From a virus: a DNA stretch of 35,869 nt. Positions within the stretch are counted from its first letter, which is position 1. Every line of letters starts with the position of its first letter. Below, in pieces: positions 1-35,869 of the stretch. The notes beneath the pieces were generated by a model that was not told where the DNA came from, ran no database searches, and was given only the letters and a program-made list of their open reading frames with translations. Both the position numbers and the translations under genes were made by a program. Where the stretch lies: positions 1-35,869 of IMG/VR virus record IMGVR_UViG_3300027370_000005; one strand, 5' to 3'.

Positions 1-1170
1 GGTTCGAAGTCGTGGGGATTTGCCAGAGCGCTGCTTTTGCTGGGACTAGAGAAGCCGCTTCGCATTCTCTGTGCCCGCGAAACGCAGAAATCCATCGAGG
101 AATCGGTACACAAGCTGCTGAGCGACCAGATTATCGCCCTTGGGCTGGGAGGCGAGTACGAAGTCACCAAGACCAGCATTCATGGGAGAAACGGAACACA
201 GTTCATCTTCGCCGGCATTCGGCAAGCGACCGCTAGCAATCTGAAGTCTTATGAGGGATGCGATATAGCCTGGGTTGAAGAGGCTCAGGCGCTCACCAAG
301 CGATCATGGAACATCCTCATTCCGACCATTCGCAAAGAGAGTTCAGAAATATGGGCCAGTTTTAACCCTGAATTAGAAAGCGACGACACCTATCAGCGTT
401 TTGTGGTGAGCCCACCGGAGAGCGCCAAAGTGGTTCGCATTGGATGGGAAGACAATCCGTGGTTGCCCGATGTTCTTCTGCAAGAAATCCGGGATCTCCG
501 CAAGCGCAGCGAGGACGATTATCAGCACATCTACGGAGGTCACTGCAAGCAGGTTGTGGAAGGAGCGATCTACCGCGAGGAGTTAATCGCCGCCGATAAG
601 GAAGAACGCATTACCCGCGTGCCCTATGATTCAGGCTCGCCAGTCCACACGTTTTGGGACTTGGGCTTTGGCGATAACACGAGTATTTGGTTCGCGCAGA
701 CAGTTGGCTTCGAGTTCCGCGTGATCGATCATGAGAGCGACTCGCTGAAGGGCCTGCAGCATTACATCAAGCTTCTACAGGAAAAGCCTTACGCCTATGG
801 TACGCACTGGTTGCCGCACGATGGCGCCGCGCACGAATTAGGCACTGGCCGCAGCATTGAAGAATTGCTCAGGAAAGTCTTCGCTTCGGTGAAGTGCGCT
901 AGGAAGCTCAGCATCGAAGACGGGATAGCGGCGGCGCGAGCGATCTTTGGCCGGTGCTGGTTTGACAGGGAGAAATGTGCCGACGGCTTGCAGTCTTTGC
1001 GACATTATCGCTACGAACAGGACGAAAAGCGTGGTACATTCAAACGCGAGCCGCTCCACGACAGAGCGTCACACGACGCAGATGCTTTTAGGACGTTGGG
1101 AGTGGCGATCAAAGAATTCAGGCCGCAGGCGCAAGGGCGGCCATCACGACCCGCTACGCCGTGGAGCTGA
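1..1170 (+). CDS. terL: Terminase large subunit (5' partial)
   Basis: This is the ATPase/nuclease motor that packages DNA through the portal. The reading frame is open from base 1, where it reads GSKSWGFARALL: the end of a Walker A P-loop with its Lys-Ser at codons 3-4, so the start codon lies before the window. The adjacent ILCARETQKSIEESVHKLL stretch is typical of the Terminase_3 (PBSX-like) family. Walker B with the catalytic Glu (CDIAWVEEAQ) falls near 259-288, and a coupling motif (ASFNPE) follows near 355-372. The RNase H-like nuclease domain shows acidic motifs at FWDLGFGD (near 655-675) and HDADAF (near 1073-1090). An internal ATG at 37 is not the true start because it would cut off the P-loop. 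Family assignment is confident. Confidence 0.95.
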   Translation, partial: GSKSWGFARALLLLGLEKPLRILCARETQKSIEESVHKLLSDQIIALGLGGEYEVTKTSIHGRNGTQFIFAGIRQATASNLKSYEGCDIAWVEEAQALTKRSWNILIPTIRKESSEIWASFNPELESDDTYQRFVVSPPESAKVVRIGWEDNPWLPDVLLQEIRDLRKRSEDDYQHIYGGHCKQVVEGAIYREELIAADKEERITRVPYDSGSPVHTFWDLGFGDNTSIWFAQTVGFEFRVIDHESDSLKGLQHYIKLLQEKPYAYGTHWLPHDGAAHELGTGRSIEELLRKVFASVKCARKLSIEDGIAAARAIFGRCWFDREKCADGLQSLRHYRYEQDEKRGTFKREPLHDRASHDADAFRTLGVAIKEFRPQAQGRPSRPATPWS

Positions 1171-1173
1171 ACG

Positions 1174-1332
1174 ATGCGAAAGGTTTGCGTCGAATGCAAA
1201 GTTCGTCCTGCTAAAGCGCATCCCGGAGGGAAGAGCAAGCATTCAGATCATCGCGTGAAACAACTCCGAGGCCATGATTTGTGCCGTCAATGTTTCAGGT
1301 CGATACGCGACCGGATAAGGAATCTTGAATGA
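1174..1332 (+). CDS. Small zinc-knuckle protein, 52 aa
   Basis: This short frame starts three bases after the terminase stop and encodes a basic 52-residue protein. Cys5-x2-Cys8 near the N-terminus and Cys37-x2-Cys40 near the C-terminus could bind one zinc ion. The C-terminal half (RSIRDRIRNLE) looks helical and basic, so nucleic-acid binding is plausible but unproven. Its stop overlaps the next start by four bases (ATGA), which supports expression as part of the operon. I do not recognise a named family. Confidence 0.6.
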   Translation: MRKVCVECKVRPAKAHPGGKSKHSDHRVKQLRGHDLCRQCFRSIRDRIRNLE

Positions 1333-1475
1333 GAGCCCTGAAAGGTTTCAAAGCAGCACTCGCAGGCATCACTCTCCCATCAGCCAAACGCGATTCCAAG
1401 AAGCGAACCACGAAATACACCAAGCAAGGGCCTCGGCTGAACGCGAGCAAGGGCGGGAAGCTGAGGAAGAAATAA
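1329..1475 (+). CDS. Small basic protein, 48 aa
   Basis: This frame begins at an ATGA overlap with the preceding gene and encodes a very basic 48-residue protein. It is rich in Lys and Arg, with KRDSKKRTTKYTKQG in the middle and GGKLRKK at the end. Such small cationic proteins between the terminase and portal are common in phages, but their role is rarely known. DNA binding or virion association is possible. Start-stop coupling is the main support for it being a gene. Confidence 0.5.
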   Translation: MRALKGFKAALAGITLPSAKRDSKKRTTKYTKQGPRLNASKGGKLRKK

Positions 1476-1478
1476 CAG

Positions 1479-1955
1479 ATGGAGCGCCCGATGACGGCAA
1501 CGAATCCAAGGCGATATCTGCATCCTTTCGTTTGTCGGCGCTCAGATGCGCTCTGCAATGGTATGAACTTTATGCCAGACGTGTCTGAGATTCTCTCCGC
1601 TGGAAGAACCGACGTGGCGAGCGGCGGCGGCGGACGCGGCAATCATGCTGCCAGTGAGGTAGCTAGTCACTGCTTACCTAAGCCAGTCCCCTCGACGGCT
1701 GGCCCAGAAGAGCACGGCGGAACGGAACGCTCGCAAATTACCTTGAACATCGTAGATTGGAAGTTCCTGCCAGCCCCGCTGACAATGGTCATGTGCTCAC
1801 GCCGTCGCCAGTTCATCAAAACGAATTGGGCAAGCCGCAAGGGCTTTACGATGCTGGTGAAGTTTGAGGAAGAAAAACAACCTCAAACGGTGAGCGCGAA
1901 GTATGCTGCCGGAATAAGAAGCGCGAACATGAAGTTTGAGGAGAAACAAAAGTGA
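1479..1955 (+). CDS. Hypothetical protein, up to 158 aa
   Basis: A long frame joins the basic protein to the GroES-like gene and overlaps the latter's GTG by three bases. The first part contains a Gly run and looks weakly coding. From about residue 85 the sequence is more protein-like, and it ends with two similar segments (VKFEEEKQ and MKFEEKQK), hinting at a small internal duplication. Internal ATGs at 1563 and 1572 are alternative starts. A GAGGAAG element sits upstream of 1479. No family is recognised, and the 5' half may be non-coding. Confidence 0.4.
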   Translation: MERPMTATNPRRYLHPFVCRRSDALCNGMNFMPDVSEILSAGRTDVASGGGGRGNHAASEVASHCLPKPVPSTAGPEEHGGTERSQITLNIVDWKFLPAPLTMVMCSRRRQFIKTNWASRKGFTMLVKFEEEKQPQTVSAKYAAGIRSANMKFEEKQK

Positions 1956-2242
1956 TCGAGCCACGCAACGACCGCGTGCTGATTCAGCCTGACGAACCAA
2001 CAATTCGTGGCGGCGGGGTGTTCTCAAAGACACAAATAATCATGCCCGACAACGCCAGAGAGGCCGCGCGCACCGGCATCGTGGTAGCCGTAGGCGCGAA
2101 AGTTCTTGACGTGAAGTGCGGTGACAGGGTACTTTTTCCACGATATGCAGGTCTTGAGTTCAAGCGAGCGGAAGACCGCGCTGAGTGGGAAGGCTTGAGG
2201 CTGATGCGCGAGGAAGAATTGCAAGCGAGGGTGAATCAATGA
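1952..2242 (+). CDS. groES: GroES-like co-chaperonin (phage-encoded)
   Basis: The 96-residue product matches the GroES/Cpn10 fold. It opens with PRNDRVLIQPDE, has a mobile-loop region with a hydrophobic triad Ile29-Ile30-Met31 followed by PDNA, then GIVVAVG, and ends with LDVKCGDRVLFPRY and a MREEEL tail. In cells, GroES caps GroEL; phage versions such as T4 gp31 replace it to fold the coat protein. Here AVG runs almost directly into LDVK, so the roof beta-hairpin present in GroES appears to be missing, as is known for gp31. The start is GTG, with GAGGAG about 8 bases upstream. Its position among packaging and head genes fits a role in capsid assembly. Confidence 0.85.
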   Translation: MIEPRNDRVLIQPDEPTIRGGGVFSKTQIIMPDNAREAARTGIVVAVGAKVLDVKCGDRVLFPRYAGLEFKRAEDRAEWEGLRLMREEELQARVNQ

Positions 2243-2511
2243 AATCCGATGTGATGGCCGCGACACCCAAAGCGCGCAAGATGCCCAAGAAGATCGATCA
2301 CATCGAAATCCACGAAGCAGACAACGGCGGCCACATCTTGCGTCACATCCACACGAACTACGATCACCCGCCCGAGGAGCATGTTTTCAGTCCCGACCAG
2401 GGCCATGCGCTCGTTCAGCACCTCATGAAACACTCGAACATCGCGCTCGATACCGAAGCGGCTGCGGGAACAGAAGAGAACGTGGACGCGAAGGAAAAGG
2501 CGCAGCTATGA
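2239..2511 (+). CDS. Hypothetical protein, 90 aa
   Basis: The start at 2239 forms an ATGA overlap with the co-chaperonin stop and is preferred over an upstream in-frame codon at 2185 that would lie inside that gene. The protein has a Lys-rich N-terminus (TPKARKMPKK) and a His/acidic-rich centre (IDHIEIHEADNGGHILRHIH, then HPPEEHVFSP). The regularly spaced His residues could bind metal, but no known motif is matched. It ends in an acidic tail. Context suggests a minor virion or assembly role; the function is unknown. Confidence 0.65.
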   Translation: MKSDVMAATPKARKMPKKIDHIEIHEADNGGHILRHIHTNYDHPPEEHVFSPDQGHALVQHLMKHSNIALDTEAAAGTEENVDAKEKAQL

Positions 2512-2774
2512 GCCACTGGTGGAACAGGGACAGGACCGGCGATAAAGATCACGTTGCCAGCAAGGGAAATCCCAATGCCGACCGAGCACTTCAAAAGCAA
2601 GGAAGCTTACCGGAAAAACTTAGCTTACAGACACATACATCAGATACCGTTCACAGCGGAGAAGGTAGTGGTGGGCGGGAAGTCGCACAAGGTAAAACAC
2701 TCGACGAGTCCCTCGCGGAAGAGGATCGACACGAAGCAGCGCCAAAAGGCAGCCCGGCGCCGCTCAAGTGGTGA
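2508..2774 (+). CDS. Possible overlapping ORF, 88 aa
   Basis: This frame starts at a clean ATGA overlap with the previous stop, which argues for translation. Its first 25 residues (MSHWWNRDRTGDKDH...) look protein-like. It then overlaps the frame at 2575-2808, which has better sequence character, for about 200 bases. Either this is a short translated leader whose 3' part is incidental, or the region is decoded in two frames. The last part is Ser/Gly/Glu-rich and unconvincing. Confidence 0.3.
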   Translation: MSHWWNRDRTGDKDHVASKGNPNADRALQKQGSLPEKLSLQTHTSDTVHSGEGSGGREVAQGKTLDESLAEEDRHEAAPKGSPAPLKW

Positions 2775-2808
2775 CACGCACGCTTTCGTAAACGGAGTGC
2801 CAGCATGA
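2575..2808 (+). CDS. Small basic protein, 77 aa
   Basis: The product starts MPTEHFKSKEAYRKNLAY and continues with a KVVVGGKSHKVKHS segment, then an Arg/Lys-rich tail. This arrangement (HFKSKEAYRKW-like start, then a GGK-HKVKH strand) resembles a small basic protein I recall from other phage packaging-portal intervals. The ATG at 2575 has AAGGGA about 8 bases upstream and is preferred to the upstream in-frame start at 2554. Its TGA overlaps the next ATG. The role is unknown; the charge suggests nucleic-acid contact. Confidence 0.6.
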   Translation: MPTEHFKSKEAYRKNLAYRHIHQIPFTAEKVVVGGKSHKVKHSTSPSRKRIDTKQRQKAARRRSSGDTHAFVNGVPA

Positions 2809-3065
2809 TACCCATTCGTCCAGGTTTCTCAGGCGGCCAGCCCATAGGCGGTCCTGTGCGCTTCGGCGGCCAAGTCGGTCCCATGGGAGGCGGTGGAATG
2901 CGCCCTCAGATGCCCGGGCAACGACCGATCGCCAGCATGAAAAAGGGTGGCAAAGTTAAGAAAACAGGCCTCTACAAACTTCACAAGGGTGAAACCGTCA
3001 AGAAAGCGAAAGCCAAGGGCAAGAAGTCGGACACCAGTGCTTTCGTGGCTGGAAAACGTGCCTAA
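2805..3065 (+). CDS. Gly/Pro-rich small phage protein, 86 aa
   Basis: The N-terminal half is Gly/Pro/Met-rich and low in complexity (GGPVRFGGQVGPMGGGGM). The C-terminal half is basic, with MKKGGKVKKTGLYKLHKGE, a phrase that recurs in small phage proteins near head genes (K-K-T-G-x-Y-x-L-H-K-G-E). It begins at an ATGA overlap. A minor head or DNA-associated role is plausible. The next gene may start at a GTG eight bases inside its 3' end. Confidence 0.65.
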   Translation: MIPIRPGFSGGQPIGGPVRFGGQVGPMGGGGMRPQMPGQRPIASMKKGGKVKKTGLYKLHKGETVKKAKAKGKKSDTSAFVAGKRA

Positions 3066-3711
3066 AATACGAAAAGTCCACGCACTTATTCTCTCATTAG
3101 TCCTCCTCGCTAGCCTTGCGTCAATCGTCCTGAAACACACCGGAGCGCAGGGCCAAGGCAATGCTACAAACTTCGTCTACACGGGCACCGGCTCACCTGT
3201 CGGCAGTTGTACCACGGGTATTTCCTACGTTGATGCGGCCACAGGCTTTCTCTGGACATGTCGCAGCGGTTCCTGGCAGCTTCCCACAAAAGCGATTCTA
3301 GCCAGCGCGTACACCAACGCCACAACCGGGATGACGAACATTGCCGGACTGTCGATTCCGGTGGGTGCGAATCAGAATTACGGCGTCATTTGTTACTTGG
3401 TGTATCAGGTTTCCAGTTCCTCGACTGTCGCGCAGTTCACAATTACCGGGCCAGCGGCGCCAACGTCCATCGTCTACAGCGCGCAGTTTCAAACGCAGTC
3501 GGCGACGCCAACGTACACCGAAGGACAGGCTTCTACGGCTTTCGGCACCGTCCAGGGCGCAAGCAACATCACGGCTGCGACAAATTTTTCGCTCTTAATG
3601 CACATTGGCCTCGTGAATGGTGCGAATGCTGGTACAATGCAATTGCAGGCTGCGGCACAGGTCACCGGGAGTGTTACAGTCCAGCCAGGTTCTTGGTGCA
3701 CGGTTCAATGA
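3058..3711 (+). CDS. Exported or membrane-anchored fibre-like protein, 217 aa
   Basis: The likely start is GTG at 3058; an in-frame ATG at 2947 would make a long overlap with the previous gene. The N-terminus is basic (PKIRK) followed by a hydrophobic helix at residues 8-25, which is a signal peptide or anchor. The segment GSPVGSCTTGISYVDAATG, then a Cys in FLWTCRSGSW, resembles a phage fibre motif. The C-terminal half (NIAGLSIPVGANQNYGVICY onward) looks like a beta-sandwich (jelly-roll) domain seen in tail or decoration proteins. Four Cys residues could form disulfides after export. Function is inferred only. Confidence 0.65.
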   Translation: MPKIRKVHALILSLVLLASLASIVLKHTGAQGQGNATNFVYTGTGSPVGSCTTGISYVDAATGFLWTCRSGSWQLPTKAILASAYTNATTGMTNIAGLSIPVGANQNYGVICYLVYQVSSSSTVAQFTITGPAAPTSIVYSAQFQTQSATPTYTEGQASTAFGTVQGASNITAATNFSLLMHIGLVNGANAGTMQLQAAAQVTGSVTVQPGSWCTVQ

Positions 3712-4010
3712 TTGAATGTAAAGCATGGGATCATCCCAAAAAAGAGGAAGAGGTCGTCACGGCCTTCTTCGACGGCAAGAAAATAGGTCTTCTTTTAGGC
3801 GACAAACCGCAAGAACTGAAAATTCATCGCAAATTCGACTCCGAAAACATGAATGCCTCTTTGATGTGCTTGGCAATGGAAACTGTCCGTCGAAGGACTA
3901 ATGCCGCCTATCGCATCAGTCAAGAGCGGCGCATCGCGCGCGGACTGAATTTTGCGGAGAAAATGATTCAGCGAGCAAGAACTGCTTTGGCGCTCCGAGA
4001 CATGAAATGA
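3708..4010 (+). CDS. Hypothetical protein, 100 aa
   Basis: The ATG at 3708 overlaps the upstream stop (ATGA). The upstream continuation of this frame is a shadow of the preceding gene and is excluded. The N-terminal part (IECKAWDHPKKEEEVVTAFF, then GKKIGLLLGDKP) looks like a small beta-rich domain. The C-terminal part is a basic helix-rich region (AMETVRRRTNAAYRISQERR, then LNFAEKMIQRARTALALRD). No family is recognised. It sits just before the portal. Confidence 0.6.
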   Translation: MIECKAWDHPKKEEEVVTAFFDGKKIGLLLGDKPQELKIHRKFDSENMNASLMCLAMETVRRRTNAAYRISQERRIARGLNFAEKMIQRARTALALRDMK

Positions 4011-4019
4011 AAATCCTTC

Positions 4020-6158
4020 ATGCCTAATCCCACCTACCGCGACGGTGAAGGAAAAACATTCCTACAGCGAGCGCGCGACCGTTTCAAATATTGCTACGAT
4101 TCATGGCGAGAAATAAAAGAAGAACACGACAAAGACATGCGTTTCCTTGCCGGCGACTCCTGGGACCCAGCCGAGAAATCCCGCCGCAAGAATCTCAACA
4201 TGCCGATGGTGCATTTTGATGAGCTGACGCAGTACATCAATCAGCTTGTCAACGATGTGCGCCAGAATAAGCGCGCGGTGAATGTCCTTCCAAAAGGCAA
4301 TGGCGCGAGTAATCAGACAGCGGCCTTGCGCGCCGACTGGGTGCGAGCTGTCGAATACATCTCTCAAGCGCAAACAGCCTATACGACAGCGTTTCAAAGC
4401 GCTGCTGGTTCAAGCTACGGCTTCTTTAAGCTCGAAACCTTTTACGAAAGCGAAAAGTCCTGGGACATGGGCGTGCGTATCTGCGAGATCGTGAACGCCA
4501 ACACGATTGTGTATGACCCGGATTGCAAGAAATACGACTGCTCGGACGCAGAAGACTGCTGGGAACTGGATTTTATGTCTCACGATGCGTTCAGGCGCAA
4601 ATATCCCGATGCTGAGGTGACGTCCTTTGCCGATGATGATGTGCAGCAAGCGGCGCCGGAATGGGTAAAGCCTAAACAGGTTCAAGTTGCGTCCTGGTGG
4701 AAGGTGGAACTCGATAAGGTGAAGTTGCATCTCGTGCAACTGTCCGACAGCTCCACGAAAGTCATGCGCTCGGATGAGCTGCCAAAGGACTTGCCAAAGG
4801 AAAAGCTGCTCAAGTCGCGCGATTTCGAAGATCGCCGCATCGTCCAATACGTCCTGAACGGCGTCGAAGTGCTTGAAACAAACGACCCGAAAAAGGGCAA
4901 GGGCTGGCCTGGGCAGTGGATACCGATTATCCCTGTCTGGGGCAAGGAAATGTTTGTGGACGAAGGTTCAGGCGCGGTCAGAAAGATTTACTCGCTGATT
5001 CGTTTGGCGCGCGATCCGCAACGCTATCTGAATTATCTAGCTTCTCAGGAACTTGCTGAAGCCAAGATGACACCGCGGAGTCCGTACATGGGGCCGCGCG
5101 GGATGTTCAGCGCGAATTGGAAGGACTGGGAGGATCTCAACGAAGATCCGAAAGCCGCAATTGAGTATGACATTCCCGAAGGCCAGCCACCCGGCACAAA
5201 GCCTGACCGCGTGCCTTTCGAGCCCAACTTCCAAGCCTACGAAATGGCGAAACAAGCCGCTAGCCGCGCCATCATGACGGCAATGGGTATCTCTCCTTTG
5301 CCCACTGATGCCCAAAAAGCCAACAACAAATCCGGCATCGCTTTGGCCAAGATTCAAGGGGAACGCGCGCAGGGAAGTTTTCATTTCATTGATAATTTCG
5401 ACCGTTCGCTGGTTTATTGCGGCCGGCAGCTGGATGACATTTTCGAGAAGATTCACACGATGGCGCGCGACATTCCGCAGCGCAAAGAAGACGGAACGCA
5501 AAGCACTGCGCGGATCAATGACCCCGATAACGGCAAGAACAAGATGTTTGAGGGCGATCACGATGTGACGATTACGGTCGGGCCGTCCAATGAATCGCAG
5601 CGCGAGGCAGTAGCGGAGTTCGCCGACACGCTTGCGAATATCCAAGGCGTTTTTCCGCTGATTGGCGATTTGATCGTAAAGATGCGGAACCTCGGGCCGA
5701 TTGGTGAGCAAATCGCAGAACGCCTGACGCCTCCACAGTTCGCCGGGCAAGGCGATGACGATTCCATGCCGCCGCAAGCGAAAGCCGCTATTGGTCAGCT
5801 CAAACAGCAACTCCAACAGTTGCAAACGGTCATCCAGCAACTTACGAGCGAAAAGGCCGCCAAGATGTGGGAACTCGACGGCAAGACGCAGATCGAGAAG
5901 ATCAAATCGGATACCGCAATCGCCGTCGCGCAGATTCAAACCAAGGCTCAGCAGCTCAGCGAACGCTTGCAAGCCCTCGAAGACATAAAGAGCGATTTCA
6001 TGCAGATGGCACACGAAAAGGGTATGTCGGCGCAAGATCATCAGCAAGCGACAGCGCAGAGCGCGCAGGAACACCAACAAGCCTTGGAACAAGGAACTCA
6101 GCAAGCGGCCCTTGCGCCTCAGCCCGATTCAGGCAATAATGCGGGCGCAGGGCAATGA
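4020..6158 (+). CDS. Portal protein, P22-like
   Basis: The portal dodecamer forms the unique capsid vertex through which DNA enters and leaves. The 712-residue product follows the P22 portal layout: an N-terminal helical segment (RFKYCYDSWREIKEEHDKD), an LAGDSWD motif, then MVHFDELTQYINQLVNDVRQ, matching the RPVVRKLVSEMRQ region of P22 gp1. In the middle, IIPVWGKEMFVDEG matches the IVPVFGEWGFVED region, and ARDPQRYLNYLASQELAEAK forms part of the stem. The last 140 residues are Gln-rich coiled coil (QLKQQLQQLQTVIQQL), comparable to the P22 barrel. The start is an ATG after a nine-base gap. Confidence 0.92.
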   Translation: MPNPTYRDGEGKTFLQRARDRFKYCYDSWREIKEEHDKDMRFLAGDSWDPAEKSRRKNLNMPMVHFDELTQYINQLVNDVRQNKRAVNVLPKGNGASNQTAALRADWVRAVEYISQAQTAYTTAFQSAAGSSYGFFKLETFYESEKSWDMGVRICEIVNANTIVYDPDCKKYDCSDAEDCWELDFMSHDAFRRKYPDAEVTSFADDDVQQAAPEWVKPKQVQVASWWKVELDKVKLHLVQLSDSSTKVMRSDELPKDLPKEKLLKSRDFEDRRIVQYVLNGVEVLETNDPKKGKGWPGQWIPIIPVWGKEMFVDEGSGAVRKIYSLIRLARDPQRYLNYLASQELAEAKMTPRSPYMGPRGMFSANWKDWEDLNEDPKAAIEYDIPEGQPPGTKPDRVPFEPNFQAYEMAKQAASRAIMTAMGISPLPTDAQKANNKSGIALAKIQGERAQGSFHFIDNFDRSLVYCGRQLDDIFEKIHTMARDIPQRKEDGTQSTARINDPDNGKNKMFEGDHDVTITVGPSNESQREAVAEFADTLANIQGVFPLIGDLIVKMRNLGPIGEQIAERLTPPQFAGQGDDDSMPPQAKAAIGQLKQQLQQLQTVIQQLTSEKAAKMWELDGKTQIEKIKSDTAIAVAQIQTKAQQLSERLQALEDIKSDFMQMAHEKGMSAQDHQQATAQSAQEHQQALEQGTQQAALAPQPDSGNNAGAGQ

Positions 6159-6161
6159 TGA

Positions 6162-6506
6162 ATGAGCCCATTCGGATCACCGAAAAACACGCCACCGCCT
6201 ATCCAGACGGTGCTGACTGCTGCTATTCCACCGGATATTCCCGGCCAGCAGTCTTCTTCGATGAGTATTATCCCGCTCGCGAGCATTGCGGGAATCTCGG
6301 CAATCATGCTGAATCAACTGGCGCAGACCGGCTCGCAAACGGAATATTTCATGCAGATTGACAATGAGCTTATGGCGATAACAGGTCTTGATGGCAGTGC
6401 AAGCGGAGTGCGAGTGATTCGCGGCGTGAATGGTACTCAGGCAGTCCCGCACGCCATCGGCGCAACGGTTTTGTACGGGCTGGGAACGCAATTTCAGCAG
6501 AATTGA
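6162..6506 (+). CDS. Small fibre/decoration-like domain protein, 114 aa
   Basis: The protein has a Pro-rich start, then a hydrophobic segment (SIIPLASIAGISAIMLNQL) and a beta domain containing FMQIDNELMAITG and RVIRGVNGT, with HAIGATVLYG near the end. The same domain recurs in the exported protein at 9402-10247, so the two are probably paralogues. The pattern (aspartate, then EM, then RG-x-N-x-T, then HA-x-G) is common in phage structural proteins. It lacks an evident signal peptide, unlike its relative. The ATG lies four bases after the portal stop. Confidence 0.7.
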   Translation: MSPFGSPKNTPPPIQTVLTAAIPPDIPGQQSSSMSIIPLASIAGISAIMLNQLAQTGSQTEYFMQIDNELMAITGLDGSASGVRVIRGVNGTQAVPHAIGATVLYGLGTQFQQN

Positions 6507-6515
6507 AAGGAAAAT

Positions 6516-6719
6516 ATGGGAAACCAACTAAAGAACGCAAAGATGCCTCGGTCAGAAAAAGGGGGCGCATCGCGCGGAGCCAAAGGTCAGAACGTTGGCG
6601 CTGTCTCTGGCAAGCCGAACGATGAGTCGAGCATGGAGATTCACAAGAAGCATTTCGGGCACGTTTTGAAGACTGCTCAAGCGCTTCATGGCGGCGATCC
6701 TTATAAGCACGAAAAGTAG
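6516..6719 (+). CDS. Small hydrophilic protein, 67 aa
   Basis: A good Shine-Dalgarno (GAAAGGA) stands just before the ATG at 6516. The product is basic and Gly-rich at the start (KNAKMPRSEKGGASRGAKGQ), and ends with a possible helix (SSMEIHKKHFGHVLKTAQAL) and a short polar tail. No family is recognised. It lies between the portal and scaffold genes and may be a minor head component. Confidence 0.6.
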   Translation: MGNQLKNAKMPRSEKGGASRGAKGQNVGAVSGKPNDESSMEIHKKHFGHVLKTAQALHGGDPYKHEK

Positions 6720-6762
6720 TTGATTGACAAGCGCGTGGCTTTCAGCGCAGAATGGCGTGCAA

Positions 6763-7014
6763 ATGGTCAGAGACAGACTCGGCAACGAAATCCGCGAAGG
6801 TCAGTTGATTTATTCCATTTCAACCGGCCTGAAAGCTCGCGTCAAGTCTGTCGATGGTATCCATGTGAAACTCGAAATTGACTTCACGTTGATTGCCACG
6901 CCGGATAATCCCGAGAATCGCTTCGGCGATTTCATCTGCGCGGTTGACTCGGACAGTTCTCAAGCTTCGAACGGCTTGCTTGATAGAGCCGTTCCTCACA
7001 AGGGCATACAGTGA
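6763..7014 (+). CDS. Hypothetical small beta-rich protein, 83 aa
   Basis: The preferred start is the ATG at 6763, giving MVRDRLGNEIREGQLIYSIS; a TTG at 6724 in the same frame would add 13 residues but has no clear ribosome site either. The D-x-L-G-N-E-I-x-x-G-Q-L pattern followed by alternating beta strands resembles small SH3-like phage proteins. Its stop overlaps a possible GTG start at 7011. The function is unknown. Confidence 0.55.
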   Translation: MVRDRLGNEIREGQLIYSISTGLKARVKSVDGIHVKLEIDFTLIATPDNPENRFGDFICAVDSDSSQASNGLLDRAVPHKGIQ

Positions 7015-7121
7015 CACCAGCACTCAAAATTGGATTGGTAGTTCATGGCAACAGAGGCGTCATGACCCTCGATGAAGTATCTCTACTCATCGAGGACACA
7101 CGATGGCCACAGACGCCGTAG
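7011..7121 (+). CDS. Possible micro-protein, 36 aa
   Basis: A GTG at 7011 overlaps the preceding TGA (GTGA), and AAGGG lies about seven bases upstream. The 36-residue product (MTPALKIGLVVHGNRGVMTL, then DEVSLLIEDTRW) looks like a short alpha/beta peptide. It overlaps the scaffold start by 19 bases and so could couple translation of the scaffold. No homologue is known to me. Confidence 0.35.
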   Translation: MTPALKIGLVVHGNRGVMTLDEVSLLIEDTRWPQTP

Positions 7122-8146
7122 TTGTCGAATCGTCACCGACAGAAACGCTGAAGTCCCTCACGCCCGCAGAGCACAAGACCTGGCGGGCGACTGGCAATCT
7201 CCCCGAGAAGAAAGCTCCCGAAGCAAAAGACTCGACGGCAGTTGCGGATCCGTCACCCGCTGCAAAGGAAGTAGCTGCGCCTGCGGCTGAAAAGCCTGCG
7301 AGCGGAACTCCTGCGGAGCCAGCGGCCGCAGCCCCAGAGCCAAAGGCAAAGGCAATAAATAGTGCGGAAGCGCGCATCAAGGAACTTCTCGCGGAGAACA
7401 AGTGGCTGGCAACCCAGCTTGAAACTTCGCGTAAGGCTCCTGTTGCAGCGCCAGCGAAAATCGAGGAAGTCGCGAAACCTCGCCGCAACGATACCGACCC
7501 GAAGACCGGACAGCCGAAATATGCATCTGACGAAGCTTTCGAGGAAGCGCACGAAGCGTACCTGACCGCCAAGGTCACGAAGGACGTGGAGCAGCGCCAC
7601 GCGAAAGCTCAGGCAGATGCAAAAGTCGCCGAGCAAAACAGGATTTTGCAGCAACGCATGGCCAACTCCGTCAAGATTGCGACGGAGAAGCATCCAGACT
7701 TTCTGGAAGCCTTGGGAGCCAAGACGGAAGAGAAAGACGGAAAGAAAAACACCGTCTTTACAAACGATGCCGTCAAGGCCATCAAGACCAACGGAGTGCT
7801 GGATGCATGGATTCTGGATTCCGACATTGGGATGGAGATTCTGTACTATCTCTCGAAAAATCCCGGTGAAGTGGAACGAATCCAGTCTCTTGGCGCATTC
7901 GCTGCCGCCCGTGAATTGACCAAGCTCGAAGACAAGCTCGCCGGCTCCTCGCCCATCGCTATCGTTCCAAAGCCTGAAAGCTCAACCGCCAAGCCAATCA
8001 AGGTTCCCCCGGAACCCGCATCCTCGGTTGGAGGACGCGCTACGGCCCCCGCAGACGGTGAAGAAGCAGCCGTCAAAGACGGGGATTTCAGGCGATTTCA
8101 GCGCGAAGCGAACGAAGCTGAATTCCGCAAAAAGAAAGCGAGTTAA
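7103..8146 (+). CDS. Scaffolding protein (procapsid assembly)
   Basis: The 347-residue protein lies directly before the coat gene, the usual place for a scaffold. Residues 1-85 are Ala/Pro/Glu/Lys-rich and likely disordered. A coiled-coil helix follows (SAEARIKELLAENKWLATQL), then helices around VTKDVEQRHAKAQADAKVAE. A conserved-looking region reads ILDSDIGMEILYYLSKNPGE, then ELTKLEDKLAG, a layout shared with many P22-type scaffolds. The C-terminus is basic (RRFQREANEAEFRKKK), as expected for a coat-binding tail. The ATG has GAGG upstream. Identification rests on composition, motif layout and position. Confidence 0.8.
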   Translation: MATDAVVVESSPTETLKSLTPAEHKTWRATGNLPEKKAPEAKDSTAVADPSPAAKEVAAPAAEKPASGTPAEPAAAAPEPKAKAINSAEARIKELLAENKWLATQLETSRKAPVAAPAKIEEVAKPRRNDTDPKTGQPKYASDEAFEEAHEAYLTAKVTKDVEQRHAKAQADAKVAEQNRILQQRMANSVKIATEKHPDFLEALGAKTEEKDGKKNTVFTNDAVKAIKTNGVLDAWILDSDIGMEILYYLSKNPGEVERIQSLGAFAAARELTKLEDKLAGSSPIAIVPKPESSTAKPIKVPPEPASSVGGRATAPADGEEAAVKDGDFRRFQREANEAEFRKKKAS

Positions 8147-8149
8147 GTT

Positions 8150-9397
8150 TTGCCGAACACTTTTGCATTCCCGCAATGGGTTTCGATGGATGCCCTGCGG
8201 CTCCTGCTCAACAAATTGGAAGTCGTTGCGTGCTTCAACACGGAATGGCAGAAAGAGTTCGAGCAGGAATTCCCCATCGGCTCCGTCACCCAAGTCAAGA
8301 TTCCGCAGCGCTTCCTGATCCGCGATGGCCTTGGCTACAACCCGCAAGGCATCAACCGGCTTACCACGACCGTAAACTGCAACCAGATTATGGGCGTGGA
8401 CTTCGAATGGGACGACTTCGAACAAGCTCTGAACATGGAGCGTTCAAAGGAAGAAATTCGAAAGCAATACCTCGAGCCGGCAGTAGCGCAGATGGCCCAG
8501 GAAGTCGATTCCCGCGCGGCCAACTTCGCCATGCTGAACACCAACAATTTTGTTGGCGTTCTCGGAGTTGACCCTAACACGACAACCACTTTTGCTCAGG
8601 CTCGCCAGCGTATGTTTGAGCTTGCGTGTCCTCCGGGCGGCGAGAAGTCGTTGTGCATTCCACCGCAATTCTCGACGTCGATGGTGCCGGCCCTGCAAAC
8701 TCTCTTGAACCCGCAAGACGACATTTCGAAGCAGTTCAAGGAAGGTTCGCTCGGCAAACTCCACGGCTTCGATGTTTACGAGTGCATGTCGCTCTGGCGC
8801 TTCACCGCGGGAACGCAAGCAGGCGCAACGACCGTCAACACGCTCAACGTGAACAATGGCGGCAACCAAATCGGCCTGAACTCGACTGCAGGCGACACGT
8901 TCAACCCTGGCGACATCTTCTCGATCGCCAACGTTAACCAGGTCAATCCAATGACGCGCCGGACGCTTTCGACCACGGCAAAGCAGTTTGTCGTTTTGCA
9001 GCCTTACCTTGCGGTAGGCGGCGGCGCGGCGGCTGACTTCCTGATCGTTTCCCCGGCTCTCTTTGGCCCTGGCTCGCAGTACCAGAACGTGGACAACCTT
9101 CCAGTCAATGGCGCCGCTGTCACGCCGTGGCCCGGAGTGGCGGCCCCGAACGGCAAGACTTCCGCAACCGGCCTCGTCATTCATGGCGATGCATTCGGCT
9201 TTGCGGGCGTCAAGCTTGAGGAGCCTCGCGCAACGGAAATGACCTCGCAAACACGCGACCCTGAAACTCGGGCTGCGCTGCGGTTCGTCCGCATGTGGGA
9301 TCCAGTCCAGGCCAAGATGATTAACCGCTGGGACTCGGTATTTGGTTTTGGTCAATTGTACTCGGACTCATGTGCCGTAAGGATCCAAGGTGCATAG
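8150..9397 (+). CDS. Major capsid protein, P22 coat-like
   Basis: The 415-residue product follows the P22 coat (HK97-fold) plan. A start with helices (FPQWVSMDALRLLLNKLEVV) leads to VKIPQRFLIRDG and an E-loop-like region, then a long helix (AVAQMAQEVDSRAANFAML). A late module reads GDTFNPGDIFSIANVNQVNP, then TAKQFVVLQP, which matches the GDxFxIAGVxxVNP pattern of the P22_CoatP family. The start is TTG at 8150, four bases after the scaffold stop, with no strong ribosome site, so expression may depend on coupling to the scaffold. The co-chaperonin at 1952 may assist its folding. Confidence 0.88.
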   Translation: MPNTFAFPQWVSMDALRLLLNKLEVVACFNTEWQKEFEQEFPIGSVTQVKIPQRFLIRDGLGYNPQGINRLTTTVNCNQIMGVDFEWDDFEQALNMERSKEEIRKQYLEPAVAQMAQEVDSRAANFAMLNTNNFVGVLGVDPNTTTTFAQARQRMFELACPPGGEKSLCIPPQFSTSMVPALQTLLNPQDDISKQFKEGSLGKLHGFDVYECMSLWRFTAGTQAGATTVNTLNVNNGGNQIGLNSTAGDTFNPGDIFSIANVNQVNPMTRRTLSTTAKQFVVLQPYLAVGGGAAADFLIVSPALFGPGSQYQNVDNLPVNGAAVTPWPGVAAPNGKTSATGLVIHGDAFGFAGVKLEEPRATEMTSQTRDPETRAALRFVRMWDPVQAKMINRWDSVFGFGQLYSDSCAVRIQGA

Positions 9398-9401
9398 GAC
9401 T

Positions 9402-10247
9402 ATGAAAACAATGAAGAAATACCTAATCGCAGCCCTGTTCGCCATCGCAGCTCTTTGCTTTCCGGCACTCTCGCTGGCACAGCAAAACCTGCTCATCCAG
9501 ACCACGCTCACCGGCAATGTCCCTATTCCGACGCAGCTGGCGAATCCGCCGCAGGCCTACGGCTTCATTCCGCTTGCGTCAACGACCAGCCTTGTGGGCT
9601 ATCAGCTTAACCAGACGACGACGATCAACCAGCAAAACGCCTGGGTGCTCTACGTCGATCGCGAGGAAATGCTGGTAAACCAAGTCAATGGCCTAACCGC
9701 CATCGTGACGCGCGGCTACAACTCCACAGTGGCAACCAGCCACGCATCGGGCGCGATGGTCCTCTACGGCCGGGCGGCTTGGTTCTATAACTACGATCCA
9801 GGCGCGGTGCTGTCGCAAGGCGGCCCCGGCGTTCCTGGTGGGCTAGTTTGCACCGTCGCCGGCCAATTCGCCTTTCCTTGGGTGAATATCCGCAACGGTG
9901 AGCAGTGGGCTTGCTCACCAACGTCGCTAACCTATGTGCCGTGGTTCGGGAATAGCAATAACCCGACACAATCTGTGGACTTCGGCACAGCAGCCTCGAT
10001 CGCTGGCGCACAGCCCATTCTTGGGCCGCTGTTCCGATTGTCGGGCACTGCGGCGATCACATCATTTACCGTGCCGGTGGGCATGAACGCTACGATAGTG
10101 GGCGGAGCGCAGTTCTGCATCGTTCCAACTGCTGCTTTCACCACCACGGCGACGAATAATATCGCCTCCGCTTCAACTGCTGTCGCTGGTAAAACGCTCT
10201 GTTTTACTTGGGACGCGGCTACAGCGAAGTTCAATAGCTCATATTAA
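9402..10247 (+). CDS. Exported head/fibre protein with paralogous domain, 281 aa
   Basis: The ATG at 9402 gives a classic Sec signal peptide: Lys-rich start (KTMKKY), hydrophobic core (LIAALFAIAALCFPALS), and probable cleavage after Ala26 (L-A before QQN). Residues 55-130 contain IPLAS, an EEMLV strand, TRGYNST and HASGAMVLYG, homologous to the protein at 6162-6506. The C-terminal part (PLFRLSGTAAITSFTVP) is a common phage beta-structure motif. It follows the coat gene, where a decoration or fibre protein is expected. Why it should be exported is unclear. An ATG at 9411 is an alternative start. Confidence 0.75.
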   Translation: MKTMKKYLIAALFAIAALCFPALSLAQQNLLIQTTLTGNVPIPTQLANPPQAYGFIPLASTTSLVGYQLNQTTTINQQNAWVLYVDREEMLVNQVNGLTAIVTRGYNSTVATSHASGAMVLYGRAAWFYNYDPGAVLSQGGPGVPGGLVCTVAGQFAFPWVNIRNGEQWACSPTSLTYVPWFGNSNNPTQSVDFGTAASIAGAQPILGPLFRLSGTAAITSFTVPVGMNATIVGGAQFCIVPTAAFTTTATNNIASASTAVAGKTLCFTWDAATAKFNSSY

Positions 10248-10255
10248 CCTCTCAG

Positions 10256-10283
10256 CGGCTCGGAGCGAGCCGAAAATCGCTCC
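10256..10283 (+). promoter_or_regulatory. Two mutually exclusive hairpins in the leader of the 10304 gene
   Basis: In the 56-base gap after 10247, CGGCTC (10256-10261) can pair with GAGCCG (10267-10272), or GGAGCGA (10262-10268) can pair with TCGCTCC (10277-10283). The stems share bases and cannot form together. There is no T-run, so this is not a standard terminator. It may act in RNA processing or translation of the next gene, whose GAGGGG ribosome site lies about 10 bases further on. Confidence 0.4.
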
Positions 10284-10303
10284 ACATAGTTTGAGGGGAT
10301 GAA

Positions 10304-10762
10304 ATGACGCAGATTCAAACGCCCGTTCTACCGAATATCTCGCAGGGGCCGCGCGGCATCGGCGCACGTAATTCTGGCGGCGCCTACACGCAGGACGGCC
10401 AGCAGGACATTATCGACGGCGACTCTTTTCAAGGGCCGGAAATATTGCTCAGTGGCACGACCGATGCCATCGTGAACCACGTTGCCGGGAACTACATCAT
10501 CAAGACAGGGAGCGCCGACGCGATCACGCTATTCGCGCCTACGGCGGGCGTAGATGATGGTTTGAGCATTAACATTTGGTCAGACACGGCGTTCGCGCAT
10601 ACAGTGACACTTCCCAGCGCGCTATTTGCTTCCGGCAAAGCGCTGACCACGGCGGCGACTTTTGCGGCATTTCGAGGCGCTGGGCTGTCGCTGCGGGCCT
10701 ATAACGGCGTTTGGCAGGTGATCGGCCTATCGCCGGGCATGTCCAACGCGAGCTTCGCTTAG
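10304..10762 (+). CDS. Head decoration-like protein, 152 aa
   Basis: A strong ribosome site (GAGGGGATGAA) precedes the ATG. The protein starts with a Gln/Gly/Arg-rich segment and then a beta domain: LLSGTTDAIVNHVAGNYIIK, SADAITLFAPTAGVDDGLSI, AHTVTLPS, then LSLRAYNGVWQVIG. This order of strands and the final NGVW motif are common to small phage beta-structured proteins that coat heads or tails. No signal peptide is seen. The assignment to a virion surface role comes from position and composition. Confidence 0.7.
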   Translation: MTQIQTPVLPNISQGPRGIGARNSGGAYTQDGQQDIIDGDSFQGPEILLSGTTDAIVNHVAGNYIIKTGSADAITLFAPTAGVDDGLSINIWSDTAFAHTVTLPSALFASGKALTTAATFAAFRGAGLSLRAYNGVWQVIGLSPGMSNASFA

Positions 10763-10772
10763 AAAGGAATTT

Positions 10773-11285
10773 ATGTCCGAACAGCTTACAGATGCGGAAA
10801 TTCTATCAGCGTTCAGGGACTATACCGCGCGTCAAGGCGCTGGCCCCGCAAAGTTCGTGCCGCTAATGAACCACCCGGAGCACCGCGGCGTGATTCAAGC
10901 CAACTTTATCCGTCCCGCGCCTCGCGAATATCCCCGGATGATGTACCACGTTAGCGGGATGATCAAGATCGTGCAGGACAAGCACGAGCAGGAAGCACTT
11001 GGAACGTCGTGGTTCATCACCCCGCAAGTCAGGAAGAGCGACTGGCGCGCGCGCGCGAATCAGGTATTCACCAAATCGGGATTCCAGGTCTACGCTCATC
11101 ACGTCGCGTTTCTCCAGAATGCAGGGGTCGCGAACGTAGACAGCATGGAAACCGCCGCTTTGTTCCTCGACAAGCTGGATGATGCCGAGCAGGAATCGTT
11201 CTTTCGCGAGGCTGAAGAGTTTCAGGCGCCGCAAACGGTTGAAGTGGCTGAGGAAAAGAAAGCGCCCGCCAAATCCAAGAAGTAG
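10773..11285 (+). CDS. Hypothetical virion-region protein, 170 aa
   Basis: AGAAAGGA lies just before the ATG at 10773. The N-terminal part looks helical (LTDAEILSAFRDYTARQGAG). The middle holds REYPRMMYHVSGMIKIVQD and WFITPQVRKSDWRAR. The C-terminus is an acidic helix followed by a Lys/Pro/Ala-rich tail (EKKAPAKSKK), probably disordered. It sits between a decoration-like protein and the gp4-like connector. I do not recognise the family; a head-completion role is possible. Confidence 0.65.
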   Translation: MSEQLTDAEILSAFRDYTARQGAGPAKFVPLMNHPEHRGVIQANFIRPAPREYPRMMYHVSGMIKIVQDKHEQEALGTSWFITPQVRKSDWRARANQVFTKSGFQVYAHHVAFLQNAGVANVDSMETAALFLDKLDDAEQESFFREAEEFQAPQTVEVAEEKKAPAKSKK

Positions 11286-11304
11286 CGCGGGCAGAGGATA
11301 ATCT

Positions 11305-12132
11305 GTGCCCATTCCAGGCCCCGCGCCAACGAATCCTGTTCCGCCCGGACCCAACACGGTCGGTCAGGTCATCACCAACGCTCTCTATTGGCTGAACGTT
11401 GTCGCCCCGGGCGAGGTCCCTGACGCTCTCGAAATGGCGACTGGGTTGGCTTGGTATTGCCAGCTTGCGGACTCATGGAATACGCAGCAGTATTACATCT
11501 TCGCTTCAGACCTGCTCAGCGCTTCGCCAATAAACCCTTTCGCGCCTTTCCAGCTCGTTCCCGGGCTTGTGGCGCACACCATCGGACCTGCAGCGGTCGG
11601 TGCCGCGCCGGCACCCAATTTCCTTGTCAACAACGAGCGGCCGGTCAGGATTCGCAACGCCAACATCATTCAAAACAATGTGTTCCCGGTGGTGCGCTTC
11701 CCGCTCTACATGCGCGACAAGGATTGGTGGGCGAAGAATCGCATCCAGACGATTCAAACCAGCTTGCCGACGGACTTGTACTACCGCCCCGATTGGCCGC
11801 TTGGCACACTTTTCTTCTGGCCGGTTCCAAACTTCGCCTATTTGTGCGAGTTCGAGATCGAGACAATTCTTCAAGGCGCGGCTCAGCTTGCGCAGGCCTT
11901 TGCAGCCCCTCCGGGCTATGAGTTGGCGTTGACGATGACTTTGGCGGAATTGCTCTCTGTGCCGTTCGAGAAGCCGCTAAACCCGGCTTTGGCTGCAATG
12001 GCGGCGAAAGCTAGGCTGGCCGTGCAAGGACTCAATTCCGCAGCACCGCGCATCTCTCTCGACGATTTTGGAAGGCCCAGTACGGAGCGGCCGCGAGCTT
12101 CGTGGAATTATTACACCGGCCTTAGCCGGTAA
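11305..12132 (+). CDS. P22 gp4-like tail accessory / head-tail connector protein
   Basis: The 275-residue product (GTG start) begins with a Pro-rich leader, then VGQVITNALYWLNVVAPGE and PDALEMATGLAWYCQLADSW, the two helices typical of the gp4/head-tail adaptor family that binds below the portal. It continues with HTIGP, ERPVRIRNANI, LPTDLYYRPDWPLGTLFFWP, and a late helix (LALTMTLAELLSVPFEKPL). In P22, gp4 is the first protein added after packaging and closes the portal. The gp10-like partner is at 17668. Order and motifs agree; identity is good but not proven. Confidence 0.78.
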   Translation: MPIPGPAPTNPVPPGPNTVGQVITNALYWLNVVAPGEVPDALEMATGLAWYCQLADSWNTQQYYIFASDLLSASPINPFAPFQLVPGLVAHTIGPAAVGAAPAPNFLVNNERPVRIRNANIIQNNVFPVVRFPLYMRDKDWWAKNRIQTIQTSLPTDLYYRPDWPLGTLFFWPVPNFAYLCEFEIETILQGAAQLAQAFAAPPGYELALTMTLAELLSVPFEKPLNPALAAMAAKARLAVQGLNSAAPRISLDDFGRPSTERPRASWNYYTGLSR

Positions 12133-12150
12133 GGGAACGGAAGGAAGCAA

Positions 12151-12540
12151 ATGAAGAACTTCAAGATAGGCTCATTTCTCGCAGGTATTCTAATCACCTC
12201 GTTTCTGCTTTTCAGTTCGGTGGGATTCAACGTTCCCGCGAAAGCCCAAGGCAGCGCGAACGCGCAATACCTGTGGATTCACACGGGGACTACCACCACG
12301 GTCAAGGCGGCTTCTGGATTCATCAATACGCTCACGCTGAATGGCGGCACGCCGGGCGTTGTCACACTCTACGACATTGGCGGCGTTGGATGCACGGGAA
12401 CTCCTGGCTCGGGCCAGTTCGCTACGATTGAAGCCATCACTAGCACGAATCCTACAACGCTTTCCTATCAGCTTAAGCTCAACAACGGCCTGTGCATCGT
12501 GACGGCGGCAGCGACAGATTTGACGGTGAGCTTCAATTGA
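12151..12540 (+). CDS. Exported decoration-like protein, 129 aa
   Basis: GGAAGG precedes the ATG. The N-terminus is a Sec signal peptide: KNFK, a hydrophobic core (GSFLAGILITSFLLFSSV), and likely cleavage after Ala32 (A-K-A before QG). The mature part is a small beta domain (TTVKAASGFINTLTLNGG, VTLYDIGGVGC, CIVTAAATDLTVSFN) of a kind I recall in phage head or tail surface proteins, where an unprocessed form lacking a signal peptide is usual. Two Cys could pair. Its TGA overlaps a TTG start (TTGA). Confidence 0.72.
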   Translation: MKNFKIGSFLAGILITSFLLFSSVGFNVPAKAQGSANAQYLWIHTGTTTTVKAASGFINTLTLNGGTPGVVTLYDIGGVGCTGTPGSGQFATIEAITSTNPTTLSYQLKLNNGLCIVTAAATDLTVSFN

Positions 12541-14375
12541 AGAAATGGCTCGCGCTCGCTCTTTTGCTTATCCCGCTGGCCGTTTTCGGTCAGGGCGTCC
12601 GCATTGGTGATGAACTCCCGGTAAATTCCGCGATCACGACTCCAGGAGTTATTTCGACGGTTCCGTTCACGAACGTCAATATCTGCACTTACCCTGCGAA
12701 CGGCGTCCCCTGCACGAATAAAGCCACGACCTACACTGGAATCACGCTGGCAACGCCATGCTCGACCTCTACACAGTTAGTCCTGCACGGCACAAGCTCC
12801 TGCGTCTCGCAAACCGATCTCTACGGAAATTGGGGCGCATGGGTAGCGTCGGGAACTTACGATATTACGTTCACCGTGTCTGGCGGCCAATCCTACGGGC
12901 CATTCACCCTAAGCGCAGGAGGCGGGAGCGCGGGCGGCGTTAGTTCCATCAACTCTCTCACTGGGGCTGTGACGTTTGCTCCAGGCGCAAATATCACGCT
13001 CACGCCCAGCGGTAACACGGTCACGATTGCCGCAACTGGAGGCGGCTTCACTCCGTCTATCAATGGCACGCCGCTATCCTCGGCTGGCTTGAACCTTGAG
13101 ACGAGCACGACGAACGCAACGGGGCTCACTTGCACGCCGACGCTAGTCTCGACCATCAACGTCATCCCCTGCGAAATTTCTGGAACGATTACGGCTGCCC
13201 ACGTCGCCACGCTCAACCAGAATACGACAGGAAATGCCGCAACCGCGACGGCTCTCGCCGCGACACCGACGCTATGCACTACAGGGCAAGCCCCTACAGG
13301 CGTATTGGCGAACGGCAACGCTACCGGATGCGCTTCGACAGGGGGCACGGGAACAGTCACTTCGTTCAGCGCAGGGAATCTCTCTCCACTTTTCACGACT
13401 TCCGTAGCCACGGCAACAAGCACGCCAGCACTCACATTTGCTTTGTCCAATGCGGCGCAAAATTCCATCTTCGCCGGCCCACCTACGGGAGGCGCGGGAG
13501 CGCCGAGCTTTCAGACCGCCCCCACATTCAGCGCAGCGAATCTAACGAGTTTCCCGACGTTCAACCAGAATACCACCGGCAATGCGGCAACGGCGACCAG
13601 TGCTTCGAATGGAATCACGGCAGGAACAGCCGGTTACTTTCAAAAAGCTGCTAGCTCGACAACTCTCGCGAATACGCTTTGCGATGAAGGCATAACGACA
13701 GTAAATCAAGTAACTTGCACGGACACGGCTGGGATTGCCGGTGTGTCATTCACGTCCACGCAATCGACGGCTGGGTTTGTAGACTATCCACAAGGTTCGT
13801 CAAGCGCATCGGCCCCCCTCTGCATAACAGCCTTTTCTATTTGCGAGCAAGCGCCAGCGACAGTTACTTCTTACTTGGTGACGAAGCCGGGATTGGCTGC
13901 TCAAGGAATTGAGACGAATATTGTTACATCGGCGGTGGACACGCAGGGCTTTAGCGGTGACGGGAATCATTCGACTGCCGTTACCATCGGCTCCGGTACT
14001 TCTATTGGCTCAACTTCCCTGTGTTCAACCGCCAACTGCCCGGCAGGAACTTATCAAATCAATGGCTACCTCGATGTCACTACGGCATGTTCAACGACAG
14101 GTGGCTATTTCGTAAGCATCACCTATACCGATGATGCAGGATCGAAAACAGTTGTAATGCCACTGATCGGAACCGGCGTCACGGCGAGTTTGCTTACGGC
14201 TACGGGAATCAGTTCCTCACTGGCACTTTCTTCTACCAGTAATTTCGCGCAAGGTGATTTATTTGTCAGGTCCACCGGAGCTTCGGCGATTACTTACACG
14301 ACGACAGCATCAGCCTGTGCTACCGGCGGCCCAGCGGTAGGCAAACTTTTTCTCTCAGTGGTGCCGGTACAATGA
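12537..14375 (+). CDS. Exported tail-fibre-like protein, 612 aa
   Basis: The TTG at 12537 overlaps the upstream stop (TTGA) and gives a compact signal peptide, KKWLALALLLIPLAVFG, cleaved after Gly18. The mature protein is typical of phage fibres: INSLTGAVTFAPGANITLTP, and two copies of NQNTTGNAATAT near residues 223-231 and 342-350. The C-terminal part (AGTYQINGYLDVTTAC, then VSITYTDDAGSKT) resembles a jelly-roll receptor-binding head. About 16 Cys occur mostly as pairs 3-20 residues apart, which fits disulfides formed outside the cytoplasm. It lies in the tail region, so a receptor-binding role is likely. Confidence 0.78.
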   Translation: MKKWLALALLLIPLAVFGQGVRIGDELPVNSAITTPGVISTVPFTNVNICTYPANGVPCTNKATTYTGITLATPCSTSTQLVLHGTSSCVSQTDLYGNWGAWVASGTYDITFTVSGGQSYGPFTLSAGGGSAGGVSSINSLTGAVTFAPGANITLTPSGNTVTIAATGGGFTPSINGTPLSSAGLNLETSTTNATGLTCTPTLVSTINVIPCEISGTITAAHVATLNQNTTGNAATATALAATPTLCTTGQAPTGVLANGNATGCASTGGTGTVTSFSAGNLSPLFTTSVATATSTPALTFALSNAAQNSIFAGPPTGGAGAPSFQTAPTFSAANLTSFPTFNQNTTGNAATATSASNGITAGTAGYFQKAASSTTLANTLCDEGITTVNQVTCTDTAGIAGVSFTSTQSTAGFVDYPQGSSSASAPLCITAFSICEQAPATVTSYLVTKPGLAAQGIETNIVTSAVDTQGFSGDGNHSTAVTIGSGTSIGSTSLCSTANCPAGTYQINGYLDVTTACSTTGGYFVSITYTDDAGSKTVVMPLIGTGVTASLLTATGISSSLALSSTSNFAQGDLFVRSTGASAITYTTTASACATGGPAVGKLFLSVVPVQ

Positions 14376-16054
14376 AACGCTATTTAGCGGCACTTATATT
14401 GTTTTTTGCTACGTTCTCCGCCCCTTCATTTGCGCAGACTGCCTTCAACGCATGGAGTCGGGCAGGAAACATAATTACAGGAACAGGATTCGGGAATCCT
14501 ACTGTCCTCAAAGACACGACCGGATGCGTGATTCTTTCAAGTCCCTGTTTCAAAATGTGGTATGGAAATTTCACTACAGGAAAGCTCTATTATCAGGAAT
14601 CTCTGGACGGTCTGACTTCTTGGACGCCGTACAGCGGGAACCCGATAAGCACAGGGAGCTTCATCGCTTTTCCCACGGTCTTCGAGAACGCCGGAACCTA
14701 CTATCTTTACTCCGGCGAAAACCCGATCATCTTGCAAACTTCAACGAATGGAGTTTCTAGCTGGACGGCGGCGACAAATATTCTTTCTGTCGGCAGCGCT
14801 GGAGCTTGGGATGCTGGCGACTTGGCGCAATTTGTGGTCTTGGGTAACGTCGCCGGAACTTGGTACGCCTACTATAATGGATTCAGTTCTAGCGGTCCTC
14901 AACTTGGCGGGGAAGGGCTCGTAACAGCTACAAGTTTGTCAGGGCCGTGGACAAAATCTCCGAGTAATCCGGTTATCACCAATGCCAACGGAAGTCCGGG
15001 CCCCGGCGCGGCTGTGTCTTTTCTGCAAGTAGGCGGGACTTATTACTGTTACGCAGCAGCCTACTTCAATAACAATTTTTTGACAAGTATAGGACTAGAC
15101 GGAATCATGCGTTGGTCAGCGCCTTCCATTGCCGGTCCGTGGACAGAACTGACCTATCGTGGGAATCAGTTCGCTGTGTATTATGCAGCGTCGGCGGCAG
15201 ATTACCCAACAAACACGATGGGGATAAACCTCGGCGACGTATCCATTTTGGCAGCCAACGGGAACATCTACTTATACTACGACTTGTCGATTGGAGTGGG
15301 AGGCGCGGAAGGGTACATAAACGAAGCTGTTGCTACCGGATATACTCCAGCACAGCTCGTCCGTACTTATGAGGGCGTTGTAGGCGTTCCAATTTCCGGT
15401 GCTCCCCAGTTAAACCTTGTCACGCAGGCTTCAGATAATTTTCAGCGGGCAGGACCGGCTCTAGGCTCAAACTGGACGGTTCTCAATACCAGCCCTTACA
15501 CAAACGCCGTCATCTCTTCAAATCAGGCGGTACCGAGTGCGCTAGGTACATTTGCAGCGGATTGGTGGAATCCCTATTCATGGACCAACGACCAGTGGGC
15601 GCAAATTACTATAGCTCAATTGGCTAATTCCAGTTGCGCCGCAGGCGCAGACATTCGGATGAACGAATCAGGCGCAGCTACGACTTACGAAGTAAGCGCC
15701 GGCGGACCTTTAGGGAGCACATCGGCTAACTGGTTTATAAGAAAAAGAGTAGCGGGGACAACCACTATTCTAGGCAATTTAACCGGGATCTCCTTTAGCG
15801 CTGGCGACACGATTTTGGGAGTTGTAAACGGAACGAATTTGTACATCTACTGGAATGGCTATCTTATCGGTCTGGCGAGCGATTCGTCTTTGACTTCCGG
15901 TGCTGGAGGATTTGATGTTGTGGCTTCGACATCGGCATCCAATGGAGCTATCAGCGCATGGAGCGGCGGAAGTTTTCAAACCGCACCGTTATTGCTGGGT
16001 GCGTCTGTTGGCGGGAAAGCGTCTGTTGGCGGAAAGGCGGGGATTGGAAAATGA
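14372..16054 (+). CDS. Exported beta-propeller (GH43-like) plus lectin-like domain protein, 560 aa
   Basis: A signal peptide (MKRYLAALILFFATFSAPSF, cleaved after Ala21) leads into repeated blades: NPTVLKD...FKMWYG, FPTVFENAGTYYLYSGENP, LAQFVVLGNVAGTWYAYYNG, and DVSILAANGNIYLYYDLS. This blade pattern is that of the five-bladed furanosidase superfamily (GH43/GH32/GH130-like). The usual first Asp-Pro reads Asn42-Pro43, so activity is uncertain. From about residue 352, DNFQRAGPALGSNW and YIYWNGYLIGLASDS suggest a concanavalin/LamG-like sandwich. The C-terminus repeats SVGGKA. It could be a polysaccharide-binding or depolymerising protein acting outside the cell. An ATGA overlap joins it to the fibre gene. 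Confidence 0.68.
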   Translation: MKRYLAALILFFATFSAPSFAQTAFNAWSRAGNIITGTGFGNPTVLKDTTGCVILSSPCFKMWYGNFTTGKLYYQESLDGLTSWTPYSGNPISTGSFIAFPTVFENAGTYYLYSGENPIILQTSTNGVSSWTAATNILSVGSAGAWDAGDLAQFVVLGNVAGTWYAYYNGFSSSGPQLGGEGLVTATSLSGPWTKSPSNPVITNANGSPGPGAAVSFLQVGGTYYCYAAAYFNNNFLTSIGLDGIMRWSAPSIAGPWTELTYRGNQFAVYYAASAADYPTNTMGINLGDVSILAANGNIYLYYDLSIGVGGAEGYINEAVATGYTPAQLVRTYEGVVGVPISGAPQLNLVTQASDNFQRAGPALGSNWTVLNTSPYTNAVISSNQAVPSALGTFAADWWNPYSWTNDQWAQITIAQLANSSCAAGADIRMNESGAATTYEVSAGGPLGSTSANWFIRKRVAGTTTILGNLTGISFSAGDTILGVVNGTNLYIYWNGYLIGLASDSSLTSGAGGFDVVASTSASNGAISAWSGGSFQTAPLLLGASVGGKASVGGKAGIGK

Positions 16055-16076
16055 AACATTCACTACGCGAGGCACG

Positions 16077-16541
16077 ATGCGCCTAAAAGTTTTCGCATGT
16101 TTGCTCCTTTTCACCAGCATAGCACAGGCCTCGCCGTGGTATCGCGACAAGAAAGTGTGGGCCGTGATCGGCTCATCCATCGCGTCCTCAGCGGTAGCAA
16201 CGAAAGAAGCGCACGATTGTCGGGTGCGAAAAGACGCCGGCATTTCTTTCTGCAATGGCGGATACGGCCCTTTTGCCGCACGCGAGGCTGTTCGCATGGT
16301 CGGCGCTTTAGGAACAGATGCTCTCGGACTTTGGGGCCGGCACATGGGCATCAAGGAATGGTCTGTGCTCCCTCTCGGCTATTCAGGATTCAACGTTTAC
16401 GTTGCGGCGCAACAAGCAGGAATAGGTTGCAAGGCTGGGACCTGGCCCGTGTGGGGAACAAAGTACGACTGCCAACCGTGGACATGGGGGACAAATGAGG
16501 CGAAGCCTGATCTTAGCCACATTGCTTTTGTGCGCCACTAG
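16077..16541 (+). CDS. Exported hypothetical protein, 154 aa
   Basis: The ATG at 16077 has GAGG about seven bases upstream; the longer frame before it lies inside the previous gene. The product begins with a short signal peptide (MRLKVFACLLLFTSIAQA), cleaved after Ala18. The mature part has SIASSAVATKEAHDCR, a C-x-n-C pair, and a hydrophobic Gly-rich region around LGTDALGLWGRHMG. I recognise no family. A tiny 11-codon frame at 16051-16086 overlaps the upstream stop and may couple translation. The 3' end overlaps the next gene by 47 bases. Confidence 0.62.
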   Translation: MRLKVFACLLLFTSIAQASPWYRDKKVWAVIGSSIASSAVATKEAHDCRVRKDAGISFCNGGYGPFAAREAVRMVGALGTDALGLWGRHMGIKEWSVLPLGYSGFNVYVAAQQAGIGCKAGTWPVWGTKYDCQPWTWGTNEAKPDLSHIAFVRH

Positions 16542-17478
16542 CTTCCCGGCGCGCGCGCAAGTAGTACAAACTGTCGCTCTTAATACTCCATCTCTGACCG
16601 TCACGCCAAAAGCGGTGAACGATACTTTTGTAGTGGAGTGCGACTACGGGACCACGGGCGTAGTGCCATCGATCGCGGACACCTTGGGGCTGACCTACGC
16701 TCCAGTGGGCACACAGCCGAATACTTCGACAAACCTGGAACAGTTTGTTTTTGTTTCGTCTCCCATCGCCGTGCTCACACAGGACACATTGACATGTGCT
16801 GCCGGTAAAAACTTTGGCGAAATTTACGTTGTCGAGCTGACCGGGCCGCTGACGGTGGATAGCTTCACGCAAACGAATAATACGGCCAGCCCAGCAACAG
16901 GCACGCTTACTACTTCAGCAGGCGATATAGTGCTGGCTTTTTGCGTCACGGGGACGTGCTCCAGCGCCTCGGGATGGGGCGCGCTGACGAATTACGACGA
17001 TAACTTGGTAGCGGAAAACATTGCCCCTACAGTACCGAGCCTCACAGTATCATTCCCCACGACTAGCAACTGGATGCTCACGCTCGTATCTCTTACGCCA
17101 GCCCAGCCTCCGCCGCCTCCCGCTATCACCGTGGGACTGGCAGGCTCAGTCACTCTTGTTGGCGGCGCGCCTGCCGTGCCTATAGCTGTTCACGTGACTG
17201 CAAATCAGTGGAACGGCACGGCTTGGACCTCGCTCGGGAACGCAACGCTAAGCTCGACAGGCGTGCTCGCTGGATCACTTCAAATCAACCCTGCTTATGT
17301 AGACGCGAACGGCAACATTGCGTTTCAGTTTTGCGTGTCGGGCATCCCTGATTGTGTGGCACAGACTTTCCCTCTGGCGATATTCCAGCAGGGAAGTACA
17401 GGAATGACCGTAGGCATCACGCTTTTCTCTTTGGCAGTTCCGGTCCCGAAGAGTTTTTCAGTGAGCTTGACGCCGTGA
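16495..17478 (+). CDS. Exported beta-rich fibre-like protein, 327 aa
   Basis: The protein starts with a signal peptide (MRRSLILATLLLCATSFPAR), cleaved after Ala21 (A-R-A before QVV). The mature part is Thr/Ser/Val-rich, with beta strands and a domain around VECDYGTTGVVPSIADTLGL resembling adhesin-like modules in phage and bacterial surface proteins. A Pro-rich linker (PAQPPPPPA) near residue 205 separates a second domain (TVGLAGSVTLVGGAP and following). Cys occur as close pairs (FCVTGTC; FCVSGIPDC). A role in host contact is likely but unproven. Confidence 0.65.
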   Translation: MRRSLILATLLLCATSFPARAQVVQTVALNTPSLTVTPKAVNDTFVVECDYGTTGVVPSIADTLGLTYAPVGTQPNTSTNLEQFVFVSSPIAVLTQDTLTCAAGKNFGEIYVVELTGPLTVDSFTQTNNTASPATGTLTTSAGDIVLAFCVTGTCSSASGWGALTNYDDNLVAENIAPTVPSLTVSFPTTSNWMLTLVSLTPAQPPPPPAITVGLAGSVTLVGGAPAVPIAVHVTANQWNGTAWTSLGNATLSSTGVLAGSLQINPAYVDANGNIAFQFCVSGIPDCVAQTFPLAIFQQGSTGMTVGITLFSLAVPVPKSFSVSLTP

Positions 17479-17675
17479 GCGCCGCACGACCAATCTTGCC
17501 TTCAGTAGAATCGCGAGAGTCGCTTTCCGCTGCGATAGGGCGTGAGCCAGATTATGTGAAGATTGAGGTAAAATTGTCAGGCGGTGATTTGAAGAACGTG
17601 CGACGGATTTTAGATGGGAAATACGAGCCTCTTGAGGATGCTTGGCTCACAGTTAGGGTGAAGAAAATTGGGTAG
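17475..17675 (+). CDS. Hypothetical small protein, 66 aa
   Basis: The GTG at 17475 overlaps the preceding TGA (GTGA). The product is a compact alpha/beta sequence (DYVKIEVKLSGGDLKNVRRI, then LEDAWLTVRVKKIG) that looks like a folded small domain. Its 3' end overlaps the TTG of the gp10-like gene by eight bases, so its translation may drive that of the downstream gene. No family is recognised. Confidence 0.55.
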   Translation: MSAARPILPSVESRESLSAAIGREPDYVKIEVKLSGGDLKNVRRILDGKYEPLEDAWLTVRVKKIG

Positions 17676-19248
17676 GTTCTCGATTATCGGAGGTTCATAT
17701 ACTTCGCAGTCTTTAACCGCGGACTGCCAGCGCACGGTCAATTTTTACCCCGAAGTGCTTGAGGCCCAAGGCGGCAAATCCGCGATGGCGCTTTATCCCA
17801 CGCCGGGGACGATCATCTTCGCGGTTCTCCCTGCAGGGCCGGTGCGTGCGCAACTCGAAATTAACGGCCGCTATTTCGCTATTGGAGGTCCAAACTTTTG
17901 CGAAGTGCTTGCGAATGGCACCGTAAATGTTATCGGGCAGGTTGCTAACGATAATCTTCCCGCTTCGATGGTTGCGAGCCCCCAGCAACTCCTGATTGCG
18001 GCTGGTGGAAGTCTGTACGTCTACCAGCTCCAAACTCAACCGAACGTGAACGGCACGACCATTGGCGGCGTGATTCCGCCAACGCTTGTTGCCGGCACGT
18101 TCTACATGATCCCGGTTGGCACGTTCACTTTGCCGGGAGGCGCGCAGGGCAATCCGTCGCAGGTGGAATACATCGACGGTTTCTTCTTGGTGCTGATGCG
18201 GGCCTCGCAGACATATTACATTTCAACGCCGCTCGATGCTTCGAGCTGGCCGCCGCTCCAGCAAATCACTGTCACAGTGTTCTCTGACAACATTCAGGGA
18301 TTCATCCAGAACCAGCGTCGCCTACTCGTTCTTGGGCGTAAGCGGTCAACCGTCTACTACGATTCCGGGAGCCTCAATATCTTCGACGTGGATCCGTCTG
18401 GCACGGTTGAGAATGGTTCCGTCGCTATCTTCGGCATGTGCCGCCTCGACAACTCGATTTTCTGGGTTGACCAAGACGAGCGGGGGAACGGCGTTATTCG
18501 GAGGAATTCTGGCTACACCCCAGTTCGAATCAGCAACCACGCTGTCGAGTTTGCGCTGCAAAGCTACCCCACGATTGCTGATTGCGTGGCATATGCCTAC
18601 CAGGACCAGGGTCACAGCTTTGCCGTCTTTTACTTCCCGACAGCGAATAAGACGTGGGTTTACGACGTCGCAACCAGCATGTGGCACGAGCGAAGCTATT
18701 ACAACGTTCTCAACGGCATGGAATCGGCGCACAAGAGCCAGAATCATCAACTCGCGTTCGGCAAGCACCTCGTGGGCGACCCGGGGAGTGGGAATATCTA
18801 TCAGATGGAGATTCCGTCCTTGCAGGCCGGCGTTTGGAGCTTCGTCACGGACAACGGGAACACCATTCGCCGGATGCGAAGGTCACCGCATATCTCGAAA
18901 GAGAACCATTGGATGTTTTACAATCAATTGGTACTCGACGTCGAGACGGGCTTGGGACCGATGCCTCCCTTGCTGGACGGAAGCGGTAATCCCCGCGACC
19001 CGCAAATCATGCTAAGGTGGTCGAAAGATTACGGCCATACGTGGAGCAACACGCACCTTTTGAACTGCGGGCAGGAAGGGAACTATCGAGCCCGCGCACG
19101 CAGGAGTAGAATGGGCCGAGCTCGCGACATGGTTTTTGAGATTGTTTGCACAGACCCGATTGGCTGGCGTTTGATAGACGGCTATCTGGACGCTGATGAC
19201 TTCACGCCGCAACAGAGATTGCCGAATAAGTACGCACAGGTGAGCTGA
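17668..19248 (+). CDS. P22 gp10-like packaged-DNA stabilisation protein
   Basis: The 526-residue product (TTG start; AGGGTGAAG upstream) has the layout of the P22 gp10 family, beta-propeller-like proteins that plug the tail. Its markers are TVNFYPEVLE, MALYPTPGTIIF, FQSY-like strands, a central VEYIDGFFLVLMRASQ and LGRKRSTVYYDSGS, HSFAVFYFPTANKTWVYD, and a late QIMLRWSKDYGHTWS ... RRSRMGRARD region. In P22, gp10 binds gp4 and retains the DNA. The gp4-like protein lies at 11305. Identification is good. Confidence 0.85.
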   Translation: MGRFSIIGGSYTSQSLTADCQRTVNFYPEVLEAQGGKSAMALYPTPGTIIFAVLPAGPVRAQLEINGRYFAIGGPNFCEVLANGTVNVIGQVANDNLPASMVASPQQLLIAAGGSLYVYQLQTQPNVNGTTIGGVIPPTLVAGTFYMIPVGTFTLPGGAQGNPSQVEYIDGFFLVLMRASQTYYISTPLDASSWPPLQQITVTVFSDNIQGFIQNQRRLLVLGRKRSTVYYDSGSLNIFDVDPSGTVENGSVAIFGMCRLDNSIFWVDQDERGNGVIRRNSGYTPVRISNHAVEFALQSYPTIADCVAYAYQDQGHSFAVFYFPTANKTWVYDVATSMWHERSYYNVLNGMESAHKSQNHQLAFGKHLVGDPGSGNIYQMEIPSLQAGVWSFVTDNGNTIRRMRRSPHISKENHWMFYNQLVLDVETGLGPMPPLLDGSGNPRDPQIMLRWSKDYGHTWSNTHLLNCGQEGNYRARARRSRMGRARDMVFEIVCTDPIGWRLIDGYLDADDFTPQQRLPNKYAQVS

Positions 19249-19526
19249 TGGCCCTTCCCCCACTTCCACCACCGCCGCCAAGCCCGACTACCGTGCTCGG
19301 GGAGGACGGATATTTCACCACGGCATGGTCTATCTTCCTCAATTCGCTCTGGACGGCCGTGCGCGCCATCGCAAATCTTGTGGCCCCGCCCGCAACATCA
19401 GCTTCACCGGGCATCGCGGGGCAACTGGCCTTCGATCAAAATTTCCTTTATATTTGCGTGAGAACTAATACAGCGAGCCCGAGCGTGACAGCCTTATGGA
19501 AGAGAATCGCACTGACAAACTTTTAG
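19248..19526 (+). CDS. Hypothetical tail-region protein, 92 aa
   Basis: The ATG shares a base with the upstream TGA. The product starts with a Pro-rich run (PPLPPPPPSP), then FTTAWSIFLNSLWTAVRAI and a beta segment FDQNFLYICVRTNTASPSVT ending ALWKRIALTNF. Small proteins of this pattern (a hydrophobic helix, then a strand and a WKR-ALSxF end) are common next to P22-like tail genes. It overlaps the acyl carrier protein start by 31 bases. Confidence 0.65.
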   Translation: MALPPLPPPPPSPTTVLGEDGYFTTAWSIFLNSLWTAVRAIANLVAPPATSASPGIAGQLAFDQNFLYICVRTNTASPSVTALWKRIALTNF

Positions 19527-19717
19527 AGATGATTGCCGCCGAGGGTAAGATTCCTCGCGAGCGACTCACGCTTTCGACAAAGGTGGAAGACCTCGGCTTG
19601 GACTCCCTCGACTTCATCTCGCTCATTCAGGACATTGGCGAGAAGTTCAAGGAAATCCCGGACAGCAAGATTGCGGGGCTAGAGACGGTGGGCGACATAT
19701 TGAAGGCCATCGAATGA
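19496..19717 (+). CDS. Acyl carrier protein
   Basis: The 73-residue acidic protein has the ACP plan: an N-terminal helix, then LSTKVEDLGLDSLDFISLI with Ser37 in the DSL motif that accepts 4'-phosphopantetheine, and a C-terminal helix (ETVGDILKAIE). The start at 19496 places Ser37 where FabD/FabH-type ACPs have Ser36, so it is preferred to the ATG at 19529 despite the 31-base overlap with the previous gene. ACPs carry acyl chains as thioesters; loading here would need a host phosphopantetheinyl transferase. Its ATG overlap with a GNAT gene and its place beside ejection genes suggest acyl transfer in virion maturation or entry, which is inference. Confidence 0.82.
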   Translation: MEENRTDKLLEMIAAEGKIPRERLTLSTKVEDLGLDSLDFISLIQDIGEKFKEIPDSKIAGLETVGDILKAIE

Positions 19718-20172
19718 GCGTAATCTTCGCCGTGGAGAAATGGTCCGATTGCCTAGCGGAGCTTCGCCCGCTATTTTCGTTGCTGTGGGCTGACGTTGCC
19801 GTGGACAAGGATAGATTCGTCGCGAAGTGCGATGAAGTAAAGTACAAAGCGCTCGAAGATTTGAATATGCTGCACCTCGTAACCGTGCGTGATGGCGAGA
19901 AACTTGTCGGCTATTATCTGGTTTTCATCACACCCAATGGCCACTACGACGGCGCGGGGCCGATGGCTTTCACGGACATGTATTACGTTTTGAAAGAATA
20001 TCGCCGCGGCAACACTGGCATGAAACTTTTTGCATTCGCAGAAGAAACTTGGCGCGCGAAAGGTTGCGTCAAGGCGTACACTTCCCACAAGCTACATCGT
20101 GACCGATCGGCGATGCTGAAAGCTCTCGGCTGGAAGGCGACAGACTTGATTTATTCGAAGGTGCTCGCGTGA
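19714..20172 (+). CDS. GNAT-family acyltransferase, 152 aa
   Basis: The product shows the GNAT fold: HLVTVRDGEKLVGYYLVFI (beta2-beta3), TDMYYVLKEYRRGNTGMKLF (beta4 plus the acyl-CoA loop, here RRGNTG, a loose match to the R-x-x-G-x-G/A consensus), and KLHRDRSAMLKALGWKATD, with the ALGW/ALGF turn, near the C-terminus. It starts at an ATGA overlap with the acyl carrier gene. GNAT proteins are common near DNA-transfer genes of podoviruses, where the substrate is usually unknown. GNAT-fold enzymes such as HlyC use acyl-ACP, so the neighbouring ACP is a candidate donor. It has no evident HlyC-specific motif. Confidence 0.82.
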   Translation: MSVIFAVEKWSDCLAELRPLFSLLWADVAVDKDRFVAKCDEVKYKALEDLNMLHLVTVRDGEKLVGYYLVFITPNGHYDGAGPMAFTDMYYVLKEYRRGNTGMKLFAFAEETWRAKGCVKAYTSHKLHRDRSAMLKALGWKATDLIYSKVLA

Positions 20173-21002
20173 GCGTTGCGGCCATTGGCAGTATTGCGGC
20201 GGCTGGGATAGGAGCGGCTGGAAGCATCGCGTCTGGATCTATGCAAGCGGGCGCGGCAGAGAACGCCCAGCAACTCCAAGCACAAGAAGCGCAAAATTCC
20301 CTAAATTTCCAGGAACAGGAATGGAATACTCAGCAGCAAAACGAGGCTCCCTTCCTCGAAGCCGGGCAAGGTGCCATCGGTAATCTCTCACAGATGGTCA
20401 ACCAGGGCAATGCAGGACAAGGCCCACTGGCTCCGTGGACAGGGACTTTTTCCGCGCCGACAGCAGCGCAAGCCGAAGCGACTCCAGGCTACCAGTTCCA
20501 AGCGCAGCAAGGCGAGCAAGCTGTCCAGAATTCAGCAGCGGCAAGTGGCGGACTACTCACTGGCGGGACGCTCAAAGCCGAGCAGAACTATGGTCAGGGC
20601 CTCGCATCGGAGAACTATCAGAACACGTTCAACAACGCTCTCACGCAGTACCAGACGGCCTACAACACGTTCCAGAACAACGCAGCGAACGCATACAACC
20701 GTGAAGCTGGCATCGCTGGAATTGGGCAGACGGCGGCTAATCAACTCGGCACAGAAGGCCAGCAAGCGGCCAGTAACACCGCGAATATCAATCTTACGAC
20801 CGGCGCACAGCAAGGCGCCGATATTCAGAATGCGGCTTTCCAGACAGCGAGCGGCTATACCGGCGCGGCCAATGCTCTCTCTGGCGGTATAAATAACATT
20901 GGCAGCCTGTCGATGTTGCAACAGATTCTCGCGCAACAGCAACAGCCAAGTATGGCCGCAGCAAATGCTGCGATGCCGTATTCGGTTGACGAGAACGGAT
21001 AA
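20169..21002 (+). CDS. DNA ejection protein, P22 gp7-like
   Basis: The GTG at 20169 overlaps the GNAT stop. The 277-residue product begins with a Gly/Ala-rich, membrane-like segment (IGSIAAAGIGAAGSIASGS), then a Gln/Asn/Ala-rich helical region (QQLQAQEAQNSLNFQEQEW), TPGYQFQAQQGEQAVQNSAA, then GYQF-like repeats and GQTAANQLG. This is the layout of the DNA-transfer proteins of P22 (gp7) and relatives, which leave the capsid with DNA and form a channel in the host envelope. The N-terminal segment fits membrane insertion. Confidence 0.78.
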   Translation: MSVAAIGSIAAAGIGAAGSIASGSMQAGAAENAQQLQAQEAQNSLNFQEQEWNTQQQNEAPFLEAGQGAIGNLSQMVNQGNAGQGPLAPWTGTFSAPTAAQAEATPGYQFQAQQGEQAVQNSAAASGGLLTGGTLKAEQNYGQGLASENYQNTFNNALTQYQTAYNTFQNNAANAYNREAGIAGIGQTAANQLGTEGQQAASNTANINLTTGAQQGADIQNAAFQTASGYTGAANALSGGINNIGSLSMLQQILAQQQQPSMAAANAAMPYSVDENG

Positions 21003-21006
21003 GTGA

Positions 21007-22605
21007 ATGGGATATTTTCCTTCAGCCGCGAACCAGTTGCAGCAACAGCCGAACCCGCTAGATCAGTTCGCGAAAGCGCTGTCCGTCAAGAACATGATTG
21101 GCCAGGGAACGACGCAACAACTCCAGCAACAGGGCATGGCGCTGCAAAATCAGAATGAACAGCAAGCCATCACCGATCGGGCAGCAACGACAAAAGCCAT
21201 GACGGAGTGGGATGGTAAGAACTTTGAAGATTTGCCAGCGCTTGTTCTTAAAAATGGCGGCTCCGCCAATGCCGTCTTTGGTGTGCGCAAGCAACTCCTC
21301 GACCAAAAGCAGGCGCTATCGAAAATTGCTGCCGATGATGCCACGACGGGCAGCAAGAATATGGAAACCTACAAAGGGAAGAATGACCAGATTGCCGGGC
21401 GTGTCCAGTCTTTGAGCGATGTCTCGGACGCGAATCTTCCGCAGGAAGCACACAAGGTAGCGAATAGCCTCGCTACGGATGGCTTGATTGATTCCGCACA
21501 TCACGACCAGTTGATGCAGGTCATCGATTCTTCCTCCGATCCAGGCGCCCTTCGCCAGCAGATGGACCATTACGCAAAGATGCACATGGGAGCGAGTGAG
21601 CTGGCTGGGGACGCTCAGAAGAATTCCGAAGTCTACAAGAACATCCAGCAGGGCAATCTAGCCAAGGCTGAGGCGCTGCAAAAAGGCTCACCGCTTACAG
21701 CGATGGAAACGGACCCGACACACTTTACGGCGGAGAAATTGCCAGGAACAATGGCGTATCTCCAGAGCAAGATCGCGGATCCCAACGCCGACCCGGTAGA
21801 TAAAGCGCGGGCCACACGTCTTTTGAGCACGGCGACGACTGCGCAGAAAATTCAGCTCCAGCAGGACACCGCAAAGAAATCCGCAGATCAAGCGATTCAG
21901 GATGGGGACCCAATTGTGGCGGGACAGCTCCTCCATGACGGGATTGTAGCGCCATCGCAGATCATTTCGGCTCGCAAGCCGGAATTCGCACAAAAGGCGT
22001 TCCAGGCGGCTGCCAGCAAAGGCGATGGCTGGAACGCTCAGCAAGCCGAGGCCAACTTCAAAGTAGCGGGTTCGCAAGCGAACACGGCATTCTTCGGCTC
22101 GGCCAAGTCTCTGACCGACAAAGGCGGCACACTCGACCAGCTTGCCGACGCCGCGAAAGACATCCCCGATGGCCAAATCCCGGTCTTCAACAACATTGCG
22201 GACGTGATGAAAGCGGCGACAGGCAGCGGGCCAGTGGCAAAATATGCGGCTATCCTGCTAGGCGTTGCCGACGACTACTCGAAAGTCATGGGTGGCGGAC
22301 AAGGCAGTGACACTTCGCGCAATCAAGCTTTGTCACTTGCCCCTGCTCAGGCCAGCCCTGAAGCGCGCGCAGCGGCCATTGAAGGAATCCGGGGATCTGT
22401 AAATTCACAGAAAAACTCTCGCATCGGCTCGAACCCGGTCTTGCAGAAGATGTATGGAGATCAGCCTGGCGGACCCTCTGGCGCTCCGAAAATTCCTGGG
22501 CCTGGCACCGCTAAATTCCACTACTCAGGCGCGAAGGGTGAAATTTTCTCGGACGACGGCAAAACATGGTACGACGCGAAAGGCGTCCCGGTCACTGCGA
22601 AATAA
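21007..22605 (+). CDS. Internal/ejection virion protein, 532 aa
   Basis: The long helical, Gln/Ala/Lys-rich product starts PSAANQLQQQPNPLDQFAKA and lacks Cys. The C-terminal third holds YAAILLGVADDYSKVMGGGQ, SDTSRNQALSLAPAQASPEA and SQKNSRIGSNPVLQKMYGD, a conserved-looking segment typical of large internal virion proteins in podoviruses. Its position, directly after the gp7-like protein and before a second large internal protein, fits the P22 gp7-gp20-gp16 ejection set. The precise equivalence to gp20 or gp16 is inferred from order. Confidence 0.72.
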   Translation: MGYFPSAANQLQQQPNPLDQFAKALSVKNMIGQGTTQQLQQQGMALQNQNEQQAITDRAATTKAMTEWDGKNFEDLPALVLKNGGSANAVFGVRKQLLDQKQALSKIAADDATTGSKNMETYKGKNDQIAGRVQSLSDVSDANLPQEAHKVANSLATDGLIDSAHHDQLMQVIDSSSDPGALRQQMDHYAKMHMGASELAGDAQKNSEVYKNIQQGNLAKAEALQKGSPLTAMETDPTHFTAEKLPGTMAYLQSKIADPNADPVDKARATRLLSTATTAQKIQLQQDTAKKSADQAIQDGDPIVAGQLLHDGIVAPSQIISARKPEFAQKAFQAAASKGDGWNAQQAEANFKVAGSQANTAFFGSAKSLTDKGGTLDQLADAAKDIPDGQIPVFNNIADVMKAATGSGPVAKYAAILLGVADDYSKVMGGGQGSDTSRNQALSLAPAQASPEARAAAIEGIRGSVNSQKNSRIGSNPVLQKMYGDQPGGPSGAPKIPGPGTAKFHYSGAKGEIFSDDGKTWYDAKGVPVTAK

Positions 22606-24672
22606 ATGGCTAATGGCGACAATGGTCAACAAGCTGCTGTTCAGCTTCCTCCTGGGTACCAGGACGCGGCTCCGGTCGGCGTTTCGCTTCCGCCTGGATA
22701 TTCAGACGCAAAACCCGCTAATGCCAAGCCGACAGGTCCAACCATTGGCCCTCGTAGTACCGCTGTAGTTCCCGCCATTCCGACAGCGATGGGTACAATC
22801 CCCGCGCCCGTAGTCCAAGCCGGTTGGGATGCAGCTCAGAAACTCGAAGATTGGGCGAACATGACCCAGGAAGGCGTACAGCAACATCCCGTCCAAGCGG
22901 AAGTCGGCCAAATCGCGGCGCGCCTGAAGCAATATCTCGTCGGCGGGCAGGGAGGTGGTCAGGATCTCAAAACCGGATTCCTCACCAATCCTGTCATGGG
23001 TGCAGTCACGGGCTTGCCTGAAGATGAAAGCCTGAACGCCGCGCGCGGAGTTTATCAAGGTGCGAAAAACTTAGCGGAGCGGTTCATCGGCGCACCAGCC
23101 GCAGCCAAAGAAGCAGTCCAGGCGACCGAGGCCGGCAGAGCTATTTCTCAAACGATGGCGCCAGAAACGGCGAATGCCGCGCTATCCAGCACGCGCGGTG
23201 CGGCAACGACTGGCGGGGCTGCAACCACCAGCATCACAAATCGAGATGTGATTCAGCACGCCTCGGACATGGGAATCAAACTGACGCCGGCACAAGCACT
23301 GCAAACGTCGGCAGCTAAATCGGAACAGACATTAGGCGAAGAAGCACTTCTGACGGGGAGCAAAATCAAAGAAGCGGCGGCTGCAGAAAAAGCCAAACTT
23401 GCGGACCAAGTAAGTGCGTTTCAGGACAAACTCGACCCGCAAAAGGTTGGAATGTCGGCAGAATCGGCTGGCGAGCATCTTCAGAACTCGGCCGATATTG
23501 CGCGCTCGGTCCTCAAAGACAATGTGAACCAAGCTTACGCCGACGTGAAGGCGCAACAAGCGGACCTCGCTGGGGACGTTCGCCCGGGGTTGCAACAAAT
23601 GATCCACGATGAATCTTTCATGCGTCAGCCGAGTGCCGCAGTCGAACGGCCCGTTTTTCTGACCTCAGGCGCGAAATCTGCCATCAATGATATTCAGGGG
23701 ATGCTCGAAGATCCCGCGATGCAGGGTAGACAGTCGATTCAATCTCTGCGAAACTTGCGAACGACGTTGCTAGAAAAAGGGAACGACTATGGTGCAAACG
23801 CTCTTAGTGATTCTGGTCAGCGTATCTATAAGCTTGCGGCTGGTAAAGTGGATGACGCAATCATGGACGCCGCAAAGGGAACTCCCTTCGAACAGACTTT
23901 CCGAGATGCCGGGCAACAGAATGCCAAGCTTCAGTCCCTCTATAATCAGAAAGGATCTCCCCTCTATCGAATCCTCAACACCGACGATCCAGCGGCTGTT
24001 ACCAATGGCATCCTCAACCGTTCTTCCGTTCAGGAAATTGAAACACTGAAGGGTGAGAAATTTGACCTCGGACCACTCGCACGGCAAGCAGTAGAAGACA
24101 TTAAGGACGGCGGTTTCAAGGTCACGACGGGCGGGCTCGGCGGTTACCCAGATACTTTTCTTCGTTCGCTCCTCGGCCCTGAGGCGACAAAAGAACTTTA
24201 CATGAAGGCCGACGTCGCACGCCGTCTCGCAGAAAACTACAATCCTTCGGGTTCTGGCAAGGTCGTGCTCGGCGCTTCACAAGTTTTTCACCCGGTTGCA
24301 GCAGTTGGGGCGCAAGCGGCGCGCCTCCGATCAATGCCGCAAGATGCACTCAATTTTCTCCCAAAGATAGAAGGGCCGACTTCCCCGATTACCGGAGGCC
24401 CCATTGCCTCGCCGCAAGAATTGTTCACTCAACCGGGTTCGAACGTCACGGCAACGCCGCAGAGCTTTCAGCCAGCATCGAGAGTCGCCAGCGCGCCTGA
24501 ACCACGCCAGCCATTGCCTGGAGTTAGCCCCGAAGCCGATGCCGCCGCGAAAGCCTATGCCAACGAAATCGCTTTGAAGCGCGTAAACGATGCGCTGAAA
24601 AAACCAGGGTTGGCGGCGCCGGAAAAGGCTAGACTTGAAAGGTTGCGGGATTCTTACGCAGAGGAACAATGA
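22606..24672 (+). CDS. Large internal/ejection virion protein, 688 aa
   Basis: The protein begins with a duplicated motif, LPPGYQDAAP and LPPGYSDAKP (residues 14-37), and a Pro-rich leader. It continues with Ala-rich helices (EQTLGEEALLTGSKIKEAA and following), a DDAIMDAAKGTPFEQTFRDA region, and LGPEATKELYMKADVARRLA. There are no Cys residues. Its size, composition and position after two similar proteins suggest the third ejection protein, like P22 gp16, which enters the host membrane with the DNA. The start follows the upstream TAA directly. No catalytic motif is seen. Confidence 0.7.
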   Translation: MANGDNGQQAAVQLPPGYQDAAPVGVSLPPGYSDAKPANAKPTGPTIGPRSTAVVPAIPTAMGTIPAPVVQAGWDAAQKLEDWANMTQEGVQQHPVQAEVGQIAARLKQYLVGGQGGGQDLKTGFLTNPVMGAVTGLPEDESLNAARGVYQGAKNLAERFIGAPAAAKEAVQATEAGRAISQTMAPETANAALSSTRGAATTGGAATTSITNRDVIQHASDMGIKLTPAQALQTSAAKSEQTLGEEALLTGSKIKEAAAAEKAKLADQVSAFQDKLDPQKVGMSAESAGEHLQNSADIARSVLKDNVNQAYADVKAQQADLAGDVRPGLQQMIHDESFMRQPSAAVERPVFLTSGAKSAINDIQGMLEDPAMQGRQSIQSLRNLRTTLLEKGNDYGANALSDSGQRIYKLAAGKVDDAIMDAAKGTPFEQTFRDAGQQNAKLQSLYNQKGSPLYRILNTDDPAAVTNGILNRSSVQEIETLKGEKFDLGPLARQAVEDIKDGGFKVTTGGLGGYPDTFLRSLLGPEATKELYMKADVARRLAENYNPSGSGKVVLGASQVFHPVAAVGAQAARLRSMPQDALNFLPKIEGPTSPITGGPIASPQELFTQPGSNVTATPQSFQPASRVASAPEPRQPLPGVSPEADAAAKAYANEIALKRVNDALKKPGLAAPEKARLERLRDSYAEEQ

Positions 24673-26177
24673 GAAAACTAGCGCTTTTACTGATATTTTT
24701 GATGATTTTTACGCTTCCGGCTTTTTGTCAAACCTCTGTGGCATTGATGCCGATTCCCAGAATACAATGGTTCCTGCCTAACGGAACACCTAACGCTGGG
24801 GGATGTTTATTTTTCACCCAGAGCGGAACTAGCACGCCAGCTCCTACATTTGTCGATGTCAACGGCGTAATCATGAACTCGAATCCCGTCATCTTGGATA
24901 GCTCGGGTTATGCCACCGTTTACCTAGAAGATATCGAGTACGGGGTTGCTGAATGGAGTGCAGGCGGATCCAACTGCGCGAGTGGCAGTCAGATTTGGTC
25001 CCAGCAGGGAGTCAGTGCTTTCCAAATATTAGGAACCACGCCGGGAATAATTTTCACTAGCGTCGCAAGCAGTCCAGCTGGCGCGGCTGGCCAACTTGGT
25101 CCCTATAATAGTTTTCTGGGCTGCCTTCTGCTTTACGATCCTTCCGCGGATTGTTTGTTAACCCAGACCAACACCCTCGCCGTCACCAACAAAACCTTCA
25201 ACGTCTCGCTGAACAATTTCCAGTGCCCGACCAACACGGCTGGCCTCTATCTCCGCGACAATGGAACACAACTCGTCTGCGCGCCACTGAATCTTTCGGA
25301 CGAAACAACTGTTTTCACCCTAAGCAGCACTACGCCAGCGCTCGCAAACGGAATTGCCAAGCTGTCAGGCGGAACTGTCACGGCGGCTCTTGTAACGGAC
25401 ACGGGCGGCTTCGCGGGAATCTGTATTTCCGGCTGCACAACTCTCGGTGGAAACGCGCTCATTCAGTCGCAAGGAATCGGAAGTTGTGTCTTTGATGGGG
25501 CGACAACGGCTGGCGATTATGTCATCAACAGCACGATGATCGCAGGAAATTGCCACGACAGCGGAACAGCGCCTCCGGGTTCGCCAGCCTCCGGGCAGGT
25601 CATTGGCCGAGTTCTTTCCACTAACGCCGGCGCGGGTACTTACACGCTGGAACTATTTGGCCCTGAGACTGTTCTAGCCAATAAGCAAGGAGCTTCGCCC
25701 GGCTGCACGAACTTCACGCCGGTAACCATTGCAAACAATAACTCCGCGCAAAACTTGATGTCTTGTACGCTCGCGGCAAATGCTCTCATCCAGGGCAGCA
25801 TGATTGAAATCAATCTCACTGGAATCGAAAGCACCGCGCTTGGGGCAACAGATTTCATTCTGATTAGCGCCAGTGTTGGTGGCGCAACCCCTTGCGTCAC
25901 GGAAGCGAGCGCAGGAGTCGCCAACAATCAACCGTGGAATGTCATCGTCCAGTTTTCCGTCCTAACTGCTGGCGCAACGGGCACAGCAAACATGTCCTGT
26001 GAATGGTTTTCTTCTCCAAGCGGGGGCAATGTCGTCGGGCCTTCCGGAGTCATCGGAGCGCCGACCATTTCCGTGAACACGACGATTCCGAATACGATTC
26101 AAATAACAGGCCAGATGAGCACGGCGAACGCAGGGAACACCCTGACAGAGCAAATGCTTAAAGCTGTCATTTTTTAG
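24669..26177 (+). CDS. Exported tail fibre with tailspike-type head-binding domain, 502 aa
   Basis: A signal peptide (MRKLALLLIFLMIFTLPAFC) precedes a domain at residues 30-110 that matches the head-binding pattern of P22-type tailspikes: IQWFLPNGTPNAGGCLFFTQ, TPAPTFVDVNGVI, NSNPVILDSSGYATVYLED, then QIWSQQG. The rest is beta-rich: VTNKTFNVSLNN, CISGCTTLGG, VIGRVLSTNAGAGTYTLEL, and several further strands. Cys lie in pairs (for example GICISGC). The A-F-C ending is not a proper lipobox. This is probably the receptor-binding fibre; export before assembly would be unusual. The ATG overlaps the upstream stop. Confidence 0.78.
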   Translation: MRKLALLLIFLMIFTLPAFCQTSVALMPIPRIQWFLPNGTPNAGGCLFFTQSGTSTPAPTFVDVNGVIMNSNPVILDSSGYATVYLEDIEYGVAEWSAGGSNCASGSQIWSQQGVSAFQILGTTPGIIFTSVASSPAGAAGQLGPYNSFLGCLLLYDPSADCLLTQTNTLAVTNKTFNVSLNNFQCPTNTAGLYLRDNGTQLVCAPLNLSDETTVFTLSSTTPALANGIAKLSGGTVTAALVTDTGGFAGICISGCTTLGGNALIQSQGIGSCVFDGATTAGDYVINSTMIAGNCHDSGTAPPGSPASGQVIGRVLSTNAGAGTYTLELFGPETVLANKQGASPGCTNFTPVTIANNNSAQNLMSCTLAANALIQGSMIEINLTGIESTALGATDFILISASVGGATPCVTEASAGVANNQPWNVIVQFSVLTAGATGTANMSCEWFSSPSGGNVVGPSGVIGAPTISVNTTIPNTIQITGQMSTANAGNTLTEQMLKAVIF

Positions 26178-26181
26178 GACG

Positions 26182-26346
26182 ATGGGTATGGCCGAACCGA
26201 TCATTTACGATCTTGATAAGCGCGTCGCTGTTCTCGAAGCGCAGCGTATCGAGGATCAGAAAGCGGTTAAACTTGTCGGCGATGGTTTCAAGTTTCTGCT
26301 TTTGCTTTTGATGGGGATTTTAACTCTCGCACTAAAAGGCCATTGA
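26182..26346 (+). CDS. Small XhlA-like membrane protein, 54 aa
   Basis: The product has an N-terminal helical segment (DKRVAVLEAQRIEDQKAVKL) and a C-terminal membrane helix (FKFLLLLLMGILTLAL) with a short GH tail. This coiled-coil-plus-anchor layout resembles small hemolysin XhlA/holin-type proteins that precede endolysins. An in-frame ATG at 26188 is an alternative start. It lies just upstream of a second small membrane protein and the endolysin. Confidence 0.6.
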   Translation: MGMAEPIIYDLDKRVAVLEAQRIEDQKAVKLVGDGFKFLLLLLMGILTLALKGH

Positions 26347-26528
26347 TGCACTTCGATTGGACTTTCACGCTAGGGAACTTGCTGATGCTCGTATTTGGTG
26401 CGCTGCCCATACTCGCAGTCGTTGTCAAAACGTATTGGCTCCTCAAGGAATATCCTCCGCACCGGCACGTCGGCAATGTGATAGTCTACCCGGCAGGAAC
26501 ACGCCCGGAGCATATGGGGCATAAATGA
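26346..26528 (+). CDS. Small single-span membrane protein (holin candidate), 60 aa
   Basis: The ATG at 26346 shares its first base with the previous stop; a TTG three bases earlier is in frame. A hydrophobic helix spans about residues 8-28 (LGNLLMLVFGALPILAVVV), followed by a short basic/aromatic tail (KTYWLLKEYPPHRH). The stop overlaps the endolysin ATG. Small one-span proteins next to endolysins are often holins, but this is inference from position. Confidence 0.6.
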   Translation: MHFDWTFTLGNLLMLVFGALPILAVVVKTYWLLKEYPPHRHVGNVIVYPAGTRPEHMGHK

Positions 26529-27016
26529 CTCAACTAAGCCAACACTTCATGCTTGAGGAGTTCTCGAAAGATGGCCCAATCGATCCCGCTTGCATTCCTA
26601 TCCTGACGCAGCTCTGTGCCGAAATTCTCGAGGCCGCGCATGAGAAATATGGGACGGTTGAAATCACAAGCGGCAACCGCCCTCCGCTCGATAATGCCGA
26701 AGCTCACGGTCAGCCAAACTCCGAACACATCTATACGCCAGCATGGGCAGCTGCGGACTTCTACTGCCCCGGCGCCGCCACGCGCGAAGTTTTCGATTGG
26801 ATGCGAAACGACCCGACGCTCCCATATCACCAGCTCATCCTCGAGCACGGCCAGGTTTCGACCGTCATCCATATCTCAATGAACACGCGAATGCCGGGAG
26901 TTCGCTCAGTGCTCGAGGGCTCGACGCACAACGCATCGCCGTACGTCAAGATCGCCCATGCGGACTTCAATCCGCCCAGCAACAGGGACGATGTTCAGGA
27001 AGCGAGTGCCGGATGA
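26525..27016 (+). CDS. Endolysin, M15 peptidase family
   Basis: The 163-residue product fits the zinc D-Ala-D-Ala-type peptidase family (Peptidase_M15_3). A first motif contains SEH with zinc ligand His68, Asp78 lies in AAADF, and the last is VIHIS with His116; Glu107 lies in LILEH. In most members His and Asp are seven residues apart; here they are ten, so a short insertion is present. Phage M15 enzymes cut cell-wall peptides for lysis. No signal peptide is seen, so a holin would be needed. It starts at an ATGA overlap. Confidence 0.85.
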   Translation: MTQLSQHFMLEEFSKDGPIDPACIPILTQLCAEILEAAHEKYGTVEITSGNRPPLDNAEAHGQPNSEHIYTPAWAAADFYCPGAATREVFDWMRNDPTLPYHQLILEHGQVSTVIHISMNTRMPGVRSVLEGSTHNASPYVKIAHADFNPPSNRDDVQEASAG

Positions 27017-27267
27017 AACAATTCATCGGAGATCATTTCGCGGTAATCGTCGTCCTCATCGTCTTTGGCGCGCTCTTCAGCGCCTACATATTGGAGATCC
27101 ACGTCGGCCACAACCCGGGTACGCTCGATTGGCTCGAAGGCGAGATGAAAGAAGTTATCGGCGCGATTCTTATGGGCCTGACTGGGACCGGCGCCACTAT
27201 CGCGGCAAGCAAGCTGGACGCGGCGCGCAAGGCTGATACCCCGCAAGAGCCTCCCAAGAAATGGTGA
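27013..27267 (+). CDS. Small membrane protein (holin-like), 84 aa
   Basis: The ATG at 27013 overlaps the endolysin stop (ATGA). The protein has a strong hydrophobic helix near the N-terminus (FAVIVVLIVFGALFSAYIL) and a second amphipathic or membrane segment (EVIGAILMGLTGTGATIAA), then a basic tail ending PPKKW. The two-segment layout next to the endolysin fits a holin or antiholin. Confidence 0.65.
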   Translation: MKQFIGDHFAVIVVLIVFGALFSAYILEIHVGHNPGTLDWLEGEMKEVIGAILMGLTGTGATIAASKLDAARKADTPQEPPKKW

Positions 27268-27270
27268 GAT

Positions 27271-27462
27271 ATGGACCTGCTCGAAAAACTAATGATTTGC
27301 GCCGGCGGCGCAGCTGAATATTATGTGAAAGTAGTGACCGCCGAGCCACATGAATTCTTTTTGGATAGCCCAATTGAAGCGTTCGATAATCTCTGTGCTG
27401 CCGTGCGTGATGTGGAAGCGCAGCGCAACTTCCTCAAACAGCAACGACTGATGCCCGCGTAA
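27271..27462 (+). CDS. Hypothetical small protein, 63 aa
   Basis: The ATG follows the previous stop by three bases, with GGTGAG upstream. The product has two Cys and reads like a small helical protein (LLEKLMICAGGAAEYYVKVV, then PIEAFDNLCAAVRDVEAQRN). No membrane segment or known motif is seen. It sits within the lysis region, so an accessory role is possible. Confidence 0.5.
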   Translation: MDLLEKLMICAGGAAEYYVKVVTAEPHEFFLDSPIEAFDNLCAAVRDVEAQRNFLKQQRLMPA

Positions 27463-27463
27463 A

Positions 27464-28123
27464 ATGCAGAAACTTCGTCTATTCCTCGAAATCCTCGCTT
27501 ACCTCGCCTTCATCACGTTCATTCTCATCATTTGCTACTACACGCTGCATATCGCACCGAAAATCAAGCAGACTGTCGAAGACACCGACCGAGCCGTAAT
27601 CATCGCGGCCGGCGCTGCAACAAATGTTGAACTGGGAGCGAGACAATGGAAAGCGCAAAGCGAATCGCAAGCAAAAAGCAGTACCGAGACGTTTCAAAAT
27701 CTGAGCGCCGCAGCATCATCACTGAATTCCTTAATATCGTCTACCAACAAGAACTTGAACTTAACGCTCTTGCCTTCCTTGTCAAAGGCTATCTCGGACC
27801 AAAATACCGCCCTCCTGACTTCCGAAAAGGATTTGCAGGACAACCTCGCAGCCATCGGGCAGGTGACGGTCGGGGCTCAGCAGACGATCGCGGACGCGGA
27901 CAAGGCAATTACTGATCCGGCCATCAAAGTCTCGCTCTCGAATCTGGCGGAAGCAACGAAGCAGCTTGACATCGGCATGGAACAAACGACAGCAATCGCG
28001 GCAGACGGACGCCAAGTGGCCGACAAATTCCGCGAGACTTATCTCAAGCCCCAGAAATTCGCTTGGGAATTACTGAAACAGTTGGTAGGCTTAGGCGGAA
28101 GCATGGCCCAGATGATTAAGTGA
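27464..28123 (+). CDS. Membrane-anchored coiled-coil protein, 219 aa
   Basis: An N-terminal membrane helix (LEILAYLAFITFILIICYY, residues 8-26) is followed by a long helical region (VEDTDRAVIIAAGAATNVEL and onward, with SAAASSLNSLISSTNKNLNL and LSNLAEATKQLDIG) that would lie outside the inner membrane. This topology is shared by inner-membrane spanins, but no outer-membrane lipoprotein partner with a lipobox was found. A DUF948-like or chemoreceptor-like coiled coil is an alternative. It is placed after the endolysin and holin candidates. Confidence 0.62.
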   Translation: MQKLRLFLEILAYLAFITFILIICYYTLHIAPKIKQTVEDTDRAVIIAAGAATNVELGARQWKAQSESQAKSSTETFQNLSAAASSLNSLISSTNKNLNLTLLPSLSKAISDQNTALLTSEKDLQDNLAAIGQVTVGAQQTIADADKAITDPAIKVSLSNLAEATKQLDIGMEQTTAIAADGRQVADKFRETYLKPQKFAWELLKQLVGLGGSMAQMIK

Positions 28124-28135
28124 AAAAGGAGATTT

Positions 28136-28597
28136 ATGAGCTTTTGGAGCGGAGTCAAATCATTTTTTGAAGCGATTGGCAAGGAAATCGAAGCAGTATT
28201 CGGCAGCACGACCACAAGCCAGAAGATTCAGGGAGCGGTAACGCTAATCGGCGCGGCTGTTGTCACGGTTACGAACCTGATCGCCGGGCCCGCTGCATCA
28301 GCGCTCGTTTCCGGCATACTGAAACAAATCCAGGCGGATTACGCGACTATCGCGACCGTCGTCCAGCAATCCACGCCAACATCCACAACGACCGCGATCA
28401 CCGCCGTTCAGATGGCGACCGCGAGCCTCAAGGCCAACCTGACGGCGCTTCTAACCGATGCGGGAGTCAAGAGCGCAGCCAGCTTTACGGCCATTCAGAA
28501 TGAGGCAACGACAATCCTGAATGAGATCGAGGCTATCGAAGCGGCATTTGCCCCGGCTGCAACTTCGCCCTCGACAACGGCACCCGCGGCGTCATAG
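28136..28597 (+). CDS. Hypothetical hydrophobic phage protein, 153 aa
   Basis: A strong ribosome site (AAAAAGGAGA) precedes the ATG. The product starts with an amphipathic helix (FWSGVKSFFEAIGKEIEAVF), then a hydrophobic segment (GAVTLIGAAVVTVTNLIAGP), then Ala/Thr-rich helices and a Ser/Thr/Pro tail. Late-operon position and two hydrophobic segments allow a lysis or membrane role. It is the last gene before the terminator at 28629. Confidence 0.6.
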   Translation: MSFWSGVKSFFEAIGKEIEAVFGSTTTSQKIQGAVTLIGAAVVTVTNLIAGPAASALVSGILKQIQADYATIATVVQQSTPTSTTTAITAVQMATASLKANLTALLTDAGVKSAASFTAIQNEATTILNEIEAIEAAFAPAATSPSTTAPAAS

Positions 28598-28628
28598 ACT
28601 CTTCACAAGCTGTACCACACCGAACACT

Positions 28629-28657
28629 GGCCCGTGGCCCCAAGCGCGGGCCTTTTT
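28629..28657 (+). terminator. Rho-independent terminator of the late operon
   Basis: GGCCCGTG (28629-28636) pairs with CGCGGGCC (28645-28652) with one G-U pair, followed by TTTTT (28653-28657). It lies 32 bases after the last late gene. On the other strand the stem is not followed by a T-run, so it should act on (+) transcripts only. Confidence 0.85.
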
Positions 28658-28664
28658 ATGTAGT

Positions 28665-28754
28665 TTAGTACCATCGCTCGCCGGTCCAAACATAAATCAG
28701 TCCGTCTTCGCCTATGGCCATATCCCCAATCACCGGCTGTTTTAGTTCAGCCAT
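28665..28754 (-). CDS. Micro-protein, 29 aa
   Basis: This short frame overlaps the 3' end of the zinc/AT-hook gene by 13 bases and ends just before the late terminator. It encodes MAELKQPVIGDMAIGEDGL, then IYVWTGERWY. The regular beta-like pattern and aromatic end look like a real small protein rather than chance. There is no Shine-Dalgarno, so it may depend on translation of the upstream gene. Confidence 0.5.
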   Translation of the reverse strand: MAELKQPVIGDMAIGEDGLIYVWTGERWY

Positions 28755-28990
28755 ACGCGGGATGGGGATTTGCATGCCGCTGCTTCTTTCTGCGCCCACT
28801 TCGGCGGCCTGCCTCGCTTACCCTTCTTCCATGGCCTGTTGCCTAATCTCTTGCGTATTCCACGCCGTGCAACCAGCTCGCAAGCATCGCACCTGGTCGT
28901 GTAAAGATTGCGCGGAGCGCCGCAATTGGCGCATTTACCTTCACTTACGCGCTTCTGTGACCACTCATACTGGCGGGAGTGCTCAGCCAT
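28742..28990 (-). CDS. Zinc-knuckle protein with AT-hook motif, 82 aa
   Basis: The product has Cys20-x2-Cys23 and Cys34-x2-Cys37, a likely zinc site, then a basic helix (ELVARRGIRKRLGNRPWKKG) and KRGRPPK (residues 58-64), which matches the canonical AT-hook core that binds the minor groove of A/T-rich DNA. The gene is read against all neighbours, from a promoter at 28997-29024 that would place its transcription start at or next to the ATG. This position opposite the early promoter is where phage switch regulators are often found. It may repress or activate one or both promoters; this is untested. Confidence 0.7.
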   Translation of the reverse strand: MAEHSRQYEWSQKRVSEGKCANCGAPRNLYTTRCDACELVARRGIRKRLGNRPWKKGKRGRPPKWAQKEAAACKSPSRVWLN

Positions 28991-28996
28991 AATCTC

Positions 28997-29024
28997 ATCT
29001 TACACCTGAAAGCAGGAATGTCAA
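28997..29024 (-). promoter_or_regulatory. Sigma70-like promoter for the (-) strand genes
   Basis: Read on the (-) strand, TTGACA (complement of 29019-29024) is followed by 16 bases and TAAGAT (complement of 28997-29002). The expected start of transcription is within a few bases of the ATG at 28990, so the transcript could be leaderless or nearly so. Confidence 0.6.
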
Positions 29025-29057
29025 GAAGAAAATAGTTGAAAATAACACTTGACATTC
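29016..29057. promoter_or_regulatory. Perfect 10-bp inverted repeat spanning the divergent -35 boxes
   Basis: GAATGTCAAG (29016-29025) and CTTGACATTC (29048-29057) are exact inverse complements. Their centres are 32 bases apart, close to three helical turns, and the spacer is A/T-rich. The arms contain both -35 boxes. Two promoters sharing an extended -35 context could explain part of the symmetry, but ten exact pairs suggest an operator for a regulator. Confidence 0.55.
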
Positions 29058-29077
29058 TTTTGGCGTTTTCGTACTAT
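29049..29077 (+). promoter_or_regulatory. Strong sigma70-like early promoter
   Basis: TTGACA (29049-29054), a 17-base spacer and TACTAT (29072-29077) form a near-consensus sigma70-type promoter. Transcription would start around 29084, about 14 bases before the ATG at 29098, with the GAGGGA ribosome site (29085-29090) at the 5' end. It probably drives the early region rightwards. Confidence 0.75.
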
Positions 29078-29097
29078 TTGCATAGAGGGACACGCAA

Positions 29098-29283
29098 ATG
29101 ACCTATAGCGAACTAAAACAGAGCGTAACAGGATGGCAGGCAAACCACGTAGCTGGCGACCTTTGCGCCATGTATGGCCGGAACGAAGTGGCATCGCAGT
29201 TCGACATCGACGCCGTGAAGCGAGCGCAGAAGGCTGATGACTTGGACGTACCCCTGTGGAAGCTCGCGGAGGTGCAATCGTGA
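29098..29283 (+). CDS. First early gene, hypothetical, 61 aa
   Basis: This is the first gene after the early promoter, with GAGGGA upstream. The product (MTYSELKQSVTGWQANHVAG, then VASQFDIDAVKRAQKADDLD) is helical and hydrophilic with one Cys. It resembles no family I know. Its TGA overlaps a GTG start. Short first-early proteins often act on host functions. Confidence 0.6.
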   Translation: MTYSELKQSVTGWQANHVAGDLCAMYGRNEVASQFDIDAVKRAQKADDLDVPLWKLAEVQS

Positions 29284-29522
29284 TTGACGCTTATTGCGAG
29301 TGCCCGAAGTGCAGCTCGCCGCTTTGCAAGCACGGCCTCTGCACCATGACTGGGGATCCTTGGACCGATGGCTGCCGAGGGTCATACGGCGAGGATGGCT
29401 ATCAGTGCCAAGATTGCGCGGAGGCCGCTGAACAAAGGTTTTTTGAGGATTATTACGGCGGTGAAAGCGTGTTTTGCATGTCGGAAGCAGAACGAATGGA
29501 TGAAGCACGGAGGGTGAAATGA
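29280..29522 (+). CDS. Cys-rich small protein, 80 aa
   Basis: The GTG at 29280 overlaps the upstream TGA and has GGAGG about 8 bases before it; an earlier GTG at 29256 is less likely. The N-terminal half carries CECPKC, C-x-n-C in SPLCKHGLC, a later Cys near GCRGSYG, and CQDC, consistent with a zinc-binding knuckle or ribbon. The C-terminus is acidic (EAAEQRFFEDYYGGE). No family is recognised. Confidence 0.6.
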   Translation: MIDAYCECPKCSSPLCKHGLCTMTGDPWTDGCRGSYGEDGYQCQDCAEAAEQRFFEDYYGGESVFCMSEAERMDEARRVK

Positions 29523-29905
29523 CCCACCAAGTTGACTTGCAAGGCGAAGGCCCAGTACGACTCCCCGAAGACCTGCTTTCCCCTTTTGGCTGGATGATGG
29601 ACGCTTTTTGGCATGTGCACGACATTCGGCTGACAACGAAAGGTATGGCCTACTTCCGCGAGTTCTCAGCCTCGACGTTTGCCATGAATGACATCATGAT
29701 GGCGCGAGACGCGGTGCGGCATGAGCGGATTGCCGAAAACGAACGGTTCGAGCGGCTGCTTGAGGCAGAATCCGTGCGCCAGCGCAACGTCCGCATCGAA
29801 GCCGAGTTGCGGGATCCTGAGCTTGGCAACGACGGTGAGGAGATCGTTGGGCAAGACCCTGACATGCTTTATGACGCCTGGCGCGAGCGGGAGTTGGGCC
29901 TGTGA
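29519..29905 (+). CDS. Hypothetical helical protein, 128 aa
   Basis: An ATGA overlap links it to the previous gene. After PEDLLSPFGWMMDAFWHVHD, it has a long charged helix (RDAVRHERIAENERFERLLE and following), and an acidic end (DPDMLYDAWRERELGL). It is probably a small helical protein. No known family or catalytic motif is seen. Confidence 0.55.
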   Translation: MTHQVDLQGEGPVRLPEDLLSPFGWMMDAFWHVHDIRLTTKGMAYFREFSASTFAMNDIMMARDAVRHERIAENERFERLLEAESVRQRNVRIEAELRDPELGNDGEEIVGQDPDMLYDAWRERELGL

Positions 29906-30069
29906 CCGGGGATAGGCTCTTCGCCGCCATCTCCGCTGCGATCGTTGACGTAGTGGGCAAGGACGTGGCGTTCTCGAACCAAGAACTGACGGACGAGCAG
30001 CTCAGGGCTGTGCGCGAGAGGGTGGACACACTGATTACATTGAACTTACAAGGAGAAAAGCATGACTAA
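29902..30069 (+). CDS. Hypothetical small protein, 55 aa
   Basis: A GTG start overlaps the previous TGA. The product (MTGDRLFAAISAAIVDVVGK, then FSNQELTDEQLRAVRERVDT) is a compact helical sequence. The stop overlaps the next gene by eight bases, and that gene has its own good ribosome site (AAGGAGAA) inside this one. No family is recognised. Confidence 0.5.
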   Translation: MTGDRLFAAISAAIVDVVGKDVAFSNQELTDEQLRAVRERVDTLITLNLQGEKHD

Positions 30070-30547
30070 TAAAATGGCAGTGCAGGGTCAAGTGATTGAC
30101 GGTGAGATTGCCGAACCAAAAGCGATGACTGAAAGTCAAAAGCTGATTAAAGGCTTGCGAGACTTGGCGTCTTTTCTCGAAGCGCACCCAGAACTGCCGA
30201 TGACTTCCTCGACTTTGCGTGTGGATTACTTTCCAAGGCTCGAAGAAATGGCTCAGTACGTCAAAATCCTCGGCAAAATGAAGAAAGATGGCCTTGGCGA
30301 TTCGTGGTTCGTTCTCCGCAAGGACTTCTATCGCAGTGAATATGCCAGCGTGTCGATCGAAGCAAACTGGGCCCGAGAGCGTGTCTGCCAGAAGATCAAG
30401 ACGGGGACCAAGAAGATTATGCAACAAATTCAGACCAAGCCTGCCGAAACCACGCAGATCGAAGTTGAGGTCGAGACATTTGAGTGGAAATGCCCAAAAG
30501 TGGCTGCCCCACCCCCAGAACTGGTTGAAGAAAGCGAGCAGCCATGA
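30062..30547 (+). CDS. Hypothetical early protein, 161 aa
   Basis: A strong ribosome site (AAGGAGAAAAG) precedes the ATG. The N-terminal part (LIKGLRDLASFLEAHPELPM) has a pattern I recall in other phage early proteins of unknown role. The centre holds ARERVCQKIKTGTKKIMQQI, a basic helix, and the C-terminus is a beta/Pro-rich tail (VEVETFEWKCPKVAAPPPE). It directly precedes the Erf-like gene (ATGA overlap), so a recombination or DNA-binding accessory role is possible. Confidence 0.55.
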   Translation: MTNKMAVQGQVIDGEIAEPKAMTESQKLIKGLRDLASFLEAHPELPMTSSTLRVDYFPRLEEMAQYVKILGKMKKDGLGDSWFVLRKDFYRSEYASVSIEANWARERVCQKIKTGTKKIMQQIQTKPAETTQIEVEVETFEWKCPKVAAPPPELVEESEQP

Positions 30548-31338
30548 GTGAAGAGCAAGTCAAGCCTCCTGAGCCGGCACGGCCCAAATCGCTGGTGCAG
30601 AAATTGGCCGATATTGTGGCCGAAATCGACAACGTGGACAAGCGTGGGCGCAACGAATTCCAGAAATATGCCTACGTGAAAGCTGCTGATGTGGCTTGGC
30701 TTGTTCGCAAGGCTCTGTCTGAACGAAACGTCTACCTGGTGGCCGATGTCATCGAGGTCCGCAACTACGAAATCCCCGCCAAGGAAGGCCACATGCAGGC
30801 TGTTGATGTGAAAATGGAGTTCAGTTTCTTTGATGGCGACTCTCCGTCAACTGCGCCTATCGTGCTCCACAGCTACGGTACTGGAACGGACAAGGGCGAC
30901 AAAGCTGTCTACAAGGCCATGACTGGCGCTCTCAAATACGGCCTGAGGCATGCTTTCCTCATCCCTGATGAGTCTGACCCGGAAGCCGATTCTTCGACGG
31001 ATAAGGCCGTAGAGGCCGCTAAAGCCGTGGGCGAGGCCAAAGTCGCAGACCTGAAGAAAAAGGCCGGAAAATCGCCAGCGGTGGCCCAAGGAATCCTATT
31101 CTGGACGGCTCCCGACAAGTTTAATGGGCACCGAGCCACCTTTCTAAATTTGAAGGAGTTCGGCGCAGGGCTGAATGAAGTCGCGGCCGAAGGTCTGCGC
31201 CAGGTGCTCAAGAAGTACGTGAAGGGCAATGGGGACGGCATCTATGTGCCTACCAGTGGCAAAAACAATATGGACATGCTGCTGGTTGACCTCGAAGGCT
31301 GCGGCGTGCCCACCAAGAAATTGCAGGCGAAAGACTGA
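30544..31338 (+). CDS. erf: Erf-family single-strand annealing protein
   Basis: The 264-residue product shows the Erf family plan: EFQKYAYVKAADVAWLVRKA at residues 38-57, then a beta region, and YGTGTDKGDKAVYKAMTGAL at 111-130 followed by KYGLRHAFLIPDESD. In P22, Erf binds single-stranded DNA and pairs ends for genome circularisation. The C-terminal part (GHRATFLNLKEFGAGLNEVA, then LKKYVKGNGDGIYVP) is less conserved. It fits a terminally redundant, P22-like genome. Confidence 0.85.
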   Translation: MSEEQVKPPEPARPKSLVQKLADIVAEIDNVDKRGRNEFQKYAYVKAADVAWLVRKALSERNVYLVADVIEVRNYEIPAKEGHMQAVDVKMEFSFFDGDSPSTAPIVLHSYGTGTDKGDKAVYKAMTGALKYGLRHAFLIPDESDPEADSSTDKAVEAAKAVGEAKVADLKKKAGKSPAVAQGILFWTAPDKFNGHRATFLNLKEFGAGLNEVAAEGLRQVLKKYVKGNGDGIYVPTSGKNNMDMLLVDLEGCGVPTKKLQAKD

Positions 31339-31625
31339 TGGCGCTAGTGCACAGCCGCGGAGACGCCTTGCAGCTCATCAAGTCCATGCCAGAGGGTTGC
31401 TTTCGGGACGGTCTTTTGCTGGATGTTCCCAAGCGCCGGCGCCGCGAACAGGCGATGAACAAACGCCCCATGCTCATCAAACTACCGCCTGACCAGAAGC
31501 TACGCATGGGCACGCAGATGAACAGATTCATTGAGCTTTGCGGGAAAGACATTGGCATGGAGATTTTCCTGAAGCTGCTAGAGCAGGTTACAGATGAGGA
31601 GTTGAAATCATGGGTACAACAATGA
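31338..31625 (+). CDS. Hypothetical protein, 95 aa
   Basis: The ATG shares a base with the Erf stop. The N-terminal part has RGDALQLIKSMPEGCF, then a basic stretch (VPKRRRREQAMNKRP). The C-terminal half (DQKLRMGTQMNRFIELCGKD, then FLKLLEQVTDEELKSWVQ) looks like a helical domain. No motif is recognised. Operon context suggests a recombination accessory role. Confidence 0.5.
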   Translation: MALVHSRGDALQLIKSMPEGCFRDGLLLDVPKRRRREQAMNKRPMLIKLPPDQKLRMGTQMNRFIELCGKDIGMEIFLKLLEQVTDEELKSWVQQ

Positions 31626-31735
31626 ACGAAAAACCAGGACTTTTCCTCACAGGCTGGGACCTGGCGAAGCTGTTTCTGTGGATATTTGCTGCTGGCGCAG
31701 TGCTGGGTTTTATCATCTGGAGGAATATATGGTAA
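31622..31735 (+). CDS. Small membrane protein, 37 aa
   Basis: The ATG at 31622 overlaps the upstream TGA. The product has a polar head (MNEKPGLFLTGWD) and one strong membrane helix (LAKLFLWIFAAGAVLGFIIW), with a basic/aromatic end (RNIW). One-span early membrane proteins sometimes act in superinfection exclusion, but nothing here proves it. Confidence 0.5.
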   Translation: MNEKPGLFLTGWDLAKLFLWIFAAGAVLGFIIWRNIW

Positions 31736-31745
31736 GGGGGCACCG

Positions 31746-32264
31746 ATGAGCGGGCAATGGACTGGGAAGGGTCATCATCCTGGTTGCAGTTACATCCTTC
31801 TGCACAACGCTCCTTGCGATTGCAGAGTGAATGAATTCCAAAAGGAGAACAGGGCGCCAGTAGCTACGCTCGGTCCACCGCAAGAGATGGTCAGCCTGAC
31901 GCAAATCAAGGCTGCGCTGGCCCGCATCGAGCGTATCGCCCAACAAACGCAGGATGAGCAAGTAGGTTTTGCTGGACGGCTTTCCTCTATTGAGCAAAGG
32001 CTCCTGAGGATTGAAAGCCAGCAGAACCAGGACCGTGAAGCCATTTCTAGTTGGATTAGCGGCGTAGAGCAATCGCAAGGGAAGCTCCTCACAGCGCTGA
32101 ACGAAACCTCCGGGCGAGTCATGGCCATCGGCAATGCGCTGGGAGACGCACACAAAGATCTAACATTGCAGCTGGCGGCGGCTCGAGCAGCTGGCCAAGC
32201 GGCATCGGATTTTATCCACGGCAAGCCGCGCAAGGCCAAGCCAAAACGGCGCAAGCGGCCATAG
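31746..32264 (+). CDS. Coiled-coil protein with basic tail, 172 aa
   Basis: AAGGGGG lies just before the ATG at 31746; the longer upstream frame is a shadow. The N-terminus has GHHPGCSYILLHNAPCDC, with His/Cys spacing that may bind zinc. The middle is heptad-like (RIERIAQQTQDEQVGFAGRL, then IEQRLLRIESQQNQ), and the tail is strongly basic (HGKPRKAKPKRRKRP). It is likely an oligomeric DNA-associated protein. No family is recognised. Confidence 0.58.
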   Translation: MSGQWTGKGHHPGCSYILLHNAPCDCRVNEFQKENRAPVATLGPPQEMVSLTQIKAALARIERIAQQTQDEQVGFAGRLSSIEQRLLRIESQQNQDREAISSWISGVEQSQGKLLTALNETSGRVMAIGNALGDAHKDLTLQLAAARAAGQAASDFIHGKPRKAKPKRRKRP

Positions 32265-32305
32265 CTGACCGTATCGAACCTATGCAAAGGCTAAGGGCTA
32301 AAGAG

Positions 32306-32470
32306 ATGAGAAAGATTGGGTTCTTGGACCTAGGAAAAGCCATTGAGTTGGCAAAGCCTGGAGAGGGCGACCGTTGGAGCATTGCGCAGCTTAAATCCGT
32401 TTGCGACATTTTGAACGCGGAGAATTCTGAAGCCTCGGAAAAGGAAGGAACTGAAATTGAGAATACTTGA
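32306..32470 (+). CDS. Hypothetical small protein, 54 aa
   Basis: The ATG at 32306 has AAGGG about nine bases upstream and is preferred over 32282. The product begins MRKIGFLDLGKAIELAKPGE and looks helical and acidic toward the end. The stop lies 14 bases into the methyltransferase gene, whose TTG has a good ribosome site inside this one. Its function is unknown. Confidence 0.45.
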   Translation: MRKIGFLDLGKAIELAKPGEGDRWSIAQLKSVCDILNAENSEASEKEGTEIENT

Positions 32471-33074
32471 TTTGTTCTGCGGGCAGGGCGGCGCGGCGAT
32501 GGGACTGCATCGGGCGTGGCCAGAGGCGGAGATTGTGGGAGTTGATATTAAGCCTCAGCCTCGGTACCCATTTGCGTTTGTGCGGGCCGACGCTCTTACC
32601 TTTTCCTTCCAAGGATTCGATTTTATTTGGGCCAGCCCTCCATGTCAGCGATACAGCTGTGTTACGCCGAAAAATCGTAGGCATCTCCACCCGGACTTGC
32701 TGGAAATAACAATTCAGCGCGTATTTGGTAATTTGTGCAAAGCATCATTTTGTATCGAGAATGTGGTTGGAGCGCGAAAGTATTTCTTTGAACCGTTTAT
32801 GCTCTGTGGCTCTATGTTCGGATTGCGAACCAGGCGCCATAGGTTATTTGAAACTAGCTTTCCATGTAAGGCTCCACGGCCATGCGACCATTCCCTGCGG
32901 TCCTTACTCGTCACCACCGCAGGAGCTAACAGTCGCAAGATAGGCAATCGAAAATCAGTCAAAAACGCTCTACTGGCTTACGGGATTGGATGGATGGATG
33001 GTAATGGACTGAAAGAAGCTATCCCTCCCGCCTACAGCGAGTACATCGCAGTGCAATTTAAGGGTGCTCAATAA
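32457..33074 (+). CDS. Compact C5 cytosine DNA methyltransferase
   Basis: The 205-residue product holds most key motifs: DLFCGQGGAAMGLH (motif I, SAM binding), ASPPCQRYS (motif IV, with catalytic Cys in PCQ), CIENVVG (motif VI), RTRRHRLFE (motif VIII), and PPAYSEYIAVQF (motif X). The target-recognition segment between motifs VIII and X is short (about 55 residues). Such compact phage enzymes exist and may alter phage or host DNA to avoid restriction. The TTG start has AAGGAAGGA upstream. No partner restriction enzyme is seen in the window. Confidence 0.85.
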   Translation: MRILDLFCGQGGAAMGLHRAWPEAEIVGVDIKPQPRYPFAFVRADALTFSFQGFDFIWASPPCQRYSCVTPKNRRHLHPDLLEITIQRVFGNLCKASFCIENVVGARKYFFEPFMLCGSMFGLRTRRHRLFETSFPCKAPRPCDHSLRSLLVTTAGANSRKIGNRKSVKNALLAYGIGWMDGNGLKEAIPPAYSEYIAVQFKGAQ

Positions 33075-33370
33075 TGCGCATAACTAACAGCACTACCGAA
33101 GTTATATTTATTGATAAGATATTAAACTACATAAGAAAAGATGCTTTTGCCTCATACGATGAACAGACTTTGAACCTTGTGAGGGAACGAATAATTTCTG
33201 CACTTGAACAGGAATGCCCTGAGTGCGGCCATGCTTCGACTCATGGAGAATACGGATGCGAATATGAGCGAGGAGACGCTTGGGTTACTGGCAATCAGGC
33301 ATCGGCACCAACAGTTCTTATGGCACAAGGCCCATGCGGCTGTCGAGCACCTTTCAGTAGGTGCAAATAA
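33074..33370 (+). CDS. Hypothetical Cys-containing protein, 98 aa
   Basis: The ATG shares a base with the methyltransferase TAA. The N-terminal half (TTEVIFIDKILNYIRKDAFA) is helical and A/T-rich at the DNA level. A CPECGH motif follows, with later Cys in GEYGCEYERGD and GPCGC, consistent with zinc binding. No family is recognised. Confidence 0.5.
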   Translation: MRITNSTTEVIFIDKILNYIRKDAFASYDEQTLNLVRERIISALEQECPECGHASTHGEYGCEYERGDAWVTGNQASAPTVLMAQGPCGCRAPFSRCK

Positions 33371-33591
33371 TGCCTTTCGACCTGAACAATAGCGATGACG
33401 AGGAGTTCTTCCCCGACCAGTGTGATTTCGTTTCAGTTAACACGCAATGCACCATGAATAAAGGACATAGCGGAAAGCACAGTAATGTGGCGTCAACTAA
33501 TATTACTATGCGATGCGTGGATTGCGTGGACCCGTTCGCTATGTATTGCACATCCTGCCCGAGCAAGGAGCAAAAAGGTCTTGACAAATGA
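33370..33591 (+). CDS. Hypothetical acidic Cys-rich protein, 73 aa
   Basis: It starts at a TAATG overlap with the previous gene. An acidic start (NNSDDEEFFPDQCD) is followed by CTMNKGHSGKH and CVDCVDPFAMYCTSCP, probably a zinc site. The stop overlaps the next ATG. No family is recognised. Confidence 0.5.
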   Translation: MPFDLNNSDDEEFFPDQCDFVSVNTQCTMNKGHSGKHSNVASTNITMRCVDCVDPFAMYCTSCPSKEQKGLDK

Positions 33592-33704
33592 TTCCGCTAG
33601 TTTACACTTTCCGCAGATATCTGTGGCACGGCTTGCGGCGTTCCTACCTAGACCGTATGCCCGTTGCGAGCCTGCCACCTTTATCTAGAGAGCATACGGT
33701 CTAA
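33588..33704 (+). CDS. Possible small protein, 38 aa
   Basis: An ATGA overlap starts a 38-residue frame (MIPLVYTFRRYLWHGLRRSY and following) that is basic and aromatic. The 12-bp inverted repeat at 33649-33703 lies inside its 3' end. Coupling by overlap is the only support; it may be a leader rather than a functional gene. Confidence 0.35.
   Translation: MIPLVYTFRRYLWHGLRRSYLDRMPVASLPPLSREHTV
33649..33703. repeat. 12-bp inverted repeat (possible hairpin or binding site)
   Basis: TAGACCGTATGC (33649-33660) and GCATACGGTCTA (33692-33703) are exact inverse complements with a 31-base loop. The right arm reaches the start of the next frame (ATG at 33704), so the structure could affect its translation or serve as a protein-binding or processing site. 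There is no T-run after it. Confidence 0.5.
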
Positions 33705-34003
33705 TGATTTCCCGCATACTTTCCAAGTCTATAACGTTCACTCTTGGGCGCGAGCCGAATGAATGGTGCAACACGCCATCCCAGCCATCACTACAAAATC
33801 CGGGCAACCCCACCGCGAGACCCGGTCCGTCTTACCGCTGCGGGTGTCTGCAAGAAAAGTTGCAGATGGTGCTCACACAGGAGCGCCGCAAAGCTCATCA
33901 CAATTCTGCCGATGGGGCGTTCGGAGCGTTGACCTCGGCAGGGCCAAAACTGTGCCGTGTGGCTGGAACCTCGAACACTCATTGTCTAAACACGACTTGG
34001 TAA
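33704..34003 (+). CDS. Doubtful ORF, 99 aa
   Basis: The ATG shares a base with the preceding TAA, a usual coupling sign here. The product (MISRILSKSITFTLGREPNE, then Cys/Gly/Pro-rich) has weak protein character. A second frame, 33763-34077 (104 aa), covers most of the same bases and overlaps the next gene by eight, again the pattern seen nearby. I cannot tell which is translated; the stretch may also be partly non-coding. Confidence 0.3.
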   Translation: MISRILSKSITFTLGREPNEWCNTPSQPSLQNPGNPTARPGPSYRCGCLQEKLQMVLTQERRKAHHNSADGAFGALTSAGPKLCRVAGTSNTHCLNTTW

Positions 34004-34069
34004 CTTGCTTAGCCCCAACACCCAAGGCTCAAGCAACGTCAAAGGCGTCTAAGACGGAGAGGCGGTCTA

Positions 34070-34264
34070 TTGCCTGAACACCACATCACCATTTGGTTCT
34101 CCGACTCCTACGCAGCGCGAAAGTGGACGGCGCGGTGTACGTGCGGCTGGGCAGCAAGCTGCCAGACCGAGGCCGAGGCAAAGAAATCTGCGGAAATCCA
34201 CAGGGACATGCGGAATTTCCTTGACAAGAAAACGCTGACAGTGCTTAAATCCGCTTATGATTAA
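34070..34264 (+). CDS. Small CxC-containing protein, 64 aa
   Basis: The TTG at 34070 starts a frame with HHITIWFSDSYAARKWTARC, then TCGWAASC and a helix with AEAKKSAEIHRDMRNFL. The C-x-C-G-W ... C ... H pattern resembles small single-domain zinc proteins common in actinophages and other phages. Overlaps with the genes on both sides support it. The function is unknown. Confidence 0.6.
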   Translation: MPEHHITIWFSDSYAARKWTARCTCGWAASCQTEAEAKKSAEIHRDMRNFLDKKTLTVLKSAYD

Positions 34265-34469
34265 GATACAGGCCGTACTCAAAATGGTCAGCCGGGAGAT
34301 AGACGAAGCAGGTTCTTTGCGGAAACTCGCTGAGGCGTGGGGAATTAGTGCCGCGTATCTCAGTGACGTGATGCTCGAGCGCAGACTCCCCGGCCCGGCG
34401 ATTCTCGGCAAGATGGGCCTTCGTGTCAGGAAGACTGTCAGCCGCGTTTACGAGAAGGAGCGGCCATGA
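34257..34469 (+). CDS. Helix-turn-helix protein, Cro/CI-like, 70 aa
   Basis: Residues 18-45 (GSLRKLAEAWGISAAYLSDV, then MLERRLPG) match a helix-turn-helix of the Cro/CI type: A-E-A-x-G-I-S-x-x-x-L-S. The protein is the size of Cro. It ends with KMGLRVRKTVSRVYEKERP. It could regulate transcription at the divergent promoters (28997-29077) or elsewhere; no site is proven. Confidence 0.72.
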   Translation: MIKIQAVLKMVSREIDEAGSLRKLAEAWGISAAYLSDVMLERRLPGPAILGKMGLRVRKTVSRVYEKERP

Positions 34470-34648
34470 AACCCACCATAAAGCAAGCCCCGCAGCGAGG
34501 CTACGTGTTTTCGACGGTCTTGGATTCGCATGGCAAGCCGATTTGCTCAAGCAACAATGACCGGATCGAGCTTAGGCCCATCGTCTGCCGCTGCCGCCTG
34601 CACGGAGAGTTCAATGCCGAGCGGTGCCCGGAGTGCGACAAGGCATGA
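34466..34648 (+). CDS. Small zinc-ribbon-like protein, 60 aa
   Basis: It starts at an ATGA overlap. The first half (RGYVFSTVLDSHGKPICSSN) is beta-like. The second half holds C-x-C and H with ERCPEC near the end, a likely zinc site. Small proteins like this are frequent between phage regulators and nucleases. Its function is unknown. Confidence 0.55.
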   Translation: MKPTIKQAPQRGYVFSTVLDSHGKPICSSNNDRIELRPIVCRCRLHGEFNAERCPECDKA

Positions 34649-34968
34649 AGGCCAAGCCAAACGTAGGGCAGATACTCATGGCGAAGCACCTAGCGGAACT
34701 AGGTCTGGAGTTTGTGATGGAGTATCGCTTCGATGAAAAGCGGAAGTGGCGCTTCGACTTCCTACTTTGCGACCAGCCGGAAGTCTTTACCAGCCTAGCT
34801 ATCGAGATTGACGGTTATTTCAACGGCAGGCACGGTGCTGGCTGGGGCAGCGACAATGAAAAGGCCAATACCGCCGCTCTCATGGGATACCGGGTGCTCA
34901 GATTCTCGACGCAGGACGTAAAGACGGGCAAGGCGAAGGCTTTCCTTCAAGAATGTCTGGCGAAATGA
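34645..34968 (+). CDS. PD-(D/E)XK-like endonuclease, DUF559-type, 107 aa
   Basis: The ATG at 34645 overlaps the upstream stop. The product shows YRFDEKRKWRFDFLL, then LAIEIDGYFNGRHGAG and GYRVLRFSTQDV, the order seen in DUF559/Vsr-like nucleases: an early Glu, FDF (Asp), EID (Glu-x-Asp-like), and a late RVLRF strand. Such enzymes cut DNA at flaps, junctions or mismatches; the substrate here is unknown. Confidence 0.7.
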   Translation: MKAKPNVGQILMAKHLAELGLEFVMEYRFDEKRKWRFDFLLCDQPEVFTSLAIEIDGYFNGRHGAGWGSDNEKANTAALMGYRVLRFSTQDVKTGKAKAFLQECLAK

Positions 34969-35222
34969 AGCGCAACGACCGCAGAGACGTGGATTGGCGG
35001 GAAATGCGGCTTATGAGGGCTGGACACCATGTATGGTTACAGTTCAAGCGAGAACGTGCGGCAAATGGCCTGACAGTGCTCGGGAAAAGCCTACTTGCAG
35101 CGTGCGAGCTGATATGGGCTGCCAAGCGGGAGCTTAGAGCTTCTCTGGCCAGGGAGCGGTCTGCGTCTTTTACCCGTTGGATGGCCAAGGAAGTGACGGA
35201 AGAGACTCTGGGGGACGCATGA
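34965..35222 (+). CDS. Hypothetical basic helical protein, 85 aa
   Basis: The ATG at 34965 overlaps the nuclease stop and is preferred over 34953. The product is helical and basic (RRDVDWREMRLMRAGHHVWL, then LLAACELIWAAKRELRASLA). It lies between two nucleases and could be their DNA-binding partner. No family is recognised. Confidence 0.5.
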   Translation: MKRNDRRDVDWREMRLMRAGHHVWLQFKRERAANGLTVLGKSLLAACELIWAAKRELRASLARERSASFTRWMAKEVTEETLGDA

Positions 35223-35587
35223 AGCGCAGGAAGCCAATGTTCTTTGACGCTACCGCGACCGCCGAGGCCATGTTCACCGACAAGCGGTCCTACTGCAAGC
35301 GGGCCAAGGACGGGGAAATGCTCCAGTACCGATTTGGCGACGATGTGACCCAGCTTCGCCGGCAGGCTTTTGACCGGAGCCAGGGCTTTTGCGAATCGCC
35401 GCGATCGGGCTTCAACGGCAAGCGCTGCGGCACGCCGATCACTTGGGAATCATCCGAGATGCACCATTCACCATCGCTAGGTCAGGGCGGGGACGATTCG
35501 CTCGGCGGGGTTTTGATGATTTGTAAGCCGTGCCACGTAGCCTCTCACGGTCGGACAACGCGATTTGGGCGAGGGCAGCCAGCCTAA
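35219..35587 (+). CDS. HNH endonuclease, 122 aa
   Basis: An ATGA overlap starts the gene. The C-terminal half carries FDRSQGFCESPR, CGTPITWESSEMHHSPSLGQ, GGVLMICKPCHVASHGRTTR: a zinc-type HNH motif with MHH, a turn, a CKPCH segment and a final His. HNH enzymes are often placed near terminase genes and needed for packaging. The large terminase lies at the other end of this window, so a genome junction would bring them close. Confidence 0.8.
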   Translation: MKRRKPMFFDATATAEAMFTDKRSYCKRAKDGEMLQYRFGDDVTQLRRQAFDRSQGFCESPRSGFNGKRCGTPITWESSEMHHSPSLGQGGDDSLGGVLMICKPCHVASHGRTTRFGRGQPA

Positions 35588-35622
35588 CCCTAGCCAAAGT
35601 TTCTGCACAAGGAGAACTGAAA

Positions 35623-35869
35623 ATGCCAACATGGATTAAAGATAAGAACGGCAACAAGTGCTCAGTAGAATATTGGGGCACGAAAGAAAAAGCGCAAGCG
35701 GCGCTTGACAGTCTCAAAGACTGCTCCGGCTGCTCCGACTGCTCCCGCTGCTCCGGCTGCTCCGACTGCTCCGGCTGCTCCGACTGCTCCGACTGCTCCC
35801 GCTGCTCCGGCTGCTTCGGCTGCTCCCGCTGCTCCGGCTGCTTCGGCTGCTCCCGCTGCTCCCGCTGCT
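35623..35869 (+). CDS. Cys-Ser-x tripeptide-repeat protein (3' partial)
   Basis: AAGGAGA lies about eight bases before the ATG at 35623. A 33-residue start (MPTWIKDKNGNKCSVEYWGT, then KEKAQAALDSLKD) leads into an uninterrupted run of C-S-G, C-S-D, C-S-R and C-F-G triplets from codon 34, cut off by the window end after 16 full units. Cys every third residue could fit a repeating turn, a polyproline-like helix, or metal binding. I recall similar repeats in uncharacterised phage proteins but cannot name a family. Confidence 0.7.
   Translation, partial: MPTWIKDKNGNKCSVEYWGTKEKAQAALDSLKDCSGCSDCSRCSGCSDCSGCSDCSDCSRCSGCFGCSRCSGCFGCSRCSRC
35722..35869 (+). repeat. 9-bp tandem repeat encoding C-S-x
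   Basis: From 35722 the unit TGCTCC followed by GGC, GAC or CGC is repeated about 16 times; two units carry TTC in place of TCC. The array is still running at the window end. Such arrays can expand or shrink by slippage. Confidence 0.85.

Follow-up and report, generated by a model that had tools for sequence, protein, structure and literature searches.

An acyl carrier protein gene coupled to a GNAT gene beside the ejection genes of P22-like podoviruses

Described acyltransferase systems and the phage locus

NodF/NodA consists of a dedicated acyl carrier protein (ACP) and an N-acyltransferase that uses acyl-ACP; we know of no dedicated ACP in the rtx operons. The same combination of a dedicated ACP and an acyl-ACP-using N-acyltransferase is found in FeeL/FeeM, and acyl-ACP is the substrate of N-acyl amino acid synthases such as FeeM (PMC8762209). 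HlyC and ApxC (RtxC) are GNAT-fold enzymes without CoA-binding elements that acylate a membrane-active protein with the acyl group taken from ACP (PMC8339906), and they are a precedent for a GNAT-fold enzyme using acyl-ACP. Among phage proteins, the GNAT Rac of phiKMV is thought to acetylate a host protein (PMC7552054). Known phage ACPs include those of phrog_5934 and phrog_4154, of Xanthomonas phage XbC2 and of Erythrobacter phage R6L (ORF32). Unlike the ACP described below, the XbC2 protein has no annotated GNAT partner within 4 kb, and no GNAT is named beside R6L ORF32, a phage ACP without an assigned function (PMC5463345). The 'fecal phage' matches MT837406 and MT835740, labelled Bacteriophage sp., were discarded as phage ACPs because their ACPs lie among bacterial metabolic genes; these records are probably bacterial DNA.

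The window, i.e. the whole analysed stretch of DNA, corresponds to a viral record with a length of 35,869 bases and was assigned to a P22-like podovirus by the matches of terminase, portal, coat and head-closure proteins. The gene order is the same as gp10-gp26-gp14-gp7-gp20-gp16 of P22, and in both cases the gene of the small ejection protein is immediately preceded by one for a protein of about 150 aa. In contrast, there is no ACP in the corresponding region of P22. Identical DNA across the ACP-GNAT pair was detected in 2 further IMG/VR records, and the search with two pattern sets resulted in no prophage relatives among 84,980 bacterial and archaeal genomes. Elsewhere in the window, genes of an M15 peptidase endolysin (26525-27016), an Erf-like recombinase (30544-31338) and a C5 cytosine methylase-like protein (32457-33074) were found, as was, between the coat and head-closure genes (14372-16054), a protein of 560 aa that weakly matched glycoside hydrolase family 43. 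The features of the ACP-GNAT region are as follows:

17668..19248, plus strand: head closure protein Hc3, P22 gp10-like (phrog_578, E 6e-89); the anchor of the blind sampling
19248..19526, plus strand: 92-aa ORF at the P22 tail-needle position (phrog_17312 tail protein C-terminus, E 1e-7)
19496..19717, plus strand: ACP, 73 aa, ATG start (PF00550, E 3.2e-11; AF2 model)
19604..19606, plus strand: codon of ACP Ser37, the phosphopantetheine attachment site (DSL), from the alignment; invariant in 23 phages
19714..20172, plus strand: GNAT-fold acyltransferase, 152 aa, ATG start (PF00583, E 4.4e-7; phrog_1249, E 6.1e-14; AF2)
20083..20109, plus strand: GNAT residues 124-132, SHKLHRDRS (motif SxKx[HS]x[DNS]), located in the loop after beta5
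20169..21002, plus strand: gp7-like small ejection protein, the candidate target (phrog_598 DNA ejection, E 5.7e-25; P22 gene order)
21007..22605, plus strand: second ejection protein, at the P22 gp20 position, from the gene order of P22; no informative family match in family profile searches
22606..24672, plus strand: third ejection protein, at the P22 gp16 position, from the gene order of P22; no match in family profile searches

The 3' end of the needle-position ORF overlaps the ACP start. The TGA stop of the ACP gene overlaps the ATG of the GNAT gene in ATGA, and the TGA stop of the latter overlaps the GTG with which the gp7-like gene starts (20169). The two reading frames and both overlaps were located where the original prediction had placed them.

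Properties of the ACP and the GNAT

The 73-aa protein is a type II FAS-like acyl carrier protein. Its PF00550 score was determined to be 43.8 bits with the curated cut-off of 20.8; in the nine ACP records, eight scores were above the cut-off and the ninth was 19.6 bits. The AF2 model consisted of four helices with a mean pLDDT of 89, in which Ser37 of LDSLDF sits at the start of helix 37-50. The best Foldseek match of the model was the apo-ACP of T. maritima with a TM of 0.87, and the family profile was nearest to fatty-acid ACPs. The DSL/DSM serine was invariant in 23/23 distinct phages, and the identities of 12 aligned ACPs to the window ACP were 24-46%. The pI values were 4.1-4.5, and the pairwise dN/dS, determined with one close pair, was about 0.10. 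The earlier claim of a genuine ACP beside GNAT and ejection genes was supported. PPTase (PF01648) was not detected in nine records, therefore a host enzyme would have to activate the ACP.

The domain and the fold of the GNAT superfamily were identified in the 152-aa protein with Pfam, AF2 and Foldseek/VIA. The mean pLDDT of the AF2 model was 94.9, the VIA comparison with GNATs resulted in a Z of 15.7, and acetyl-CoA GNATs were the nearest among the Foldseek and VIA matches listed. In motif A (R/Q-x-x-G-x-G/A), Arg97 and Gly102 were invariant in the first set of ACP-coupled proteins, and the middle Gly was mostly replaced by Asn or Thr. Due to the acetyl-CoA-type fold and the retained CoA-loop residues, the GNAT may use acetyl-CoA. 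The pairwise dN/dS, again of one close pair, was about 0.03. A GNAT toxin/antitoxin module, which would have a DNA-binding antitoxin encoded upstream, was rejected because the protein at that place is an ACP (PF00550); antitoxin profiles gave no match.

Among the GNATs encoded in this slot, the loop after beta5 distinguished the ACP-coupled ones from the others. The motif S-x-K-x-[HS]-x-[DNS] was present in 22 of the 23 distinct ACP-coupled GNATs, whereas all 26 GNATs without ACP lacked it (Fisher 6e-12 for distinct loci, uncorrected for kinship). Among the first 25 GNATs, the ACP-coupled proteins were mostly neutral to basic, whereas the ACP-less ones were mostly acidic. A GNAT that docks with an acidic ACP could have such a loop and such a charge, although neither proves docking. 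A related KxHxD loop was found in the GNATs of the cultured phages MW202796 and PfAn1, and no PF00550 ACP was detected across the whole records of both.

It had been proposed that the pair might act like HlyC and lipidate an ejection or tail protein. This analogy proved to be weak. The fold is of the acetyl-CoA type, and the window GNAT gave no Pfam match to RtxC at E 0.1. Arg97 and Gly102 are kept in the phage GNAT, whereas the RtxC enzymes are without CoA elements (PMC8339906), and there is no conserved acceptor lysine in the gp7-like protein. HlyC-like lysine lipidation is therefore not favoured. No Pfam match to the FeeM, LuxI and NodA families was obtained either; HlyC, LuxI, NodA and FeeM were absent from the best Foldseek and VIA matches listed, which excludes nothing. 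FeeL/FeeM and NodF/NodA differ from the phage pair in having small-molecule acceptors, in being located outside virion operons and in showing no sequence match with it.

Linkage and joint transfer of the pair

In IMG/VR, the ACP was encoded directly upstream of all the close relatives of the window GNAT, and PF00550 was present in 9/9 of the records concerned. Other members of the same GNAT family, phrog_1249, are encoded beside terminase or ejection genes in BPP-1 (bbp24), PfAn1 and Vibrio phages, and in PfAn1 the gene is also directly upstream of that of an internal virion protein. In contrast to the window, PF00550 was detected in none of the 10 tested records of phages with such GNATs.

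In order to avoid circularity, 79 IMG/VR loci were sampled via the upstream head-closure gene Hc3, blind to both ACP and GNAT. The ACP was found in 24 loci (22 distinct), and in 24/24 the GNAT followed directly behind; an ACP without GNAT was found in 0 of the 79 loci, and a GNAT without ACP in 26. The 22 distinct ACP loci and one further locus, L032, make up the 23 distinct phages referred to above. With the serine invariant in all of them, the ACP-GNAT order is more than chance. The conserved linkage was a test set beforehand, and the possibility of no linkage was firmly rejected. The original prediction had been unaware of a partner ACP at such a position; our literature search yielded no description of a phage ACP-GNAT pair, and the database searches gave no such pair either.

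The distribution of the ACP required 2 changes on the GNAT tree. On the gp7-body and Hc3 trees, 12 changes were required on each, at least 9 of which were forced by well-supported branches. The presence of the ACP fits the GNAT tree and not those of the flanking genes, which indicates that the ACP follows the GNAT and not the phage backbone. On the GNAT tree, the ACP-coupled proteins formed one main group, to which only L057 did not belong: its ACP is paired with a different GNAT type, nested among ACP-less GNATs, and represents a second pairing. Thus, the ACP and the GNAT are a mobile two-gene unit which has been paired twice.

The unit occupies an exchangeable slot between the needle-like ORF, its upstream border, and the gp7-like gene. 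The slot contained a GNAT accompanied by the ACP, by a cupin-like protein or by a DUF6445 protein, or else a short GNAT or only a cupin-like protein. The cupin-like protein had no Pfam match, and the assignment is our own reading of its sequence. It replaces or follows the GNAT in L126:1477-1971, L089:5781-6284, L099:6500-6931 and L122:6488-6847; the first cupin-like codons in L126 and L089 match the ACPs of neighbouring phages, since the genes of both proteins overlap the 3' end of a common upstream gene. The DUF6445 protein (L079:5047-5820, E 5e-12) is encoded directly upstream of the gp7-like gene and is preceded by the GNAT frame 4796-5221.

In P22, the slot of the ACP and GNAT is held by gene 14 (L027:1912-2367). 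When compared by profile with the families of P22 gp14 and T7 gp13, the GNAT family of the window gave no match (probability <1%, positive control 99.7%). The slot proteins L121:5793-6254 and L125:5679-6140 matched both DUF2824 (P22 gp14) and GNAT Pfams, with scores that mostly reached the cut-offs or fell just short of them, and the L121 protein was aligned with a gp14 relative. These matches suggest that P22 gp14 may be a diverged GNAT. The literature searched gave no description of the P22 gene 14 mutant phenotype.

Possible function and the candidate acceptor

It is likely that the GNAT receives its acyl group from the ACP. The phosphopantetheine would be added to the phage ACP by the host AcpS, after which the host fatty-acid machinery would charge it with an acyl group. 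The acyl-ACP would dock on the GNAT, which would then transfer the acyl group to an amine of a concurrently synthesised partner in virion assembly. The donor role combined with such a target is quite possible, although we place it somewhat short of probable. The KxHxD loop of MW202796 and PfAn1, which lack the ACP, the Pro at gp7-like residue 2 of L057 and the possible use of acetyl-CoA by the GNAT were counted against it.

Alternatively, the pair could be a host-directed metabolic unit in which the ACP supplies an acyl group that the GNAT attaches, as in FeeL/FeeM or NodF/NodA, to an amino acid, a lipid, a sugar or the like as small amine, altering the host envelope or signalling during infection. 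The fatty-acid type of the ACP agrees with this, as do the nearest known parallels, which yield small N-acyl products from acyl-ACP (PMC8762209). However, at every locus the pair lies in a late virion operon with tight gene overlaps, flanked by head-closure and ejection genes, and P22 gene 14 of the same slot is annotated as a morphogenesis gene, thus a metabolic role appears unlikely. The flow of the acyl group could also be reversed. GNAT-like loading domains of polyketide synthases load acyl groups from CoA onto ACP, and the phage GNAT might load an acetyl or short acyl group in the same way, with the acyl-ACP feeding or blocking the host fatty-acid enzymes. Although the CoA-type fold, the kept CoA-loop residues and the constant company of the GNAT with the ACP speak for it, this direction leaves the virion-operon location and the ACP-less GNATs of the same slot unexplained, and was considered distinctly improbable.

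Acyl-ACP is a structural partner of mitochondrial LYR proteins, and the GNAT-fold protein and the ACP might likewise be assembly factors for the ejection proteins and not enzymes. This would be in line with the short GNAT-like proteins that score poorly as GNATs, the cupin-like proteins and the P22 gp14 relatives held by the slot, and with the annotation of gp14 in head morphogenesis. The ACP serine is nevertheless invariant, and the ACP-coupled GNATs keep both the CoA-loop residues and the conserved polar loop, which makes a purely structural role quite doubtful. It is very improbable that the two genes are unrelated hitch-hikers, i.e. a stray fatty-acid ACP and a GNAT that acetylates a host protein like phiKMV Rac: phage GNATs with a host effect (PMC7552054) and single ACP genes in other phages (PMC5463345) are known, but 0/24 ACPs were without a GNAT, and two pairings and repeated joint transfer were observed. 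The constant pairing and joint transfer suggest that the ACP and the GNAT work together on acylating a partner, perhaps the gp7-like protein.

The counterpart of gp7 in T7, gp14, is an outer-membrane pore (PMC8954989). The gp7-like proteins of the ACP clade were lysine-poor (near lysine-free) and had a conserved N-terminus; no conserved lysine column was found in them, and the N-terminus is their sole universal amine. Judged by these sequences, the gp7-like N-terminus would be the best candidate acceptor and fits better than a lysine. The acyl group would most likely be accepted by the N-terminal Ser, Gly or Thr left after removal of Met, the acceptor and the chain length both being conjecture. 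In the window, residue 2 is Ser2 (codon 20172-20174). It was Ser, Gly or Thr in 21/21 loci with the motif-bearing GNAT and Pro in 8/8 loci with the short GNAT (Fisher 8e-5), and L057 has Pro in spite of its ACP.

On the gp7-body tree, seven contrasts between neighbours agreed: L056 vs L052-54, L057 vs L055, L065 vs L026, L125 vs L070, L080 vs L079/L085/L089/L097, L115 vs L091/L099/L117, and L109/L084 vs L067. In our reading, the enzyme type would travel with the N-terminal segment of gp7. This covariation may reflect functional matching or mere physical linkage to the cassette. The ATGA overlaps bias the gp7-like codon 2 to begin with A; residue 2 was also Ser in the loci without the overlap (L025, L026, L053, L070, L117).

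In the fullest form of the donor model, a mobile self-contained cassette of carrier, acyltransferase and matching target N-terminus would acylate the ejection protein that breaches the outer membrane, and would be swapped as a unit against other modules (other GNATs, cupin-like proteins). We regard this form as rather unlikely. If the pair has the proposed function, we know of no earlier phage system whose virion proteins are acylated by a carrier and a transferase that the phage itself encodes. A function would then also be suggested for the GNAT-like proteins, perhaps including P22 gp14, next to the ejection genes of podoviruses. Even with the target set aside, the repeatedly transferred ACP-GNAT unit is a clear and testable pairing.

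Two observations were made on the starts of ejection proteins. The conserved first residue of the gp7-like protein was encoded by ACG in L053, L025, L071, L067 and L082, with no ATG, GTG or TTG upstream in the open frame; a Shine-Dalgarno-like sequence was often present, and such starts were repeated across divergent phages. The T7-like gp14 in L036, L047, L048 and L049 begins with Met-Cys, another possible site of N-terminal modification.

Follow-up and report, generated by a model that had tools for sequence, protein, structure and literature searches.

Our findings give about an even chance to a model where this phage locus is a swappable early-control cassette whose regulator is, in the present case, a zinc/AT-hook protein predicted to bind DNA. 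The locus carries two divergent promoter matches that are conserved in a relative, a conserved left gene, a -10 element at a set distance from the start codon of that gene, and a left slot that is filled by HTH genes in other phages. Our confidence is only moderate, because a single true homologue of the 82-aa left protein was found.

The window (the whole stretch of DNA analysed, 35,869 nucleotides) is a virus record of 35.9 kb that encodes a P22-like portal protein (phrog_156), and the phage that carries the cassette is best explained as a podovirus with a portal of this type. The window is a fragment, given that its right end falls inside a 9-bp tandem repeat and that a terminase gene is cut at its left end. 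The repeat (CTGCTCCGG, 16.6 copies, 35721-35869) encodes a Cys-Ser-rich repeat, runs off the right end and is probably the reason for the contig break there. Between the terminator-like hairpin and the early module lies one leftward gene (table 1). Seven related contigs were reached through homologues of the ERF protein (61-85% identity over the aligned proteins); among them, the left gene is present only in L002/L012. A scan of genome contigs for a host with the ERF profile gave one distant match, at 34% identity.

Table 1. Features of the divergent locus and its surroundings, in window coordinates
Feature	Position	Strand	Details
Structural and lysis module	up to 28597	+	Rightward
Terminator-like hairpin with U tract	28629..28657	+	From scan; separates the structural module from the left gene, which converges on it
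36-aa ORF	28665..28775	-	Overlap with the left gene's end; matches the C-terminal part of an L002 gene of 57 aa (86% identity, 35 aa)
Left gene, 82 aa	28742..28990	-	ORF; N-terminal helix, C4 zinc site, basic helix, KRGRPPK, WAQKEAAA tail
Left promoter, TTGACA-16-TAAGAT	28997..29024	-	Promoter scan; 6 nt between the -10 and the ATG at 28990
Left arm of inverted repeat, GAATGTCAAG	29016..29025	-	Lost in L002
A/T-rich spacer, AAGAAAATAGTTGAAAATAACA	29026..29047	.	Largely conserved; may be a UP element or a target of the AT-hook
Right arm of inverted repeat, CTTGACATTC	29048..29057	+	Repeat search
54-bp block identical in L002/L012	29048..29101	+	Right -35, spacer, -10, leader with AGAGGG, ATGA
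Right (early) promoter, TTGACA-17-TACTAT	29049..29077	+	Promoter scan
First early-operon gene, 61 aa	29098..29283	+	ORF list; no family known; L002 has an unrelated first gene
Early module	29098 to right end	+	ERF, cytosine methylase-like, small HTH, DUF559-like and HNH genes
ERF single-strand annealing protein	30544..31338	+	PF04404, 1.6e-12; phrog_155, 4.5e-25; in the early operon
Small HTH protein	34257..34469	+	Homologous to the left-slot HTH of L013/L018; weak phrog_1468/3642 matches

Divergent promoters and the predicted leaderless left mRNA

Two sigma70-like promoters facing away from each other had been proposed in an earlier note on this DNA, and a scan recovered both, back to back, with the right gene beginning at the implied ATG at 29098. 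Since the same scan returned 8 such promoters over 16 kb, against 7.3 +/- 3.0 in shuffles, each match alone means little; support for the two comes from their position and conservation, not from the match itself. In L002 the left promoter reads TTGACT and TAAGCT, with the 16-nt spacing retained. On the right side, the 54-bp block exceeds every other identical run found on comparing the window with the L002/L012 locus; to its left 45 of 62 columns are identical, and behind it the genes of the window and of L002 are unrelated (the ERF DNA of the two is 83% identical). An exact search for the promoter block in viral contigs matched only the contig of L002. Within the spacer region, AAAATAGTT-N11-TTGACA recurs in L002 and at another promoter of L017. 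By alignment, what is conserved is the right promoter with its spacer, the AT-hook segment and, in part, the A/T-rich spacer; the inverted repeat that contains the -35 boxes is not.

The left -10, TAAGAT, stands six bases before the ATG, and the same 6-nt spacing is found at the left genes of L002, L013 and L018. All four show a -35, 16-17 nt and a -10 exactly 6 nt before the ATG, an arrangement present at 12 of the 1009 ATG-started ORFs of the set overall; these four genes count as about two independent cases, because homology at this place links the window with L002, and L013 with L018. According to the rule for leaderless messages, a -10 (TANNNT) whose first T stands about 12 bp ahead of the start codon places +1 at the ATG, and leaderless initiation in lambda is a precedent (PMC3160421). 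From the TAAGAT-6-ATG spacing, the left mRNA is thus predicted to be leaderless, with +1 at the start codon at 28990, as is cI mRNA when made from PRM.

Lambda PRM and PR are back-to-back promoters that serve a leftward small regulator (cI) and a rightward early operon. The window resembles this system in that divergent promoters flank a common control region and that the left mRNA is predicted to be leaderless; it differs in that the left gene encodes a C4 zinc/AT-hook-like protein and not an HTH repressor, and in that repeated conserved operators over both promoters are replaced by one 10-bp repeat, whose left arm is lost in L002. The locus had been described as unlike the lambda cI/cro type, which is right for the protein but not for the geometry: the promoters are back to back, their predicted start sites are about 94 bp apart, and the left one is placed as for a leaderless message. 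A possible further difference is that the window and the seven relatives, records that may be fragments, yielded neither a tyrosine integrase (PF00589) nor a resolvase-type recombinase (PF00239). A lysogeny switch therefore has no positive support, although the absence of an integrase is no proof, since all of the records may be incomplete. The proposal of an early switch keeps its basis in the divergent promoters, in a candidate DNA-binding protein and in the HTH gene that occupies the slot in two relatives; in the lysogenic sense it has no support.

Elsewhere in the early module, the segment 33581-33705 (+ strand) combines a sigma70-type promoter, TTGACA-16-TACACT, with a structured and apparently non-coding RNA behind it; this conserved element has counterparts in L006 (9739-9862) and L002 (8236-8350) and no Rfam match. 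The window element forms a long hairpin (fold z-score -3.8), and 12 bp of complementarity join its loop, TAGACCGTATGC, to the 3' tail, GCATACGGTCTA. This pairing is retained over 11 bp in L006, with five pairs changed on both sides (hand count), and over 12 pairs, G-U included, in L002. A short linker would strain an intramolecular pseudoknot, so the element may be a switch or make an intermolecular contact.

The left gene and its product

The left gene was first read as encoding a zinc-knuckle protein with a KRGRPPK AT-hook. The 82-aa ORF and KRGRPPK are indeed present; the zinc motif, CxxC-x10-CxxC (C20, C23, C34, C37), is C4 ribbon-like and not a CCHC knuckle. Both CxxC pairs are invariant between the window and L002, as are KRGRPPK, an RGRP core with basic flanks, and KRGRPPKWAQKEAAA; the comparison across relatives that had been proposed thus finds the AT-hook-like segment unchanged in the single relative that has the gene. 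Profile matches fall under the gathering cut-offs, both for AT_hook (PF02178, 15.1 bits against 17.4) and for DZR (PF12773, 14.4 bits against 27.3). The L002 homologue is 67% identical over residues 1-73, with 70% identity in the DNA of the gene, and the divergence (dS 0.99, dN 0.27, dN/dS about 0.28) indicates purifying selection on the protein. An AlphaFold2 model built from only two sequences gives a core of helix, zinc loop and helix with pLDDT about 88, whereas the AT-hook segment, at about 51, is predicted to be disordered. Fold and PDB sequence searches with the protein returned no significant match, no HTH family matched it, and its closest PHROG (28444) has no known function. Scans of viral contigs (IMG/VR) with the single protein and with a two-sequence profile gave only L002, beyond which a tblastn search against phage records and a scan of genome contigs (GTDB) added no homologue.

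AT-hooks had been called rare in phage regulators. Of the set's 243 other long ORFs, a single one has a similar motif. A precedent exists: phage-encoded Lsr2-type silencers such as CgpS carry an AT-hook-like Q/RGR motif (PMC7074111). Like these, the 82-aa protein is phage-encoded and has an AT-hook-like motif suited to A/T-rich DNA (PMC7074111); unlike Lsr2, with which our searches returned no sequence or fold match, it has a zinc site, and it gives no sign of oligomerisation or genome-wide silencing. A literature search on phage AT-hook zinc repressors returned no relevant paper. The most likely role of the 82-aa protein is that of a small DNA-binding regulator, the binding being what we infer from these features.

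By its sequence identity, the 36-aa ORF at the end of the left gene is the C-terminal remnant of a 57-aa gene that L002 has farther along its leftward operon; this shows that two genes and a portion of a third have been lost from the window. The last 10 aa of the window protein, CKSPSRVWLN, are absent from the L002 protein, which ends at AAA; this tail exists because the leftward run was truncated and the remnant now overlaps the end of the 82-aa gene. Over the codons of the AT-hook tail, as far as the ATG of the next gene, a 35-bp run (28773-28807) is identical to L002; it is the joint second longest identical run between the two and may hide a DNA-level signal. A 12-bp inverted repeat, GAACTAAAACAG (28737-28748 and 29110-29121), was taken as chance, both copies coding for ELKQ, one in the 36-aa peptide and the other in the right gene.

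The left slot in related phages

In L013 and L018 the divergent left slot, beside the ERF early operon, holds a small HTH gene (near phrog_1468 / phrog_3642). The early promoters of these phages (L013 6788-6808, L018 4552-4572) share a 19-bp motif, CGCAnATGAGCGTAyTrTT, beside the divergent HTH genes; it contains a perfect palindrome, TACGC-N6-GCGTA, in L013 and is one mismatch off in L018, which makes it a candidate operator of the small HTH regulator. The window shares with these phages the divergent position and the 6-nt spacing between -10 and ATG; its promoter lacks their motif, and instead of an HTH protein with that motif it has the zinc/AT-hook protein with the 54-bp block. The homology between the HTH protein encoded at 34257 and the left-slot HTH proteins is a point in favour of the earlier suggestion that the 34257 protein may act at the repeat. 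The left gene of L017 encodes a protein of 159 aa and has a ribosome site of its own; in the early promoter of this phage, TTTCGTACTATTGCATAG resembles TTTCGTACTATTTGCATAG of the window. A long imperfect inverted repeat, CATACTtCTACTACTAC ... GTAGTAGTAGTATG, lies across the divergent junction of L017 (about 6413-6545) and is a possible operator. The mechanical ORF list gave no clear divergent left gene in L014, L015 or L016.

Operator, linker, ordinary gene or early-control cassette

That the -35 boxes lie in a perfect inverted repeat with centres about three helical turns apart was verified: the 10-bp arms match perfectly, 22 bp (82% A+T) separate them, and the centres are 32 bp apart. Such a repeat might be a true operator, where a dimer of the 82-aa protein or of the 34257 HTH protein would cover both -35 boxes and repress both promoters. 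A perfect 10-bp inverted repeat arose in only 21 of 3000 dinucleotide shuffles (0.7%) of the 107-bp gap, which speaks for this reading, but once both -35 boxes are TTGACA the four further matches are expected in 2.1% of trials. Conservation also turns against it, as the left arm is gone in L002, the only relative with the same gene; it reads TATTGACTTTT there, and the spacing of the hexamers is shifted by 1 bp. Moreover, the HTH relatives have their common motif in the spacer between -35 and -10. Counted over the whole genome, the decamer shows no enrichment (39 matches with up to two mismatches, against 31.4 expected). We consider a dedicated operator very improbable and rejected it as the main explanation; the repeat probably consists of the two -35 boxes plus flanking bases that match by chance. 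The 54-bp block, in turn, could be a recombination linker, one of the short conserved stretches at module borders through which phages exchange modules, and would then have been transferred recently rather than kept for regulation. Its identity stops just past the start codon, where two unrelated genes begin, genes have been lost beside the left gene of the window, and the structural module is oriented opposite to that of L002, all of which would fit an exchange. Yet the block coincides with the -35, spacer, -10 and ribosome site, and L017, with a different left gene and without such identity, retains TTTCGTACTATT(T)GCATAG at the same place; we therefore find the linker improbable.

In the main rival to the cassette there is no switch: the left gene would be an ordinary small gene of the phage, its product, for instance a basic zinc protein, would serve DNA packaging, recombination or host takeover, and its constitutive host-type promoter would lie back to back with the early promoter by coincidence. 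The sub-threshold AT-hook and zinc-ribbon matches, the lack of a significant fold match and a closest PHROG without known function would all suit such a gene. In L002, moreover, it heads a leftward run that goes on toward the terminase genes, so a late operon might begin with it instead. The sub-threshold AT-hook score, the missing fold match and the leftward run also weigh against the cassette, together with the predicted disorder of the AT-hook, the single relative that has the gene, and the three relatives without a clear divergent left gene. On the other hand, an HTH gene fills the slot in two relatives, which makes a regulator there plausible, and the promoter spacer and leader are identical in L002, beyond what constitutive promoters need. 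An ordinary gene thus seems to us somewhat unlikely.

Under the early-control cassette, we infer transcription, leaderless translation, DNA binding and repression to run as follows. Host RNA polymerase would fire the right promoter, with a start at about 29084, and so express the early operon with its small genes, the ERF annealing protein and nuclease-like genes. The weaker left promoter would yield the leaderless mRNA for the 82-aa protein, which may bind the A/T-rich spacer, the conserved right promoter or both, and would dampen or time both promoters. A bolder version, which we hold as rather doubtful, is that a C4 zinc/AT-hook protein replaced the HTH repressor in a lambda-like cassette, grips the minor groove of the spacer between the -35 boxes and is swapped as a unit with its cognate promoter; if true, it would be a non-HTH class of phage early regulator. 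Should the cassette model be right, the divergent slot of one phage group would be occupied by a variety of small regulators, each paired with a promoter spacer of its own, and one of them would not be an HTH protein. This would provide a natural series for testing the joint exchange of regulator and promoter, and HTH repressors, which dominate the field, would be joined by a zinc/AT-hook class.
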